The position numbers and the translations under genes were made by a program. This document shows positions 1 through 64,000 of a stretch of DNA of 64,000 bases, in pieces. The notes below the pieces were generated by a model. That model saw nothing but the letters and a program-made list of their open reading frames with translations. It was not told the DNA's origin and made no database searches. Numbering within the stretch: position 1 is the stretch's first letter; the number at the start of each line of letters is the position of its first letter. This DNA is from Gammaproteobacteria bacterium (GTDB lineage Bacteria; Pseudomonadota; Gammaproteobacteria; Natronospirales; REEB76), in assembly GCA_036383255.1 (NCBI GenBank), contig DASVOS010000018.1:219432-283431 (forward strand), in the 5' to 3' direction.

Positions 1-644
1 AGTCCTACATCCGCCCGGTGGCGTTCCGCGGCGCCGGCGGCCCCTTGAGCCTCTCCGCCGATGCGCCCACCGAGATCGCCATCGGCGCCTGGGAGATGGG
101 CGCCTACCTCGGCGCCGGCGTACTGGAGCAGGGCATCGACGCCGGCGTCTCCAGCTGGCAGCGTTTCGCCCCCAACACCATCCCGGCCGGCGCCAAGGCC
201 GGCGGCAACTACCTCTCGGGCCAGCTCATCGCGCGCGAGGCGCGCCGGCTCGGCTACGGCGAGGGCATCGCGCTCGCCTCCACGGGCCTCCTCTCCGAAG
301 GTGCCGGCGAGAACCTGTTCCTAGTGTTCGACGGCGTGCTGCACACCACCCCGGCGAGCGCCGCCATCCTGCACGGCATCACCCGCCACACCGTCATGAC
401 CCTGGCCAGGGAAGCGGGCATCGAGGTGGTGGAGCGGGACATGCCGCGCGAGTACCTCTATTTCGCCGATGAGATCTTCATGTGCGGCACCGCCGCCGAG
501 ATCACGCCGCTGCGCTCGGTGGATGCCAAGCCTGTGGGTGCGGGCAAGCCCGGCCCCCTCACCCGCCGCATCCAGGAGCTGTTCTTCGGCCTGTTCAAGG
601 GCACCACGCCCGACAAGCATGGCTGGCTCGAGCCGGTGGGCTGA
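1..644 (+). CDS. ilvE: Branched-chain amino acid aminotransferase, C-terminal part (5' end outside window)
   Basis: This is the last ~214 residues of a class IV PLP-dependent aminotransferase. It catalyses the final transamination of leucine, isoleucine and valine synthesis. The reading frame is open from base 3 and begins with SYIRP, a strand conserved in IlvE, so the true start lies upstream. Family hallmarks are SSWQR, then AKAGGNYL and the LSEGAGENLFLV motif (usual form SEGxGENxF). The segment FADEIFMCGTAAEITPL, typical of the cofactor phosphate-binding end, follows. The catalytic lysine is probably AK in AKAGGNY or lies just upstream; I did not fix its number because the start is missing. 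A GTG inside the fragment at 18 is not a start. Confidence 0.93.
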   Translation, partial: SYIRPVAFRGAGGPLSLSADAPTEIAIGAWEMGAYLGAGVLEQGIDAGVSSWQRFAPNTIPAGAKAGGNYLSGQLIAREARRLGYGEGIALASTGLLSEGAGENLFLVFDGVLHTTPASAAILHGITRHTVMTLAREAGIEVVERDMPREYLYFADEIFMCGTAAEITPLRSVDAKPVGAGKPGPLTRRIQELFFGLFKGTTPDKHGWLEPVG

Positions 645-660
645 GAGTCCCGCGCCGCGC

Positions 661-690
661 GGGCGTTCCCTGAAAATAGGGAGAACGCCC
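661..690 (+). terminator. Hairpin downstream of ilvE
   Basis: An inverted repeat pairs GGGCGTT with AACGCCC and, inside it, CCCT with AGGG, around a GAAAAT loop. It lies 17 bases after the ilvE stop. There is no U-tract, so it may be a weak or Rho-assisted terminator or an mRNA 3' stabiliser. Confidence 0.4.
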
Positions 691-794
691 CATCCCCCAG
701 GGTTCGGGGTCGCCTATGCTTTCCAGGCCGGAATACTCCGGCCCGATCCCGGGTCTTTCATCTAAGCGGCGACGCACATGCAACGAGGCACGCC

Positions 795-1748
795 ATGATC
801 CATGACAGCATCCTAGGCACCGTCGGCCGCACCCCGGTGGTGCGCCTCAACCGCATCCCGCCCAAGCACGTGGATATCTACGTGAAGCTGGAGATGTTCA
901 ACCCGGCCTCGTCCGTGAAGGACCGCCTGGCACTCGGCATCATCCTGGACGCGGAGCAGCGCGGCACCCTGAAGCCTGGCCAGACCGTGATCGAGGCCAC
1001 CTCCGGCAACACCGGCATCGCGCTCGCCATGGTGTGCGCGGCCAAGGGCTACCCGTTCGTGGCGGTGATGGCGGACAGCTTCTCCATCGAACGGCGCAAG
1101 CTCATGCGCGCGTTCGGCGCCAAGGTCATCCTCACCCCCGCCGCCGAGCGCGGCAGCGGCATGGTGAAGAAAGCCGAGGAATTGGCGAAGAAGCACGGCT
1201 GGTTCCTGACGCGCCAGTTCGACAACGAGGCGAACCCCGCCTACCACCGCAGCACCACGGGCCCCGAGATCCTGCAGGACTTCGCCGGCCGCCGGCTCGA
1301 CTACTTCGTGACCGGCTGGGGCACCGGCGGCACCCTCACCGGCGTGGGCGAGGTGCTGAAGCTCGCGCGCCCCGGCATCAAGGTGGTCGCGGGTGAGCCC
1401 GCGGTGGCCTCGCTCCTGGCCGGCAAGCCCTGGGCCTCCCACAAGATCCAGGGCTGGACCCCGGACTTCGTGCCGGCGGTGCTGAACAGCAAGGTGGTGG
1501 ACGAGATCGTCCCCATCGACGACGCCACCGCCCGCGACACCGCGCAGCGGCTGATGAAGGAGGAAGGCATGCTGGTCGGCATCTCCGCGGGCGCCACCCT
1601 GGCGGCAGCCCTCAAGACAGCGGAGTCCGCGCCCAAGGGCTCGGTCATGCTCGCCATGCTGCCGGATACGGCAGAACGTTATCTCTCCACGATCCTGTTC
1701 GAGGGGATCAACGAGGGTTCCGACGACGAATGGCTGGCTAAACAGTAA
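795..1748 (+). CDS. cysM: Cysteine synthase B (O-acetylserine sulfhydrylase family)
   Basis: This 317-residue cytosolic PLP enzyme replaces the acetyl group of O-acetylserine with sulfide or thiosulfate to make cysteine. The Schiff-base lysine is K42 in NPASSVKDR. The substrate loop ATSGNTG is at 68-74, the phosphate-binding GTGGTLTG loop is near 175-183, and a SAGAT motif lies near the C-terminus. Length and the short N-terminus (IHDSILGTVGRTPVVRL) fit CysM better than the longer CysK, but the split between the two is an inference. GAGG precedes the ATG. The stop codon directly abuts the stop of the convergent methyltransferase gene, with no gap. Confidence 0.9.
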   Translation: MIHDSILGTVGRTPVVRLNRIPPKHVDIYVKLEMFNPASSVKDRLALGIILDAEQRGTLKPGQTVIEATSGNTGIALAMVCAAKGYPFVAVMADSFSIERRKLMRAFGAKVILTPAAERGSGMVKKAEELAKKHGWFLTRQFDNEANPAYHRSTTGPEILQDFAGRRLDYFVTGWGTGGTLTGVGEVLKLARPGIKVVAGEPAVASLLAGKPWASHKIQGWTPDFVPAVLNSKVVDEIVPIDDATARDTAQRLMKEEGMLVGISAGATLAAALKTAESAPKGSVMLAMLPDTAERYLSTILFEGINEGSDDEWLAKQ

Positions 1749-2411
1749 TTAGCGCTTGCGCGCTAGTGTCAGGCCGTCTCCGATCGGAACCATGGAGAGT
1801 TCGACGCGCTCGTCCCGGTGCAGCGCGTCGTTGAAGCGGCGGATCGCGGTAGTGTCCTCGGTCATGTCCTCCGGCTCCAGCACCCGGCCGTTCCAGAGCA
1901 CATTGTCCACCGCCACCAGGCCCCCGGGCCTCAGCAGCTGCAGGATACGCTCGTAGTAGTCGGCGTAGCCGGTCTTGTCCGCGTCGATGAAGGCGAAGTC
2001 ATAGCTGCCCGCTTCGCCGGCAGCGATGCGCGCGTCCAGGGTCTGGGCCGCCGGGGCCAGTTTGAGCTCGATCTTGCCGGCCACCTTGGCTTCCTTCCAG
2101 TACCGCTGAGCCACCGCGGTATATTCCTCGCTCACGTCGCAGGCCAGCACCCGGCCGTCCTCAGGCAGCGCCAGCGCCACCGCCAGGCTGCTGTAGCCCG
2201 TGAACACACCCACCTCCAGGTAGCGGCGCGCGCCCATGAGCCGGGCCAGCATCTGCATGAATTGCCCCTGCTCCGGCGAGATCTGCATGTTCGCGTTGGA
2301 CATGCGGGCGGTCTCGTCCCGCAGGCGCTTCAGCACCGGCGCTTCCCGCAGCGACACACCGAGCAGGTAGTCGTAGAGGCGGTCGGTCATGGAGATGGTA
2401 CGATTGGACAT
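1749..2411 (-). CDS. Class I SAM-dependent O-methyltransferase (CCoAOMT-like family)
   Basis: A 220-residue methyltransferase of the caffeoyl-CoA/catechol O-methyltransferase family. SAM-binding motif I is YLEVGVFTGYSSLAVALAL. An acidic residue follows in ACDVSEEY, then FAFIDADKTGYADYYE, the metal- and SAM-site segment, and LLRPGGLVAVDNVLW. The open frame runs far upstream to 2963, but homology begins only at MSNRTISM, so the ATG at 2411 is chosen. Only 24 bases separate it from the divergent TraB/GumN start, so the two genes share a promoter region. The bacterial substrate is not predictable from sequence. Confidence 0.85.
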   Translation of the reverse strand: MSNRTISMTDRLYDYLLGVSLREAPVLKRLRDETARMSNANMQISPEQGQFMQMLARLMGARRYLEVGVFTGYSSLAVALALPEDGRVLACDVSEEYTAVAQRYWKEAKVAGKIELKLAPAAQTLDARIAAGEAGSYDFAFIDADKTGYADYYERILQLLRPGGLVAVDNVLWNGRVLEPEDMTEDTTAIRRFNDALHRDERVELSMVPIGDGLTLARKR

Positions 2412-2435
2412 ATCCGCTACTTCCGCTGCATCCGA

Positions 2436-3344
2436 ATGAAGCCGCATTCTACTCCCCGCCCGGAGCACTCCCTGCCGCGCCTCATCACACTCCTGCTGTT
2501 GCTGTTGCTGCTCTGCGCCGCGGGCGCAGCGCATGCCGACGGCAAGCACAGCCTGTGGCGCGTCAGCAAGGGCAGCCAGGTGATGTATCTCGCGGGCTCG
2601 ATCCATGTGTTGAGGCCCCAGGACTACCCGCTGCCGGAACCGATGGAAACCCTGTTCCGTTCCTGCGCGGGCCTGGTGGAGGAAGTGGACCTCACCCACT
2701 ATGACGCCGAGGCGGCTCAGCTGCAGGTGATCCGCATCGGCGGCTACCCGCCGGGGAAGAGCCTCAAGACCGAGCTGCCGCCGGACATCTATCGCCGGGT
2801 ATCGGAGCTGGCCGCACGCCAGCACGTGGACATGGCGGACGTGGAGTCCATGCGGCCCTGGCTCGCCAGCATCACCCTGCTGGAGCGCCAGCTCACCCAG
2901 GAAGGTTTCGATCCCACCAGCGGCGTGGACATCCACTTCGCCGACGCAGCGGAAGCGCACCACAAACCGGTGATCGGCCTGGAGAAGCCGGAGTACCAGC
3001 TCGACCTGTTGGCGAAGCTGCCGGAGAAGGCGCAGCAGGACATGCTGCTGCAGACCCTCGACGACACGGCCGACCTCAAGTCCGACATGGGCGCGCTGAT
3101 GGCCGCCTGGCGCAGCGGCGACACGGCAGCCATGGAGAAGGAGCTCAAGGAGGAGTTCGCGCCCTATCCGGACGTCTACAAGACCGTGCTGGTGGAGCGC
3201 AACCGGGCCTGGGTTCCCAAGCTCGAATCACTGGCGATGAGCGGCAAGCAATACTTCGTGGTGGTGGGTGCGCTGCACCTGGTGGGACCCGATGGTCTCC
3301 TGGCGCGCTTCCAAAAAGACGGATTTAAGGTCGAGCAGCTCTGA
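2436..3344 (+). CDS. TraB/GumN family protein, exported
   Basis: A 302-residue protein with an N-terminal signal peptide (LPRLITLLLLLLLLCAAGAAHA) followed by the TraB/GumN fold. Family signs are LWRVSKGSQVMYLAGSIHVL near the start of the mature protein (GSxH motif), EEVDLTHYD, SGVDIHFADAAEAHHKPVIGLE, and the C-terminal YFVVVGALHLVGPDGLL (GAxHLxGxxG). The paired GxxH motifs suggest a metallohydrolase-like or Tiki-like protease fold. No precise activity is established for bacterial members. Export suggests a periplasmic location. The start at 2436 is taken because the signal peptide begins there; the frame open upstream to 1818 is antisense to the methyltransferase. Confidence 0.82.
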   Translation: MKPHSTPRPEHSLPRLITLLLLLLLLCAAGAAHADGKHSLWRVSKGSQVMYLAGSIHVLRPQDYPLPEPMETLFRSCAGLVEEVDLTHYDAEAAQLQVIRIGGYPPGKSLKTELPPDIYRRVSELAARQHVDMADVESMRPWLASITLLERQLTQEGFDPTSGVDIHFADAAEAHHKPVIGLEKPEYQLDLLAKLPEKAQQDMLLQTLDDTADLKSDMGALMAAWRSGDTAAMEKELKEEFAPYPDVYKTVLVERNRAWVPKLESLAMSGKQYFVVVGALHLVGPDGLLARFQKDGFKVEQL

Positions 3345-3362
3345 AAGACAGCTGGGCTGAGC

Positions 3363-3527
3363 TCAGATTTCGATCATCTCAAAGTCTTCCTTCCCGGCCC
3401 CGCAATCGGGACAACGCCAGGCAAGCGGGACATCTTCCCATTTCGTGCCGGGAGCCACGCCGCTCTCGGGATGGCCCTTGGCCTCCTCGTAGACGAATCC
3501 GCAGATGACGCACATGTAGGCTTTCAT
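3363..3527 (-). CDS. Rubredoxin
   Basis: A 54-residue one-iron electron carrier. The two iron-binding pairs are visible as MCVICGFVY (C6, C9) and WRCPDCGAGK (C39, C42), with the conserved aromatic core GTKWEDVP between them. Length matches typical bacterial rubredoxins. It stands divergent from thiD and 18 bases from the convergent TraB/GumN stop. Its redox partner is not encoded nearby. Confidence 0.95.
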   Translation of the reverse strand: MKAYMCVICGFVYEEAKGHPESGVAPGTKWEDVPLAWRCPDCGAGKEDFEMIEI

Positions 3528-3651
3528 TGTAGGTTCCGCCCGCCGGGCCGGCGGTCTGTGCTGGTAAGCTCGAGAGAGCGGCGGTCAAGGCGGACCGCCA
3601 AGGTGCGCATTTTCGCACGGCTGCGCCGGAAGCGAAACCGGCCCCCCAGGG

Positions 3652-3657
3652 TAAAAT
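3652..3657 (+). promoter_or_regulatory. Possible -10 box for a leaderless thiD transcript
   Basis: TAAAAT lies exactly six bases before the thiD ATG and no Shine-Dalgarno sequence separates them, so transcription would start at or next to the start codon. purE shows the same GGGTAAAAT plus six-base arrangement. The -35 region here is poor. Confidence 0.4.
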
Positions 3658-3663
3658 TTAAGC

Positions 3664-4452
3664 ATGCGTAAAACCGACGTGCCCCCGGTGGTCCTGCTCA
3701 TCGCCGGCAACGATCCTTCCGGAGGCGCCGGCCTCGCCGCCGACATCCAGGCAGTGAGCGCAGCGGGCGCGCATCCGGCACCGGTGGTGGCGGCGCTCAC
3801 GGTGCAGGACAGCCGCGACGTCTCGCGCGTGCAGGCGGTGGACGCGGCGCTGGTGGCGGAACAGGCGCGGGTGGTGCTGGCGGACATGCCGGTGGCGGCG
3901 GTGAAGCTCGGCTTGCTCGCCGACGCCGCGGTGGGCCGCACCGTGGCGGCGCTGCTCGCGCAGCATCCCAAGATACCGCTGGTAGTGGACCCGGTGCTGG
4001 CTGCTTCCGGCGGCGGACAGCTCGCGGAGGACGCGCTTACCGACGTCTACCTGCGGCAGCTCTTCCCCCTCGCCCACCTCATCACGCCCAACGCATCCGA
4101 GAGCCGCCGCTTCGCGCCGGATGCGGCGGACGTGCCGGCCCGGGCGCGGACGCTGCTGGCCACCGGCGCGCAGCACGCGCTCATCAAGGGCGCCGACGAG
4201 GACAGTGCCGAGGTGCACAACCACCTGTTCGGTCCCGCCGGCCTGCACGAGGAGCTAGTGTGGCCGCGCCTCCCCGGCCGCTACCACGGTTCCGGCTGCA
4301 CCCTCGCCTCCGCCATCGCGGCGCGCCTCGCGCTCGGTGTGGACATGGCCGAAGCGGTGCGCGACGGCCAGCGTTACACCTGGGAAGCCCTCAAGCGGGG
4401 CTGGCAGCCGGGGCGCGGCCAGCACATCCCGCGCCGGATTGCGCCGGCATGA
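3664..4452 (+). CDS. thiD: Hydroxymethylpyrimidine/phosphomethylpyrimidine kinase
   Basis: A 262-residue ribokinase-fold enzyme that phosphorylates HMP and HMP-P in thiamine synthesis. The N-terminal substrate loop is AGNDPSGGAGLAADI. VVDPVLAASGG, the HMP-binding ITPNASES segment and the anion-hole motif GSGCTLASAIAA near residue 205 complete the family pattern. The stop overlaps the thiE start in an ATGA, so thiD and thiE are translationally coupled. There is no TPP riboswitch in front of thiD, unlike thiC at 36.9-38.7 kb. Confidence 0.93.
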   Translation: MRKTDVPPVVLLIAGNDPSGGAGLAADIQAVSAAGAHPAPVVAALTVQDSRDVSRVQAVDAALVAEQARVVLADMPVAAVKLGLLADAAVGRTVAALLAQHPKIPLVVDPVLAASGGGQLAEDALTDVYLRQLFPLAHLITPNASESRRFAPDAADVPARARTLLATGAQHALIKGADEDSAEVHNHLFGPAGLHEELVWPRLPGRYHGSGCTLASAIAARLALGVDMAEAVRDGQRYTWEALKRGWQPGRGQHIPRRIAPA

Positions 4453-5060
4453 GTCTCAGGGGCCTCTACGCCATCACCGACGGCGCGCCGCTGCCTGAGC
4501 TGCGCACGGCCGTGGAAGCAGCCTTGCGTGGCGGGGCGCGGCTGGTGCAGTACCGCGAGAAATCCGCCGATGCGGCGCGCCACGAGCGCGAAGCTCGCGC
4601 GCTCGTGGAGCTCTGCCGCGGCCATGGTGTGCCGCTCATCATCAACGACGACGCGGAGCTCGCCGCCGCCATCGGCGCCGACGGCGTGCACCTGGGCAAG
4701 GATGACGGCGAAGTGAGTGCGGCGCGGGTGCGCTTAGGCCCCCGGGCCCTCATCGGCGTCTCCTGCTACGACTCGCTGGAGCGGGCGCTCATGGCGGCGC
4801 GGGACGGTGCCGACTACGTGGCCTTCGGCAGCTTCTTCGCCTCCGGCAGCAAGCCTGCGGCGGTGCGCGCACCTCTCCCGCTGCTGCAAGAGGCCCGCGG
4901 CCAGCTCGGCATCCCGCTCTGCGCCATCGGCGGCATCACGCCGGAGAACGGCGCGGCGCTGGTGGCGGCAGGGGCGGACATGCTGGCGGTGATACAGGGC
5001 TTGTTCGGCGCGGCCGATGTCGCTACGGCCGCCAAAAACTATTCAAAACTCTTCACATAG
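4449..5060 (+). CDS. thiE: Thiamine-phosphate synthase
   Basis: A 203-residue TIM-barrel enzyme that joins HMP-PP and the thiazole phosphate to give thiamine phosphate. Family motifs in order are VQYREKSAD (pyrophosphate site), LIINDDAELAAAIGADGVHLGKDD (Mg and HMP-PP binding), IGVSCYDSLERA, DYVAFGSFFASGSKP, and AIGGITPENG. The ATG overlaps the thiD stop by four bases. The open frame extends upstream to 4260 only as a shadow of thiD. A hairpin-rich repeat element follows immediately. Confidence 0.94.
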   Translation: MSLRGLYAITDGAPLPELRTAVEAALRGGARLVQYREKSADAARHEREARALVELCRGHGVPLIINDDAELAAAIGADGVHLGKDDGEVSAARVRLGPRALIGVSCYDSLERALMAARDGADYVAFGSFFASGSKPAAVRAPLPLLQEARGQLGIPLCAIGGITPENGAALVAAGADMLAVIQGLFGAADVATAAKNYSKLFT

Positions 5061-5070
5061 TCGCAAGAAT

Positions 5071-5305
5071 ACCCAATAGCGTCGCGAGCGAGTCCGCGGC
5101 ATGCCGCGGACGCCTGTGCAGGAAAGCACAGGCTAGGCCTGCCCGCTGCACATGAATGTGCAGCGGGGAAGGTGACGCAGTCACCCAGTTGCTGCTTCCA
5201 GTTCTGCGAGTCCTCGCGCCGCCGCTCCCGCACATCCCTGTGCTCCGCGGCACGTACGCATCCCTGCTACAGACAACGCCCTGCCGAGCGCAGCAGCTAT
5301 TGGGT
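5071..5305. repeat. Hairpin-array element, family A long copy (A1)
   Basis: The gap between convergent thiE and the phosphatase gene is filled by consecutive inverted repeats. They are a 20-bp perfect palindrome at 5092-5111 (GTCCGCGG core around CATG), an 8-bp stem at 5112-5133, a 12-bp stem at 5142-5167, GGTGAC/GTCACC at 5171-5185, GCGAG/CTCGC at 5206-5217, and nested GCCGC(GCACA tccc TGTGC)GCGGC at 5221-5251. The core 5080-5296 shares exact blocks with copy A2: 12 bp at 5080, 10 bp at 5204 and 24 bp at 5273-5296. It is bounded by ACCCAATAG (5071-5079) and CTATTGGGT (5297-5305). The second of these is the 3' end and stop codon of the phosphatase gene. Confidence 0.8.
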
Positions 5306-6103
5306 TACGTAGACGGCCACCGCAGTGTAATTGTCCTGGCTGGGATGCATCGCCTCGGCTACCTGCGCGCTGAGGTGCGTGAGCAGCGCCTGCGGATCGG
5401 CGCTGCGGGCCACCGTGGCCTCCATCTGCCATCCCGCGAAATGCTCCCACAGGCCATCGCTGCATAGGAGCAGCACGTCCCCCACCCGGGGGGGCACGCC
5501 GGCGGCGCGCGTGCCGATCAGCAGCGCATTGTCGCCACCCAGGCAGCTGATGAGGCGCGAGCGCTCCGGGTGGCTGGTCACGTCGGCTTCGGCGATCTCC
5601 CCGGCGGAGACCAGGAGCTGCACCACGCTGTGGTCGCGGGTGTGCCAGAGGAGCTTGCCGTCGCGGAAGTGATAGAGCCGCGAGTCCCCGCAGTGGGCCC
5701 AGGCCATGCCGTCGTCGACGATGCCGAGCAGCACCAAGGTGCTGCGCATGGTGGCATGCTCCGGCTCCGCCTTCTGCCGGGCCTTGAGCTGGGCGTGAGC
5801 GTCGCTAACCGCCTGCTTCAGCTTGTCTTCCAGGCGCGGCGCGGCACTGTGCTCCAGGGACGCGAGCCCCGCCTCCACCGCCACCTCCGCCGCGCGCGCG
5901 CCACCGCGGTGGCCACCGAGGCCGTCCGCCAATGCGTAGTAGCCTATGCCGCTGCCGGCGATACCGAGCCGGTCCTCGTTGTAGCTGCGCATGCCACGGG
6001 CGCTGAAAGCCGCGCTCAGGAGCTTGAGGCCGTTGCCCAGGATGACGTCGGGCAGGGGCGTCGCACTGCCCTCGGCGAGGGCTTGCGGCGCGGCCACGTT
6101 CAC
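5297..6103 (-). CDS. PP2C-family Ser/Thr protein phosphatase (Stp1/PrpC type)
   Basis: A 268-residue metal-dependent phosphatase that probably reverses the neighbouring kinase. PP2C motifs run in order: RGMRSYNEDRLG (40-47, first metal Asp), YALADGLGGHRGG (56-68, the DGxGG loop), WAHCGDSRLYHFRDGKL, RDHSVVQLLVSAGEI, LLCSDGLWEH, and the C-terminal DNYTAVAVYV with the last metal Asp. No signal peptide or membrane segment is present, so it is cytosolic. Its start overlaps the kinase stop by four bases, and the pair forms one operon. The last codons take part in the terminal inverted repeat of element A1. Confidence 0.93.
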   Translation of the reverse strand: MNVAAPQALAEGSATPLPDVILGNGLKLLSAAFSARGMRSYNEDRLGIAGSGIGYYALADGLGGHRGGARAAEVAVEAGLASLEHSAAPRLEDKLKQAVSDAHAQLKARQKAEPEHATMRSTLVLLGIVDDGMAWAHCGDSRLYHFRDGKLLWHTRDHSVVQLLVSAGEIAEADVTSHPERSRLISCLGGDNALLIGTRAAGVPPRVGDVLLLCSDGLWEHFAGWQMEATVARSADPQALLTHLSAQVAEAMHPSQDNYTAVAVYVTQ

Positions 6104-8184
6104 GGCTTGAAATCCACACGCATGCGGATGCGCTTGCGCTGGCGCACGCCGTCCTTGGTATAGGGCGAGAACACCCAGCCGTGCACCGCGTGCATGGCCG
6201 CATCGTCGAAGACATCCTTGGGGGAGGCATCCACCACCTCGATGCTGGAGGTGCTGCCGTCGACATTGACGTTGAACTCGAGCTCCACCCAGCCGGCGAC
6301 CTTGTCCTTCACGCTGGAGGGATACCTGGGGACAGGATTGCTTAGGAGCTTGGGCATCACCTCATCGGCGGCCGGTGCGGGCGCGGTCCTACCCAGGCCG
6401 GTGGCCGCCACGGCGGAACTGCTCTTGGACTGCGTCTTGGCGACGCGCTTGGGCAGCGCTTCCTTCTTCACGGGCTTCTTGGGCACCGCTGCGGGCGCTG
6501 GCCGGGCCGCCTTCAGGGCCTCTGCCAGGGCGCTGCGGGCTTGCGCTATATAAGGATCGTCCGGCGCCTGGGTCTCCAAGTCATGCAGTGCCCCGCTGGC
6601 ATTGGGCTGGGCCGGCGCAGAGAGCTGCTTCTTCGCCAGGAGGTCCTTGAAACGGGCTTCGAGCTCGGCGGTGGCGGCCGCCTTCCGCAGCTTCGCCAGC
6701 GCGGCCTCGGCCTCGACGCGATGGATGCAATCGCCGCAGGCCTGCAGATAATCCTGATAGGCATCGATCCTATCGGCCGCCACAGCGGCCTGGAAACGCG
6801 CCTCCTCCCCGCCGCCGCCGGTGCGGCGCGCGTATACCAGGATCGACACGGCGAGCACCAGCATCACCAGCGCCGTGAGCACGATCCGCACGCCGCGCGG
6901 CTCCTTGAGCTGGCGTGCCATACGCCCGGTAAGGGTATTGGGTTCCTGCGCCACGGAGTCCAGCGCCGTCTCCCAGCGCAGGCGCAAGCCCGCGAGCCAG
7001 GCCTTGAGGTACTGCTTCAGCGGCGTGCGCTGGACCAGCACCTCGGTGGCATTGGGGCGGCGGGTGCCCTCGATGAGCGGCCCCAGGCTGTCCTGCTTCT
7101 CGGTCGGGAACGAGACCACGGTGGCCTCGGAGGCGGAGACGCCATGCCGCGTGCCGCGGCTCTCCGCCGGCAGCGTCGGCACCGACATCACCCCGTGCTG
7201 CAGCTCCGGCACCTCCTGCAGGCTCTCCGGCACCTCGATCACGTGCGGCGGCACAGGTGAGCCGCGCATGCGCTCCCGGAATTCATGGGCGCTCTGCGGG
7301 CGATCGCGCACCCGGAACTGCAGGGCCCAATCCACGCATTCCAGGAGCTGGCGCGAGTACTGCTCGGCGCCGCGCACGTTGGCGACCGCGTAGGGATCCT
7401 CGGCGCCGTCGCTGATGGCGGCGCTGCGGCGCGCCGCGTCTGCCGGCGCATGCCCGAACATGCAGTAGTAGAGACTGGCGCCCACCGCGTACAGGTCGCT
7501 CCAGGCGCCCTGGCGGCCGTCGCTCGAATACTGCTCGATGGGCGCGTAACCCGGCGTCACCAGCGAGGTGAGGCTGCGGCTCTGGGCGCCGATGGCCTGG
7601 CGTACCGCCCCGAAATCGATGAGCATGGGTCCGCCGTAGGCCCGCACGTAGATGTTGCTGGGCTTGATGTCGCGGTGCACCAGCTGCAGGCGGTGCAGCG
7701 CCTCCAGGCCGTCCAGCACCGGCAGGAAGATCCCGAGCAGCCGGCCTTCGTCCAAGGTGGGCCCATAGCGCTTGAGGTACTGGCTGAGGGTCATGCCCGG
7801 CTCGAAGTCCATCACCATATAGGCGGTGCCGTTCGCCTCGAGCAGGCGCGACACGCGCACGATGTTCGGATGCTTGAAGCGCGCCAGCGCGCGCGCCTCC
7901 TCCTTGAAGCGCTCCAGCCCCCAGCTGTAGGAGTCGGCGTCGAACTCGGACTTGGGCACCACGCTGTTGTCGGCGTTGCGTACCGCGAACTCCTGCGGCA
8001 GGAATTCCTTGATGGCGACCAGCGAGTTGAGGTTGGTGTCCTGGGCGAGATAAGTCAGGCCGAAGCCGCCGTGTCCGAGCAGCCGACCGATGATGTATTC
8101 CTGGAGCCTGTGGCCAATCGCGAGGGCGCTGGCATGTGTCGGCACTTGATGGACCCCTGCGAGGAAATGCGCCTTCAACCGCAT
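6100..8184 (-). CDS. Transmembrane Ser/Thr protein kinase with C-terminal TonB domain
   Basis: A 694-residue kinase. The Hanks-type domain spans about 30-305: glycine loop LLGHGGFG (36-42), K59 in VAIKEFL, E96, catalytic HRDIKPSN (170-177), DFG (190-192), and PGYAPIEQY activation segment. A linker of about 125 residues follows. One membrane helix is at about 433-451 and an Ala/Lys-rich stretch comes after it. The last ~85 residues form a TonB C-terminal domain ([35 protein letters not shown]). The kinase would be cytosolic and the TonB domain periplasmic. A GTG at 8145 preceded by AGGGG with good spacing is an alternative start, making the protein 13 residues shorter. Fusion of a kinase to a TonB domain is unusual. 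Confidence 0.9.
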
Positions 8185-8230
8185 TCTGCCCGTCCCGGGA
8201 TGGGTTTGCGAGTTGCGTCGGCCCGATGTG

Positions 8231-8236
8231 TATTAT
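8231..8236 (+). promoter_or_regulatory. Possible -10 box for hemL
   Basis: TATTAT lies in the divergent gap between the kinase and hemL. TTGCGA 19 bases upstream (8206-8211) could serve as a -35. The spacing is long, so this is tentative. Confidence 0.3.
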
Positions 8237-8324
8237 GTCATTAAACGCGGTACCGCTCGACGGACCCGCACACAGGCCTCCTGTAACATACGCAGCCACG
8301 GTCTTGTTCTTCGAGGTCCCCTTC

Positions 8325-9608
8325 TTGTCCGATACCCTGTTCCAGGACGCCCAGCGCTACATCCCCGGCGGCGTGAACTCGCCGGTGCGCGCCTTCAAGG
8401 GCGTGGGCGGCGATCCCCTCTTCATCCGGCGCGCCGAGGGCGCGTATCTCTTCGACGAAGACGGCCGCCGTTACATCGACTACGTGGGCTCCTGGGGTCC
8501 GATGCTCGCCGGCCACGCCAACGCCAAGGTGGTCGAGGCGGTGCGCCGCGCCGCCGGCGACGGCCTCTCCTTCGGTGCGCCCACCGAGCTTGAGACGCGC
8601 CTCGCCGAGCGCATCTGCCGCCTGGTGCCCTCCATCGAGATGGTGCGCATGGTCAGCTCCGGCACCGAGGCCACCATGAGCGCGATCCGCCTCGCGCGCG
8701 GCCACACGGGCCGCGACAAGATCGTGAAGTTCGAGGGCTGCTACCACGGACACGCCGACTCGCTGCTGGTGAAAGCGGGATCGGGCGCTCTCACCCTGGG
8801 TGTGCCGAGTTCCGCCGGCGTGCCGGCGGCGCTCGCGACCCTCACCCTCACCCTGCCCTACAACGACGCCAGCGCAGTGGAAGCGCTGTTCCGCGAGCAG
8901 GGTGACGGCATCGCCTGCGTGATCGTGGAACCGGTGGCCGGCAACATGAACTGCGTACTGCCGGCACCCGGCTTCCTGGAGACGCTGCGCGCGGCCTGCA
9001 CCAAGCACGGCGCCCTGCTGATCTTCGACGAGGTGATGACGGGCTTCCGCGTCGCGAAGGGCGGCGCCCAGTCGCTCTACAAGATCACCCCCGACCTCAC
9101 CACCCTCGGCAAGGTCATCGGCGGCGGCATGCCGGTGGGCGCATTCGGCGGGCGGCGCGAGGTGATGCAGAAGATCGCGCCGCTCGGCCCGGTTTACCAG
9201 GCCGGCACGCTCTCCGGAAACCCGGTGGCCATGGCGGCGGGCCTCGCCATGCTCGACATCGTGGAGAAGCCCGGCTTCCACGCCGCCCTGGACAAGAAGA
9301 CGCAGAAGCTCGCCAAGGGTCTGGCCGTGGCCGCCAAGGAGAGCAGCCTGCCTTTCGTGTGCAACGCAGTCTGCGGCATGTTCGGCCTGTACTTCACCCG
9401 CGAGCCGGCCGTCGCCAACTACGCCCAGGTCATGGCCTCGGACGTGGCGGCCTTCAGGCGCTTCTTCCACGGGATGCTGGCAGAAGGGGTCTACCTGGCC
9501 CCTTCGGCCTTCGAGGCGGGGTTCATGTCCGCCGCCCACAGCGACTCGGACATCGCCGCCACCCTCGCGGCCGCCCGTCGGGTGATGGCCGGCATGGCCG
9601 CCGGATGA
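8325..9608 (+). CDS. hemL: Glutamate-1-semialdehyde 2,1-aminomutase
   Basis: A 427-residue PLP enzyme that converts glutamate-1-semialdehyde to 5-aminolevulinate, the haem precursor. The start is a TTG at 8325 preceded by GAGGT at proper spacing. It gives the family-typical N-terminus [23 protein letters not shown] and the standard length. Other motifs are [17 protein letters not shown] (109-125), [10 protein letters not shown] (137-145), [13 protein letters not shown] (231-243), and the Schiff-base lysine K263 in [15 protein letters not shown]. The open frame upstream to 8136 overlaps the divergent kinase and is not used. thiD-thiE-hemL may be an old gene order now interrupted by the kinase/phosphatase pair. 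Confidence 0.96.
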
Positions 9609-9682
9609 CATACCCCGCGATTTGCGGCACTATTTAGCCAGGGTCAAAGTGCCAGAAGAATAAAGCCACGAGGAATACCGAG

Positions 9683-10135
9683 ATGGCGTTGGCAAAGATA
9701 TTCCGGTTCCTCCGGGACGAGGAGCATCAGCAGCTCCTGCAGAGCTCCGAGCGCAAGGCGTTCAAGCCGGGCGAGATGCTCATTCAGGAGGGCTCGCGCC
9801 AGACTTCCCTGTACGTGATCGTGAAGGGCGACGTCAAGGTGCAGCGCGACCATGACGGCTTCGCGATCGAACTCTCGCGGCATGGACCCGGCGAGATCTT
9901 CGGCGACATGTCCTTCATCGAGGGCCAGGCCGCCAGCGCCACCGTGATCGCCGGCGACGAGGAAGTGCTGGTGTTCATCATCACCCATGCCCACATCAGC
10001 ACCCTCATGAGCCAGAACCCCGCCTTCGCGGCGCGCTTCTACCAGTCGCTTGCCGAGATACTCTCGCGGCGTCTCAGGGAGACAACCAACCTTGTGCAGA
10101 AGGATGCGGCTGCGGTGTGGGGTAACCCGGAATAG
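9683..10135 (+). CDS. Orphan cyclic-nucleotide-binding domain protein
   Basis: A 150-residue protein that is almost only a CRP/FNR-type cNMP-binding beta-roll. Visible are FKPGEMLIQEGSRQTSLYVIVKGDVKVQRDHDG, the phosphate-binding cassette region HGPGEIFGDMSFIEGQAASATVIAGDEE, and a C-helix ending FYQSLAEILSRRLRETTNL. The cassette has the GEIFGDMSFIEG form of the family. No helix-turn-helix follows, so it should not bind DNA as CRP does; it may act as a regulatory subunit. Its final residues and stop (GNPE*) are encoded by an 18-bp sequence duplicated 104 bp downstream. Confidence 0.85.
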   Translation: MALAKIFRFLRDEEHQQLLQSSERKAFKPGEMLIQEGSRQTSLYVIVKGDVKVQRDHDGFAIELSRHGPGEIFGDMSFIEGQAASATVIAGDEEVLVFIITHAHISTLMSQNPAFAARFYQSLAEILSRRLRETTNLVQKDAAAVWGNPE

Positions 10136-10239
10136 TTCCCAGCCATCCCTGGCGCGCGACTTCAGTTCTAATTACCCACTGGGCGGACTCCTGTCTGCCC
10201 GTTCGCCGCATGCGGCGAACCTGGGGTAACCCGGAATAG
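10118..10239. repeat. Hairpin element with duplicated gene 3' end, family B (B1)
   Basis: An exact 18-bp direct repeat (TGGGGTAACCCGGAATAG) occurs at 10118-10135, where it encodes the end and stop of the cNMP gene, and again at 10222-10239. Between the copies lie CCAG CCATCC CTGG (10139-10152), GGGCGGA/TCTGCCC (10181-10200) and a 20-bp perfect palindrome (10201-10220, GTTCGCCG around CATG). The order is the same as in B2. Confidence 0.8.
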
Positions 10240-10261
10240 GACCTGTGAACTTCCGGATATA

Positions 10262-10294
10262 GAAAGCGCGACTTTGGTCGCGCTTTCCATTTTT
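10262..10294 (+). terminator. Rho-independent terminator downstream of the cNMP gene
   Basis: An 11-bp stem (GAAAGCGCGAC with GTCGCGCTTTC) is followed by CATTTTT. It serves the rightward transcript and stops short of the convergent LON-domain gene end at 10299. Confidence 0.8.
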
Positions 10295-10298
10295 GGGG

Positions 10299-10871
10299 TC
10301 AACTGACGGTGAGAGATTGGACCAGCGTCTGGAGGATCTCCAGGCGCTTCAGGGGATCGTCCACTTCCAGCAGGTACTGGCGCTGAAGCAGGTTGATGGG
10401 CAGCACTTCCGCGAGGCGGTTGCCCACCCAGCCAGCGTCGGCGTAGTCGAGTTCCGCCTCCTCCGCCTCCAGTTGCTGCAGCACCTGCTTCAGCAACTCC
10501 GCCAGCATGCCCCGGGTTTCCGGCACCGCCACCCGGGATTCATCCGGCAGGAACTCCACCTCGCCCAGGTTGAGGCCGTCCGCCTGGGTGCGCAGCGTGC
10601 CCACCCGGAAACGGCGCGTGCCCCGCGCCAGGATGTGCAACAGGCCATCCTCGCCGCGGCTCCAGTCATCGATCTCGGCCAGCGTCCCCACCGCTTGCAC
10701 CTTGGCCTTGCCGGTCTCGGCCCCCTCCTTGATGAGGCAGACGCCGAAGCCGTGGCCCTCCTTCATGCACCGGCTCACCATGTCGATGTAGCGGGTCTCG
10801 AAGATGCGCAACGGCAGCGCGCCGCCCGGGAACAGCACGGTGTTGAGAGGGAAGATGGGGATCTCGGCCAC
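10299..10871 (-). CDS. LON substrate-binding domain protein
   Basis: A 190-residue stand-alone Lon N-terminal (PUA-like) domain without ATPase or protease domain. Typical motifs are the N-terminal IPIFPLNTVLFPGGALPLRIFETRYIDM, FGVCLI, VGTLAEIDDW, GRRRFRV-like GTRRFRVG, and a helical C-terminus ending QRQYLLEVDDPLKRLEIL. Such proteins are thought to bind polypeptides; no enzymatic role is known. It starts one base after the mpl stop on the same strand, so both are probably one transcript. Confidence 0.87.
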   Translation of the reverse strand: MAEIPIFPLNTVLFPGGALPLRIFETRYIDMVSRCMKEGHGFGVCLIKEGAETGKAKVQAVGTLAEIDDWSRGEDGLLHILARGTRRFRVGTLRTQADGLNLGEVEFLPDESRVAVPETRGMLAELLKQVLQQLEAEEAELDYADAGWVGNRLAEVLPINLLQRQYLLEVDDPLKRLEILQTLVQSLTVS

Positions 10872-10872
10872 G

Positions 10873-12246
10873 TCAGCAGCGCGGTGCGGCGTTTCGCTCT
10901 AGCCTGTCAATCAGTTTCTCGTGGAAGCCGCCGAAGCCGCCATTGCTCATGATGAGGACGTGGTCGCCCCGCTGCACCTCGGCCATCACCGCGTCCGTGA
11001 GCGCGCCGATGTCCTGGATCACGCTGGCGCGGGTGCCGAGGGGGGCGAAGGTCCCGGCCACGTCCCACTTCACGTTGGGCGCCTGGTAGACGAACACCCG
11101 GTCCGCATCCTTGAGCGAGCCCGCCAATGTGTCCCGGTGCACTCCCATCTTCATGGTGGCGGAACGCGGCTCCATCACCGCGAGGATGCGCTCCTTGCCG
11201 ACCCGGGCCCTGAGGCCCGCGAGGGTAGTGGCGACGGCGGTGGGGTGGTGGGCGAAATCGTCATACACCGTCACGCCATCCACCTTCCCGCGCACCTCGA
11301 GGCGGCGCTTCACGCCCTGGAACGTGGCCAGGGCCGCCGCGGCCCGCTCCGGCGTGACGCCGGCGTGCTGCGCCGCCGCCATGGCGGCGAGCGCGTTGTT
11401 CACGTTGTGGGTGCCGAGCAGCTTCCATTCCAGCCGAGCCACTTTCTTCCCCATATATAGGACATCGAAGGCACTGCCGTCGGCCCGTGCGCCGGCCGCC
11501 TGCCAGTCCGCCTCCGGCGCCCCGAAGCTCTGCCGGGGCGTCCAGCAGCCGCGCGCGATCACCCGCGCCAGCGCCGCGTCGGCGCCGTTCACCGCGATCA
11601 GGCCGTTGCCGGGTACCGAGCGCAGGAGGTAATGGAACTGGGTCTCGATGGCGGCCAGGTCCGGGAAGATGTCGGCGTGGTCGTATTCGAGGTTGTTCAA
11701 CACCAGCGTGCGGGGCCGGTAATGCAGGAACTTCGAGCCCTTGTCGAAGAACGCCGTGTCGTACTCATCGGCCTCCACCACGAAGTGACGTCCCTCGCCG
11801 AGCCGCGCCGAGACGCCGAAGTCCGGCGCCACGCCGCCGATGAGGAAGCCGGGCTTCAGGCCCGCCTGCTCCAGGATCCAGGCGGTCATGGAGGTGGTGG
11901 TGGTCTTGCCGTGGGTGCCGGCGATCGCGATCACGTGGCGGTTGCGCAGGAGCTGCTCGTACAGCCACTGCGGGCCGGACTGGTAGGCGATTCCCTCCGC
12001 CAGTACGTGCTCCAGCGCCGGGTTGCCGCGCGAGAGCGCGTTGCCCACCACCACCACGTCCGGCGCGGGCTTGAGGTGCTCCGGCTTGTAGCCCTGGAAC
12101 AGCCGGATACCCAGCGCCTCGAGCTGCGTGCTCATGGGCGGATACACGTCCGCGTCGGAGCCCTCCACCTCGTGGCCGAGCGCCTTCGCGAGGGCCGCGA
12201 TGCCCCCCATGAACGTGCCGCAGATGCCGAGGATATGTATGCGCAT
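10873..12246 (-). CDS. mpl: UDP-N-acetylmuramate:L-alanyl-gamma-D-glutamyl-meso-DAP ligase
   Basis: A 457-residue Mur-ligase-fold enzyme of murein recycling. It attaches the recovered tripeptide to UDP-MurNAc in the cytosol. The N-terminal nucleotide fold is MRIHILGICGTFMGG, the ATP P-loop GTHGKTTTT is at 110-117, EADEYDTAFFDKGSKFLHYRP and LNNLEYDHADIF mark the central domain, and YDDFAHHPTAV the C-terminal domain. Length equals that of E. coli Mpl. The ATG at 12246 is chosen; the frame open to 12282 adds residues with no homology. It is divergent from rnd with a 59-base gap and has AAGGG upstream. Confidence 0.95.
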   Translation of the reverse strand: MRIHILGICGTFMGGIAALAKALGHEVEGSDADVYPPMSTQLEALGIRLFQGYKPEHLKPAPDVVVVGNALSRGNPALEHVLAEGIAYQSGPQWLYEQLLRNRHVIAIAGTHGKTTTTSMTAWILEQAGLKPGFLIGGVAPDFGVSARLGEGRHFVVEADEYDTAFFDKGSKFLHYRPRTLVLNNLEYDHADIFPDLAAIETQFHYLLRSVPGNGLIAVNGADAALARVIARGCWTPRQSFGAPEADWQAAGARADGSAFDVLYMGKKVARLEWKLLGTHNVNNALAAMAAAQHAGVTPERAAAALATFQGVKRRLEVRGKVDGVTVYDDFAHHPTAVATTLAGLRARVGKERILAVMEPRSATMKMGVHRDTLAGSLKDADRVFVYQAPNVKWDVAGTFAPLGTRASVIQDIGALTDAVMAEVQRGDHVLIMSNGGFGGFHEKLIDRLERNAAPRC

Positions 12247-12305
12247 GCGAACCCTTGGACTCGCTGCATGATAACCTGACACCCCCGCATTTGCCGCTGC
12301 CGTGC

Positions 12306-13451
12306 ATGTCAGACGCCTACCAGTACATCGACTCCCCCGCCGCCCTGGACGCGCTGTGCCGCCACCTCAAGGGCCAGCCCTGGATCGCAGTGGACACGGA
12401 GTTCATGCGCGAGCGTACCTACTATCCCGAGCTCTGCCTGGTGCAGGTGGCCACCGACGAACAGGTGGCCTGCATCGACACCCTGGCACTGCCTTCGCTG
12501 CAGCCGCTCCTGGACGTACTGCTGGACCCCGCCACCCTGAAAGTGCTGCATGCGGCGCGCCAGGACCTGGAGATCTTCTACCACCTGGCCGGCAAGGTGC
12601 CGGCGCCGGTGTTCGACACCCAGGTGACGGCGCGCTTCCTGGGCCTGCCGGACCAGGCGGGCTACGGCGCGGTGGTGCAGTCCTTGCTCGGCATCACGCT
12701 CGACAAGAGCCACGCCCGCACCGACTGGGCGCGCCGGCCGCTGCCGGCGGCAGCGCTGGAGTACGCCGCCGACGACGTGCGCCACCTGCGCGACATCTAC
12801 AAGAAGATGCAGACCGAGCTCGCCGCGCGCGGACGTGCCGCCTGGGCCGAGCCGGAGCTCAAGACCCTGAGCGACGAGAAGCTCTACAAGCCGGACCCGG
12901 AAGGCGCCTGGAACAGGGTGCGGGGCGTGCAGCGCCTCAAGCCCAAGTCCGCGGCGCTGGTGAAGTCGCTGGCGGCCTGGCGCGAGCGCACCGCCATGGC
13001 AGAGAACCGGCCGCGCCAGTGGATCCTGAAGGACGAGGCGCTGCTCGACCTCGCCAAGCAGCAGCCCGGTGACCTCGCGAGCCTCGCCGCGGTGCGCGGC
13101 GTGGGGGATGGCCTCGCCAAGCGCCACGGCGCGGAACTATTGAACATGCTCGGCCAGGACGGCACGCCGCCGCCCCTGGACCGCGAGCGGCATGCGGCGC
13201 TCAGCGTGCGCCAGGAGGCGCTGGTGGATGCGCTCTACGCGGTGCTGCGGCTCAAGGCCGCGGCGGGCGACGTGAGCCCGGCGAGCCTCGCTAACCGCGC
13301 GGAGCTCGAGCGGCTGGTGCGCGGCGAGCGGGAGCTGGAGATATTGAAGGGTTGGCGCCTCGCCATGGCGGGCCAGGCGCTCTTGGACTTCCTGCACGGC
13401 AAGCAGGCGCTCGCCGCCGGAGACGGAGGGCTGGATATAGCGCCCCGCTGA
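12306..13451 (+). CDS. rnd: Ribonuclease D
   Basis: A 381-residue 3'-5' exoribonuclease for tRNA and stable-RNA 3' maturation. The DEDD nuclease motifs are present: VDTEFMRE (Exo I, D30 and E32), AARQDLEIF (Exo II), and YAADDVRHLRDIY (Exo III with the Tyr of the DEDDy type). Two HRDC-type helical regions follow, around PKSAALVKSLAAWRERTA and ALVDALYAVLRLKA. There is no clear Shine-Dalgarno before the ATG at 12306. The stop is six bases from the convergent adk stop. Confidence 0.95.
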   Translation: MSDAYQYIDSPAALDALCRHLKGQPWIAVDTEFMRERTYYPELCLVQVATDEQVACIDTLALPSLQPLLDVLLDPATLKVLHAARQDLEIFYHLAGKVPAPVFDTQVTARFLGLPDQAGYGAVVQSLLGITLDKSHARTDWARRPLPAAALEYAADDVRHLRDIYKKMQTELAARGRAAWAEPELKTLSDEKLYKPDPEGAWNRVRGVQRLKPKSAALVKSLAAWRERTAMAENRPRQWILKDEALLDLAKQQPGDLASLAAVRGVGDGLAKRHGAELLNMLGQDGTPPPLDRERHAALSVRQEALVDALYAVLRLKAAAGDVSPASLANRAELERLVRGERELEILKGWRLAMAGQALLDFLHGKQALAAGDGGLDIAPR

Positions 13452-13457
13452 GGCGGG

Positions 13458-14390
13458 TTACTTCTTCTTGCCCTTCTTCTTGTCTTTCTTGTGCTTCTTC
13501 TTCGTCTTCTCTTTCTTCTTCTTCACTTTCTTCTTCTCGGCCTTCTTGGGCGCGGCCTTCTTCGCCGGCTTGGGCTTCGCGGCAGGCTTGGCCTGGGCCT
13601 TGGCGACCGGTTTCGCCGCGGCCTTGGCCGCGACCTTGGGCTCCGCCTTGGCGGTGGAGGCCGCCTTCGCGGCAGCCGCCGCCTTCGCAGCCTTCGCCGG
13701 CGGCAACGGCTTCACAGGCACCACCACCTTGCGCAGTCCCTTGGAGATCGGGTCCAGCACCGTCACCATCCGCTTCATGATGTCTTTCACGTCACCCACC
13801 GCATCCACGGTCTCGATACGACCCTGGTCCCTGTAGTAGCCGATGAGCGGCTTGGTCTGCCCTTCATACACGCGCAGACGGTTGCCGATGGTCTCCTCGT
13901 TGTCGTCAGCCCGGTGGTGCAGCGGGCCGCCGCAGCGGTCGCACTGGTCCTCCAGGCGCGGAGGATTGGTATAGACGTTGTAGGCGGCGCCGCAGTTCTC
14001 GCAGGTGCGGCGGCCGGTGAGGCGCTGCATCAGGATGTCGAAGTCCACCTCCATCAGGATGGCGGCATCGAGCGGCTGGCCGATGGTGCGCAGCATGCCG
14101 TCCAGGGCATGGGCCTGGGGGATGTTGCGGGGGAAACCGTCGAGGATGAAACCCTTCTTGGCGTCCGGGTTGCGCAAGCGCTCGCGGATGATGGCGAGCA
14201 CCAGGTCATCCGAGACCAGCTGGCCGGCGTCCATGGCGGCCTTGGCCTGCAGCCCCAGGGGGGTGCCGGCGGCCAGGTTGGCCCGCAGCAGGTCCCCGGT
14301 GGATACGTGGGGGATGCGGTATTTCTCGGCGAGCAGCTTGGCTTGGGTACCCTTGCCGGACCCGGGCGCTCCGAGCAGCACGATTCTCAT
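13458..14390 (-). CDS. adk: Adenylate kinase with zinc-type LID and long lysine/alanine-rich tail
   Basis: A 310-residue protein. Residues 1-222 are adenylate kinase: P-loop GAPGSGKGT (7-15), STGDLLRA, LDGFPRN, and a LID with C130, C133, C150 and C153 (CENCG and CDRCG) that should bind zinc. From about 225 to the end is a tail not found in standard Adk (about 215-220 residues). It is first Ala/Lys/Pro-rich, then nearly all lysine over the last ~40 residues, resembling histone H1-like tails. The core should interconvert AMP, ATP and ADP. The tail may bind nucleic acid or polyanions; that is inference. TATAAC at 14414-14419 (reverse) may be its -10 box. Confidence 0.95.
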   Translation of the reverse strand: MRIVLLGAPGSGKGTQAKLLAEKYRIPHVSTGDLLRANLAAGTPLGLQAKAAMDAGQLVSDDLVLAIIRERLRNPDAKKGFILDGFPRNIPQAHALDGMLRTIGQPLDAAILMEVDFDILMQRLTGRRTCENCGAAYNVYTNPPRLEDQCDRCGGPLHHRADDNEETIGNRLRVYEGQTKPLIGYYRDQGRIETVDAVGDVKDIMKRMVTVLDPISKGLRKVVVPVKPLPPAKAAKAAAAAKAASTAKAEPKVAAKAAAKPVAKAQAKPAAKPKPAKKAAPKKAEKKKVKKKKEKTKKKHKKDKKKGKKK

Positions 14391-14550
14391 GGCTTGTCCC
14401 GTCTGGAATTCGCGTTATAGAGCCGCCTTGGGACCCTGGAGCCCGCGAGGCAGGCGTAAAGTACCGGTTGTACCCCACTCCGTCAACGCGAGCCCAGCCG
14501 CCCACAAGCCGGCTGGAACCCGCCTGTTCGGCGCAGTTCGCCACCGGTAC

Positions 14551-14578
14551 TAATAAAAAGGGGCCTTTCGGCCCCTTA
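14551..14578 (-). terminator. Rho-independent terminator of the two-partner secretion operon
   Basis: On the reverse strand, AAGGGGCC GAAA GGCCCCTT is followed by TTTATTA. It lies 16 bases past the stop of the FecR-domain gene, the last gene of the operon. Confidence 0.85.
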
Positions 14579-14593
14579 TCGAAGTCGGTAGGC

Positions 14594-15301
14594 CTAGTTA
14601 CAGGTCTTCGGATCAGGCAACTGCTGCAGCGCGGGAGGCCTCAGGGCCAAGGGGATGCCCACGCCGGCCGCCCCGGCGATGAACACATATTGTCCAGCCG
14701 TGGTCTTGGTCTCGCCCCCCTGGTTGCTGAGGGCGATGGCCCCGGACTGCACGCCCGCGTACAGCCCGTCCTTCGGCGCCGGGGTAATGTCAGTGCAGTC
14801 GGCCGCGCAGAGCCGCACCTCATAGTCGGTGCCGCGGATGCCGATGGTCGCCACCGGCGTCTGCACCGCGTAGTCCTCGCGCCGGGTGTGGCCGATGAGT
14901 CCGCTCACGGCGCGGAACCCGCCCTTGAGCAGCCGGAAGAACGCGCTCTCCTGCCGTGCAGGCTGGGCCGGCGCGTTAGGGGCGGCAGCGGCCGGGCGGG
15001 CCCCGGCGTACTGGTAACGCTCGATCTGGAACCGGGACTCCGGCCGCAGCAGCACCCGGCCGCCGTCGGTGAACTCGATGTTCACGTAGCTCGAGCTCGC
15101 GGTGATGATCACCTCGCCCTCGTACACCGGCGCCCCCTTCAGGAGGTCGCGGATCTCGCCCGAGGGGGCCGCCACGCTCACGTGACCCGTCACCAGGGTG
15201 GCGCTCCCCACCGCGGCGGCGGGGTTGGTATCGGCATAGGCGCTCAGGGCCCCGAGCAGCAGGGCGCAGGCGGCGAGGGAGACGAGGTTGGGTAGGCGCA
15301 T
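14594..15301 (-). CDS. FecR-domain protein, exported
   Basis: A 235-residue protein with a signal peptide (LPNLVSLAACALLLGALSAYA) and a FecR domain. The domain shows VGSATLVTGHVSVAAPSGEIRDLL and, typical of the family, GAPVYEGEVIITASSSYVNIEFTDGGRVLLRPES. A second conserved block is VATIGIRGTDYEVRLC. Two close cysteines (CAADC) could form a disulfide. No membrane helix follows, so unlike the FecR anti-sigma protein it should be periplasmic or secreted. The ATG at 15301 with GAGG upstream is preferred to a TTG at 15313. It is the third gene of the operon, nine bases after the exoprotein stop, and probably assists or modifies the exoprotein. Confidence 0.85.
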   Translation of the reverse strand: MRLPNLVSLAACALLLGALSAYADTNPAAAVGSATLVTGHVSVAAPSGEIRDLLKGAPVYEGEVIITASSSYVNIEFTDGGRVLLRPESRFQIERYQYAGARPAAAAPNAPAQPARQESAFFRLLKGGFRAVSGLIGHTRREDYAVQTPVATIGIRGTDYEVRLCAADCTDITPAPKDGLYAGVQSGAIALSNQGGETKTTAGQYVFIAGAAGVGIPLALRPPALQQLPDPKTCN

Positions 15302-15309
15302 AACTGTCC

Positions 15310-18300
15310 TCAATGGCAGACCTGGGCGCTGCCGCTGTCCTGGGTGATTAGCTCGACCGGATTGCCGTCCGCATCCAGGACGATGACCGGGTCGCCATCC
15401 TTGTCCTTGCCGTCATCGGTGGTGTCGTTGCCGGTGGAGCTGGGGTCGATCTCGCCGGAGGTGGGTGGAGTCACGGGCGGTCCCAGCACCGACTGCAGCG
15501 AGACCACGAGGCCCGTGCTGGTGACGTTCTCCAGGCCGGTGACGAGGCCGAAGGTATCGATGACGAGGTTGTTGTCGCCGATGTCGAAGGCGCCATCGGC
15601 ACCGAGGGTCACGGCCCCCGTCTGGGCTCCGTTGCCGATGGCGATGGTCACGCCCGAGAACATGCTCAGGAAGTCCAGGTTGCTGAGGTTGAAGGCGCTC
15701 CCGGTCCCCGGCTGGTCCTCGACGCCGATGCTGGCGGTGGGATCGATGGGCGACACCTGCACCAGCGTGCCCTTGGGTACCGAGACGGCGCCCAGGATGC
15801 TGACGTTGGCGGCCTGCAGGTAGAGGTAACTGCCGGTCAGGGTGAGGTTGCCCAGAGTCAGGTCCCCGCCGGCGATGAACGCGCCGTTGGGATTGCTGGC
15901 GCCGGGCGCGATGCCGAGCTGTCCCAGCCCCAGGAGCAGGGTCAGGTCGCCATTGATGCCGGGCACGGTGCCATTGCCGATGGTGATGTCGGTGCTGGAC
16001 ATGTCGATGTCCTTGCCCGCCACCAGCGCCAGGGCGCCGGCGGTGATGGTGCCGGGACCGCCGCCGTTGTGGATGGTGCCGCTCGCGGTCGCGGACAGCA
16101 CGCCCGCGGTGAGGTCGATGCCGCTCAGGATGATGTCCCGGTCCGCCACCAGCTCCATCTCCCCGCTCACGTGCATGGTCGCGCCGGTCAGGTCGATGTC
16201 GCCGCCGGCGACCATGGTCACGTCCGTCGCGCCCAGCACGCTGAAGGCCGGCAGGCCGCTGGAGCCGAAGCCGGAACTGCTGGAACTGGGGCGGCCGATG
16301 ACGTTCTTGATCGCGTCGAAACGCTTGCCGACGGTGGAGATGTCGCTGGTGATGTCGCCCCCGGCGGTGATGCTCACGTTCCCGCCGCCCATATCCACTA
16401 CCGTAGGCACATAGACCCCGCCGGCCGCCTTCAGTGTGAGGTCACCGCCGAGGGTGACTGCGCCCGGGGTGCCGCCCGCGCCCACGGCGGCCAGGGCCAC
16501 CAGCAGGCTGCCGCCGGTGAAGACGGCGGGGGTGCTGGAGACGCGGGTGTCGAGGATGCTGTAGTTCCCCGCGGAAGCCGAAGCGGAGAGCCCGCCCAGC
16601 TTCACGCTGCCGCCGACGATCTGCACGCCCACGATGCCCACGCCCTTGACGCTGACGCTGCCCTTCACCTCGATGGCGCCGGCGCTGCCGCTGTTGCCGA
16701 TGTTGAACCCGGTGAGCTCGCCCGGGCCTGTGAAGTGGGTGTGATAGAGCGCGGCACCGCCGTAGGAGGTGACGTGGGTGTCCAGGTCCATGGAGCCGCC
16801 GCTGCCGGTGATGCTGACGTTGCCGCTGACGGTCACGTCGTGCCCACGCAGGCCGCCGCCGCCGGTGGGACCCTTGACGGTCACGTTGCCGGCCACGTTG
16901 ATGGAGGTGCTGCTGCCGGAACCGGTCTCGATGTTGATGCCGGCCTCGCCGCCGTTGATGTCGAAGCTCTGCGCGAAGTCGCTGCCCGAGAACGACCCAC
17001 CGACATGGAAGGAGCCGCTACCCACCGCCACGCCTTTCGTGGCAGTGGCGCCCAGGCTCTTGGTGTGGACCTGCCGGCCTTCGATGTCGATGTTGGCCCG
17101 GCCCACGCCGGTGACCGTCACCGCGCCCAGGGTCACCTGGTCCGCCGGGGGCGGCAGGCTGCCGCCGGAATTGCGGTCCAGTCCCACCTGCACGCCGGCC
17201 AGGCCCACGGTCTGGTGTCCGTTCATGAGCCGGCCATCGGCCAGGCCGCGGAAGAACAGGGTGGAACCCACGTGGCTGCTGCCGCTGAAGCTGCCGTGAG
17301 GCGTGGAGACGGTGCCGGTGGCCGCGGTGGCCGTCGCGGTGACGTTACCGGCCACCACGTCCGAGGCGAAAAGGTTCACCAGCGCCAGGCCCTTGCCGGA
17401 CACGGTGACGGTGCCTGCATTGAGCATGGAGGTGGCGCCGTGGACGCTGGAAGCGCCGCTCCAGCCGCCAAGGTCCACCACCGCCGCGCCGGCGGTGTTG
17501 TGGGAGGCATAGATGATGTTGGTGGGCACCGAGCCCGTGTCCTTGGTGTGGATGTCGTGGCCCTTGCCGGTGGCGGTCACGCCGTGCACCTTGATGTCGG
17601 CGCCGCGCACCATCACCAGGGCGTCGGTGCCGGTGACGGCGATGTTGCCGCCCACGCTGGCGCTGCCGAGGCTACCCTGGGCGATCACCTGGAAGAGCCC
17701 GGCACCCGCCTGGCCGCTGCCCGTGAAGTGGCGGATCGGCCCCACCTCGTTGGGGCTGCTGTGGCTGAACGCGCCGGCGTTCGCCGTGACGTTGACGTTG
17801 CCGCTGATCTTCACGTCATGGGCCGCGCCGTTGGGGCCGAACGCACTGATCGTGACCCCGGCCGCCACGGGCGCAGCCAGGCCCGGCATCGGGATGCTGA
17901 AGGACGAGCCGCTCAGCTTGCCGGTGGCGGTGATGGCGCCGTTGACGTGCACGAAGTTGCCGCCGGTCTGGGATTGGGCGCTCACGTAGATGTGGGCCTT
18001 GCCGGTGGCCGAGACCGCGGTGAGGGGGCCGGTGATGACGTCACCGTTGCCGAACAGGCTTACGTTGATGCTGGGCGCGCTGATGGCGCCGACAGTGATG
18101 TCTGCGCTCTGGTTGCTGCGGAATATCGAGATGTTCACGCCGCCGGAACCGTGGCCGTTGGCGCTGACGTTGCCGGCGGTTATGTTGGCCGAGCCGCCAC
18201 CCGTGCCGCTGCCGCTGGCATGCAAGTTGACACCACCCGCAACGCCCGCGCCGGTGGCGGTGACGTTGCCTACTGAGATCAAGGGATGGGTGCCGGTGGC

Positions 18301-20121
18301 AGTGATGCTCACCTTCTTGCCGGTAACGTTGGCGAGCTGGATGCTGCCACCGCCGGAGCTGGTGCCACCAATGTAGTGCGCCTGGATGTTCACAGGGCCG
18401 CCGGCGGTGATATTTCCGGTGACGTGGATGTTCGCTCCACTAGAGTCGCCGCCACCCTTGCCGAAGAGCGCAACCGAGCCGTTATCGGCCGTTATGGTGC
18501 CCGAGACGTCGATGTTGCCGTCTCCGAACGCGGCGGAGTTATGGGAGGCAGTCAGGACGACTCCCCCGCCAACCGCCGGACCCGTGGCATGCAGGTTGCC
18601 GGTGGTGATGTTCGCGGCATCGATACTGATCGACCTGGCGGCGACGTCCGCCACGGTCACATTACCCCCACCGCTGCGGCCGGCGCTGGCCTGGAAGTCG
18701 CCGGCGATGTGGATGGTGAGTCCCGTGAGGTTGATGGTCCCGCCGCTGCCGATGGACACGCTGGGCGTGCCGGTGCCGACGCAGACGCCGCCGATGCCGC
18801 AGCTCACACCGCCGACGGTGCCGATGGCGATCCTGAGGTCGCCGGCGCCGGTGGCGTTGATGCTGGTGCCCGTGGTCCTGGAGATGGAGTTGGACGCGAC
18901 GATGGTGACGTTGCTGCCGGCGTTGAGCTTGCTGACGATGAAACCGGTGCCGATGGTGCCGGTACCCACCGACACGGAACTCCGGGTGCCGGTGTTGGTG
19001 ATGTGGATGACCGAAGGATCGATCAGCAGGCTCCCGCCCTTGCCTGCGGTGACGTCGCCGGCGATGCGCAGGGTATGCCCCGACAGCTCGATGAAGCCGC
19101 CGTCGGCACCATTGCCCGCGGCGTCGATCACGGAGGTGGGCGCGAGCTCGGTATGGCCGTCGCCTCTTATGATGATGGTGCCGCCGTCGGTATGAGGAGC
19201 CCAGGCCGCAGCGCTGGCATCCAGGGTGCCGCTGTTCTCGATGTCGCCGCCCTGGGCCGAGAGCACGATCACCCCGCCGTCGGACTGCAGTGAGCGCGCG
19301 GCGATGAAGCCGGAGTTGTTCACCGCGGTCGCGGTCAGGGCGTTCGCCACGTCGGCGGTCATCACCACCGCGCCGCCGTTGGCGGTGATCTCGCCGGTGT
19401 TGTTGACGCCCGCGAGGCGCGAGAGCGTGGCCCCGTCCACCACGTAGCTCACCAGTTGGTTGTGGTCCAGGGTCAGGGTCGCGCTGTTGCCGGCAGCGAG
19501 CTCGACCCGCCCGCCCTGGGCGTCGATCCGCCCGCCGTTCTCCACATAGTCGCCCGCCAGGACGATGTAGCCGCCGCGGTCGGCGCTCAGGGTGCCCTGG
19601 TTCACCACGCTCGCGTCCGGCGCGCCCGTGCCCTTCTGGAACACGTAGCGGCCCTGCATGAAGTCGCCGTCCTTGATGTCGAGCGTGCTCGCCACCAGGC
19701 CCTGCACGTCCAGGCTCGCGCCCGGCGCGAAGTAGATGCCGTTGGTGTTCACCAGGAACACCTGGCCGTTCGCCAGGATGTCGCCGAAGATGCTGGAGGG
19801 GTTGTTGCCCACTACCCGGTTCAGCACCACCGCCGAGCTGTTCGGCTGCACGAACTGCACGTACTGGCCGCTGCCGACGTTGAACTGCTGCCAGTTGATC
19901 ACCGCCCGCTGCGAGCCCTGGTTCACCACCATTCCGTTCGCGGAAGGCGTGCTGATGGTGGCGCTGCCCGCCACCACCTGACCGCCGGTGGGGTTCGCGA
20001 GTGCCAGCATCGGCACGCCGGCGCCCAAGGCGCCGGCGCCGAGGCGCGCCAGGGTTCGCCCGTGCAGCGCTTCCTTGAGGATGGCCTTGAGACCCCGTTC
20101 GGCGATGTTGTGCTTGGACAT
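15310..20121 (-). CDS. Filamentous haemagglutinin-type two-partner secretion exoprotein (TpsA)
   Basis: A 1603-residue secreted beta-helix protein. After a long signal peptide ending near PMLALA-NPTGG, the TPS domain follows (VVAGSATISTPSANGMVVNQ, VINWQQFNVGSGQYVQFVQ, NPSSIFGDILANGQVFLVN, NTNGIYFAPGASLDVQGLVAST). The rest is repetitive, Gly/Ala/Thr/Val-rich, with recurring units of the type VTATGxGxAGG and ISVGNVTA, as expected for a parallel beta-helix. The C-terminus turns acidic (DDGKDKDGD) and ends with a lone cysteine. It should be moved across the outer membrane by the FhaC-like protein encoded upstream and act as an adhesin or matrix protein. Long open frames on the opposite strand are composition artefacts. 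Confidence 0.93.
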   Translation of the reverse strand: MSKHNIAERGLKAILKEALHGRTLARLGAGALGAGVPMLALANPTGGQVVAGSATISTPSANGMVVNQGSQRAVINWQQFNVGSGQYVQFVQPNSSAVVLNRVVGNNPSSIFGDILANGQVFLVNTNGIYFAPGASLDVQGLVASTLDIKDGDFMQGRYVFQKGTGAPDASVVNQGTLSADRGGYIVLAGDYVENGGRIDAQGGRVELAAGNSATLTLDHNQLVSYVVDGATLSRLAGVNNTGEITANGGAVVMTADVANALTATAVNNSGFIAARSLQSDGGVIVLSAQGGDIENSGTLDASAAAWAPHTDGGTIIIRGDGHTELAPTSVIDAAGNGADGGFIELSGHTLRIAGDVTAGKGGSLLIDPSVIHITNTGTRSSVSVGTGTIGTGFIVSKLNAGSNVTIVASNSISRTTGTSINATGAGDLRIAIGTVGGVSCGIGGVCVGTGTPSVSIGSGGTINLTGLTIHIAGDFQASAGRSGGGNVTVADVAARSISIDAANITTGNLHATGPAVGGGVVLTASHNSAAFGDGNIDVSGTITADNGSVALFGKGGGDSSGANIHVTGNITAGGPVNIQAHYIGGTSSGGGSIQLANVTGKKVSITATGTHPLISVGNVTATGAGVAGGVNLHASGSGTGGGSANITAGNVSANGHGSGGVNISIFRSNQSADITVGAISAPSINVSLFGNGDVITGPLTAVSATGKAHIYVSAQSQTGGNFVHVNGAITATGKLSGSSFSIPMPGLAAPVAAGVTISAFGPNGAAHDVKISGNVNVTANAGAFSHSSPNEVGPIRHFTGSGQAGAGLFQVIAQGSLGSASVGGNIAVTGTDALVMVRGADIKVHGVTATGKGHDIHTKDTGSVPTNIIYASHNTAGAAVVDLGGWSGASSVHGATSMLNAGTVTVSGKGLALVNLFASDVVAGNVTATATAATGTVSTPHGSFSGSSHVGSTLFFRGLADGRLMNGHQTVGLAGVQVGLDRNSGGSLPPPADQVTLGAVTVTGVGRANIDIEGRQVHTKSLGATATKGVAVGSGSFHVGGSFSGSDFAQSFDINGGEAGINIETGSGSSTSINVAGNVTVKGPTGGGGLRGHDVTVSGNVSITGSGGSMDLDTHVTSYGGAALYHTHFTGPGELTGFNIGNSGSAGAIEVKGSVSVKGVGIVGVQIVGGSVKLGGLSASASAGNYSILDTRVSSTPAVFTGGSLLVALAAVGAGGTPGAVTLGGDLTLKAAGGVYVPTVVDMGGGNVSITAGGDITSDISTVGKRFDAIKNVIGRPSSSSSGFGSSGLPAFSVLGATDVTMVAGGDIDLTGATMHVSGEMELVADRDIILSGIDLTAGVLSATASGTIHNGGGPGTITAGALALVAGKDIDMSSTDITIGNGTVPGINGDLTLLLGLGQLGIAPGASNPNGAFIAGGDLTLGNLTLTGSYLYLQAANVSILGAVSVPKGTLVQVSPIDPTASIGVEDQPGTGSAFNLSNLDFLSMFSGVTIAIGNGAQTGAVTLGADGAFDIGDNNLVIDTFGLVTGLENVTSTGLVVSLQSVLGPPVTPPTSGEIDPSSTGNDTTDDGKDKDGDPVIVLDADGNPVELITQDSGSAQVCH

Positions 20122-20160
20122 GGCGGTATCTCTCTATAGAGGGGCCTTGAAGCCCCGTGC

Positions 20161-21855
20161 TCAGAAACTCTTGCCCAGGGTGAACCAGATATGGGGGCCG
20201 CGGTCCGCCGGCTTCGCGCCGAGGGCCACCGCCGCCGTGGATACGTCGTCGCTGGGGCGGTAGCCGCCCACGGCCCAGGCAAACTGCAGGCGCGCGTTCC
20301 AGCCGGTGAGCGAGGGCTGCAGCTGCAGCTCGGTGCCCAGGCTCGCGATGCCGGTCGAGTCGCGCACCCCGTAGTTGGTGCTCTGCGGGTCGGAGGACTT
20401 GCTCCACACCTTGCCCGCGTCCCAGAACAGGCCCCAGGCCAGCGGGAACGAGGGGCTGGTGGTGAGGCTGCGCAGCACCTCGACCGAACCGAACACCCCG
20501 CTGTCGCCGCGGATCTCGGCGGACTGGAAGCCGCGCACGTTGCCGGGGCCGCCCAGGGAGTACTTGTCGGCGTCCACCAGCGGGTCGACCGAATAGGTCA
20601 GCGTGCCCTGGGCGGTGAGCTGCCAGCGCTCACCCATGGGGGTGAAGTAGTTGCCGTCCAGCTCCACCCGCAGCCGCTCGGCGCTGTTGGAGCTGCCGTC
20701 GTTGTGCCTGCCGTTGGTCCAGAGGCTACCGCTCAGGGTGTAGTAGCTCTGGTCCTCGCGCTGGCGGTTGTAGAGCATCGTCAGCTGCAGCAGCGTGATG
20801 TTGGTGGTCACCTGCGTGTTGCCGCTGACCTCGTTCTTGCTGGTGTTATGGTTCACGCCCACGCCCCAGTTCAGGGTCTCCTCGCGGGTGCGCTCCACGT
20901 CGTCCTGCCAGTTGACGTTGCCGTTCTGGGTGCTGCCGCTGATGCCGAGCGCCGCGAACGGGCCCTGCCCCACCCGGTAATGGGCGCGGTTGTAGCCGAA
21001 CGAGAGTTCGCTGCTGTCGCCGGTCGGGAGCTGGTAGTTGAGGCGCCCATAGTTGAGCAAGTTGCCCTCGGCGTGGGTGACGCTGGCGAGCAGCTGGTCG
21101 CCGCTGCCGGTCAGGCCGTTGATGAAAACGTTGCCGTTCACGCGCCAGCGGCCGATGGCGGCGCGGCCGTAGTCGTCCACCGAGACGTCGGCGGCGTAGG
21201 GGTGCTCATCCACGTTGAACAGCACGTTGGAGGTGCCGAAGTCGCTGCCGGGGCTCAGCACCGCGCGGGCGGTGACGCCCGGCAGCGCGTCCATCTGCAG
21301 CACCGCGCGCTCGGCGTCGGCGTTGGTGTAGACCTCGCCGGGCCGAAGGGATCCGGCGCGCCGCTCCAGCACGCGGGTGCGGGTGCGGGTGTTGCCCTGC
21401 ACGCTCACCGTGCCGATCTTGCCCTCGATCACCTGCAGGCGGACGGTGCCGCCCTTGAGGGTCTGGGCAGGCAAGGACACGTAGGCAAGGCCGTAGCCCT
21501 GGGCGCGGTAGTAACGGGTGAGCACGTCGGCGACGTCGTAGAGCTGGGCCAGCGTGAGGCTCTGGCCCACATAGCCGGCGACCTGGGCCTGCAGCACGTC
21601 GCTGGGGATGACGCTGTTGCCCTCGATGCTGAAGCCGGCCACCTTCACGGCTGCCCCGCCTGGGGCGACGCCGGATGGCGTGACCGGTGCATTGCTGATG
21701 GCCGGAGGGGGAGCCTTCTTGGGCTGGACCGGCTGCTTGGGCAGGGTGCTCTGCACCTGGCCCGGTGTCGGGGCGCCGGGCGCCGCCGATACCGCGGTGG
21801 AAAACAACAAGACCGTCACGAACGCGACGGTGGAACGCGGAGCGCCTCCCTTCAC
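20161..21855 (-). CDS. ShlB/FhaC/HecB-type two-partner secretion transporter (TpsB)
   Basis: A 564-residue outer-membrane transporter of the Omp85 superfamily. A signal peptide (STVAFVTVLLFSTAVSAAP) is followed by a Pro/Lys linker and the N-terminal helix region. POTRA domains come next: VKVAGFSIEGNSVIPSDVLQAQVAGYVGQ and the ShlB-type YYRAQGYGLAYVSLPAQTLKGGTVRLQVIEGKIG. The barrel ends with a final aromatic strand (IWFTLGKSF). The VRGF signature of loop L6 is seen in GPGNVRGFQSAEIRGD. The GTG at 21855 is preferred because GGGAGGGG precedes it; a TTG at 21867 is possible. It is the first gene of the tpsB-tpsA-fecR operon, with a CRP-like box 162 bases upstream. Confidence 0.93.
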   Translation of the reverse strand: MKGGAPRSTVAFVTVLLFSTAVSAAPGAPTPGQVQSTLPKQPVQPKKAPPPAISNAPVTPSGVAPGGAAVKVAGFSIEGNSVIPSDVLQAQVAGYVGQSLTLAQLYDVADVLTRYYRAQGYGLAYVSLPAQTLKGGTVRLQVIEGKIGTVSVQGNTRTRTRVLERRAGSLRPGEVYTNADAERAVLQMDALPGVTARAVLSPGSDFGTSNVLFNVDEHPYAADVSVDDYGRAAIGRWRVNGNVFINGLTGSGDQLLASVTHAEGNLLNYGRLNYQLPTGDSSELSFGYNRAHYRVGQGPFAALGISGSTQNGNVNWQDDVERTREETLNWGVGVNHNTSKNEVSGNTQVTTNITLLQLTMLYNRQREDQSYYTLSGSLWTNGRHNDGSSNSAERLRVELDGNYFTPMGERWQLTAQGTLTYSVDPLVDADKYSLGGPGNVRGFQSAEIRGDSGVFGSVEVLRSLTTSPSFPLAWGLFWDAGKVWSKSSDPQSTNYGVRDSTGIASLGTELQLQPSLTGWNARLQFAWAVGGYRPSDDVSTAAVALGAKPADRGPHIWFTLGKSF

Positions 21856-22016
21856 GACCCCTCCCAAAATTGTGTTGCTGGACAGTGCCCTGCAGGTCCC
21901 GGAACCCCAGATGTGCCGGTGCCGGGCCCTTCAATGCCGCGGCGCGCAGGTCATGGGTACTCTATCTGGAAACCTCTATCCCAGGACATGTTTTAACAAT
22001 ATTGCCGGTCCCGGCC

Positions 22017-22032
22017 TGTGAAGTACGTCACA
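22017..22032. promoter_or_regulatory. CRP/Vfr/Clp-type binding palindrome
   Basis: TGTGAAGTACGTCACA has both perfect half sites of the CRP consensus (TGTGA-N6-TCACA). It lies in the divergent gap between the secretion operon and pfp. Leftward, TAAAAC (reverse of 21990-21995) begins 21 bases past the box, close to class II spacing for the tpsB promoter. Rightward, TAGAAT at 22069-22074 could be the -10 box for pfp, about -56 from the box centre. Confidence 0.6.
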
Positions 22033-22132
22033 CCCCTGCCCTGGCTTATGTCGGGACCCGCCCCCGGGTAGAATCCGCATTCCCCGGGCCGGGCCGTAAG
22101 CCCCGCCCTACAGAAAAAGAGCATAGGAAACA

Positions 22133-23398
22133 ATGGCTTCTAGACGCAACGCCTTCTACGCCCAGTCCGGCGGCGTGACCGCCGTCATCAACGCCTCAGC
22201 CTGCGGCGTCATCGAGACCGCCCGCAAGCACAGGAACCGCATCGGCAAGGTCTACGCGGGCCGCAACGGCATCATCGGCGCCCTCACCGAGGACCTCATC
22301 GACACCAGCCGCGAGAGCGTCACCGCCATCAAGGCGCTGCGCCATACCCCGGGCGGGGCGTTCGGCTCCTGCCGCTACAAGCTCAAGGGGCTGGAAGAGA
22401 ACCGCGCCCAGTACGAGCGCCTCATCGAGGTGTTCAAGGCCCACGACATCGGCTACTTCTTCTATAACGGCGGCGGAGACTCCGCCGACACCTGCCTCAA
22501 GGTCTCGCAGCTCTCCGAGAAGCTGGGTTACCCGCTGCAGGCGATCCACGTGCCCAAGACCGTGGACAACGACCTTGCGGTGACCGACTGCTGCCCGGGC
22601 TTCGGCTCGGTGGCGAAATACGTGGCCGTCTCCACCAAGGAGTGCGCGCTGGACGTCGCCTCCATGGCCAAGACCTCCACCAAGGTGTTCATCCTCGAGG
22701 TGATGGGCCGCCACGCGGGCTGGATCGCCGCGGCCGGCGCGCTCGCCGCCGAGAAAGCCGGTGACGCGCCCCACATCATCCTGTTCCCCGAGATCAAGTT
22801 CGACGCGAAGGCCTTCCTCGCCCGCGTGAAGCAGTGCGTGGAGCAGTACGGCTACTGCGTGGTGGTGGCCTCCGAGGGCGTGCGCAACCCGGACGGCACG
22901 TTCCTCGCCGAAGCCGGCACCCGCGACGCCTTCGGCCATGCCCAGCTCGGCGGCGTGGCGCCGACCCTCGCCAACATGGTGAAGTCGGAGCTCAAGCTCA
23001 AGTACCACTGGGCGCTCGCCGACTACCTGCAGCGCGCCGCCCGCCACGTGGCGAGCAAGGTGGACGTGGAACAGTCCTATGCGGTGGGCAAGGCCGCGGT
23101 GGAGCTGGCCCTGAAGGGCCACAACGCCATCATGCCCACCATCGTGCGCAAGTCGAACAAACCCTACAAATGGGCCATCGGCATGGCGAAGCTGGCGGAC
23201 GTGGCGAACCACGAGAAGTTCATGCCGCGCGAGTACATCACCGAGGACGGCTTCGGCGTGACCGCCGCCGGCCGCCGCTACCTCGCCCCCCTCATCCGGG
23301 GCGAGGACTACCCGCCCTACAAGGACGGCGTGCCGCAGTACGCCCGCCTCAAGAACCTGGGCGTGCGCCGGAAGCTCAACACCGATTTCAAGGTCTGA
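22133..23398 (+). CDS. pfp: Pyrophosphate-dependent 6-phosphofructokinase
   Basis: A 421-residue phosphofructokinase. It should phosphorylate fructose 6-phosphate with PPi in a reversible step. The nucleotide region reads [10 protein letters not shown], and the lysine of PKTVDNDL marks the PPi-using group, where ATP enzymes carry glycine. Substrate motifs [10 protein letters not shown] and SEGVRNPDG are present. TAGAAT at 22069 may be its -10, and a CRP-like box stands further upstream. hppA follows 40 bases later on the same strand, so the two probably form an operon that uses and conserves pyrophosphate energy. Confidence 0.93.
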
Positions 23399-23438
23399 TC
23401 GTTCCCATAAAACCGTACCCACTAGGGGAGTGAGTGAG

Positions 23439-25454
<2,016 letters not shown>

Positions 25455-25472
<18 letters not shown>

Positions 25473-25637
25473 TCGATTGCTGCGGGTTTAACCCAAAGGC
25501 GCCACCGAAAGGTGGCGCCTTTTCTTTTACCAGCCACAACCATCCCTGGTGCATCGTTCCCTGGGCGACCATCCAGGTCGCCCGTCTCGGGCCTTCGGCC
25601 CGAGACCCGCTGCTGGCTCATGGCGGCTGAGATCGAT
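25455..25637. repeat. Hairpin element with duplicated gene 3' end, family B (B2)
   Basis: The 3' end of hppA (25455-25476, from CTGGCTCACGGCGG to ATCGAT) recurs at 25613-25636 as CTGGCTCATGGCGG to ATCGAT with a few changes. Between the copies stand the hppA terminator, CCAG...CATCCCTGG (25530-25549), GGGCGACC/GGTCGCCC (25563-25583) and GTCTCGGGCC/GGCCCGAGAC (25584-25606). The second copy is followed by a look-alike terminator. The order of CCAG hairpin, two further hairpins and 3'-end copy matches B1. Confidence 0.75.
25498..25528 (+). terminator. Rho-independent terminator of hppA
   Basis: GGCGCCACC GAAA GGTGGCGCC is followed by TTTTCTTTT. The stem starts 26 bases after the hppA stop. Confidence 0.9.
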
Positions 25638-25654
25638 GATCGACTAGAAGTTGA

Positions 25655-25681
25655 GAGGCCGCCGAAAGGCGGCCTCTTTCT
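25655..25681 (+). terminator. Second, duplicated terminator after the B2 element
   Basis: GAGGCCGCC GAAA GGCGGCCTC is followed by TTTCTTT. It has the same stem length, the same GAAA loop and the same U-rich tail as the hppA terminator, which suggests it was copied with the 3' end of hppA and then diverged. It abuts the convergent sqr stop. Confidence 0.8.
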
Positions 25682-25682
25682 T

Positions 25683-26960
25683 TCAGGAAGCCCGCTTGAG
25701 CTGGGTGATGCCGAGCGCCTTAAGCACGTAGCGCTCGTACACGGGCTCGGTGCCGCCGCTCTTCACCTTGTGCAGGAAGTACTTCTCGAAGGCCAGCTTG
25801 GCATAGTGCACCCACTTGCCGGTCTTGGCCCAGGTGACGTTGCGCGGCGGGATCTGGGGCAGCGCCACGAACGCGATGCCGGTGTCGCCCATGTCGGCCA
25901 GGCAGATCGCGTTCCAGGTGGCTTCCGCCGCGGGCGCGCGGCCCGCGATCTCATCGGCGATGTTGTGCGCCACCGCGCTCACCATGGATTCGATCATGTA
26001 GCCCGTCTTCGGCACGCCGGTGGGTACCGGGGTCGCCTCGGGTGGCGCGATCGCCACGCACACCCCCGCCGAGTATATGTTGGGATACTTCGGGTTGCGC
26101 TGGTGCTTGTCCGCCAGCACGAAGCCGCGGGGGTTGCACATCTCCTTGACCGAAGCGACGGCGTGCACGCCCTTGAAGGCGGGGATGAACATGGTGAACT
26201 TGCTGGGCAGCTTGTGCTCCCGCAGTACGGCGCCCCGGTCATCGTGTTCAGCCACGCTGACTTCCCCGGCGGTCACATCCAGCACCTTGGCGTTGGTGAT
26301 CCACTTGATGTGGCGCTGGCGCATCTCCGCCTCCAGCATGCCCTTGGAGTCGCCGACTCCGCCCAGACCCAGATGTCCCACGTAGGGCTCGCTGGTGACG
26401 AAGGTCATGGGCACCTTGTCGCGCAGCTTGCGCCTGCGCAGGTCGGCATCCAGGATCATGGCGAACTCGTAGGCCGGACCGAAGCAGCTTGCCCCCTGTA
26501 CCGCGCCGATGACCACCGGACCCGGTGCTTCCAGGAACTTCTCGTAGGCCGCCCAGGCCTTCTCCGCGTGATCCACCGTGCAGATGGACTGGGTGTGGCC
26601 CTCGGGCCCCAGGCCCGGCACCTCGTCGAAGGCCAGCTGCGGACCCGTGGTGATCACCAGATAGTCGTAGCTCAGGCTCCGCCCGGACTCCAACCCGAGC
26701 ATCCGCAGGTCGGGATCGATGACGAGCACGCCGTCGGAGATGAACTCGATGTGCTTGCGCGCCAGGTAGCGCGCGAGCGGCACGGTGACCTGCCTGCGCT
26801 TGCGCCAGCCCACCGCCACCCAGGGGTTGGAGGGGACGAACTGGAAGTAGTCGGTCGGGTTCACCACCGTGACCGAATGCTCCTTGCCCAACAGGCTGCG
26901 CAGCGAATAGGCGGCGGACACGCCGCCGATGCCCGCACCCATGACGATGACTTTTGCCAT
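25683..26960 (-). CDS. sqr: Sulfide:quinone oxidoreductase
   Basis: A 425-residue FAD flavoprotein that oxidises sulfide at the membrane and passes electrons to quinone. The N-terminal Rossmann motif is VMGAGIGGVSAAYSL. Three redox cysteines sit at the positions expected for the family: C127 (SICTVDHA), C159 (GASCFGPAYEFA) and C353 (NAICLADMGD). C301 in AGVCVAIAPPEATP is also conserved. A short amphipathic C-terminus (KLAFEKYFLHKVKSG) probably anchors it to the membrane. The ATG at 26960 has AGAGAGG upstream; the longer frame to 27101 has no homology. It is the last gene of a sulfide operon and has its own FNR-type box upstream. Confidence 0.93.
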   Translation of the reverse strand: MAKVIVMGAGIGGVSAAYSLRSLLGKEHSVTVVNPTDYFQFVPSNPWVAVGWRKRRQVTVPLARYLARKHIEFISDGVLVIDPDLRMLGLESGRSLSYDYLVITTGPQLAFDEVPGLGPEGHTQSICTVDHAEKAWAAYEKFLEAPGPVVIGAVQGASCFGPAYEFAMILDADLRRRKLRDKVPMTFVTSEPYVGHLGLGGVGDSKGMLEAEMRQRHIKWITNAKVLDVTAGEVSVAEHDDRGAVLREHKLPSKFTMFIPAFKGVHAVASVKEMCNPRGFVLADKHQRNPKYPNIYSAGVCVAIAPPEATPVPTGVPKTGYMIESMVSAVAHNIADEIAGRAPAAEATWNAICLADMGDTGIAFVALPQIPPRNVTWAKTGKWVHYAKLAFEKYFLHKVKSGGTEPVYERYVLKALGITQLKRAS

Positions 26961-27015
26961 GACGTACACCTCTCTGTCGATGTGATCAGCTTCCGCCGGA
27001 CCAGGCCGGCGCGCC

Positions 27016-27029
27016 TTGATCCAGGTCAA
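27016..27029. promoter_or_regulatory. FNR/FixK-type box upstream of sqr
   Basis: TTGATCCAGGTCAA matches the FNR consensus TTGAT-N4-ATCAA at nine of ten positions. It overlaps the stop codon of the RND pump gene and lies 56 bases before the sqr ATG. No good -10 is found at class II spacing, so it may act differently here. Confidence 0.5.
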
Positions 27030-30000
27030 CCAGCCGCATCGGCCTCGGGAGCCGCCGCCCGGGGCGCTGGGGCCGCGCGCCGCTGCTGATAGCGGGCCCA
27101 CTTGTAGTAGACCAACGGGATCACGAACAGGGTCAGCACGGTGGAAGCGAGGGTGCCGAAGATCAGCGAGATCGCGAGGCCGCCGAACACCGGGTCGCCC
27201 ACCATCACCAGCGAGGCCGAGATGATCGCCAGCGCCGTCAGCAGGATCGGCCGGAACCGCACCGCGCCCGCCTCCACCACGGCGTGCGCCAGGGGCTGGC
27301 CCTGGCGCAGGTAGTCCAGCATGAAGTCCATGAGCAGCAGGGAGTTGCGCACCACGATGCCGGCCAGGGCGATCACGCCGATCATGGAGGTGGCGGTAAA
27401 CGGCTGCCCCAGCAGCCAGTGGCCGGGAAACACGCCGACCAGCGTGAGCGGGATCGCACCCATCACGATCAGCGGCATGAAGAAGGACTGGTAGTAGGCC
27501 GCCAGCAGCAGGTAGATGAAGATCAGCGCCGCCATGAACGCCGAGCCCAGATCCCGGAACACATCCAGGGTGAGGCGCATCTCGCCGTCCCAGCTAAGCT
27601 GGTAGCGGGACACGTCGTCCGGCGTGCCGGCCACGAAGCTGAGGTTGCCGGCGTGCAGCCGGCTGCCGTCGGGCAGCGCGGCGCCGTCCAGCCTCCCTTG
27701 CAGCGCCAGCACCGCGTTCACCGGGCTGCCCGCCAGGGTCTCGCCGGTGACATAGACCACCGGGTGCTGGTCCTTGCTGTAGAACGGCTTCTGCAGCACG
27801 CGCTGTTCCACGCTCACCACGCTGCCCAGCGGCACGGTGCGGCCGTTGGCGGCGGTGATCCGCAGGTCCATCACCTGGCGGATGAACCCGCGTTCGCCCT
27901 GCGGGATGCGCACCCGCACCGCGATGGGCTCACGCGCCTCCTCGACATGCAGCATGCCGAGCTTGAAGCCCGCCAGGTAGTCGTGGAGCGTGCGTGCCAC
28001 CGCAGACGCCTGCACGCCGGCCAGCGCCGCACGGGCCGGATCAACCACGATGCGATATTCCTCCGCATCCTGGGTCACCGAGTCGTCCACGTTGATCATG
28101 CCGTAGGTGCCCGCGAATGCCTCGCGCACCTGGGCGGCGCCGTCGCGCAGGACGCCATAGTCGGGTCCGTAGAGCTCCGCCAGCACCTGGGAACGGACCG
28201 GCGGCCCGGGCGGCGTCTCATAGAGCTTGATGCGCGAGCCGGGATATTGGGCCGCCACCTCAGCAAGTCCCGGAGCCAACCCCTGCGCGATGGCGTGGGA
28301 AGCCGGACGTTGCGGTTTCGGCACCAGGTTCACGCGCAGCTGGGCGAAGTTGTGCCCTCCGCGGATCGGGTCGCCGCGCACCAGCGCCGCGAAGTCCGGC
28401 GGCGCGGGCCGCCCGACGAAAGCCTGGAAGTCCTGCACGTAGCGCGTGCCCGCCAGCACCGCGGCAATCCGCCGCGTGACCTCGTCGGTGGTGGTGAGCG
28501 GAGTGCCGGCCGCGGTGTCCACCTCCACGAGGAAGGTGGAGGTATCGTCGTCCGGCAGCATCTTCAGGGTGACGCCGGCGAAGCTGCGCGGGCCGTCGAT
28601 GCCCCGCGGCCGCAGGAACTGCCACATCGGCTGCAGCAGCGCGAGCAGCAGGAGCGCCACGACCCCGGCCACGAACAGCCGGCGGCGGCGCGAGGAAGCC
28701 ATGAGGGGAGCCATCACCTTCAGGTACGACGCCCGCAACCGGTCCTTCGGCGCATGCCCCTGTTCCTCCAGGGTCGGCGCGCGCAGTGCGCGCAGGATGC
28801 CCGCCGCCTTGCCGCGCAGCCAGCGCCAGGCCACCCAGGGCACCACGATGTAGGCGGTGGCCAGCGACACCAGCATCGCCACCGGCGCGTTGATGGGGAT
28901 GGGCCGCATGAACGGGCCCATCATGCCGCCGACGAAGGCCATGGGGATGAAGGCCAGGATCACCGCCAGCGTGGCGATGTTGGTGGGCTTGCCGATCTCG
29001 TTGGTGGCGAGCACCAGCCGGTCACGGAACCGCATGCGCCCGCGCTGGTGCAGACGCCGGTGGATGTTCTCGATCACCACGATGGCGTCGTCCACTAGGA
29101 GGCCCAGCGACAGGATCAGCGCGAACAGCGTGATGCGGTTGATGGTCTGGCCGATGAGCCAGCCCACGCCCAGCACCACACCCAGCACCAGGGGCACCGT
29201 GAGGGTGACGATGGCTGCCTCGCGCCAGCCCAGGAACAAGAGCAGGATCAGCGCCACCGAGACCACCGCGATCCCGAGGTGCTCGATGAGCGTATTCACG
29301 GCCTCATCGGCCTTGGCGCCGTCGTTCCGCGTCACGGTCACGTCCACACCCTGCGGCAGGGCGCGCAGCTTGAGTTCTTCGAGCTTGCCCAGCACCGCGT
29401 CCGCCACGTCCACGGCGTTCGCGCCGGCGCGCTTGTCGATGGCGAGCGTCACCGCCGGATCCAGCGGTCCCGCGGCGCCGGTCTTGCCCGTGCCCGGCCC
29501 GCGGCCCAAGTACGAGTACTGCTCCGGCTCCTCCGGACCATCCTCGATGCGCGCCACGTCCTTGAGATACACGGGCTTGCCGTTGGGCGTGCCGATGATG
29601 ACGTTGCCCACCTCCTCGGCGTCCCCCAGCACGCCCGAGACCCGCACCATGCTCTCCCGGCCGCCGCTCACGAGTTCGCTGCCGGGCAGCGCCACGTTCG
29701 CGGCGCCGAGCTCCGCTTCCACCCGGTCCAGCGCGAGGCCGGTGGAGGCCAGGCGCGCGGGGTCCACGTAGGCGGTGATCGTGCGCGGCGTACCGCCGAC
29801 GATCTGGGTGTCGCCCACGTCCGGCAACGCCCGCAGCGGTTCCATCACCCGCAGGGCCACGTCGCGCAGCTCAGTCTGGGACAGGCTCGCGGAACTCAGG
29901 GTAATGGTGACGATGGGCGCGTCGTTGATGCCGATGGACTTGATGAGCGGCTGGCTGACGCCCGGCGGCATCCGGTCCAGGTTGCGGTTGATCTGGTTGT

Positions 30001-30352
30001 AGAGCTTGACGAGGCTCTTCTCCTCGTCCTCGCCCACGTCGAACTGCACGGTCACCACGCCCAGGTCGTCCGCGGCGTAGCCGTAGGTGTGGTCCACGCC
30101 CGGCAGCGCACCCATGAGCGCCTCCAGCGGCTTCACCACCTGCTGTTGCACCTCGGCGGCCGAGGCGCCCGGGAAGCTCACCAGCACGTTGGCGGCCGGC
30201 ACCGCGATCTCGGGGTTGTACATGCGCGGCGTGAAAGCCACCGCCATGGCACCGAATATCGCCGCGGCCAACATCAGCAAGGCGGTGATCTTGGAGCGGA
30301 GGAACAGCCGCGTGACGCGGCCGACGGCGTTGAGCCGTTCCGGGACGCTCAT
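27026..30352 (-). CDS. RND-family efflux pump, inner-membrane subunit
   Basis: A 1108-residue resistance-nodulation-division transporter. It has the twelve-helix plan with two large periplasmic loops. The proton-relay acidic pair is in the TM4 motif LGLLVDDAIVVIENIHRRL. Conserved flanks include VLVSFPGASAAEVQQQV near the N-terminus and LTLDVFRDLGSAFMAALIFIYLLLAAYYQSF in the second half. The protein is longer than most AcrB-type pumps and closer to the heterogeneous RND group often annotated as AcrB/AcrD/AcrF. Its start overlaps the stop of the membrane-fusion gene by four bases. Its place between sulfide-oxidation genes suggests export of a sulfur-related or toxic compound, which is inference. 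Confidence 0.93.
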   Translation of the reverse strand: MSVPERLNAVGRVTRLFLRSKITALLMLAAAIFGAMAVAFTPRMYNPEIAVPAANVLVSFPGASAAEVQQQVVKPLEALMGALPGVDHTYGYAADDLGVVTVQFDVGEDEEKSLVKLYNQINRNLDRMPPGVSQPLIKSIGINDAPIVTITLSSASLSQTELRDVALRVMEPLRALPDVGDTQIVGGTPRTITAYVDPARLASTGLALDRVEAELGAANVALPGSELVSGGRESMVRVSGVLGDAEEVGNVIIGTPNGKPVYLKDVARIEDGPEEPEQYSYLGRGPGTGKTGAAGPLDPAVTLAIDKRAGANAVDVADAVLGKLEELKLRALPQGVDVTVTRNDGAKADEAVNTLIEHLGIAVVSVALILLLFLGWREAAIVTLTVPLVLGVVLGVGWLIGQTINRITLFALILSLGLLVDDAIVVIENIHRRLHQRGRMRFRDRLVLATNEIGKPTNIATLAVILAFIPMAFVGGMMGPFMRPIPINAPVAMLVSLATAYIVVPWVAWRWLRGKAAGILRALRAPTLEEQGHAPKDRLRASYLKVMAPLMASSRRRRLFVAGVVALLLLALLQPMWQFLRPRGIDGPRSFAGVTLKMLPDDDTSTFLVEVDTAAGTPLTTTDEVTRRIAAVLAGTRYVQDFQAFVGRPAPPDFAALVRGDPIRGGHNFAQLRVNLVPKPQRPASHAIAQGLAPGLAEVAAQYPGSRIKLYETPPGPPVRSQVLAELYGPDYGVLRDGAAQVREAFAGTYGMINVDDSVTQDAEEYRIVVDPARAALAGVQASAVARTLHDYLAGFKLGMLHVEEAREPIAVRVRIPQGERGFIRQVMDLRITAANGRTVPLGSVVSVEQRVLQKPFYSKDQHPVVYVTGETLAGSPVNAVLALQGRLDGAALPDGSRLHAGNLSFVAGTPDDVSRYQLSWDGEMRLTLDVFRDLGSAFMAALIFIYLLLAAYYQSFFMPLIVMGAIPLTLVGVFPGHWLLGQPFTATSMIGVIALAGIVVRNSLLLMDFMLDYLRQGQPLAHAVVEAGAVRFRPILLTALAIISASLVMVGDPVFGGLAISLIFGTLASTVLTLFVIPLVYYKWARYQQRRAAPAPRAAAPEADAAG

Positions 30353-31401
30353 GGCATCGCGCCGACTGCCGCGATGCGGGTACCGTTGTCCACCTGGTCG
30401 CCGGGCGCGAGCACCACGTGCTCGCCCGCCGCCAGCCCCGACTGGATCTCCACGCGGCCATCCCGACTGGGGCCGGTCCGCACCAGGCGGAAATGGGCCT
30501 GGCCGTCCGCGTCCACCACGAACACGCCGAGGATGCCGGCGCGTTCCGCCAGGACACTCGCCGGCACGCGTATCACCGGGATGCTGCCGGTCGGGATGCT
30601 GACCCGCACGTAGCGGCCGCTCATGAGGCCGGCCCCCGCCGACACCTCGATGCGAATCAGGTGAGTGTGGGTCTGGGCGTCGGCGGCCTGCACCTTGGAC
30701 TGCAGGCGTCCCTGATAGCTGCCGCTCTCGGTGGCATAGGGAATCTCTTCGCCTACCCTAAGGGCGGCGTACAACTCGTCCGGGACGTAGCTCTGCACTT
30801 CCAGGGCATGCTCATCTTCAAGCACCAGCAGTGGCTTGCCGGGGGTCGCGAGGTCGCCCGGGTCCGCGAGCTTCTCCACCACCACGCCTGCGAACGGCGC
30901 GCGCACGTCCGCGTAGCCGACCGCCGCCTGCGCGATCTGCAGCGCCGCCTTCGCGGTGCTGTACTGGCGCGTGGCGTCATCCATCTGCACCCGGGTCGCC
31001 ACGCCCTTCGAATACAGGTTGGAGGCCCGCTGGTAATTCAGGTCCGCCTCGTCGAACACCGCCTGGGCCTGCTGGAGCTGGCCGGTGACCTCGCTGGAAT
31101 CGATGGCCAGCAGCGGCTGACCGGCCGCCACCCGGTCGCCCGCCTGCACTCTCACGCTCTGCACGTAGCCCGTGAGCCGCGAGGCGATCTCGGCGTGGCG
31201 CTTGGAGACGACGGTGCCGGGCACCGTCGCGTATGCGGTCGCGGATTCCGCCGCGACGGTGATGACCTCGGCGGTCACTGCGGGCGCAGCCGCTTCTTCC
31301 TCGCTGCGATCCGCGTGGCAGCCGGCCACCAGCACGGCGCCGGCACACAGGCCCACAGCCATGACCTTCGCTAAAACCGCGACCCTCATAGCGCGCCTCA
31401 T
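30349..31401 (-). CDS. RND efflux membrane-fusion lipoprotein
   Basis: A 350-residue periplasmic adaptor. A lipobox (AGAVLVAGC) gives lipidation near residue 28. The core follows the HlyD/AcrA plan: IASRLTGYVQSVRVQAGDRVAAGQPLLAID (lipoyl half), a helical hairpin, YADVRAPFAGVVVEKLADPGDLATPGKPLLVL (second lipoyl half), beta-barrel, and VIRVPASVLAERAGILGVFVVDADG. An internal ATG at 31389 with GAGG upstream is an alternative start. It links the adjacent RND subunit to an outer-membrane channel. No channel gene lies in this operon, so tolC at 40.2 kb may serve. Confidence 0.92.
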   Translation of the reverse strand: MRRAMRVAVLAKVMAVGLCAGAVLVAGCHADRSEEEAAAPAVTAEVITVAAESATAYATVPGTVVSKRHAEIASRLTGYVQSVRVQAGDRVAAGQPLLAIDSSEVTGQLQQAQAVFDEADLNYQRASNLYSKGVATRVQMDDATRQYSTAKAALQIAQAAVGYADVRAPFAGVVVEKLADPGDLATPGKPLLVLEDEHALEVQSYVPDELYAALRVGEEIPYATESGSYQGRLQSKVQAADAQTHTHLIRIEVSAGAGLMSGRYVRVSIPTGSIPVIRVPASVLAERAGILGVFVVDADGQAHFRLVRTGPSRDGRVEIQSGLAAGEHVVLAPGDQVDNGTRIAAVGAMP

Positions 31402-31420
31402 GCCCTGCCGCGCGCCGTGC

Positions 31421-31627
31421 TCAGCCGCCGAAGGCGGCGCCGGGCCGGACGTGCAGCTTGGCCAGCAGCTTCGCCATCGGGCAGAAGCCCGTGAACGAGG
31501 ACTGCAGCATGTTCGCGCCCACGAAGGCGGTGAGCAGGAACCACCAGGGGCTGAGCCACCAGCCCAGGGCGAGGCTGCCCAGGATCATGAGCCCGGCGAA
31601 GCGGAATACCAGCTTGTCTATGTTCAT
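31421..31627 (-). CDS. DUF2892 membrane protein
   Basis: A 68-residue protein of two membrane helices (FAGLMILGSLALGWWL and WFLLTAFVGANMLQSSFTG) followed by GFCPMAKLLAKL. This is the membrane module found alone or fused to rhodanese in YgaP-type proteins. The GFCP motif with a cysteine is characteristic. It is common next to sulfide and persulfide detoxification genes. A strong Shine-Dalgarno (GCAGGAGA) precedes the ATG at 31627. A FNR-type promoter lies upstream. Confidence 0.85.
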   Translation of the reverse strand: MNIDKLVFRFAGLMILGSLALGWWLSPWWFLLTAFVGANMLQSSFTGFCPMAKLLAKLHVRPGAAFGG

Positions 31628-31671
31628 GACCTGTCTCCTGCAGGCCACCGGATGCGGCAGCCCTCGGGGAC

Positions 31672-31713
31672 AGTATGGAAAGGGCGGCGGCGGGACGCCC
31701 TGATCTGGGTCAA
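31672..31713 (-). promoter_or_regulatory. Class II FNR/FixK-type promoter driving the DUF2892-pump-sqr genes
   Basis: On the reverse strand, TTGACCCAGATCAG (31700-31713) matches the FNR consensus TTGAT-N4-ATCAA at eight of ten positions. It is followed after exactly 22 bases by CATACT (31672-31677), a good -10 box. This is the spacing of class II activation with the box centred at -41.5. The predicted start leaves a leader of about 38 bases before DUF2892. The box resembles the one upstream of sqr. Confidence 0.6.
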
Positions 31714-31726
31714 TCGCCCGGCAGGG

Positions 31727-32587
31727 CTAGAACCGGTCCAGGGGGATCTTGAGGTATCGAACGCCGTTCGCCTCCGGCTCCGGCAGGTGCCCGGCCCGGA
31801 TGTTGACCTGCAGGGCCGGCAGCAGCAGGGCCGGCACCGGCAGCGTGGCATCCCGTCCCTGCCGGAGCTTCACGAACTCCTCCCGCGAGGTGCCGTCCTT
31901 CACGTGGATGTTGGCGCGGCGCTCCTCCACCACGGTGGTCTGGTGGCGGTGCTCGCGCCCGCCCGGCGCGTAGTCGTGGCACATGAAGAGCCGCGTCTCC
32001 TCCGGCAAGGACAGCAGCCGGTGCAGGGAGTCGTAGAGCATGCCGGCATCGCCGCCGGGGAAATCGCAGCGGGCGGTGCCGGAGTCCGGCATGAACAGCG
32101 TGTCTCCCGTGAATGCGGCGTCCTCCATGAGGTAAGCCACGCTGTCGCTGGTGTGGCCCGGCGTCGCCATGACCCGCACCGGGATGCCGCCGAGCGCGAA
32201 GCTCTCGCCATCCCCGAGCAGCCTGTCGAACTGGCTGCCGTCCGCCTTGAACTCGGGCCCGAGGTTGAAGAGGCCCTTGAAGTGGGCCTGCACCGCACGG
32301 ATGCCCTCGCCGATGGCGACCTTCCCGTGGCCTTGCGAAGCTTGCTTGATGAACTGCGCGGCGGAGAGGTGGTCCGCGTGGGCATGGGTCTCGAGGATCC
32401 AGTCCAGCGCGTAGCCGCGCGCGCGGATGTGCTCGACGATGGCCTGGGCGGACTGGGTGCCAGTGCGCCCGGAGGCGGCGTCGTAGTCCAGCGCCGGATC
32501 GATGACAGCGGCACGCTTGGCCGCGGTGTCCGCCACCACGTAACTGAAGGTGGATGAGGACTTATGGAAGAACGGGACGATTTCCAC
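31727..32587 (-). CDS. Persulfide dioxygenase-type metallo-beta-lactamase-fold hydrolase (Blh/ETHE1-like)
   Basis: A 286-residue MBL-fold protein with the iron-site motif [12 protein letters not shown], the metal His in [11 protein letters not shown] and the metal Asp in FTGDTLFM, then [20 protein letters not shown] and MCHDYAPGG. The sequence agrees with the Blh/persulfide dioxygenase branch, which oxidises glutathione persulfide to sulfite. A GTG at 32587 with AAAGG upstream gives the family N-terminus VEIVPFF; an ATG at 32614 is also possible. It is the first gene of the sulfide cluster and would remove the persulfide produced after SQR acts. Confidence 0.88.
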
Positions 32588-32627
32588 GCCTTTCCCCCGG
32601 CTGTGTATGGGCATAGTCTATCGCTAC

Positions 32628-33533
32628 ATGCACGGTCACGCCCCCGATCACGACCATTCTCACCGCCATAGTCAGGCACATTTCTGGCTGGCCTTCGCGG
32701 TCACGCTGGGCTTCGCGGGTGTCGAAGCCCTGGCGGGATACTTCGCACACTCGCTGGCGCTCCTCGGCGACGCCGGCCACATGGCCACCGATAGCGCCGC
32801 ACTGCTGCTCGCCGGCCTCGCGGGCCTGATGGCGGCGCGGCCCGCTTCCCACCGCCATTCCTACGGTTTCGGCCGGGTGGAGGTGATTGCGGCCCTCGTC
32901 AACACCCTGCTCATGCTCGGCATCATGGCCGGCATCGTCATCGAGGCCGTCGCCAGGCTACACCATCCGGAACCGGTGCAAGCGCCGCTGGTGATCGGCG
33001 TCGGGCTCGCGGGGCTGCTGGTCAACTACATCATCTACCGCGTCGTGGAGCGGGGCCACGAGAACCTGAACGTCCGCGCCACGCTCTTGCACGTGCTGAG
33101 CGACATGCTGGGTTCCGGCGCCGCGCTGGCAGCCGGCGTGGTGATCCAGCTCACCGGCTGGCTGCCCATCGACCCCCTGTTGTCGCTGTTCATCGCGCTG
33201 CTGATCCTCATCTCCAGCCTGCGCCTGCTGCGGGACGCGGGCCAGGTGCTGCTGGAAGGCGTGCCGCCGGGCATGGACCTGGGGGACATCGGCCGCAGCA
33301 TGGCCGGCGTGGAAGGCGTGGGCTCCATCCACGACCTGCACGTGTGGTGCGTGTCTTCCGAGGAAGTGGCGCTCTCGGCCCACGTGGTGATCGAGGACAT
33401 GGGGCAATGGGAAGCGGTGTACCAGGGGCTGCGCAGCCACCTGCATGACGGCTATGGCATCGAACACATCACGCTGCAGCCGGAACCGCGCGTCAAGGCG
33501 CGGATCGCAGTCGGAGATATAAAGCGGCGTTAG
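32628..33533 (+). CDS. Cation diffusion facilitator, zinc/divalent-metal efflux (ZitB/CzcD-like)
   Basis: A 301-residue inner-membrane antiporter. It begins with a His-rich metal-binding stretch ([17 protein letters not shown]). Six membrane helices follow. The metal-site motifs are [19 protein letters not shown] in TM2 (HxxxD) and [15 protein letters not shown] in TM5 (HxxxD). A cytosolic C-terminal domain contains [25 protein letters not shown]. The ATG at 32628 is placed at the His-rich start, but an ATG at 32607 is possible. It is divergent from the persulfide dioxygenase gene with little or no gap. Its stop overlaps the convergent hypothetical gene by four bases. Confidence 0.92.
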
Positions 33534-33922
33534 ATAAAGATAGCGACTACGACGACGACAATGACCGCCAGGATGATCAGCGGCCACTGGTAACGCTTGA
33601 AGAACGACGGACCCTCGTCCATCTCCTGGACGGGCGGCGCATTGACCTTGGCAGCCCGCGGGGTGGTGGCATCCACGCTGAAGTCCCGGTAGGTCTCCAT
33701 CGCCACCTGCTGGGTCTGATACAGCTTGCGCACGTCCGGCGGCATGCTCTCCAGCCCCTCGTACTCCTTGCCGTTGAACACCAGCTTCACCGGCCCGGCG
33801 GTGGCGGCGTCCTCCTGGGAAGCGCGCGCCAGATCGTAGACGCGGCGGACCTCGGCGGGCATGTCCTCCACGCTCTCATAGCGCTTGCCGGCGACGACGA
33901 TGGGTCTTTTCTCGGAACTCAC
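33530..33922 (-). CDS. Tail-anchored protein with an internal repeat, unknown function
   Basis: A 130-residue protein I do not recognise. Residues about 8-31 (VVAGKRYESVEDMPAEVRRVYDLA) and about 46-69 (VFNGKEYEGLESMPPDVRKLYQTQ) are two copies of one unit with pattern GKxYESxxxMPxxVRxxY. A linker follows, and the C-terminus is one hydrophobic helix ([18 protein letters not shown]) that ends the protein, so it should be anchored by its tail with the repeats in the cytosol. It lies upstream of a MAPEG gene in opposite order on the same strand, 25 bases away. Confidence 0.8.
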   Translation of the reverse strand: MSSEKRPIVVAGKRYESVEDMPAEVRRVYDLARASQEDAATAGPVKLVFNGKEYEGLESMPPDVRKLYQTQQVAMETYRDFSVDATTPRAAKVNAPPVQEMDEGPSFFKRYQWPLIILAVIVVVVVAIFI

Positions 33923-33947
33923 GGCACCCCCTCGGTACGCCCTAAGT

Positions 33948-34367
33948 CTAGCCGAACACGGCCGCGACGAACCACAGCCAGAGGGCCAGCAGGACCAGGC
34001 AGCTCGAGGCGTACGCCGCGAACCGGTACAGGATGCGGTTGTAGGCGATGTGGATGAACGTATGCACCACCCGCAGGCCCACGAACAGCCAGGCCAGGTA
34101 AAGTGTGACCATGGTCACATGCCCCGTGGCATAGCTGGCCAGGGCCGCCACGTAGAACAGCACCGGTACCTCCAGCAGATTCATGAGGTTACGGTTCGCC
34201 ACCGTCACGTCGGGCGGCACGTTCGCGGTCTCCCCGTAGCGGAAGTCGCTGCCCTTCACACGTCCTGCGAAACCGGCGCTGAAGCGCTTGTAGCCGGTAT
34301 ATAAGATCACTAGGAGCGTGTGGAACACGAGCACCGCCACCGGCGCGAAGATGGATTCAGGACGCAT
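33948..34367 (-). CDS. MAPEG family membrane protein
   Basis: A 139-residue four-helix membrane protein of the MAPEG superfamily (membrane-associated proteins in eicosanoid and glutathione metabolism). Family signs are NRNLMNLLEVPVLFYVAALA, with the conserved N-x-x-E region, and LYLAWLFVGLRVVHTFIHI in the third helix (R-x-x-H pattern). Bacterial members are little studied and some have glutathione transferase activity. The direct substrate is unknown. A perfect CRP-like palindrome inside the coding sequence is discussed among the rejected items. Confidence 0.85.
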   Translation of the reverse strand: MRPESIFAPVAVLVFHTLLVILYTGYKRFSAGFAGRVKGSDFRYGETANVPPDVTVANRNLMNLLEVPVLFYVAALASYATGHVTMVTLYLAWLFVGLRVVHTFIHIAYNRILYRFAAYASSCLVLLALWLWFVAAVFG

Positions 34368-34432
34368 GGTTTCAAGACTCCCCTGTCAACATGACCCTGG
34401 GTGAGTCTAGCCCGCCGGAGACCCCTACGACA

Positions 34433-34459
34433 AAGGGCCCGGATCGCTCCGGGCCCTTC
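34433..34459 (-). terminator. Terminator hairpin after the outer-membrane protein gene
   Basis: An 11-bp stem, AAGGGCCCGGA with TCCGGGCCCTT, encloses a TCGC loop. Read leftward it is followed by TGTCG with few U residues, so it is a strong hairpin with a weak tail. It lies 27 bases beyond the stop of the porin-like gene. Confidence 0.65.
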
Positions 34460-34485
34460 GTGCATCGCCTTGGTACTAATGATGG

Positions 34486-35121
34486 TCAGAAGCGGAACAG
34501 CACGCCGAGACTCGTGAAGTTCACGTTGTTCTCGCCCACGTTGCTCGAGTTGCCGAGCTGGTGGTACTGGTCCCAGCCCAGGCGCAGGCTCAGGTGGTCC
34601 GCCACGCGCCAGTCGAGGCCGACGCCGTAGGTGGCGCGCCAGTCATCGCTGCTGGTGCTGCTGGAAGGCACGGTGATGGTGCCGACCGAGGTGTCGTTCT
34701 CCTGCACGTGCCCGTCGATGGTGCCGAGGCGCAGGAAGCCCGAGAACGTGTCGGTGAACGGCATCATGGCGGTGCCATCGATCACGAAACCGCGCGCCTT
34801 GCGCTCGCTCGTGAACGAGCCGCCGGGCCCGGTCGCGGTGAGCCGGGTGGTCCCCAGGTTCACGTAACCCAGCTCAAGGGCCCACACGCGGTTGAACTGG
34901 TAGCCGAGGTTCATCCGCCAGCCGGTGTCATTGTCGCTGACGTCGTTGGTGAAGCCCGGGATGGTGGTGGCACGGGAACCACCGTGGTTGGCCCGGCCGA
35001 CGTCCACGCCGATGAAGCTTTGCTGCCAGAAGTTGCTCCAGCCGTCATCGGCCTGGGCAGCGAACGGCAGGCCCAGCGCGGCGGCCACGGCGGTGATGGT
35101 CAACAATCCTTTGATCTTCAT
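34486..35121 (-). CDS. OmpA-like/OmpW-like outer-membrane beta-barrel protein
   Basis: A 211-residue protein with a signal peptide (LLTITAVAAALGLPFAAQA) and an eight-stranded barrel pattern. It begins FIGVDVGRANHGG, contains alternating strands such as GWRMNLGYQFNRVWALELGYVNLG and ATYGVGLDWRVADHLSLRLGWDQYHQLG, and ends in an aromatic residue (LGVLFRF), the usual barrel-assembly signal. It belongs to the outer-membrane protein beta-barrel group annotated as porin-like. Ligand or channel function is unknown. A strong GGAGAGCG precedes the ATG. The 271-base gap to the next gene holds no feature I can support. Confidence 0.82.
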   Translation of the reverse strand: MKIKGLLTITAVAAALGLPFAAQADDGWSNFWQQSFIGVDVGRANHGGSRATTIPGFTNDVSDNDTGWRMNLGYQFNRVWALELGYVNLGTTRLTATGPGGSFTSERKARGFVIDGTAMMPFTDTFSGFLRLGTIDGHVQENDTSVGTITVPSSSTSSDDWRATYGVGLDWRVADHLSLRLGWDQYHQLGNSSNVGENNVNFTSLGVLFRF

Positions 35122-35392
35122 ATCGCTCTCCTAACTGTGGAACGCAGTGTGGTCGCATCTCCAAGGCCACTCTACGCAGCCCGCTGCAAGCAAGACTTGA
35201 ACTGAATCACGCATCCGAACATGCGATGGCGGATACGGTTAACTGAAAATACGCCTGCGCATCTTCCGTGGCGTGCGTGGGGTCATCACCTGAACACGTG
35301 TCGCGCGCGGCAGCGCGGCATGAAGCGCGTCACCGTCCGCCGCACGCATGGCGAGTAGAGTCGAAAGAAATCACGCGACGGAGGAAAGAAGT

Positions 35393-35749
35393 ATGGAGAG
35401 GAGCGAACAACAGCTGCGCCCCCGCGTGGGCGAGTGGTATCTCGATCTCGCTACCGAGGAGGAGTTCCGCGTCATCGCGGTGGACGATGAGGAACGCAAC
35501 GTGGAAGTGCAGTACCTGGACGGCGACCTCACGGCCTTCGACTTCGACGACTGGAAGGGCCGCGACCTGGAGCACACCGAGGAGCCGGAGGACTGGACCG
35601 GCGCGCTGGAGCCCATCGAGGACGGCGATGCCGGGTACGACCCGGAGTCGTTCAAGTCCGTGTCCGGAGAAGAACTGCCGCCGGGCCTGCGGCAGGACGA
35701 GGTCGCCGCCTCCGAGCAGCCGGAGGCGGAGGACGACGAGGAGGAATGA
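35393..35749 (+). CDS. Small acidic protein, DUF6763-like
   Basis: A 118-residue acidic protein with no signal peptide or membrane helix. It contains RVGEWYLDLATEEEFRVIAVDDEERNVEVQYLDGDLTAFDFDDWKG and EEPEDWTGALEPIED, which I recall as the pattern of the DUF6763 family of gammaproteobacteria. The last ~20 residues are almost all acidic. GGAGGA at optimal spacing fixes the ATG at 35393 against the one at 35348. The stop is directly next to the convergent RidA stop. Function unknown. Confidence 0.78.
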   Translation: MERSEQQLRPRVGEWYLDLATEEEFRVIAVDDEERNVEVQYLDGDLTAFDFDDWKGRDLEHTEEPEDWTGALEPIEDGDAGYDPESFKSVSGEELPPGLRQDEVAASEQPEAEDDEEE

Positions 35750-36142
35750 TCAGGCCTGGGCGATCACCGCGATCGAGACCTTCATGCCCTTGGGGCGCAC
35801 CGGCAGTTTCGCGCCCTGGCGTGCCGGCGGGTCCTTCGGGAACCAGCGGCCCCATTCCTCGTTCATGCCGGCGAAGTCATCCTCCTCCGCCAGGATGAAG
35901 GTGGCGCTCACCACCATGTCCAGCGAGCTGCCCGCGGCCTTCAGGATCGCCTCCACGTTCTTGAGGCACTGGCGCGTCTGCTCCTGGATGGTCTCGCCCA
36001 CCACGTTGCCCGCGGTGTCGAAGGGGCCCTGCCCCGAGACGAACACCAAGCCGCCGGATTTCACTGCCTGGCTGTAGCCGGCGAAGGACTTCATGGCCTG
36101 GTCGGTCTGGATGATCTGCTTGCGCACGTCGCTCTCCCTCAT
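35750..36142 (-). CDS. RidA/YjgF family imine or enamine deaminase
   Basis: A 130-residue RidA-fold protein. Members hydrolyse reactive 2-aminoacrylate-type imines, but several paralogous groups have other activities. Visible are YSQAVKSGGLVFVSGQGPFDTAGNVVG, QTRQCLKNVEAILKAAGSSLDMVV, and PARQGAKLPVRPKGMKVSIAVIA, where the PAR arginine and the C-terminal residues line the active site. The ATG at 36142 overlaps the stop of the cyclase gene by four bases, so both are co-translated. Only part of the upstream frame to 36244 is outside homology. Confidence 0.87.
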   Translation of the reverse strand: MRESDVRKQIIQTDQAMKSFAGYSQAVKSGGLVFVSGQGPFDTAGNVVGETIQEQTRQCLKNVEAILKAAGSSLDMVVSATFILAEEDDFAGMNEEWGRWFPKDPPARQGAKLPVRPKGMKVSIAVIAQA

Positions 36143-36783
36143 GTGATGGCGTAGGCCCGCACCGGGAAGGTGCCGAAGCCTTTTACTTTCACCGGCGCCG
36201 CGTGGAAGCGGAAGCCGGAGTCCGGGAGCTGCTCCAGGTTGCACAGGTGCTCGCAGATGGGGATGTCGGCGCCCAGCAGCGCCGTGTGCACCGGCCGCGC
36301 GCCGGTCTGGGTGCCGTCGATGTTCAAGGAGTCTATCCCCACGAAGCGCGCGCCCTGGTCCTTGAGCCAGAGACCCGCCGCTTCCGTGAGATAAGGATGC
36401 CCCTCGAAGTACTGGTCCGTGCGCCAGTGCCGGGCCCAGCCCGTATGCACCAGCACCGCCTTGCCCCGCACCTCTGCATTCCCGAATAGCTCCGGACCGA
36501 GCGCCTTGCGGTCGCCGGCCCTGAACACCAAACCATCCAGGTCCACGAGGTATTCCAGGGGCAGTTCCGAGAGGTCCTTGCCGTGCTCGTACCGGTGGAA
36601 CGGCGCGTCCACGTAGGTGCCGGTGTTGGAGATCATCTCGATCTTGCCCATGTGGAAGGTGGTGCCTTCCGCGTATTTCTTCTTGGAGGCTTCCCGGGAG
36701 AGGTAGTCGCAGACGATGGGCGCCGGCAGGCCCTTGTAGGTGATCATGCCGTGCTCGACGGTGTGGCTGAGGTCGATGCGCAT
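36139..36783 (-). CDS. Cyclase/kynurenine-formamidase family protein with altered metal motif
   Basis: A 214-residue protein of the cyclase (DUF/kynurenine formamidase-like) family. It opens IDLSHTVEHGM and shows DAPFHRYEHGKDLSELPLEYLVDLDG and VHTALLGADIPICEHLCNLEQLP. The usual metal-binding HxGTHxD is replaced by NTGTYVD, losing both histidines, while DAPFH is kept. It may belong to a branch with another metal set or activity. Coupled to the RidA gene (four-base overlap), it may act on the same metabolite. A promoter with GATAAT lies 28 bases upstream. Confidence 0.83.
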   Translation of the reverse strand: MRIDLSHTVEHGMITYKGLPAPIVCDYLSREASKKKYAEGTTFHMGKIEMISNTGTYVDAPFHRYEHGKDLSELPLEYLVDLDGLVFRAGDRKALGPELFGNAEVRGKAVLVHTGWARHWRTDQYFEGHPYLTEAAGLWLKDQGARFVGIDSLNIDGTQTGARPVHTALLGADIPICEHLCNLEQLPDSGFRFHAAPVKVKGFGTFPVRAYAIT

Positions 36784-36810
36784 GGAGGCCTCGGCTCGAG
36801 ATGGGGTCGT

Positions 36811-36840
36811 ATTATCCCTGCAGCACCGGACCCATGACAG
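36811..36840 (-). promoter_or_regulatory. Probable sigma-70 promoter for the cyclase-ridA operon
   Basis: On the reverse strand, CTGTCA (36835-36840) and GATAAT (36811-36816) are separated by 18 bases. The -10 is strong (5 of 6) and the -35 is 4 of 6. A leader of about 20 bases would follow. Confidence 0.5.
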
Positions 36841-36885
36841 GACCAAAATTGCGAAAACTACTAGGCCAGAATGCCAAGCCTCAGG

Positions 36886-38905
<2,020 letters not shown>

Positions 38906-38929
38906 TCCCAGGTGCGGGACACGGCGGAC

Positions 38930-38935
38930 ATTATA
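38930..38935 (-). promoter_or_regulatory. -10 box of thiC
   Basis: TATAAT on the reverse strand stands about 25 bases upstream of the riboswitch. No clear -35 is found at 17 bases. Confidence 0.6.
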
Positions 38936-38968
38936 CCTCCCGTCCGGACACGCGATTTCGGCGGCCCG

Positions 38969-38984
38969 CGTGACATCTGTCACC
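38969..38984. promoter_or_regulatory. Dyad GTGACA TC TGTCAC between thiC and pcm
   Basis: A 14-bp perfect palindrome (38970-38983) contains GTGA-N6-TCAC, the core of a CRP-type site, but the outer bases differ from TGTGA/TCACA. It stands about 90 bases before the pcm start. A further TGACAG half site lies nearby. It may bind a CRP or dyad-binding regulator. Confidence 0.4.
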
Positions 38985-39071
38985 CGCGGCGATGACAGTT
39001 TTCCTTGCCAAGCGTCCTCCGAGCGCTTAACCTTTGCGGCCTGTAATCCCAGCTTTTTCCGCAGAAAAACC

Positions 39072-39725
39072 ATGGACATGCAAGAAGCCCGCACCCAGAT
39101 GGTCCAGCAGCAGATCCGCGCCTGGCACGTTCTCGACCTGCGGGCGCTCGCGGTGTTCGAAGCCCTGCCGCGGGACAAGTTCGTGCCCGAGGCCTACCGC
39201 AACGTGGCCTACGCCGACACGCCGATCCCGCTGCCCCACGGCGAGTGCATGCTCTCGCCCACGGTGGAGGGACGCGCGCTGCAGGCGCTGGACCCGCGGC
39301 CGCAGGACACGGTGCTCGAGATCGGGACCGGCAGCGGCTACTTCGCCGCCTGCCTTGCCAAGCGCGCCCGCGAGGTGCTCTCGGTGGACATCCACCCGGA
39401 CTTCGTGGAGCACGCCGGCAAGACCCTGAAGGGCCTGGGCGTGAAGAACGTGCGGCTCGAGACCCGCGACGGCACCAAGCTCGACTGGCTGGAGCAACGC
39501 CACGACGTGATCGCGGTCACCGGCTCCCTGCCCGAGTTCCAGCAGGCCTATGCCGAGCGCCTCAACGTGGGCGGCCGCCTGTTCATGGTGGTGGGCCGTT
39601 CGCCGGTGATGGAAGCGCTGCTCGTCACCCGCACCGCCGAGGACGCCTGGGTGCGCGCCTCGCTGTTCGAGACCGACCTGCCGGCCCTCAAGAACGCGCC
39701 GGCGCCGCGCCGCTTCAAGTTCTAG
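39072..39725 (+). CDS. pcm: Protein-L-isoaspartate O-methyltransferase
   Basis: A 217-residue SAM enzyme that repairs isoaspartyl residues. It begins EARTQMVQQQIRAWHVLD, followed by the substrate loop SPTVEGRALQAL (normally S-x-P), SAM motif I VLEIGTGSGYFAACLA, and SVDIHPDFVEHA. A late stretch LNVGGRLFMVVG matches the family. The ATG at 39072 is used; 39078 is possible. pcm, a rhodanese gene and tolC run in the same direction, an arrangement known in other gammaproteobacteria. The rhodanese ATG starts at the base after its stop. Confidence 0.93.
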   Translation: MDMQEARTQMVQQQIRAWHVLDLRALAVFEALPRDKFVPEAYRNVAYADTPIPLPHGECMLSPTVEGRALQALDPRPQDTVLEIGTGSGYFAACLAKRAREVLSVDIHPDFVEHAGKTLKGLGVKNVRLETRDGTKLDWLEQRHDVIAVTGSLPEFQQAYAERLNVGGRLFMVVGRSPVMEALLVTRTAEDAWVRASLFETDLPALKNAPAPRRFKF

Positions 39726-40049
39726 ATGGCGGTAGCCCAGCTTCCGCCTGTCGAGGCCCAGACCCTGCTCAAGGAGCGCGGCCCGGCGGCCGAGTTGCTG
39801 GATGTGCGGGAACCCTCCGAGTACGCCCTGGTCCATGTACAGGGCGCCCGGCATATCCCCATGGGACAGATCCCGGGACGCCTGGAGGAACTGGATAGCC
39901 AGCGCACCTACGTGGTCATGTGCCATCACGGCGGCCGCAGCCAACGGGTGGCCGAGTTCCTGGCCGCCCAGGGTTATCAAGCGGTGAACCTGGCCGGCGG
40001 GATAGACGCCTGGGCCGCGGACCTGGAGCCCAGCCTACCCCGCTATTAG
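39726..40049 (+). CDS. Rhodanese-like sulfurtransferase, single domain
   Basis: A 107-residue rhodanese domain with active-site loop MCHHGGRSQ (C at about 61) and the family motifs LLDVREPSEYALVHVQGARHIPMG and NLAGGIDAW. It transfers a sulfane sulfur; the acceptor is unknown. It starts directly after the pcm stop, so the two are co-transcribed. A loose hairpin with GGCAAG/CTTGCC at 40052-40087 follows its stop. The frame sits upstream of tolC. Confidence 0.92.
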   Translation: MAVAQLPPVEAQTLLKERGPAAELLDVREPSEYALVHVQGARHIPMGQIPGRLEELDSQRTYVVMCHHGGRSQRVAEFLAAQGYQAVNLAGGIDAWAADLEPSLPRY

Positions 40050-40159
40050 AGGGCAAGGCCAAAAGCCCTTGTATCCAGGGGCTTGCCAGGTGAGAGATAT
40101 GGTGTTATATTTGACTACAACACTTACCTTTTGATCCTAACATCTTCTGGAAGGGACCT

Positions 40160-41671
40160 ATGCGTAAGACGACCCTCGCCCTCACCATCGGCGCCCTCCT
40201 GGCCGCCGCAGCCGCCCCTGCCCAGGCCGACGACCTCTGGGAGGTGTACCAGCAGGCGGTGCAGAACGACCCCACTTTCCTGCAGGCCTACTCCAACTAT
40301 CAGGCCCAGCAGGAGAACGCGCCCATCGCGCGCGGCGCCTATTTCCCGAACATCACCCTGAGCGGCCGGCGCACCGTCCAGCGTTCCAGTGGCGACCAGC
40401 CCCAGTTCACGTCCGGGGGCTTCGTGGACACCACCATCTCGTCCCACGACTACAACACCGTCTACACCGCGCAGTTGACGCAGGCCATCTTCGACTGGAC
40501 CGCCTGGAGCGGCATCGAACAGGCCAGCGCCCAGGTGGCCCAGGCGGAAGCCAACTTCCAGGCCGCCCAGCAGGACCTGATCCTGCGGGTCGCGACCGCC
40601 TACTTCGACGTGCTCAATGCCCGCGATACCCTGGCCGCCGACCACGCCGCCAAGGACGCCCTCTCCAAGCAGCTCGAGCAGGCCAAGGAGAAGTACGAGG
40701 TGGGCATGAGCGCCATCACCGACGTGCAGGAGGCCCAGGCAGCCTATGACCAGGCGGTGGCAGACGAGATCACCGCCCAGCAGCAGGTGGTGAACTCCGA
40801 GGAGAGCCTGCGCGCCATCACCGGCCGCGAATCGGCGGAGCTCAAGGAGCCCTCGGTGGACATGCCGCTGCGCTCGCCGGAGCCGAACAACGCCCAGCAG
40901 TGGGTTGACCAGGCCCTCAAGCAGAACCCGAACCTGCTGGCCGCCCAGTCCGGTGCCGACGCCGCCAGTGCGGCGGTGGGCGTGCAGCGCGGCCAGCACC
41001 TGCCGAACCTGAGCCTGGTGCTGTCCCATAACAAGAACGACGACAAGCAGAACGGCACCATCAGCGCTGCCGGCCTCGGCACGCAGCAGTTCAACAACCC
41101 GAGCAACTTCAACACCAACACCGCCTACCTGCAGCTGAGCTGGCCCATCTGGAACGGCGGCAGCAGCTGGGCCCGCGTGAACCAGGCCCAGTACCAGTAC
41201 CAGGCGGCACTCGACCAGGTGAAGATCACCACCCGCCAGACGGAGAAGCAGGCCCGTACCGCCTTCATCGGCGTCCTGTCCGGCATTTCCCAGGTGGAGG
41301 CGCTGAAGCAGTCCGTGAAATCCAACGAGACCTCCATGGACGCCACCGAGACCGGCCTGCAGGTGGGCACCCGCACCATCGTGGACGTGCTGACCGCGCG
41401 CCAGAACCTGCTCAAGGCCCAGACCGGCTTCGCCAACGCCCGCTACACCTATCTAAAGAACGTGCTCACGCTGAAGCAGGCGGCCGGCATCCTCACCGAG
41501 GCCGACGTGAAGCAGATGAACGTGATGCTGCAGGAGTCGGCCCCCGTCTCGCAGCCGGCCATGACCGCTGCCCCCACGGGCGGCACGATGGCGGCGCCCG
41601 CCTCCGCCACCTCCCCGGTGCCGGCGGCCATGACGGTGAACCCGCCTGAGGGCACGCCGCCACGCAAGTAA
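40160..41671 (+). CDS. tolC: TolC family outer-membrane efflux channel
   Basis: A 503-residue outer-membrane/periplasmic tunnel protein. The signal peptide is LALTIGALLAAAAAPAQA. Two OEP repeats follow: ALQAQAWEVYQQAVQNDPT-like DDLWEVYQQAVQNDPTFLQAYS, with Y-FPNITLSG in the first half and QWVDQALKQNPNLLAAQSG in the second. The fold includes the conserved QLSWPIWNGG. An Ala/Pro/Thr-rich C-terminus of about 50 residues follows TEADVKQMNVMLQ. TTGACT at 40111 may be its -35. It probably serves the two RND systems of this window as well as other exporters. Confidence 0.94.
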   Translation: MRKTTLALTIGALLAAAAAPAQADDLWEVYQQAVQNDPTFLQAYSNYQAQQENAPIARGAYFPNITLSGRRTVQRSSGDQPQFTSGGFVDTTISSHDYNTVYTAQLTQAIFDWTAWSGIEQASAQVAQAEANFQAAQQDLILRVATAYFDVLNARDTLAADHAAKDALSKQLEQAKEKYEVGMSAITDVQEAQAAYDQAVADEITAQQQVVNSEESLRAITGRESAELKEPSVDMPLRSPEPNNAQQWVDQALKQNPNLLAAQSGADAASAAVGVQRGQHLPNLSLVLSHNKNDDKQNGTISAAGLGTQQFNNPSNFNTNTAYLQLSWPIWNGGSSWARVNQAQYQYQAALDQVKITTRQTEKQARTAFIGVLSGISQVEALKQSVKSNETSMDATETGLQVGTRTIVDVLTARQNLLKAQTGFANARYTYLKNVLTLKQAAGILTEADVKQMNVMLQESAPVSQPAMTAAPTGGTMAAPASATSPVPAAMTVNPPEGTPPRK

Positions 41672-41695
41672 GAGCGAAGAAGGCCTGAAGACGAG

Positions 41696-41723
41696 AAACC
41701 CGGCGCCAGCCGGGTTTTTTTTT
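41696..41723 (+). terminator. Rho-independent terminator of tolC
   Basis: AAACCCGGC GCCA GCCGGGTTT runs into a stretch of nine U. It fits inside the 58-base gap to the convergent waaA stop. Confidence 0.95.
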
Positions 41724-41729
41724 GGAGGT

Positions 41730-43004
41730 CTAGCGGCGCGCGAGCTCGGCGCTGACGAGGCTGAGCGCCCGTTCCAGGGCACCGCGATTCTGCAGCACCT
41801 TGCCCCGGGCCAGCTCGCCTATGCTGCCGCGCATGGCGTCGTTGCCGAGCAGCCAGGCCGCGGCGGCGGCCAAGGTGTCGGCGTCGCTCACCGGCGTCAG
41901 CACGCCCGCATCCTTGAGCATCTCAGCCACGTCCTGCACGTTCGCCAAATGCGGTCCCGCCAGCACCGGCAGGCCGGCGGCGGCGGGCTCCAGGAGGTTG
42001 TGGCCGCCCACCGGGACCAGGGTGCCGCCCACGAAAGCGGCGTCGCCGGCGGCGTAGAACTTCATGAGCTGGCCCAGGACATCTATCAACAACACTTCAC
42101 CCGCCTTGATCGGCGTCTCGCCCGCGCTCAGGCGCCGGAAGCCGAAGCCGGCGGCGCTGATGGCGGCGGCCACGGCGTTGGCCCGCTCCGGGTGGCGCGG
42201 CGCCAGCACCAGGATGCTGTCAGGCCTGGCCGCGAGCAGCTTGCGGAACGCCTCCAGCAGGATGGGCTCCTCGCCTTCGCGGGTGCTCCCCGCCACCAGC
42301 ACCCCGGCCTTGCCGAAGAGCTTGTGGCGCAATGCCTTGCCCGTCTCCATGAGGTCCGCGCCCGCCTGCACGTCGAACTTGAGATTACCCATCACCGAGA
42401 GCCGGTCCTCGGGCGCACCGAGAGCCCTGAAGCGGGCCGCGTCCGCCTCGGTCTGGGCCGCCACCCGTTTCGCGCGGCGCAGCGCGCCGCGGATGAGGCC
42501 GCGGAACGTCCACTCCGAATACCTGTTGAAGGCCCGCTCCGACATGCGCGCGCTGACCAGGAGCAGCGGGATCTTGCGCTTGTCGCAGCCGGCATAGAGG
42601 TTCGGCCATACCTCCGTCTCCATGATCACGCCCACCGCGGGCCGCGTGCCCTGCAGGAAACGGCTCACGAAGAACGGCAAGTCGTAGGGCATGAGCGAGA
42701 CCACCACCCGGTCGCCGAAGAGCTGGCGCGCCTGGCGCCGGCCGGTGGCGGTGAAGGTGGTGACCAGCAGCGGCCGGTCCGGATACTTGCGGTGCAGTGA
42801 CTGGACCAGCGGCGCGGCGGCGCGGATCTCGCCCACCGAGGCGCCGTGCACCCAGATGGCGACACCGGGCGGAAGGTAAGGCGAGCTGCCGAGCCGCTCT
42901 CCCAGCTTGTCGCCGCTGCCGGTCTGGCGGAAACTCCGCCAGGCGAACCAGGCGAAGGCGAAGGGCGCGAGAAGCAAGAGGGCCAGCGTATAGAAGAAAC
43001 GCAT
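41730..43004 (-). CDS. waaA: 3-deoxy-D-manno-octulosonic acid (Kdo) transferase
   Basis: A 424-residue GT-B enzyme (family 30) that adds Kdo to lipid IVA on the inner-membrane inner face. A short N-terminal membrane anchor (FYTLALLLLAPFAFAWFAW) precedes the glycosyltransferase. Motifs are WVHGASVGEI, with the catalytic E59, LLVTTFTATGRRQA, METEVWPNL, LSVMGNLKFDVQ and the C-terminal VLVLAPRHPERA and PVGGHNLLEPAA. The length matches E. coli WaaA. It lies eight bases downstream of hldE on the same strand, so waaA and hldE are probably one transcript. Confidence 0.95.
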   Translation of the reverse strand: MRFFYTLALLLLAPFAFAWFAWRSFRQTGSGDKLGERLGSSPYLPPGVAIWVHGASVGEIRAAAPLVQSLHRKYPDRPLLVTTFTATGRRQARQLFGDRVVVSLMPYDLPFFVSRFLQGTRPAVGVIMETEVWPNLYAGCDKRKIPLLLVSARMSERAFNRYSEWTFRGLIRGALRRAKRVAAQTEADAARFRALGAPEDRLSVMGNLKFDVQAGADLMETGKALRHKLFGKAGVLVAGSTREGEEPILLEAFRKLLAARPDSILVLAPRHPERANAVAAAISAAGFGFRRLSAGETPIKAGEVLLIDVLGQLMKFYAAGDAAFVGGTLVPVGGHNLLEPAAAGLPVLAGPHLANVQDVAEMLKDAGVLTPVSDADTLAAAAAWLLGNDAMRGSIGELARGKVLQNRGALERALSLVSAELARR

Positions 43005-43012
43005 GGCGCCGC

Positions 43013-44431
43013 TCAGCCCTTCTTCAGGGCTTCGATGGTTCTGGTTGTGGATAATCCATTCACGAACGGCAGTATCTTCACTTCTCCGCCGTTCTTCGTG
43101 ACACAGCCATAGCCCGCCACGTCCTGCGCCTTGTAGTCGCCACCCTTCACCAGCACGTCCGGCAGGAGCTTGCAGATGAGCCGCTCCGGCGTGTCTTCCG
43201 AGAAGGGAACCACCCAGTCCACGCAGGAGAGCGCGCCCAGCACGCGCATGCGGTTCTCGAGGGAGTTCACCGGCCGCGCGGGGCCCTTGAGGCGCTTCAC
43301 GGAGGCGTCGTCGTTCACCGCCACCACCAGCCGATCCCCTAAGCGGCGCGCCGCCTCAAGGTAGGTGACGTGGCCGGCGTGCAGGATGTCGAACACGCCG
43401 TTGGTCATGATGATGCGCTCGCCCTGGCTGCGGGCATGGGCCACCGCGTCCGCCGCCGCGGCCTCGTCCATGGCGCCGCTGCCGCTACGGCTGTGGGCCG
43501 CGAGGCGCAGCTCCGCCGGACTCACGGTGGCGGCACCGAGCTTGGCCACCACGATGCCGGCCGCAAGGTTGGAGAGCCGGGCTGCGTCCGGATAGTCCAA
43601 GCCCGCGCCCAGCCCCGCCGCCAGGATCGCGATCACCGTGTCGCCGGCGCCGGTCACGTCCGAGACCTCCTGGGCCTGGGTGGGCAGGTGCAGGGGCGGC
43701 TTGCCCTTCTGCAGCAGCGTCATGCCATGCTCGCTGCGGGTGACGAGCAGGGCCTCCAGGCCCAGCTCGTCGCGCAGCTTCTCGCCCTTGGCGACGATGG
43801 TCGTCTCGTCCGCGCATTCCCCCACCACCGCCTCCAGCTCGCCGAGGTTGGGGGTGATGAGGCTCGCGCCCTTGTACTTGCCGAAGTCGCGCCCTTTGGG
43901 GTCCACCAGCACACGCTTGCCGGCAGCGCGGGCCGCGGCGATCAGGTCCTGCACCGAGGCGAGGCTGCCCTTGCCGTAATCCGAGAGGATCACCACGTCG
44001 GTGTCGGCGAGCGCGGGCTTGAACAGCGGCAGGAGCGGCGCGCCGCTGAAGCTGCCGAAGCTCTCCTCGAAGTCGAGGCGGATGAGCTGCTGGTGGCGCG
44101 ACAGCACCCGGAGCTTGGTGATGGTGGCCGCGTCCCTGATCCGGTTGAACTTGCACTGCACGCCGCGCTTCTGCATGGCGGCGGCCAGGCTGTCGGCGAT
44201 GGCGTCGTCGCCGGTGATGCCGAGCACCATGCAGCGCACGCCCAGGCTCGCCAGGTTCACCGCCACGTTGCCGGCGCCGCCGGGGCGCTCCTCGGTGTCG
44301 CGCACGTGCACCACCGGCACCGGTGCCTCCGGGGAGATGCGCTGGGTGGGACCGAACCAGTAACGGTCCAGCATCACATCCCCGGCCACCAGCACGCGCA
44401 CCTGGTCGAACTGCGGAACGCTGACCTGCAT
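43013..44431 (-). CDS. hldE: Bifunctional heptose-7-phosphate kinase / heptose-1-phosphate adenylyltransferase
   Basis: A 472-residue two-domain enzyme of ADP-heptose synthesis for the lipopolysaccharide inner core. The N-terminal pfkB domain (to about 320) has [16 protein letters not shown] and the catalytic [12 protein letters not shown]. The C-terminal nucleotidyltransferase domain (from about 340) begins [23 protein letters not shown], the HxGH motif. The ATG at 44431 has AGGGG upstream; the frame open to 44476 has no homology. It lies divergent from the lpxL-like gene with a 68-base gap. Confidence 0.96.
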
Positions 44432-44499
44432 GCAAGCCCCTGAAAAGCAATCGAAAAACAGCGGGCATGATAGCACGCAGGGCTTTATACTCGGCCGGC

Positions 44500-45384
44500 A
44501 TGAAGCGCGCCCTCTTCAACCCCCACTACTGGCCCATCTGGTTCCTGCTGGGGTTCGTCCGGCTGGCGGTGTACCTGCCCTATTCCTTGCAGCTGTCCCT
44601 GGGCCGGGGCCTGGGCACGCTGCTCAGGCTCACGGCGCGGCGCCGCTGGCGCATCACCCTCGTCAACCTGGAACGCTGCTTCCCGGAGCTGGATGCTCCG
44701 GCCCGCGAACGCCTGGCCCGCCGCCACTTCGACTCCCTCGGCATGGCCTTCATCGAGATCGGCATGTGCTGGTGGGCGAGCGCCGGGCGCCTCAAGGGGC
44801 TGGCCCACATCGAGGGCGTGGAGAACCTGAACGCGGCGCGGGCCGAAGGCCGCGGCGTGATCCTGCTCAGCGCCCACTTCACCACGCTCGAGATAGGCGG
44901 GCGCCTCTTGGGCCTGTGCACGGACTTCCACCTCATGTACCGGCCGAACCAGAACGCGCTGATCGAAGAGGTGATGCGCCGCAGCCGCGAGCGCCACTTC
45001 GACCGGGCCATCCCACGCAACGACGTGCGCCTGATGTTGCGCAGCTTGAAGGAGGGCAAGCCCGTCTGGTACGCCCCGGACCAGGGCTATCGCGGCAAGA
45101 ACAGCGAGATGGTGCCGTTCTTCGGCATCCCCGCCCCCACCAACACCGCCACATCGCGCCTGGCCCGTACCACCGGCGCGCCGGTGGTACCGTTCTTCGT
45201 GGAGCGCCTGCCGGGCACCGAGGGCTACGCCCTGGTGCTGGAGCCCGCGCTGGAGGGCTTCCCCACGGACGATCCGGCGGCGGACGCACTGCGCATCAAC
45301 AAGCTCCTGGAGGAACGCATCCGGCGGGTGCCGGAGCAGTACCTCTGGAGCCACGACCGTTTCAAGGTCGTGCCGCGCGATTGA
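44500..45384 (+). CDS. lpxL: Lipid A biosynthesis acyltransferase (LpxL/HtrB family)
   Basis: A 294-residue inner-membrane acyltransferase that transfers a secondary acyl chain to Kdo2-lipid IVA. The HX4E catalytic motif is H126 and E131 in [14 protein letters not shown]. The N-terminus is hydrophobic ([20 protein letters not shown]) and a conserved [19 protein letters not shown] and [12 protein letters not shown] complete the family. The ATG at 44500 is used. TATACT eight bases before it may be a -10 of a short-leader transcript. The stop lies in the first stem of a hairpin array. Confidence 0.93.
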
Positions 45385-45538
45385 GGCGCATTCGCGCCTC
45401 AATCTGCGCTTCCACAACATAGGCCTGAACGGCGCCATCCTGGGCCGTTCAGGCTCGGCGGTCCGGTACACGCCCGGACCGCCTCCGTCACGCGAGCGCA
45501 GGAACACTCGCGTGACGCGCGATGCATCCTGCATCGCG
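45381..45538. repeat. Array of five different hairpins between lpxL and the next gene (C)
   Basis: Five adjacent inverted repeats of unrelated sequence lie in 158 bp: TTGAGGCGC attc GCGCCTCAA (45381-45402), an 11-bp stem at 45423-45454 with an inner CCA TCC TGG, GGCGGTCCGG/CCGGACCGCC (45457-45483), GTCACGCGAG/CTCGCGTGAC (45487-45516) and CGCGATGCA TCC TGCATCGCG (45518-45538). The first stem contains the lpxL stop codon. No U-tract and no coding sequence is present. Confidence 0.85.
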
Positions 45539-45571
45539 TATCAGATGTTCCAAAGCTAATGGAGATTGGAG

Positions 45572-46771
45572 ATGGCACGCGTACTCTTATGCTGGGAACT
45601 GGGCAACGGCCTCGCCTACGCCGAAGGCCTCACTGCCGGCGGCAAGATCATCTCCAAGGCCGGGCACGAGGTGCAGGCCGCCCTGCGTGACCTCACCCAT
45701 GCCGAGCGCCTGCTGGGCGACCGCTTCAAGTACTACCAGGCCCCGACCCAGGTGATCCCGGTGAGCACGCCGCTGCCCTCGCCCATGACCTTCGCCGACG
45801 TGCTCATCAACCTGGGCTATGGCAACCCCGGCGCGGTCACCGCAAGGGTGCGCGCCTGGCGACACCTGCTGGAGCAGGTGAAACCGGACATCGTGCGCTG
45901 CGCCCACGCCCCCTCCGCCATGCTGGCGGCCCGCGGCACCGGCATCCGCACCCTGGTGGTGGGCATCGGTTTCCTGGTGCCGCCAGCCCAATCGCCGCTG
46001 CCCTTGCTGCGTACCTGGGCCAAGAACGCGGATCCGGAGCGCATGGCCGCCCGCGAGCAGATGGTGCTCTCGAGCATGAACCAGGGCCTGGACGCCATCG
46101 GCGCGCCGCGCGTGGCCAGCATCGGCGCGCTGTACGGCGAAGCGGACATCCGCGAGCTCTATACCTATCCGGAACTGGATGACTACGGCCCGCGCCGGGA
46201 CGTGAAGTACCTGGGCAACTTCCAGCCGGGCATGGGCGAGGCGCCCGCCTGGCCGGAGGCGCCGGGCAAGAAGATCTTCGCCTACCTGGAGCCCTTCAAG
46301 CCCATCGCCGATGTGCTGCGCGCGCTCGCCGCCACCGGCCAGCCGGTGCTGGTGTACATGCCCCATGCGCCGGAGGAACTCACCCGCCGGTACGCCGCCG
46401 GCAACCTGCGCATCACCCAGCGACCGCTGGACCTCGCCCGCACCGCCCAGGAGTGCGACCTCGGCGTGACCCACGGCGGCCACAACATCGTCGGCACCCT
46501 GCTCTACGCCGGCAAGCCGCAGATCGCCATCCCCACCGTGTTCCCGGAACGCATCACCGCCGAGAAGGTCGCGGGCCTGGGCGCGGGGACCACGGCGCGC
46601 ATGGAGGCGGCGGACCTCACGGCGCAGCTCGGCAAGGTGCTGCAGGATGCTGCATTCACGGAGAAAGCGCGCACCGTGGCCAAGCGCATCGAAGGCCTGG
46701 GAATGGCGTTCGCGCTCAAGGAGGCCGTGGTTTCGGTGAACGCGCTGGCCCAGGCCGGCCCGCGCAAGTGA
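45572..46771 (+). CDS. UGT-like glycosyltransferase (GT-B fold), substrate unknown
   Basis: A 399-residue protein of the UDP-glucuronosyl/erythromycin-type glycosyltransferase fold. The N-terminal half (LLCWELGNGLAYAEGLTAGGKIISKAGHEVQAAL) and the C-terminal nucleotide-sugar motif VTHGGHNIVGTLLYAGKPQIAIPTVFPERITAEKVAGLGAG match GT1-like enzymes. Membrane segments are absent. The ATG at 45572 has GGAG seven bases upstream; a TTG at 45566 is less likely. It follows the lipid A acyltransferase and precedes the Kdo kinase, so it may modify lipopolysaccharide or another envelope glycan. The stop is one base from the convergent kdkA stop. Confidence 0.8.
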   Translation: MARVLLCWELGNGLAYAEGLTAGGKIISKAGHEVQAALRDLTHAERLLGDRFKYYQAPTQVIPVSTPLPSPMTFADVLINLGYGNPGAVTARVRAWRHLLEQVKPDIVRCAHAPSAMLAARGTGIRTLVVGIGFLVPPAQSPLPLLRTWAKNADPERMAAREQMVLSSMNQGLDAIGAPRVASIGALYGEADIRELYTYPELDDYGPRRDVKYLGNFQPGMGEAPAWPEAPGKKIFAYLEPFKPIADVLRALAATGQPVLVYMPHAPEELTRRYAAGNLRITQRPLDLARTAQECDLGVTHGGHNIVGTLLYAGKPQIAIPTVFPERITAEKVAGLGAGTTARMEAADLTAQLGKVLQDAAFTEKARTVAKRIEGLGMAFALKEAVVSVNALAQAGPRK

Positions 46772-46772
46772 A

Positions 46773-47456
46773 TCAGGCGGCGCGATAGCCTTCCAGCAAC
46801 GCCGCCCAGTCGCCGGCGTCGGATGCCCTGCCCAGCAGTCTGTCCAGGGAACGCCTGAGGCGCGCGAGGTTCTCCTGCTTCCAGTCGCCGCTGCGGCGGC
46901 GCGCTCCCCGGTCGAAGTCGATGAGATAGACCTTGGCCTCCTCGTCCAGGAGCAGGTTGTGGGCGTTCAGGTCCGCGTGGCACACGCCCGCGTCGTGGAA
47001 GCGGCGGATGCAGGCGCCGATGGCGCCCCAAGGGATGCGCCTGGCATCGCCCTGCAGCCTTTCCGCCAGTGAACGTGCCTCGCCGATGCGGCGGGTGATG
47101 AGGTCGGCCCTGTAGAAGAGCCCATGGCGCGTGACCCGCACCGCCACCGGCTGGGGCACCGGCAGATCCTCCTTATATAGGGAATCCAGCAGCCGCCACT
47201 CGCGCCACGCGCGGGTACCTTCGAGACCGGTCCAGAGATAGAGGTCGGCGGAGAGCTTCGCGGCGAATCCGCCGCGCCGGTAGTGGCGCAGCACCCACTG
47301 CTCGCCGCCGCGGTCGAGGATCCAGGCGCTGCCGCGTCCGCCCACTGCGTTCACCGCCCCCGTGGGCGGCATGAACAGCGCGGTGTCCGCGTGGTCAAGT
47401 AGGGCGTCATCGTATAGGATGGCCACGTCGCCTGATCGCTGCATCTTGGCTGCCAT
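46773..47456 (-). CDS. kdkA: Kdo kinase
   Basis: A 227-residue kinase-fold enzyme that phosphorylates Kdo at O-4 in the lipopolysaccharide inner core. It shows WVLRHYRRGGFAAKLSADLYLWTG, the catalytic motif CHADLNAHNLLLD (D162, N167) and the metal-binding LIDFDRGARR (D180). This is the small lipopolysaccharide core kinase family (3-deoxy-D-manno-octulosonic-acid kinase). The longer frame open to 48095 overlaps the divergent glycosyltransferase gene. Start codons of the two divergent genes are only 15 bases apart, so their promoters must overlap each other's coding regions. Confidence 0.9.
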   Translation of the reverse strand: MAAKMQRSGDVAILYDDALLDHADTALFMPPTGAVNAVGGRGSAWILDRGGEQWVLRHYRRGGFAAKLSADLYLWTGLEGTRAWREWRLLDSLYKEDLPVPQPVAVRVTRHGLFYRADLITRRIGEARSLAERLQGDARRIPWGAIGACIRRFHDAGVCHADLNAHNLLLDEEAKVYLIDFDRGARRRSGDWKQENLARLRRSLDRLLGRASDAGDWAALLEGYRAA

Positions 47457-47471
47457 CACGGTCCTCGAAGC

Positions 47472-48548
47472 ATGTCCATGGCCGCTCCCGAATCCTTGTG
47501 CCTGATCCGCCTCTCGGCGGTGGGCGACGTGTGCCACACGCTCCCGGTGGTACGCACGCTGCAGGCCGCGTGGCCTGATACGCGCATCACCTGGATCATC
47601 GGGAAGCTGGAAGCGAGCCTGGTGGGGGACATCCCCGGCATCGAGTTTATCATCTTCGACAAATCCCAGAACCCGTACCTGCAGACGCGCCGCGCGCTGA
47701 AGGGCCGCCGCTTCGGCCTGTTCCTGCACATGCAGATGTCGCTGCGCGCCAGTATCGCGAGCCTGGCGGTGCGCGCGCCCGTCCGCCTTGGATTCGACAG
47801 GCAGCGTGCGCACGACCTCCAGTGGCTGTTCACCAACCGCCGCATCCCGCACCGGGACCGCCAGCACGTGATGGACAGCCTGTTCGGCTTCACCGAAGCG
47901 CTCGGCATCCGGGAGCGCGTGCTGCGCTGGGACATCCCGGTGCCCGGGGCGGCCGAGGCTTACGCCCGGGAGCGTATCCCCGAGACCAAGCCCACCCTCA
48001 TCATCAGCCCCTGCGCGAACCCGCGCTTCCGCAACTGGCGCAGCTGGCAACCGGAGCATTACGCGGCGCTGGCGGACCACGCAGTGGCGCGGCACGGCAT
48101 GCAGGTGCTGGTGACGGGCGGGCGCAGCGAGATCGAGCGGGCCTACGGCGAGCGCATCACCGCCCTGGCCAAGGGCGGTGTCACGGACCTCGTGGGCAAG
48201 ACCTCACTCAAGGAACTCCTGGCGCTGCTCGGCCGCGCCACGGTGCTGGTTTCGCCGGACTCGGGGCCCGTGCACATGGCCACGGCCGCCGGCACCCCGG
48301 TGATCGGCCTCTACGCCACCACCAACCCGGACCGGGCCGGCCCTTACTTCAGCCAGCGTTGGCGCGTGGACCGTTATCCTGACGCGCTCAAGCAGTTCGA
48401 CGGCCTCACACCCGAGGCCGCCCCGTGGGGCATGCGGGTGCGCGACCCCAAGGCCATGGACTGCATCGAGGTGGCGGACGTGACAGGAAAACTCGATGCA
48501 CTGATGGCCGCGCGGGCACGCGGCGAGAAGCTAATCGGAATTCCCTGA
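47472..48548 (+). CDS. Family-9 glycosyltransferase, heptosyltransferase-like
   Basis: A 358-residue GT9 protein like heptosyltransferase I/II of the lipopolysaccharide inner core. It begins SLCLIRLSAVGDVCHTLPVVRTL and has PTLIISPCANPRFRNWRSWQPEHYAALADHAV, the GT9 signature region, and VSPDSGPVHMATAAGTPVIGLYATTNPDRAGP (the nucleotide-sugar motif). WaaC-like and WaaF-like features are mixed, so I leave the symbol empty. It probably adds heptose or a similar sugar to the core. An alternative ATG is at 47478. It is divergent from kdkA. Confidence 0.88.
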   Translation: MSMAAPESLCLIRLSAVGDVCHTLPVVRTLQAAWPDTRITWIIGKLEASLVGDIPGIEFIIFDKSQNPYLQTRRALKGRRFGLFLHMQMSLRASIASLAVRAPVRLGFDRQRAHDLQWLFTNRRIPHRDRQHVMDSLFGFTEALGIRERVLRWDIPVPGAAEAYARERIPETKPTLIISPCANPRFRNWRSWQPEHYAALADHAVARHGMQVLVTGGRSEIERAYGERITALAKGGVTDLVGKTSLKELLALLGRATVLVSPDSGPVHMATAAGTPVIGLYATTNPDRAGPYFSQRWRVDRYPDALKQFDGLTPEAAPWGMRVRDPKAMDCIEVADVTGKLDALMAARARGEKLIGIP

Positions 48549-48556
48549 AAGAAGGA

Positions 48557-48654
48557 CCATTGAACCGTCGCGAGCGAAGGCAGGGCTAGGCGTGCATGAC
48601 CGACTGCGAGTCCGAAGCCCAACAACGCCCTGCCGAGCGCAGCAGGTTTAACGG
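48557..48654. repeat. Hairpin element, family A short copy (A2)
   Basis: Between the convergent GT9 gene and histidine kinase gene stands a short version of A1. It shares exact blocks: CGTCGCGAGCGA (48566-48577), CTGCGAGTCC (48604-48613) and 24 bp at 48622-48645. GGCAGGGC (48579-48586) and GCCCTGCC (48627-48634) are inverted. Outside the core lie CCATTGAAC (48557-48565) and GTTTAACGG (48646-48654), pairing at eight of nine positions including one G.U. The right one includes the histidine kinase stop. Confidence 0.75.
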
Positions 48655-50003
48655 ATAGGCAGCGTTAAGATCGCTTCGAGTCCACCTGCCGGATGGTTCT
48701 GAAGGGCCAGGGTCCCACCGTGCAGTTCCGCGATGTTGCGGGCGATGCTGAGACCCAGACCCACGCCGCCGCTCTCCTGGCTGCGGGCTGCGTCCAGGCG
48801 GTAATAAGGTTCGAACACCTTCTCCAGTTCGTCCGGCTGGATGCCGGGCCCCGCGTCCCGCACCCGGATCGCGGCCTCACGCCCCAGGTCTTCAACCGTG
48901 ATGATGGCGCGTTTGCCGTAGCGGATCGCATTGGTCACGAGGTTGTCCAGGAGACGCCGGAGCGCATGCGGCCTCAGCGATACCGGCCGGGTGATCCTGC
49001 CCTGAAGCGTCACGTCGTAGCCCATGTCCCGCGAGTCCGTCTCCAGGCTCTCCAACAGCGCCATCAGGTCCACGCTCTGCAGCGGCTCCCGGTCCTCGAA
49101 GCCGCGCAGGAACGAGAGGGTGGCGCTGGTCATGTTCTCCATCTCCTGGAGGTCCCGCACCAGCTTTGCCTTGAGCTCCTCGTCGCCGAGCAGCTCGGCA
49201 CGCAGGCGCAGGCGCGTGATGGGGGTGCGCAGGTCGTGGGAGACGGCGGTGAGGATGCGGGTGCGCTCGTAGATATAGTCGCGCAGGCGCGCCTGCATGG
49301 TGTTGAACGCCGCGGCGGCGGCCCGCACCTCCAGCGAGCCCTGCTCCGGCAACGGCGGGCGGTGGATGTCGCGGCCCAGCTCGTCCGCGGCGCGCGCCAG
49401 CGTCGAGAGCGGCCGGGTCAGCCAGTGCACAGCCAGGAACGAGAGCAGCAGCACCGAGAGCAGCAGCACCGTGAGGCTCAGCACCAGCCGAGCCGGGCTG
49501 CTGGTGAGCACCCAGGGGCGCGGATGGTCGAAGTTCACCCAGCTGCCGTCCTTGAGCTGCACCTCCGTGACCAGGTGGGAACTGCGTTCTATGTTCGGGG
49601 CATCCACCGGCACCGGCACGCCGGCGATGGCCTCCTTCGGCGTGCTCTCGGTCACCACCACACGCACGTCGCGCCCGCCCATGAGCTCCTGCAGCGCACC
49701 CTGGTAATCCGCGAGCTGCGGATCCGGCACGCCGCTGGCGCGGGGCTGCTGGCTCAGGCTCACCAGCATGCGCGGGGTGGTGATGATGCCGGCGATGCGC
49801 TGGCGCTCACCCACATCCAGGGAATCCATCAGCTTCACCGCCTGGGCGATGCGCTGCGCCCACTGGGCATCGCTGAAGTGGAACAGGGCTTGGTCCCGCT
49901 CATACAGGCTGATGTAGGCGCTGATGAGCTGCGCCACCAACAGTCCCGAGAGCAGCACCAGCGCGAGGCGTCCGTAAAGGGACTGGGGCCAGAGCCGGCT
50001 CAC
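48648..50003 (-). CDS. Sensor histidine kinase (EnvZ/CreC-like, HAMP type)
   Basis: A 451-residue inner-membrane kinase. TM1 is near residues 9-31 and TM2 near 172-192 (LVLSLTVLLLSVLLLSFLAVHWL), with a periplasmic domain between. A HAMP domain follows (TRPLSTLARAADELGRDI). The H-box is LTAVSHDLRTPITRLRLRAELL, N-box LLDNLVTNAIRYG, G1 VRDAGPGIQPDE, and G2 GGVGLGLSIARNIAELHGG. Its start overlaps the response-regulator stop by four bases. A tandem direct repeat in front of the regulator gene is the likely target. The last codons form part of repeat element A2. Confidence 0.92.
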   Translation of the reverse strand: MSRLWPQSLYGRLALVLLSGLLVAQLISAYISLYERDQALFHFSDAQWAQRIAQAVKLMDSLDVGERQRIAGIITTPRMLVSLSQQPRASGVPDPQLADYQGALQELMGGRDVRVVVTESTPKEAIAGVPVPVDAPNIERSSHLVTEVQLKDGSWVNFDHPRPWVLTSSPARLVLSLTVLLLSVLLLSFLAVHWLTRPLSTLARAADELGRDIHRPPLPEQGSLEVRAAAAAFNTMQARLRDYIYERTRILTAVSHDLRTPITRLRLRAELLGDEELKAKLVRDLQEMENMTSATLSFLRGFEDREPLQSVDLMALLESLETDSRDMGYDVTLQGRITRPVSLRPHALRRLLDNLVTNAIRYGKRAIITVEDLGREAAIRVRDAGPGIQPDELEKVFEPYYRLDAARSQESGGVGLGLSIARNIAELHGGTLALQNHPAGGLEAILTLPIR

Positions 50004-50725
50004 GCCTCCACCTCCACCGGCATGGCGAACACGTAGCCTTCGCCGCGCACCGTGCGGATGAAGGCGGGCACCCGGCCGTCGTCGCCCAGGCGCTGGCGCA
50101 GGCGGCTCACCTGCACGTCGATGCTGCGATCGAAGGGCATGTGGCTGCCGCGGCCGCGGATCATCTCGGTGAGCTGGTCGCGGCTCAGCACCTGCCCGGC
50201 GTGGTGCAGGAACACGCTGAGCAGCCGGTACTCGGCGCCGGACAGGGGCGTCACCACCGCGGCCGGCGACACCAGCTGGCGGGTCAGGGTGTCCAGCTTC
50301 CAGCCGGAGAATGTGAAATGGCGCGCCTGCTCGGCAGGCGCTTTCTCCGGCAGGGTGCGGAAACGGCGCAGCACGCTCTGGATCCGGGCCAGGAGCTCGC
50401 GCGGGTTGAAGGGCTTGGCCAGGTAATCGTCGGCGCCCGTCTCGAGGCCGGTGATGCGGTCCGCCTCCTCGCTGCGGGCGGTGAGCATGATCACGGGAAG
50501 GATCGAGCGGCTGCGCAGGCGCCGGCAGAGGCTGATGCCGTCCTCGCCGGGCAGCATCAGGTCCAACACCACGAGGTCGAAGCGCCGGTCCTCCAGCGCC
50601 TCGTCCATGCTCCGGCCGTCCGGCACCGCAGTCACCTGGAATCCCTCCCGCGTCAGGTACTCCGACAGCAGGTCGCGGATCTCGGCGTCGTCGTCCACCA
50701 GCAGGATGTGATCGCGTTGCGCCAT
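50000..50725 (-). CDS. OmpR-family response regulator
   Basis: A 241-residue regulator. The receiver domain has D11/D12, phosphoacceptor D55 in LVVLDLMLPGEDG and the lysine in LAKPFNPREL. The C-terminal winged helix contains LSGAEYRLLSVFLHHAGQVLSRDQLTEM, RSIDVQVSRLRQRLGDD and IRTVRGEGYVFAMPV. Phosphorylated by the adjacent histidine kinase it should control the divergent RND pump. The ATG at 50725 is chosen from the start of the receiver fold; the frame open to 50830 is not supported. Confidence 0.94.
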   Translation of the reverse strand: MAQRDHILLVDDDAEIRDLLSEYLTREGFQVTAVPDGRSMDEALEDRRFDLVVLDLMLPGEDGISLCRRLRSRSILPVIMLTARSEEADRITGLETGADDYLAKPFNPRELLARIQSVLRRFRTLPEKAPAEQARHFTFSGWKLDTLTRQLVSPAAVVTPLSGAEYRLLSVFLHHAGQVLSRDQLTEMIRGRGSHMPFDRSIDVQVSRLRQRLGDDGRVPAFIRTVRGEGYVFAMPVEVEA

Positions 50726-50822
50726 GCGGTTCTGTCTGGGATGGGCGTCGCGGCGGCCGCCGCGAGCGGTATGAGATTCTATCCGCCGCATATCCACGCC
50801 GTGCGTTGCCGTGCCGGCGATT

Positions 50823-50839
50823 TGTATCAAAGTGTATCA
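50823..50839. promoter_or_regulatory. Tandem direct repeats, probable response-regulator operator
   Basis: TGTATCA occurs at 50823-50829 and again at 50833-50839, ten bases apart, one helical turn. This is the arrangement recognised by dimers of OmpR-family regulators. The site is in the divergent gap between the regulator gene and the efflux genes. Confidence 0.6.
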
Positions 50840-50982
50840 GTCGGGAGCCAGTAACGGCGTGGTGCGAGAATAGCGGCCCGCGCAGTCAGCACCGCATATC
50901 ACGCGCGTAACGCTCCTGCCGCACCGCATCCGGACATCGCCATGCTCCATTTCTCCAATCCGTCCCAAGTCAGGCCGCGGCC

Positions 50983-52113
50983 GTGATCGCCAGGCGCAAG
51001 GCGTTCTGGATCATCGGCGGCATCGCCGCACTGCTGCTGGTGCTGGTGTCGCTGCGCGTATGGGCCAACTACCGCGCCAGCCGGCACCATGAGGCACCCG
51101 GGAACCTGGTGGTGGACGCCGCCGTGGTGAAGGTGCAGCCCATGCCCGTCACGCTGCAGGCCATCGGCCAGGTGCTGCCGGAGCACACGGTGCAGATCAG
51201 GCCTCAAGTCACCGGCATGCTGAAGCAGGTGTACTTCACGGAAGGCCAGACCGTGAAGGCCGGCCAGAAGCTCTTCCTCATCGATCCCGCGCCGTTCCAG
51301 GCGGCGCTCGCCTCAGCCAAGGCCGCCGCCGACAGCACCCTGGCCAACGCGGACCGCATGCAGCCCCTGGTGAAGCGCGGCTTCGTCACCCCCCAGGACT
51401 ACGCCAACGCCCGCGCCGCCGCGGACCAGGCCCAGGCCGCCTATCAGCAGGCAGAGATCAACCTCTCCTACACTGACATCCGTGCGCCCATCTCCGGCCG
51501 CACCGGCAGCCTGGCGGTGAAGTCCGGCAACGTGGTCGGCCCGGGCGATGCCAGTCCGCTGGTGGTGCTGAACCAGATGCAACCCATCCAGGTGCAGTTC
51601 AACCTGGCTCAGCAGTTCCTGCCCCGCATCCGGGAGTCCGACGGCCAGCATCCGGTGAAGGTCACCGTGACCCATGAGGACGGCAACGGCGTGCTGGACG
51701 AGGGCAGGCTCGTGTTCATCGACAACGCGGTCAACACCGGCACCGGCACCGTGATGTTCAAGGCAGGCCTGCCCAACCGGCAGGAGCAGCTCTGGCCCGG
51801 CCAATACGTGGGCGTGACACTGCAGCTCACCGTGCAGCCGCAGGCGGTGGTGGTGCCCCAGAGCGGCGTGCTGACGGGCCAGGAAGGCAACTACGTGTAC
51901 GTGGTGGAGGCCGGCAAGGCCGAGCGCCGCGCCATCAAGGTGGACCGCCAGATGGGCGAGGTCGCGGTGGTGGCGGCCGGCCTCAAGGGCGGCGAGACCG
52001 TGGTGGCCCACGTGCCGCGCAACCTCAAGGCCGGCATGACGGTGAGCGCCGCCCCCGCGGCCGGCACCGCCCAGCAGGCCGAGGTCACCATGCCCGGCTC
52101 GCAGCCGCCATGA
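50983..52113 (+). CDS. RND efflux membrane-fusion protein (MdtA-like)
   Basis: A 376-residue periplasmic adaptor with one N-terminal membrane helix (FWIIGGIAALLLVLVSLRVWANY). The lipoyl halves are VQIRPQVTGMLKQVYFTEGQTVKAGQKLFLID and YTDIRAPISGRTGSLAVKSGNVVGPGDASPLVVLNQM, with the helical hairpin between. The beta-barrel part shows DNAVNTGTGTVMFKAGLPNRQEQLWPGQYVGVTLQL. The start is a GTG at 50983, overlapped by the TGA of a 14-codon upstream ORF (50942-50986), which could couple translation. The gene overlaps the pump by four bases. It is divergent from the two-component genes. Confidence 0.92.
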   Translation: MIARRKAFWIIGGIAALLLVLVSLRVWANYRASRHHEAPGNLVVDAAVVKVQPMPVTLQAIGQVLPEHTVQIRPQVTGMLKQVYFTEGQTVKAGQKLFLIDPAPFQAALASAKAAADSTLANADRMQPLVKRGFVTPQDYANARAAADQAQAAYQQAEINLSYTDIRAPISGRTGSLAVKSGNVVGPGDASPLVVLNQMQPIQVQFNLAQQFLPRIRESDGQHPVKVTVTHEDGNGVLDEGRLVFIDNAVNTGTGTVMFKAGLPNRQEQLWPGQYVGVTLQLTVQPQAVVVPQSGVLTGQEGNYVYVVEAGKAERRAIKVDRQMGEVAVVAAGLKGGETVVAHVPRNLKAGMTVSAAPAAGTAQQAEVTMPGSQPP

Positions 52114-55100
52114 ACCTGTCGGCGCCGTTCATCCACCGCCCGGTCATGACCACGGTGGTGATGGCGGGCTTGCTGGTGTTCGGCCTGTTCGCCTACGACG
52201 CGCTGCCGGTGAGCGAGCTACCGAGCGTGGACTTCCCCACCATCAACGTCTCGGCGAACCTGCCGGGAGCGAACCCGGAGAGCATGGCGGCCTCGGTGGC
52301 GACGCCCTTGGAGCGGCAGTTCAGCGCCATCTCGGGCGTGACCGCCATGAGCTCCAGCAACTCGACCGGCAACACCAACATCACGCTGCAGTTCGACCTG
52401 TCGCGCAACATCGACGCCGCGGCCCAGGACGTGCAGACCGCGATCTCCCAGAGCATCCGCCAGCTGCCGCTCAACATGCCCTCGCCGCCCACGCTCCGCA
52501 AGGTAAACCCTGCGGACTACGGCATCATCTACCTCGCCATCACCGCCGACAGCGTGCCGCTCACCCAGCTCGACGAGTATGCGGAGACTCGGGTGGCGGC
52601 ACAGCTCTCGCAGATCCAGGGCGTGGCGCAGGTGATCGTGTTCGGCTCCTACCAGTACGCCACGCGCATCTACGTGAATCCCTACGCGCTCTCGGCGCGC
52701 GGGATGTCGCTCGACATGCTGAGCGATGCCATCAAGAGCAACAACACCAACCTGCCCTCCGGCACGCTGTACGGGAGCACCCACACCTACACCGTGCAGA
52801 GCAACGGCCAGTTGACGGACGCGGCCGCCTACAACCGCATGATCGTGGCCTACCAGGACGGCGCGCCTGTGCACCTCTCCGACGTGGCCGCCGCGGTGGA
52901 CGGCGTGCAGCAGGACAAGCAGCTGACCACGTTCTCGGATGCGGACGACGAACACGGGAAACTCAAGCCTGCGATAGTGCTCGCGGTCAAGCGCCAGCCG
53001 GGCGCCAACACCGTGACGGTGTCCCAGGCGGTGCAGAAGCTGCTGCCGGAGATCACCCGCCAGGCGCCGGGTGACGCCAAGATGCACCTGCTCTACGACC
53101 GCGCCGGCTTCATCAAGGGCTCCATCGGCGATGTGCGTACCACCCTGCTCCTGGCCATCGCGCTGGTGGTGGGCGTGATCTTCCTGTTCCTGCGCAACCT
53201 GCGCGCCACCCTCATCAGCGCGCTGGCGCTGCCCACCTCGGTGGTCGGCACCTTCGCGGTGATGCAGCTGGCCGGTTTCAGCCTGGACAACCTGTCGCTG
53301 ATGGCCCTGACGCTGGCGGTGGGTTTCGTGGTGGACGACGCGATCGTGGTGCTGGAGAACATCGTGCGCTTCCGCGAGAAGGGCGAGCCCAGCATGCGGG
53401 CGGCGCTGCTCGGCAGCCAGGAGATCGGCTTCACGGTGGTGTCCATGACGCTGTCATTGGTGGCGGTGTTCATCCCCATCCTGTTCATGGGTGGGATCGT
53501 CGGACGCCTGTTCAGCGAGTTCGCCATGACCGTGGGCATCGCGATCCTGATCTCGGGCTGCGTCTCGCTCACCCTTACGCCCATGCTCGCCAGCCGCTTC
53601 ATCCGGGACAGCGAGCGCCACGGCCGGCTCTACAACACCCTGGAGTCCGGCTTCGACCGCATGCGCGAGTGGTACCGGCTGTCCTTGACCTGGGCCGTGG
53701 ACCATTGGCCCGCCATGCTGGGCGTGGGCGGCGTGGTGCTATTGCTCACCTTCGTGCTGTTCGCCCTGGTACCCAAGGGCTTCATCCCCAGCGAGGACAC
53801 GGGGCAGGTGCTGGCCAACACCCAGGCGCCGGAGGGCATCACCTTCGAGCAGCTCAATGCCATGCAGCAGCAGATCGCCAGGATCACGCAGCAGAACCCG
53901 GGCGTGCAGGCGCTCATGTCCAGCGCCGGCCAAGGCTTCGGCGGCACCTCCTCCAGCAACATCGGCCGCATGTTCATTGGCCTGAAGCCAATGCGCGACC
54001 GGAAGAAGGCTGACGACATCCTGCAGGAGCTGCGCAAGGCGGTGGCACCGGTGCGGGACATGCAGGTGTTCTTCCAGAATCCGCCGGCCATCAACGTCGG
54101 CTCGATCGGCAGCAACGCGCAGTTCCAGTACGTGCTGCAGGGGCCGGACATCGATTCCCTCTATGCCGCCGCGCCGAAGTTCGAGCAGCAGCTGGACGCG
54201 CTCCCCGGCATCCGGGACGTGAGCTCGGACCTGCAGCTCGACAACCCGCAGATCGACGTGCAGATCAACCGTGAGGCCGCTTCCAGCCTCGGCGTGAGCG
54301 CCGAGCAGGTGCAGTCCATCCTCTACAGCGCCTACGGCGGCCAGCAGGTGAGCACCATCTACGGCCCCACCAACGAGTACTGGGTGATGATGCAGCTCGC
54401 GCCCCAGTACCAGTCCGACATCGGCGCCTTGGATGCATTGTACGTGCGTGGCGCCGCCGACCGGCTGGTTCCGCTGCGGGCGGTGGCGGACATCAGCCCC
54501 GGCGTCGGGCCGCTGCAGGTCAACCACTACGCCCAGCTGCCGGCGGTGACCCTGTCCTTCGACCTGGACCCGGGCCTCTCGCTGGGCGACGTGACCTCGC
54601 GCATCGAGACCCTCGCCGACAGCAGCCTGCCCTCCGACATCAGCGGCAGCTTCGCCGGCAATGCCCGCACCTTCCAGCAGTCCATGGTGGACCTGCCGAT
54701 CCTGCTCCTGGTCACCATCCTGGTGATCTACATGGTGCTGGCCATCCTGTACGAGCACTTCATCCACCCACTCACCATCCTCACGGCGCTGCCGCTGGCG
54801 ATGGTGGGGGCGCTGCTGTCGCTGCTGCTGTTCGGGCAGGAGCTCAACATCTTCAGCTTCGTCGGGCTCATCATGCTGGTGGGGCTGGTGAAGAAGAACG
54901 GCATCATCATGGTGGACTTCGCGCTGCAGATCCGCCGCGAGAAGGGCCTCTCGGCGCGCGACGCGATCATCGAGGCCTGCCTGGTGCGGTTCCGTCCGAT
55001 CATGATGACCACCATGGCGGCGATCCTCGGCACCCTGCCCATCGCGCTCGGCTTCGGCATGGGCGCGGAGGCGCGCCGGCCGCTCGGCATCGCCACGGTC

Positions 55101-55238
55101 GGAGGCCTGATCTTCTCGCAGATGCTGACGCTGTTCCTGACCCCGGCCTTCTACGTGGCCATGGAGCACCTCTCGGCGCGCTTCAAGCGTGAGCCGGAGG
55201 TGGCGGCCGCACCCGAGCCCACCGGCGGAGGCGAGTGA
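52110..55238 (+). CDS. RND efflux pump, inner-membrane subunit (MdtB/MdtC-like)
   Basis: A 1042-residue proton-driven multidrug pump. It starts FIHRPVMTTVVMAGLLVFGLFAYDALPVSELPSVDFP and has the proton-relay acidic pair in VGFVVDDAIVVLENIVR. The later FVGLIMLVGLVKKNGIIMVDFAL and FRPIMMTTMAAILGTLPIALGFGMGAEARRPLG are standard TM10-TM11 sequences. The general pattern is closest to the MdtB/MdtC/MuxB group. It follows the adaptor gene with a four-base overlap. An additional hydrolase gene shares its stop codon by one base. Confidence 0.95.
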   Translation: MNLSAPFIHRPVMTTVVMAGLLVFGLFAYDALPVSELPSVDFPTINVSANLPGANPESMAASVATPLERQFSAISGVTAMSSSNSTGNTNITLQFDLSRNIDAAAQDVQTAISQSIRQLPLNMPSPPTLRKVNPADYGIIYLAITADSVPLTQLDEYAETRVAAQLSQIQGVAQVIVFGSYQYATRIYVNPYALSARGMSLDMLSDAIKSNNTNLPSGTLYGSTHTYTVQSNGQLTDAAAYNRMIVAYQDGAPVHLSDVAAAVDGVQQDKQLTTFSDADDEHGKLKPAIVLAVKRQPGANTVTVSQAVQKLLPEITRQAPGDAKMHLLYDRAGFIKGSIGDVRTTLLLAIALVVGVIFLFLRNLRATLISALALPTSVVGTFAVMQLAGFSLDNLSLMALTLAVGFVVDDAIVVLENIVRFREKGEPSMRAALLGSQEIGFTVVSMTLSLVAVFIPILFMGGIVGRLFSEFAMTVGIAILISGCVSLTLTPMLASRFIRDSERHGRLYNTLESGFDRMREWYRLSLTWAVDHWPAMLGVGGVVLLLTFVLFALVPKGFIPSEDTGQVLANTQAPEGITFEQLNAMQQQIARITQQNPGVQALMSSAGQGFGGTSSSNIGRMFIGLKPMRDRKKADDILQELRKAVAPVRDMQVFFQNPPAINVGSIGSNAQFQYVLQGPDIDSLYAAAPKFEQQLDALPGIRDVSSDLQLDNPQIDVQINREAASSLGVSAEQVQSILYSAYGGQQVSTIYGPTNEYWVMMQLAPQYQSDIGALDALYVRGAADRLVPLRAVADISPGVGPLQVNHYAQLPAVTLSFDLDPGLSLGDVTSRIETLADSSLPSDISGSFAGNARTFQQSMVDLPILLLVTILVIYMVLAILYEHFIHPLTILTALPLAMVGALLSLLLFGQELNIFSFVGLIMLVGLVKKNGIIMVDFALQIRREKGLSARDAIIEACLVRFRPIMMTTMAAILGTLPIALGFGMGAEARRPLGIATVGGLIFSQMLTLFLTPAFYVAMEHLSARFKREPEVAAAPEPTGGGE

Positions 55239-55957
55239 TGCACAAGCAGGACAACCTGCAGGTAGCCGAGGACCTGGAGGGGTTCCTGGCGAAGCCGATC
55301 GGTAAAGGACCTTTCCCGGGCGTGCTGGTGATCATGGAAGCATATGGCCTCACCGGCCACATCCAGGGGGTGTGCAGACGCCTGGCGGAGGCGGGGTTCG
55401 TGGCCCTGGCGCCGGACCATTTCCATGGCGAACTCATCGCCTATGCTGATTCGGCGGTGGCCATGGCCAAGATCCCCACCCTGAAAGACGAGCAGCTCCT
55501 TAAGGAGATGGGCAAGGCGCTGGACTGGCTGGACGCACAACCGGACGTACGGCAAGACGCCCACGGCATCATCGGCTTCTGCATGGGCGGCCGGCTCGCG
55601 TTCCTGGCTAACTGCCGCTTTCCGCAGCGGCTGCAGGCGGCGGTGGGATTCTACGCCGGCTCCGTCGCGCCAGAGACCTCACCGGACCGTTTCGGCCGCA
55701 CTCCACCCATCAGCGAGGCGGAGAAGATGCGCGCACCGCTGTACTTGGGTTATGGCGCCGAGGACGCGGGCATCACGCCCGCGGAGCACGCGCGGGTGGC
55801 GGCGGCCCTCTCCGCCGCCAAGAAGCGCTATACATTGGCGGTTTACCCAGGCGCTGGCCACGGCTTCCTCTGCGAGGAACGATCCGCCTACGCACCCGCG
55901 GTGGCGCCCGCCGCATGGCGCGATGCGATGGGCTTCCTGAAAGTTAACTTGGGCTGA
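55238..55957 (+). CDS. Dienelactone hydrolase family protein
   Basis: A 239-residue alpha/beta hydrolase. The nucleophile is C115 in GIIGFCMGGRLAF, the catalytic Asp is in GAEDAGITPAEH and the His in PGAGHGFLCEE. PFPGVLVIMEAYGLTGHIQGVCRRLAEAGFVALAPDHFHG is the family N-terminus. It may hydrolyse lactone or ester substrates, not necessarily dienelactone. The ATG shares one base with the pump stop (TGATG), so it is co-translated with the efflux genes, suggesting modification or breakdown of pump substrates. The stop lies 13 bases before the convergent NERD gene. Confidence 0.9.
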   Translation: MHKQDNLQVAEDLEGFLAKPIGKGPFPGVLVIMEAYGLTGHIQGVCRRLAEAGFVALAPDHFHGELIAYADSAVAMAKIPTLKDEQLLKEMGKALDWLDAQPDVRQDAHGIIGFCMGGRLAFLANCRFPQRLQAAVGFYAGSVAPETSPDRFGRTPPISEAEKMRAPLYLGYGAEDAGITPAEHARVAAALSAAKKRYTLAVYPGAGHGFLCEERSAYAPAVAPAAWRDAMGFLKVNLG

Positions 55958-55970
55958 GCCGCGCGGCGGC

Positions 55971-56843
55971 TTACAAGGCGTCGTCGAGGCAGATCTTCGC
56001 CAGGTGCTCGTGCAGGAGGCCGGTGTCCGCCTCCATGAGGTAGTCCGCCGGCTTGCTTGAGCGCAAGAGCAGTACTGCGGTCTTCTCGTTGACCAGGAAG
56101 GTCTCCCCTGCCTGGCCCTGGGCCGGCGCGATCTCCCATCCCGGCACCGCCACCACCGGCAGCACGTGCAACCGGTGGCTCAAACCCTTCACCTGCACGT
56201 CCGCGAGGGCGCGGGCGCTGCGCTCCGCCAGCGCGATGGTATCCAGCAGCGCGAAGCCGTCCTGGAACTCGATGGAACGGCCGTTGATGCGCGCCACATG
56301 GGAATCGCCCTTGCGAGGGCGCCTTGCCACCACCCGGATCGCGAACACGCCGCGGCTGCCCATCACCACGTGGTCCAGGGTGATGTCGCCCGCCGGCACG
56401 TCATGGAACACCCGGTGCCCTTGCACGGCGAGGCGCGCCAGGGTGCCGCCCAGGGCTGCATGGGCCCGCGCCGCGTAGCGGCACTCCCGCCAGGCCAGGG
56501 ACTTGCGCACCAGGAACACCCACCAGGCGACGAATAGCGCGCAGGCGAGGCTGAACAGCACCCACATCCACACGCCCTCGAGGCGCGGCGTTCCGTAGAA
56601 CCACAGCAACGCGCCGCCGGCGAGCGCGGCCACGGCTCCGGCGCCAAGGATCAAGAGGTCCTGCTCCACCGCCCGCAACTCGCGGCGCGATGCGGCGCCG
56701 GAGATGCTCTGCACCAAGTCGGGGAACGCTCCCTTGAATCGCAGCTTGGGCGCGGCGCGGCCGAGCAGCCACAGCAGGCCCCAGGCCATGGCGCCGGCGA
56801 ACAGGGCAGCGGTGATGATGTTGATCAGGAGGACGAGTGGCAT
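55971..56843 (-). CDS. Membrane protein with a degenerate NERD (nuclease-related) domain
   Basis: A 290-residue protein with three hydrophobic segments (about 5-25, 63-84 and 90-111) followed by a domain that resembles NERD: AAVHRVFHDVPAGDITLDHVVMGSRGVFAIRVVARRP. In active NERD domains the end of this block is IEVK; here it is IRVV, lacking the acidic residue and lysine. Catalysis therefore seems unlikely. The C-terminus ends LLRSSKPADYLMEADTGLLHEHLAKI. The start at 56843 is taken at a compact hydrophobic N-terminus with GGAG upstream. Function unknown. Confidence 0.65.
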   Translation of the reverse strand: MPLVLLINIITAALFAGAMAWGLLWLLGRAAPKLRFKGAFPDLVQSISGAASRRELRAVEQDLLILGAGAVAALAGGALLWFYGTPRLEGVWMWVLFSLACALFVAWWVFLVRKSLAWRECRYAARAHAALGGTLARLAVQGHRVFHDVPAGDITLDHVVMGSRGVFAIRVVARRPRKGDSHVARINGRSIEFQDGFALLDTIALAERSARALADVQVKGLSHRLHVLPVVAVPGWEIAPAQGQAGETFLVNEKTAVLLLRSSKPADYLMEADTGLLHEHLAKICLDDAL

Positions 56844-56952
56844 CGGCGCGGCGTTCCCCAAGGCAGCGTGGGCGCCGATTATGCCAGCGCGGTTACATGT
56901 CCACCGCGCGGCGACCAGAAAGGTCAAACCGATTTATAGGCCAGAAATCTTA

Positions 56953-56991
56953 TGTCCAAAAGAGGAAGGCGTCCCTGCAGGGCGCCTTCCA
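56953..56991 (-). terminator. Terminator of the pmbA-iaaA-DUF1761 operon
   Basis: On the reverse strand a stem GGAAGGCG/CGCCTTCC encloses a CCCTGCAGGG palindrome and is followed by TCTTTTGG. It lies 18 bases beyond the DUF1761 stop. Confidence 0.75.
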
Positions 56992-57008
56992 TGAGATCGC
57001 CGGCGGTT

Positions 57009-57428
57009 TCAGCGCCAGGCCGTGAGTATCAGGCCCATCACCACCAGGTACACGAGTTGGTACCCCGAATCCAGGAGGTAGGCCTTGAGCGGCTTGTCGG
57101 AGTACAGGTTGGCCGTGAGACCCACGGTGGCGACGAAGCCGAGCCACAGGAGCCCGCCCAGCTTGATGCCGGCCGGGATCGCGCTGATGTGGGTGATGCG
57201 CAGCAGCACCGCGAACATGAGGGCCATCACCAGGTAACAGGCGAAGGACACGGCATACGCCTTGCCGCCCCGCTTGCGCATGGCCTCGATCTGGTCGGCG
57301 CTGTAGCCGTTGAAGGCCACCCACTGCTTGCCGAACAGGAACGGCGAGTACCACAAGGCCCCGAGGCCGAAGGTGGCGACCGCGGCGAGCACGACGGCGA
57401 AGAAATTGACGTTCAGGTACTCCATCAT
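57009..57428 (-). CDS. DUF1761 membrane protein
   Basis: A 139-residue protein with four membrane helices, opening NVNFFAVVLAAVATFGLGALWYSPFLFGKQWVAFNG, the DUF1761 signature, and having GGLLWLGFVATVGLTANLYSDKPLKAYLLDSGYQLVYLVVMG at the end. No function is established for the family. It is the last gene of a leftward group (pmbA, hypothetical, isoaspartyl peptidase, DUF1761) and has a terminator 18 bases after its stop. An ATG at 57425 is also possible. Confidence 0.87.
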   Translation of the reverse strand: MMEYLNVNFFAVVLAAVATFGLGALWYSPFLFGKQWVAFNGYSADQIEAMRKRGGKAYAVSFACYLVMALMFAVLLRITHISAIPAGIKLGGLLWLGFVATVGLTANLYSDKPLKAYLLDSGYQLVYLVVMGLILTAWR

Positions 57429-57464
57429 CTCCCCTTCTCCCGGTTGACCGCTGACGCGCGGCGC

Positions 57465-58502
57465 TTATTCGTCCTTATAGATTGCCACAAATTCCTTTCC
57501 GGCGGTGTCGATATATGCCCGGTACATGCCCTCGGTGTTGAACGGCATGCGGATGTTGCCGTCCTTGTCCATGGCGATGGCGCCACCGCTGTCCGCGCCG
57601 CCCAGCTCGACCAGGTCGTGCAGCACCAGCTGGTCCGCCGCCGCCTGCACGCTCATGCCCTTGAAGCGCATCAGGTCCGAGATGCCCTTGGCGAGGCCGA
57701 GCCGGATGAAATACTCGCCGGTGCCGGTGCCGGAGACGCCGCAGCTCCTGCCGTCGGCGTAGGTGCCGGCCCCGATGATGGGCGAGTCCCCCACCCGGCC
57801 GTAGTATTTGTTGTTGAGCCCGCCGGTGGAGGTGCCGGCGGCGAGCTCACCGCGCCGGTCCAGCGCCACCGCGCCCACGGTGCCGAAGCCGCGGGCCGTG
57901 GTGCCCGGATACTGTTCGAGAGAGGCGCGGCGGTCGTCCGTCTCGGCCTTGAGGGCTCGCTGCAGCTCATCCCAGCGGCGCTGGGTGAAGAAGTAGCTGG
58001 CCGGCACCAGCGCCATGCCCTGGCTCCTGGCGAATTCCTCGGCGCCCTCGCCCATCAGCATCACGTGGGGCGTCTTCTCCATCACCAGGCGGGCCAGGTC
58101 GATGGGGTTCTTGATGTGCTCGACGCCCGCCACCGCGCCGGCCTTGAGGGTGCTGCCGTCCATCAGGGCGGCATCCAGCTCGTTCTTGCCGTTGTGGGCG
58201 AACACTGCGCCCTTGCCGGCGTTGAAGAGCGGCGAGTCCTCCATCACCCGGATCGCGGCCTGCACCGCATCCAGGCTCCGGCCGCCCTGCTTCAGCACGG
58301 CATAGCCCGCCTCCAGCGCCTTCTTGAGTGCGGCGCGGTACTCGGCGTCCATCTCCGGCGTCATGTCCTTGCGGGTGATGGTGCCGGCACCGCCGTGGAT
58401 CACGATCGCGATGGGGTGGTCCGGCACGGCAGGCTCAGCGGCCACGCTCAGGGCCGGTTGCAGGAGCAGGACGGCAAGCAGGATACGCAGGATGTGCGGC
58501 AT
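57465..58502 (-). CDS. Exported isoaspartyl peptidase/L-asparaginase (N-terminal nucleophile hydrolase)
   Basis: A 345-residue Ntn hydrolase related to plant-type asparaginase and IaaA. A signal peptide (ILRILLAVLLLQPALSVAAE) predicts a periplasmic location. Autocleavage should occur before T208 in FGTVGAVALD, giving alpha and beta chains; GTSTGGLNNKYYGRVGDSPIIGAGTYA and SGTGTGEYFIRLG supply binding residues. It cleaves isoaspartyl dipeptides or asparagine. The gene is ten bases after the hypothetical membrane gene. pmbA, also linked with peptide processing, stands upstream in the same run. Confidence 0.92.
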   Translation of the reverse strand: MPHILRILLAVLLLQPALSVAAEPAVPDHPIAIVIHGGAGTITRKDMTPEMDAEYRAALKKALEAGYAVLKQGGRSLDAVQAAIRVMEDSPLFNAGKGAVFAHNGKNELDAALMDGSTLKAGAVAGVEHIKNPIDLARLVMEKTPHVMLMGEGAEEFARSQGMALVPASYFFTQRRWDELQRALKAETDDRRASLEQYPGTTARGFGTVGAVALDRRGELAAGTSTGGLNNKYYGRVGDSPIIGAGTYADGRSCGVSGTGTGEYFIRLGLAKGISDLMRFKGMSVQAAADQLVLHDLVELGGADSGGAIAMDKDGNIRMPFNTEGMYRAYIDTAGKEFVAIYKDE

Positions 58503-58512
58503 GGTCGGTCCC

Positions 58513-58920
58513 TCATGGCTTGATGTCGGCGGCGGCCCGCTCGCGGGCCAGCGGATCCACCGCCCAGACGATGAACAGCAGCAGCAATTCCAGCGGCACC
58601 ATCCACAGCAGGATGCTGCCGAGGGAGGGCGCAGTGCCGCCCCCGGCCATCATGTCGCTGGCGTTGAAGGGGTTGATGTAGCCGATCGGCAGGCCGATCG
58701 TCACCATCAGGAGCAGCAGCGCGGCTGCGCGCCGCGCGAACAGGTTGCCCAGCAGCAGGCCCACGCCCAGCCCCGCTTCGATCAGCGCCTTGATGAACAG
58801 CAACACGGACCACCCGTGGCCGAGCAGCATCGGCAGGAGATCCACCAGCGCGAGCACCATGAACAACACCCCGCAGGCCTGGGTGATGCGGCGGCGCAGC
58901 ACGGGCAGCGTGGGCATCAT
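58513..58920 (-). CDS. Small membrane protein, unknown function
   Basis: A 135-residue protein of four hydrophobic segments. They are ITQACGVLFMVLALVDLLPMLL, FIKALIEAGLGVGLLLGNLF, AALLLLMVTIGLPIGYI and ILLWMVPLELLLLFIVWAV. A loop between the third and fourth contains NPFNASDMMAGGGTAP. No known family is recognised. Its start overlaps the pmbA stop by four bases, and the isoaspartyl peptidase gene follows, so it is in one operon. Confidence 0.8.
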   Translation of the reverse strand: MMPTLPVLRRRITQACGVLFMVLALVDLLPMLLGHGWSVLLFIKALIEAGLGVGLLLGNLFARRAAALLLLMVTIGLPIGYINPFNASDMMAGGGTAPSLGSILLWMVPLELLLLFIVWAVDPLARERAAADIKP

Positions 58921-60272
58921 TCCCCGGCGATGGTCATTTCCGCCACCAGGATGGAGCCGGTGCGGATGCCGCCGCGCAGGTCCACGTCCTTGCCGATGGC
59001 GGCGATGCCCAGGAAGATGTCCTTGAGGTTGCCGGCGATGGTGACTTCCTCCACCGGGTGGACGGGCACGCCCCCCTCCACCCAGAAGCCGGAAGCGCCG
59101 CGGGAGTAGTCGCCGGTCACGCCGTTCACGCCCTGGCCTAGGAGTTCGGTGACCACCAGGCCCGTGCCCATCTCCTTCAAGAGGCCCGCGTAGTCCAGCG
59201 GGCCCGGCGCCACGATGAGGTTGCGTACGCCGCCGGCGTGGCCGGTGGTGGCGCGCTTGAGCTTGCGGGCCGCATAGCTGTCCAGGAGGTAGGTGGTGGC
59301 CAGCCCCGAGTCCACGATCTCCTTGTCGGTGGTGGCGACACCTTCCGAGTCGAACGCTGCGCTGGCGAGCGCGCCCTTGATGCGCGGCCGCTCCGAGAGC
59401 TGCACGAACGCGGGGAACACCTGGGTGCCCTCCCGGTCCAGCAGGAACGAGGAGCGTCGGTACTGTGCGCCACCGCGCATGGAGGCGAGGAAGTGGCCGA
59501 CGAGGCCCCGCGCCAGCTCCGGCACGTACAGCACCGGCGCCTTGCGGGTGCTGATGCGGCGCGCGCCGAGCCGCGCCACGGTGCGCTCCGCCGCGCGGCG
59601 GCCCACCGCCTCGGCGGACTCAAGGTCCTTCACGTCACGCGCCATGGTGTACCAGTAGTCGCGCTGCATGCTGTCGCCAGCCTTGCCGATCACCGAGCAG
59701 GTGAGGCTGTGGCTGGTACTGGGATAGCCGCCGCTGAAGCCGTGGCTGTTGGCATACACGCGCAGGCCGCGGTGGCTGGTGACGGTGGCGCCCTCGGAGT
59801 TCTCGATGCGCGGGTCGTGGGCGCGAGCCGCCTGCTCGCAGCGGGTCGCCATGTCGATGACCGCCTCCGGCGCCGGGTCCCAGGGATGGTCGAGGTCCAG
59901 GTCCGGCAGGTCCCGCGCCATGAGCGCGGCGTCGGCGAGGCCGGCGCAGTCATCCTCGGCGGTGTAGCGGGCGATGCTGCAGGCGGCGCGCACGGTCTCG
60001 CGCAGCGCCTCGGGGCCGAGGTCACCGGTGCTGGCCGAGCCCTTGCGGGTGCCGAAGTAGACGGTGAGTCCCAAGCCGCGGTCGCGCTGGTGCTCCACGG
60101 TCTCCACCTCGCCGAGGCGTACCGTGAGGTTCAGCCCCGACTCCACGCTCACACCCGCCTCCACCTGGCTGGCGCCCTGGGTGCGGGCCTCCCGTAGCAC
60201 GTCCTCCAGCATCTGCTGCAGGCCGGCCTGGTTCAGCTCCGGTGTATCATTGGCATCCGCCCGCACCGCCAC
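58917..60272 (-). CDS. pmbA: TldE/PmbA, regulatory partner of the TldD metalloprotease
   Basis: A 451-residue TldD/PmbA family member. The TldE branch lacks the HExxxH zinc site and acts with TldD to process unfolded peptides, such as microcin precursors and CcdA. Segments include DRGLGLTVYFGTRKGSASTGDLGPEALRETVRAACSIARYTAEDD, GGYPSTSHSLTCSVIG, and the C-terminal GQGVNGVTGDYSRGASGFWVEGGVPVHPVEEVTIAGNLKDIFL. Divergent darP follows the classical arrangement. tldD itself is 2.2 kb away with purE-purK between. The start at 60272 overlaps nothing; the gap to darP is 39 bases. Confidence 0.95.
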   Translation of the reverse strand: MAVRADANDTPELNQAGLQQMLEDVLREARTQGASQVEAGVSVESGLNLTVRLGEVETVEHQRDRGLGLTVYFGTRKGSASTGDLGPEALRETVRAACSIARYTAEDDCAGLADAALMARDLPDLDLDHPWDPAPEAVIDMATRCEQAARAHDPRIENSEGATVTSHRGLRVYANSHGFSGGYPSTSHSLTCSVIGKAGDSMQRDYWYTMARDVKDLESAEAVGRRAAERTVARLGARRISTRKAPVLYVPELARGLVGHFLASMRGGAQYRRSSFLLDREGTQVFPAFVQLSERPRIKGALASAAFDSEGVATTDKEIVDSGLATTYLLDSYAARKLKRATTGHAGGVRNLIVAPGPLDYAGLLKEMGTGLVVTELLGQGVNGVTGDYSRGASGFWVEGGVPVHPVEEVTIAGNLKDIFLGIAAIGKDVDLRGGIRTGSILVAEMTIAGE

Positions 60273-60311
60273 TCCTCAAACGATCCGGACCACCCGGACG
60301 GCCATTCTACT

Positions 60312-60821
60312 ATGCAAGACCACGACGACAGCGACGAATACCTGGTCGAACGCCCCAACAAGTCGCAGCTCAAGCGCGAGATGCACGAGCTGCAGGACCT
60401 GGGCGTGGAATTGGTCAAATTGCCCGCCGAGAAGCTCGCGGAGCTGGACCTGCCGGAGAAGCTCGTGGACGCCATCGAGCTCGCGCGCCGCATCACCAGC
60501 CATGGCGCCCAGAAGCGCCAGCGCCAATACATCGGCGGCCTCCTGGCCAAGCTGGACGACGTACAGCCCATCCGCGACCTGCTGGAGAGGCAGCAGGGCG
60601 CGGACAAGGTGTCCAAGGCCCGCTTCCAGGAGAACGAGCGCTGGCGCGAGCGGCTCGTCAACGAGGGTGACAGGGCCCTGGCGGAGTTCCTGGAGCGCCA
60701 TCCGGAGGTGGACCGCCAGCACCTGCGCCGGCTGGTGCGCGAGGCGGCCCAGGAGGCCGCTGCCGGCCGGCCGCCGCGCCATGCGCGGGAGCTATTCCGC
60801 TACCTGCAGAGCCTCGCCTGA
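60312..60821 (+). CDS. darP: Ribosome-associated protein DarP (YjgA, DUF615)
   Basis: A 169-residue helical protein. It has SKSQLKREMHELQDLGVELVKLP-like NKSQLKREMHELQDLGVELVKLPAEKL, then ELARRITSHGAQKRQRQYIGGLLAKLDDVQPIRDLLERQ, the typical DUF615 pattern. In E. coli it associates with 50S ribosome precursors late in assembly. It sits divergent from pmbA, as in E. coli. No Shine-Dalgarno is seen before the ATG. The stop is followed by the purE promoter. Confidence 0.94.
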   Translation: MQDHDDSDEYLVERPNKSQLKREMHELQDLGVELVKLPAEKLAELDLPEKLVDAIELARRITSHGAQKRQRQYIGGLLAKLDDVQPIRDLLERQQGADKVSKARFQENERWRERLVNEGDRALAEFLERHPEVDRQHLRRLVREAAQEAAAGRPPRHARELFRYLQSLA

Positions 60822-60835
60822 GGTCCGCCGGCGGG

Positions 60836-60870
60836 TTTATGCCGCGGCGGCATGCGGGTAAAATACGTAG
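60836..60870 (+). promoter_or_regulatory. Possible promoter of a leaderless purE transcript
   Basis: TTTATG (60836-60841) and TAAAAT (60859-60864) are 17 bases apart. The -10 box is six bases before the purE ATG, as at thiD, so the start codon would be the first or nearly first base of the message. No Shine-Dalgarno is present. Confidence 0.45.
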
Positions 60871-61383
60871 ATGGGGACATCCAAAAAAGCCGTGAAGCCA
60901 CTGGTCGGCGTGATCATGGGGTCGAAGTCCGACTGGGACACCCTGGAGCACGCGGCCAACTGCCTGGACCTGCTCGGGATCCCCTTCGAGACCCGGGTGG
61001 TCTCGGCGCACCGCACCCCTGACCTGCTCTTCAAGTACGCCGCCTCCGCCGAGCGGCGCGGCATCAAGGTCATCATCGCCGGTGCCGGCGGTGCCGCGCA
61101 CCTGCCGGGCATGACCGCCGCCAAGACCTCGCTGCCGGTGCTGGGCGTGCCGGTGGAGAGCAAGACGCTGCAGGGCATCGACTCCCTGCTCTCCATCGCG
61201 CAGATGCCCGCGGGCATCCCGGTGGGGGCGCTGGCCATCGGCAAGGCCGGTGCCAGCAACGCAGCGCTGCTCGCCGCCGCGATCCTCGCCACCCATTCCG
61301 CACCCATCAAGAAGCGCCTGGAGAAGTTCCGCCGCGAGCAGACCCGCAAGGTGCTCGCGCACCCGGATCCCTCCCGCAAGTAA
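60871..61383 (+). CDS. purE: 5-(carboxyamino)imidazole ribonucleotide mutase
   Basis: A 170-residue class I PurE of purine synthesis. It converts N5-CAIR to CAIR, working after PurK. Motifs are [16 protein letters not shown] (15-28), the catalytic H47 in RVVSAHRTP, and [13 protein letters not shown] (substrate loop), with ALLAAAILA near the end. It is six bases from purK on the same strand. Promoter and start appear leaderless. The two genes form the usual purEK pair. Confidence 0.96.
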
Positions 61384-61389
61384 TCCGCC

Positions 61390-62487
61390 ATGGCCACCGG
61401 CATCAAAACTATCGGCGTGGTAGGCGCAGGCCAATTGGGACGCATGCTGGCCCTCGCGGGTTACCGGCTCGGCCTGAAGTTCCTGTTCCTGGACAAGAGC
61501 GCAGACGCGCCCGGCGGCCAGATCGGCGACATCATCCTGGGCGAGTTCAGCGATCCGGCCAAGGTGGCGGAACTCGCCTCCCGGGTGGACCTCCTCACCT
61601 ACGACGTGGAGAACGTGCCGGTTGAAGCGCTGGCGCGCATCCCCGCCGGAAAGTCCTTCCTGCCGCCCAAGGCGGCGCTCGCCGCGGGCCAGGACCGCCT
61701 GAGCGAGAAGACGCTCTTCAACGAGCTCAAGATCCCCACCACGAAGTTCCGCGCGGTGGAGACCATGGCGGACATGGAGGAGGCGATCCACGCCATCGGC
61801 TACCCGGCGGTGCTCAAGACCCGCAAGCTCGGCTATGACGGCCGCGGCCAGCGGGTCATCCGCAGCCCCGCAGAGCTCGGCTCCGCGTTCAACGCCCTGT
61901 GCGGCGTGCCGCTGATCCTGGAGGAGTTCATCCCCTTCGAGCGGGAAGTGTCCCTGATCGGCGTGCGCAACACCAAGGGTGAGACCGCCTTCTATCCTCT
62001 GGCGGAGAACACCCACCGCGAAGGCATCCTGCGCCTCTCGGTCGCGCCCTACCCTGACAGGAAGCTGCAGGCCCAGGCCCAGAAGCACATGAAGAAGCTG
62101 CTGGAGAAGTTCGACTACGCCGGCGTGCTCACCATCGAGTTCTTCGTGAGGAAGGGCAAGCTCATCGCCAACGAGACCGCGCCCAGGGTGCACAACTCCG
62201 GCCACTGGACCATCGAGGGGGCCGTCACCGGCCAGTTCGAGAACCACATGCGGGCGATCCTGGGCCTGCCGCTGGGCGAGACCTGGGCCATCGGCTATTC
62301 GGCCATGATCAACTTCATCGGCAGCATGCCGACCCGCGAGGACGTGCTGGCCATCCCCGGCGCCCACTATCACGACTACGGCAAGGAACCGCGTCCGGGC
62401 CGCAAGCTCGGCCACGCCACATTGGTGTGCAAGACGCGGAAAGAATTGATGAATCGGCTGAAGAAGTTCCCGGGACTGGGCCGCTGA
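61390..62487 (+). CDS. purK: N5-carboxyaminoimidazole ribonucleotide synthase
   Basis: A 365-residue ATP-grasp enzyme that carboxylates AIR to N5-CAIR with bicarbonate and ATP. It begins IGVVGAGQLGRMLALAGYRLGLKFLFLD, followed by ATP-grasp segments KTRKLGYDGRGQRVI, LILEEFIPFEREVSLIGVRN, and ETAPRVHNSGHWTIEGAVTGQFENHMRAILGLPLG. Residues for Mg2+ and ATP lie in EFFVRKGKLIANETAPRVHNSGH. The gene follows purE by six bases. Its TGA is directly followed by the TCA of the convergent tldD stop, leaving no gap. Confidence 0.96.
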   Translation: MATGIKTIGVVGAGQLGRMLALAGYRLGLKFLFLDKSADAPGGQIGDIILGEFSDPAKVAELASRVDLLTYDVENVPVEALARIPAGKSFLPPKAALAAGQDRLSEKTLFNELKIPTTKFRAVETMADMEEAIHAIGYPAVLKTRKLGYDGRGQRVIRSPAELGSAFNALCGVPLILEEFIPFEREVSLIGVRNTKGETAFYPLAENTHREGILRLSVAPYPDRKLQAQAQKHMKKLLEKFDYAGVLTIEFFVRKGKLIANETAPRVHNSGHWTIEGAVTGQFENHMRAILGLPLGETWAIGYSAMINFIGSMPTREDVLAIPGAHYHDYGKEPRPGRKLGHATLVCKTRKELMNRLKKFPGLGR

Positions 62488-63927
62488 TCAACCGGTCCCG
62501 CCGACCGTAATCCCATCTATACGCAACGTCGGCTGGCCTACGCCCACCGGCACGCTCTGCCCTTCCTTGCCGCAAGTGCCCACACCTTCGTCCAGCTTCA
62601 GGTCGTTGCCCACCATGCTGACGCGGGTGAGCGCGTCCGCGCCGTTGCCTATCAACGTCGCGCCGCGCACCGGACGGCCGACCTTGCCGTCCTCGATGAG
62701 GTAGGCCTCGCTCATGGAGAACACGAACTTGCCGCTGGTGATGTCCACTTGGCCGCCGCCGAAGTTCACCGCGTAGATGCCCTTCTTGACTGACCTGATG
62801 ATCTCCTGCGGGTCATGGGGCCCCGGCAGCATGTAGGTGTTGGTCATGCGCGGCATGGGCAGGTGGGCGAAGGACTCGCGCCGACCGTTGCCCGTGGGAG
62901 CGACGCCCATGAGCCTGGCGTTCAGCTTGTCCTGCATGTACCCCTTCAATACGCCCTTCTCTATCAGCGTGGTGCACTGGGTCGGCGTGCCCTCGTCATC
63001 CACATTGAGGGAGCCGCGCCGGTCCTCGAGGGTGCCGTCGTCCACCACCGTGCAGAGCTCGTTCGCCACCTTCTGGCCGAGCTTGCCGGAGAACGCGGAG
63101 GTGCCCTTGCGGTTGAAGTCGCCCTCGAGGCCGTGGCCGATGGCCTCGTGCAGCAGGATGCCGGGCCAGCCGGGACCCAGCACCACGGTCATGGTGCCGG
63201 CGGGGGCCGGCGCCGCCTCCAGGTTCACGAGCGCCTGGCGCACCGCCTCCTTGGCGAGATGGCTGGCGAAATCCCCTTCCAGGAAGCGGCCATAGTCGAA
63301 GCGCCCACCGCCGCCGGCATAACCCTGCTCGCGGCGACCGTCCTGCTCGACGATCACGCTCACGTTGAAACGCACCAGGGGACGTACGTCCGCAGCCAGG
63401 GTGCCGTCGCTCGCCGCCACCAGTACGGTGTCGTGCACGCCGGCGAGGCTCACCATCACCTGCTTCACGCGAGGATCCTGGCGCCGCGCTTCGGCGTCGA
63501 TGCGCTCCAGGAGCTTCACCTTGTCCGCGTCCGCCAGGGTCGGGATGGGGTCCAGGGGCTTGTACAGGCGCTGCGGCGCGTTAGGCACCCAGGCCTTGAG
63601 GCCGTTCTGCCCGCCCTGGCGCGCGATGGCGCGGGCCATGTCGGAGGCGCGGGTCAGCGCGGGCAGCAGGATCTCGTCGGAGTAGGCGAAGCCGGTCTTC
63701 TCGCCGGAGAGCGCGCGCACGCCCACGCCCTGCTCGATGCTGTGGCTGCCCTCCTTCACGATGCCGTCCTCCAGGGACCAGGACTCGTGGCGCGAGAGCT
63801 GGAAGTAGAGGTCCGCGCTGTCCACCTTGTGGGCCAGGAGCCGGTCCAGCACCTTCGCCACCTTGCCCTCGTCGAGGCCGGTGGGTTCGAGGAGGCTGCG
63901 TTCGGCGATTTTCAGCGCGTTTTCCAT
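62488..63927 (-). CDS. tldD: TldD zinc metalloprotease
   Basis: A 479-residue TldD/PmbA protein with the zinc motif [11 protein letters not shown] (H260, E261, H265). With PmbA it degrades or matures unfolded peptides. Other features are [38 protein letters not shown] near the N-terminus, [27 protein letters not shown], and [24 protein letters not shown] and C-terminal [27 protein letters not shown]. Cys at several places is not part of the site. Its stop touches the purK stop. The 73 bases before its start to the window end hold no feature I can support. Confidence 0.96.
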
Positions 63928-64000
63928 GAGGGGCTTACCGGTGAATGTGCTGGGCGTGACATGAATCTGGGGTCGAAGCGTCCATCTTACAACCTGCGGT

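Follow-up and report, generated by a model that had tools for sequence, protein, structure and literature searches.

A PpkA-like serine/threonine kinase joined through a membrane helix to a TonB C-terminal domain, a probable periplasmic binding head

What does a TonB C-terminal (TonB_C) domain do when the protein that carries it begins as a Ser/Thr kinase? The question is raised by a gene in the window analysed here (the whole stretch of DNA, 64,000 nucleotides), whose features and positions are listed in Table 1. The coordinates given for this gene in an earlier note on the same DNA were right. The single membrane helix that the note had placed at about residues 433-451 was located by hydropathy at 434-452, the best hydrophobic 19-mer (mean Kyte-Doolittle 2.8), which all top-scoring windows overlapped. 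Charges flanking the helix were 5+/2- versus 4+/3-, a weak positive-inside bias, so the topology of the protein rests on the need of the kinase for ATP. Full-length AlphaFold2 prediction gave a confident kinase fold (pLDDT mostly >90), the membrane helix and a helical stalk, with both linkers disordered and moderate confidence only for TonB_C.

Table 1. Positions of the kinase-TonB_C gene, its parts, the overlapping PP2C gene and the REC-like proteins with the same arm
Feature	Position	Strand	Basis
Kinase-TM-TonB_C protein P0001, 694 aa	6100..8184	(-)	Open reading frame, Pfam, uniform GC3
Ser/Thr kinase domain, residues 31-298, PpkA-like, catalytic residues complete	7291..8094	(-)	Pfam, alignment, 5hnv, AlphaFold2
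Cytoplasmic juxtamembrane linker, residues 320-433, mostly disordered; helices ~389-426	6886..7227	(-)	AlphaFold2
Single membrane helix, residues 434-452, without SxxxH	6829..6885	(-)	Hydropathy, motif check
Periplasmic helical stalk, residues 460-559, TPR-like hairpins	6508..6807	(-)	AlphaFold2; resembles TPR-like module of relatives
Disordered Pro/Lys-rich linker, residues 562-618	6331..6501	(-)	Composition, low pLDDT
TonB_C domain, residues 619-693	6106..6330	(-)	Pfam, TIGR01352, Foldseek to 1u07, 6i97, 2gsk
PP2C phosphatase P0002, 268 aa	5297..6103	(-)	PP2C_2, Stp1/IreP model, GTGA junction
REC-like-TM-TPR-TonB_C proteins	L192 4648-6606, L193 2723-5611, L195 3118-4857, L202 167-1978		

For the N-terminal part, Pfam matched Pkinase at residues 31-298 (E 3e-32, 112 bits, cut-off 31.7). 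The earlier note had claimed all kinase catalytic residues, and the Hanks-type motifs were indeed complete (G-loop GxGGFG, K59, E96, HRDxKxxN and DFG), the key residues being invariant or almost so across 20 aligned relatives. The nearest solved kinase to this region was PpkA (PDB 5hnv, E 1e-56, 196 bits); when the whole protein was searched against solved structures, PpkA scored 194 bits and the group ranked next, which includes StkP and PknB, at most 82 bits. Relatives of the kinase were common in the class: 108 of the 369 genomes sampled gave a match with an E value of at most 1e-45, and the closest of them shared 45-54% identity across the kinase domain. The same-family genomes sampled were without this kinase, their best matches being no better than E 1e-28. 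TPR, SUMF1, PEGA, SH3 and other domains made up the tails of PpkA-like relatives; TonB_C was found in none of those from other genomes whose loci were fetched for comparison, and no TonB_C open reading frame was among the matches listed in a scan of named genomes (80 loci). The PknB/StkP PASTA kinases with Stp1 likewise combine a kinase, one helix, an extracytoplasmic arm and a PP2C nearby, but Pfam found no PASTA repeats in this protein, and the NCBIfam PASTA-kinase model matched the kinase region only (130 bits versus a cut-off of 450). PADLOC matches to PD-T4-6 and mad6 spanned little beyond the kinase domain and were not counted as evidence of defence.

At the other end, the profile search of the last 90 residues that the earlier note had named as its refuting test recovered TonB_C (PF03544) at residues 619-693 (E 6e-12, 46 bits, cut-off 24.6), NCBIfam TIGR01352 (tonB_Cterm) passed as well (48.2 versus 27.1), and the TonB motifs listed in the note were right. 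The YP and GWVxxxF motifs were common to relatives, and the domain was intact. By sequence it matched an entry named TonB2 (2k9k, E 1.5e-9) and the TonB of 1u07 (E 1.3e-6). When the periplasmic part was predicted alone, with an alignment of relatives, AlphaFold2 gave TonB_C a pLDDT of ~88-98, and the best Foldseek matches of this model were TonB C-terminal domains, including those of FoxA and BtuB complexes (1u07, 6i97 and 2gsk among the matches); as modelled, the C-terminal domain has a TonB fold. Pfam found no further domain in the periplasmic part. The likeness to a canonical TonB energy transducer lies in the sequence and predicted fold of this domain, whereas the N-terminal kinase and a helix without SxxxH set the protein apart.

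The PP2C gene reported in the earlier note as overlapping the kinase stop starts at GTG 6103 and shares 4 bp (GTGA) with it. Its product matched Pfam PP2C_2 (E 6e-11) and a Stp1/IreP model at E 3e-43, yet below the cut-off of that model. A PP2C gene also lies near two other kinase loci of this genome. The other neighbours are ThiD/ThiE-like and HemL-like genes (named from sequence by eye); there was no ExbB or ExbD among the neighbours, the ExbD genes of the genome sitting elsewhere, and no TonB-dependent receptor gene was seen adjoining the kinase gene. The genome holds six TonB-dependent receptor plug domains, possible partners of TonB_C, and three FHA proteins, possible phosphothreonine readers. 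Elsewhere in the window, a two-partner secretion set occupies 14594-21867 (-), with a ShlB/POTRA_2 transporter (20161-21867, -), a TPS-domain exoprotein of 1603 aa (15310-20121, -) and a FecR-domain protein (14594-15313, -), and an adenylate kinase (13458-14390, -) carries a Lys/Ala-rich C-terminal tail of ~80-100 residues past the ADK domain.

Recurrence was searched with the C-terminal part as query in 369 class and 398 phylum genomes, most long open reading frames being fetched and scanned; as the best candidates per genome were scored, the counts are lower bounds. At least three further kinase-TM-TonB_C proteins were found in the same class (G184, L200; G383, L201; G704, L237), each with Pkinase and TonB_C by Pfam; within the stretches examined, none had a coupled PP2C beside it. 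The G704 protein (L237 597-3242) has an extra N-terminal region of ~220 residues with no Pfam match. In a 94-row kinase tree the four kinase-TonB_C proteins needed four label changes, at least three of them forced by well-supported branches, long branches leaving their exact placement unsure. Since their kinase domains do not cluster in the tree, the fusion probably has several independent origins. In four further proteins (Table 1) a REC-like domain, called as Response_reg by Pfam in L193 only, replaces the kinase, ahead of a membrane helix, TPR-like repeats and TonB_C; these proteins were more frequent in the sample than the kinase version. Another TonB_C protein (L196 2680-3364, G014, same order) has a signal-like N-terminus and seems to be secreted; its TonB_C is one of those closest to that of the kinase, possibly a domain of the donor type.

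The domains and their order within one open reading frame, the overlapping PP2C gene, the PpkA-like kinase, the missing motor motif and the missing T6SS sheath gene are thus observed. The parts are known and the combination is rare; the arrangement is a variant of transmembrane receptor kinases, and no description of a kinase-TonB fusion was found in the literature searched (open-access papers only, which is weak evidence of novelty). The protein was not filed under the T6SS PpkA pathway, the PASTA kinases or the energy-transducing TonB proteins, because one tested defining feature of each was lacking.

At about even confidence, the protein is read as an unpowered receptor kinase of the PpkA/PppA type that crosses the membrane once and has TonB_C for a periplasmic head. 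The kinase domain would lie in the cytoplasm and one helix would span the inner membrane; a helical stalk plus a flexible Pro/Lys linker, ~165 residues in all, would take TonB_C towards the peptidoglycan and outer membrane. There TonB_C would bind a partner. The most plausible mode is beta-strand addition, an outer-membrane protein supplying a TonB-box-like peptide; contact with peptidoglycan or dimerisation are the alternatives. Binding or its loss could alter dimerisation and autophosphorylation of the kinase, the translationally coupled PP2C would reset the signal, and the protein would exert no ExbBD-driven pull. The periplasmic domain of PpkA is thought to be the site of action of the activators TagR and RtkS, and PppA is the phosphatase opposing PpkA (PMC6082577). 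PpkA takes an activating protein at its periplasmic domain; by this analogy, the most likely role of the TonB_C head is to receive an envelope cue or to tether the kinase to the outer membrane or peptidoglycan. The receptor reading is supported by the same TonB_C arm on the REC-like proteins. The inside-outside signalling or envelope anchoring suggested in the earlier note stands as the most natural reading of the confirmed architecture; the kinship with PpkA, the recurrence and the missing ExbB/ExbD motif had gone unseen there. FecR/FecI cell-surface signalling is a functional analogy, in that outer-membrane information is carried to the cytoplasm; here, by contrast, there is no FecR domain and the output would be phosphorylation.

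Sensing and anchoring by TonB_C are not separated by the sequence. An arm that merely tethers and places the kinase, at the septum, a pole or a secretion site, with no ligand switch, is a possible but less likely explanation: TonB C-terminal domain dimers may take part in peptidoglycan binding (Ton review, PMC9022066), and repeated attachment to unrelated cytoplasmic domains, kinase and REC-like, fits a generic tether, but receptor kinases with a PP2C partner take input at this position (PpkA, PMC6082577). We think it rather unlikely, though conceivable, that the kinase reads receptor occupancy, with TonB_C competing with the real TonB for boxes exposed by loaded transporters and transport thereby becoming a phosphorylation signal; if true, such a TonB would act in signalling without pulling, and several kinase lineages would each have arrived at it on their own.

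An SHLS motif within the membrane helix is what TolA and TonB use to bind their motors (PMC12204202). By motif check, SxxxH was absent from the helix of the kinase and of the other TonB_C signalling proteins, and present in the TonB encoded beside ExbD on C18 of this genome. Because the helix lacks this Ser-xxx-His motor motif, ExbBD-driven pulling by the kinase-TonB_C protein is unlikely, and TonB_C probably serves this protein for binding, not for energy transduction. A powered arm, driven by ExbBD and regulated by the kinase from inside, has a slim chance. In its favour are the four ExbD genes of the genome and, on C17, a TonB-like protein whose gene lies ~0.4 kb past an ExbD gene and whose helix also lacks histidine and SxxxH, so the rule is not strict and the motif no absolute guide; against it stand the missing motor-binding signature (PMC12204202), a membrane helix lying mid-protein behind the kinase domain, and adjoining genes that are not ExbBD. 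At G000:C17:77600-79447 (L004, L007), two tandem TonB-like genes follow an ExbD gene, and the first is without the helix histidine.

A true PpkA, regulating a T6SS by threonine phosphorylation, is very improbable. The kinase does have its closest solved relative in PpkA of the PpkA/PppA/Fha pathway, and the pathway's PpkA-like kinase domain, single membrane helix and PP2C partner gene were all found, PpkA being likewise a membrane-bound kinase with its sensor domain in the periplasm; but TonB_C, the sole periplasmic domain that Pfam finds, is the head here, the solved PpkA reads HRDISLDN where this kinase has the canonical HRDIKPSN, and the sheath gene TssC/VipB was absent from a genome rated 100% complete, by a search that found VipB in an E. 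coli control. The association with T6SS was rejected on the negative search for the sheath gene. An artefactual joining of two genes, through a frameshift or an assembly error, the other refuting case named in the earlier note, can be dismissed, since no stop interrupts the 694-aa frame (window 8184..6100, -), GC3 is uniform (0.78-0.97 in each 60-codon block) and so gives no hint that the frame shifts between the kinase part and TonB_C, and the same domain order occurs in three other genomes.

The recurrence of the domain, on four kinases or more and also on response-regulator-like proteins, suggests that TonB_C has a general use, separate from ExbBD, as a sensor or tether that binds the envelope. 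Few routes tell the cytoplasm of the state of the outer membrane, and a kinase with a TonB_C periplasmic head would be a new one; the kinase-TM-TonB_C protein may let the cell interior sense the outer envelope.

Follow-up and report, generated by a model that had tools for sequence, protein, structure and literature searches.

The question raised by the interval directly behind an lpxL-type gene, in the 64,000-nucleotide stretch of gammaproteobacterial DNA analysed here (the window), is why five different perfect hairpins stand there in tandem. The original prediction placed the array at 45381 to 45538 and gave its stems as 9 to 11 bp. All five hairpins were located at 45379-45538 (Table 1), each perfect, with stems of 11, 11 (plus an inner CCA/TGG), 10, 11 and 9 bp; the array is thus real, and only its start shifts, as H1 begins two bases earlier than given and overlaps the lpxL stop codon. 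That such stems might be no more frequent than expected for this GC content had been named as the outcome that would speak against the array. The window holds 23 perfect hairpins with a stem of at least 9 bp, whereas 20 second-order Markov shuffles average 5.9, and five of these 23 crowd into 160 bases. The 186-base stretch that carries the array reaches an RNA minimum free energy of −115.2 kcal/mol, which 0 of 200 shuffles match (shuffled mean −67.5, z = −11.49). The crowding therefore exceeds chance.

Table 1. Features of the lpxL locus, in positions of the window.
Feature	Position	Strand	Description
lpxL-type lipid A acyltransferase gene	44467..45384	+	PF03279, E 3.6 × 10−69; upstream of array
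H1	45379..45404	+	11 bp, loop ATTC; overlaps lpxL stop codon; absent from repeated unit
MITE-interior copy HA-HB-HC-HD	45421..45540	+ (orientation of models)	R2 101.9 bits, E 5.7 × 10−20 (R2 itself includes this copy)
Putative selected RNA	45421..45540	-	HD first, HA last, two GGA-loop hairpins; suggested by wobble, loops and stability
HA = H2	45423..45454	+	11 bp, stem GCCTGAACGGC, inner CCA-TCC-TGG; loop GGA on minus strand
HB = H3	45457..45483	+	10 bp, loop TACACGC, same loop in G010
HC = H4	45486..45517	+	11 bp; stem differs from family consensus yet perfect
HD = H5	45518..45538	+	9 bp, CGCGATGCA-TCC-TGCATCGCG; loop GGA on minus strand
Glycosyltransferase-like gene	45575-46771		PF06722; downstream of array

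An array that begins right at a stop codon invites the reading that it is an ordinary cluster of terminators or a 3' end structure of lpxL. As the original prediction had held, no T tract is present; two terminator-like sites are called in 45100-45800, neither of them within the array, and the HA-HD unit is found elsewhere in both orientations and, in places, between divergent genes, which makes this reading very improbable for the array as a whole. H1 by itself is perhaps the end structure of lpxL.

The remaining hairpins, H2 to H5, are not the separate stems that had been described but an ordered four-hairpin unit (45421-45540), one copy of an element dispersed as a transposable element, with H1 as an unrelated hairpin that is not in common with the other copies. 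The copies follow the plan HA - CTC(G) - HB - (C)TCC - HC - HD, some of them without HC, and the TCC loops noted in two of the hairpins fall at fixed places, HA and HD, the hairpins that open and close the unit. Searching relatives at the DNA level turned up a homologous array in G010, a genome of another genus of the same family, where it lies behind an unrelated gene with an identical hairpin order and the same HA and HB loops and differing stem sequences; it was the sole homologue among the 19 retrieved loci that were parsed after a plain BLAST search of 56 genomes with the array. A multi-branched junction closing the array (AACAU/AUGUU) was considered and rejected, being absent in G010.

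Models that score structure as well as sequence extend this family considerably. R1, built from the window copy and the G010 copy, matched (E ≤ 10−3) 20 places in the window's own genome and 9 of the 12 genomes of its family, and had no match at this threshold in 7 further genomes of the order. R2, a covariance model from 18 copies that include the window's, matched the own genome at 25 places and the complete genome G142 at 110 (E ≤ 0.01), and at E ≤ 10−4 had at least one match in 48 of 369 genomes sampled from the class, a lower bound given that at most 9 candidates were scored per genome. A search of named genomes with the HC pattern gave 26 stretches, all 26 of which R2 matches; the carriers include Rhodanobacter glycinis, Lysobacter chinensis, Dyella choica, Rehaibacterium terrae, an Immundisolibacter MAG and Gammaproteobacteria bacterium REEB234 (L122). 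That CATCC-loop hairpins may be widespread in high-GC gammaproteobacteria, as had been suggested, is thus borne out for the class. The exact HB motif occurs in 4 of 19 genomes across the order, two of these (G018, G007) having only candidate copies; a long pattern had 0 matches in viral contigs, and a distant BLAST of plasmids with two copies as queries had none.

This abundant, class-wide repeat family is matched neither in Rfam nor in the literature searched, where no description of it was found among the matches listed. Against Rfam 15, the window had 0 matches at gathering thresholds. Eight loci with copies, searched up to E 1, gave a tRNA lying outside the element and three further matches below threshold, of which ivy-DE (L101:1470-1537), at 26.4 vs 41.4 bits and E 0.64, touches an element end. 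The comparisons below use a set of 143 copies, 21 from the own genome, 14 from the family and 108 from the class. Eighty copies were hand-picked among the matches listed, and 4 of 39 places (G001e, G008c, G008b and L080b; duplicate, overlapping or poor) had been dropped before the set was made; an earlier mismatch count also omitted three weak family copies. Two partial copies, tandem or nested, lie in the own genome at L080:2082-2280.

How the unit was dispersed is best seen in other genomes, where it is often followed by a fifth hairpin, HE, and flanked by two types of inverted end, CAGG-n-TGTTGAA and GGAA-nn-TCTGAA. Such ends, defined by at least 9 of 12 matching end bases adjoining YTAR, were found beside this motif in 33 of the 143 copies, 30 of which have an exact 4-bp duplication, and eleven other four-base classes used as a control gave 0 to 2 copies each. 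YTAR is the duplication motif of IS5 according to the available text of one source (PMC10359306). In G142 the ends could be located in 37 of 40 stretches; the MITE is about 153 bp long, is without a transposase gene, has many copies per genome, and shows exact 4-bp duplications in 34 of the 37 located copies, 28 of them YTAR. The same genome carries five copies of a 1158-bp IS5-family element (NF033581 type) with YTAR duplications, exact in 4 of the 5, and with ends, GGAACTTCTGCAAAAG and GGATGCTCTGAACAAG, that are similar to those of the MITE though not identical, the right end resembling the MITE end at 14 of 16 bases. Unlike the MITE, this IS has a transposase gene and no hairpin unit, and R2 matches at the IS loci fall outside the IS. 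PF01609 was not found in three other genomes searched besides G142. At two places in G142 (L228:2463-2641 and L230:805-1030), the MITE adjoins an IS5-family copy with just a YTAR sequence between them. The inverted ends, the YTAR duplications and the IS5-family element with similar ends together identify the family as a MITE, probably one mobilised by transposases of the IS5 type. A repeat of the REP/REPIN kind, which depends on a Y1 transposase (RAYT), would likewise be short, palindromic, intergenic and dispersed; these repeats have other ends, duplications and transposase, Y1_Tnp (PF01797) has 0 matches in the own genome, and the copies elsewhere have 4-bp duplications and IS5-like ends, so that this origin is highly improbable.

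In the window's own genome, both ends and duplications are gone in all 21 copies, including that of the window, and a search for a target duplication gave no peak above chance. The own-genome copies are therefore old, and H2-H5 is a fossil member of a highly structured MITE family that ranges across the class; from the ends and duplications of its relatives, the window copy is inferred to have once been mobile. Although the mobile ends are gone, the stems of the own-genome copies have varied while pairing stayed, since 36 of 39 pairs have double compensatory changes in these rows alone and 93.3% of cells pair (counts from alignment A6, in which one likely false row, L073:3399-3511, is retained). 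Similarly, an 18-copy alignment has 35 of 39 pairs changed on both sides and 91.6% of cells paired, against 30-44% with the partners slid. Part of this compensation pattern could also have arisen if different subfamilies had invaded independently several times. The loops stayed constant: read by eye, 18 of the 19 own-genome copies with an HA hairpin keep TCC in its loop, and 20 of 21 keep it in that of HD.

Perfect stems may be maintained for reasons other than the folded molecule. Quasipalindrome correction, in which template switching copies changes from one arm onto the other, would keep the palindromes of a neutral MITE perfect with no function of the folded RNA or DNA, and such a reading fits the 271 of 394 distinct hairpins that are perfect, the rarity of both kinds of wobble and the presence of copies in both orientations. 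Arm correction is, however, strand-symmetric. As the arms are reverse-complementary, matching transitions give G.T or A.C in the same context, and mutation alone thus predicts equal numbers of the two; plus-strand model searches would, if anything, favour G.T. Among mismatches in the 394 distinct hairpins, there are instead 72 A.C and 27 G.T (p = 7 × 10−6), a ratio that becomes 45:17 with one count per genome, hairpin and position, 51:24 with one count per context (p = 0.002) and 12:4 in the own genome alone (p = 0.08), these p-values being optimistic because kinship among copies is removed only partly. Each plus-strand A.C reads as G.U on the minus strand, so that the excess favours RNA read from the minus strand. 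Stability points the same way: of the 143 copies, 113 fold more stably as the minus strand and 30 as the plus strand, or 35 against 9 by genome (p = 3.6 × 10−6, optimistic for the same reason). The difference is present for HB, HC and HD and absent for HA, and in the window copy it amounts to −91.0 against −84.6 kcal/mol. A GNRA loop in HC is seen in 18 copies when the minus strand is read and in 1 when the plus strand is. Fixed loops add a further difficulty for neutral correction, which touches arms only: GGA is kept in the HA and HD loops and not in those of HB and HC. A neutral origin of the perfect stems is, for these reasons, unlikely.

A second possibility is that folding of both strands was selected because it makes insertions harmless, hiding Rho-loading and RNase sites so that transcriptional read-through is not cut short. 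The stems are nearly all Watson-Crick, as would be required if both strands fold, the array folds at z = −11.5, all four arrangements of neighbouring genes are present and no located copy lies inside a called gene; the G.U pairs, rare on both strands, are odd for a selected RNA and count against a minus-strand one. This reading nevertheless leaves the fixed GGA in two loops and the excess of A.C over G.T unexplained, and is judged quite unlikely. Wobble and stability together support selection of the structure as an RNA read from the minus strand. An anti-Shine-Dalgarno role of UCC loops on the plus strand was dropped because the same two lines of evidence favour the minus strand.

On that strand, the loops suggest a ligand. 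The TCC of the original prediction was correctly seen, but its minus-strand reading, GGA, on the strand apparently under selection, was missed. Among the 84 of 143 copies that parse into exactly four hairpins, which were found by models that already contain the loops, a minus-strand loop with GGA occurs in 75 HA and 71 HD, compared with 2 HB and 3 HC; the window copy has both. Of the distinct hairpins, 46 of 57 HD and 29 of 65 HA have the core C-ANGGAN-G, TCC being absent near the loop centre in 5 HA and 11 HD. CsrA recognises GGA in hairpin loops, with the SELEX consensus RUACARGGAUGU and an ANGGAN loop in structures, as given in the available part of one article (PMC7652899), which also has it that stable stems of 9-15 bp may disfavour CsrA; the accessible text of another (PMC4383904) describes GGA motifs for CsrA as generally paired. 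The own genome encodes CsrA, as do 46 of the 48 genomes that bear the element and 267 of the 321 that do not (Fisher p = 0.018, with genome size and kinship uncorrected); the two exceptions among the bearers, G110 and G140, gave no CsrA match. These exceptions and the long stems of the element count against binding by CsrA. Binding of a CsrA/RsmA-type protein by the minus-strand GGA hairpins HA and HD may be entertained as a possibility, short of being likely.

Transcription from that strand bears on the same point. No sigma-70-like promoter site was called in 45100-45800, and no orientation preference relative to neighbouring genes was found; in G142, no located copy lies within a called gene and the neighbouring gene directions are ++ 6, -- 9, +- 9 and -+ 10, with three undetermined. 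The lack of both weakens the case for the putative minus-strand transcription.

The explanation that probably fits best overall is that of a MITE family whose window copy has eroded and whose fold has been kept as a minus-strand RNA, a candidate ligand of a CsrA-type protein. Elsewhere in the class, the element has inverted ends, YTAR duplications and many copies, and an IS5-family insertion sequence has similar ends; in the window's genome, the ends are lost while the hairpins persist with compensated stems, the fold probably being kept by selection on RNA read from the minus strand. Transcription through an insertion would then yield an RNA that tethers or titrates a CsrA/RsmA-type regulator via two GGA hairpins. 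If CsrA binds, transposition would be a route for a global regulator to gain or lose targets. More tentatively, and on the doubtful side, a transposon family may have spread an RNA with two CsrA/RsmA-binding sites through the Gammaproteobacteria, reaching up to about 110 copies per genome, so that its jumping could titrate global post-transcriptional regulation or wire it anew to neighbouring genes, with the window's lineage having kept only the protein-binding fold while the jumping parts decayed. The family is in any case a clean example of mobile DNA that shows both base-pair covariation and strand-specific wobble, in which selected RNA in MITEs becomes testable.

Among known systems, the QMITEs of Coxiella are likewise short, non-coding elements with inverted ends, many intergenic copies and stable stem-loops in the transcript; in the available part of their description (PMC5896051), they have long palindromes or inverted ends, other direct repeats and no relatives in other genomes, whereas the present element is class-wide and consists of four or five separate hairpins, always in the same order, whose stems show compensatory changes. 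Small RNAs of the CsrB/RsmZ type carry GGA in the loops of several hairpins, with paired sites, in the accessible accounts of them. The minus strand of the element has two such loops, but differs in having only these two GGA hairpins, in its long perfect stems, in being mobile and multicopy, and in lacking a called promoter and an Rfam match. REP/REPIN repeats share with it the dispersed, palindromic and intergenic character.

Around the array, the window places the array and the glycosyltransferase-like gene (45405-46771) between lpxL and waaP. In the relatives, waaP was matched in 10 of 11 loci (L022-L031), with fewer than 30 bases between the lpxL and waaP alignments in 8 of them, and the glycosyltransferase-like gene was matched in 0 of the 11. 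As lpxL and waaP adjoin in the relatives, the array and the glycosyltransferase gene together either were inserted in the window's lineage or were lost from the others. When the glycosyltransferase served as a synteny anchor in genome contigs, 89 pattern matches resulted, of which 0 were confirmed. A perfect 10-bp hairpin with a T-rich tail, called terminator-like, lies within the lpxL coding sequence at 45167-45190.

Farther away in the window, positions 25541-25606 carry CCATCCCTGG and a hairpin of the kind GGGCGACC-ATCCA-GGTCGCCC, between terminator-like hairpins at 25495-25522 and 25654-25677; R2 gave no match there, and the hairpin is perhaps a decayed relative of the element. Finally, an unrelated perfect hairpin was seen by eye 20-40 bases before HA in several own-genome copies, among them L071, L076, L080, L081 and L085, as in the window at 45379-45404; the pattern looks as though insertion had taken place just past the terminator of the gene upstream.
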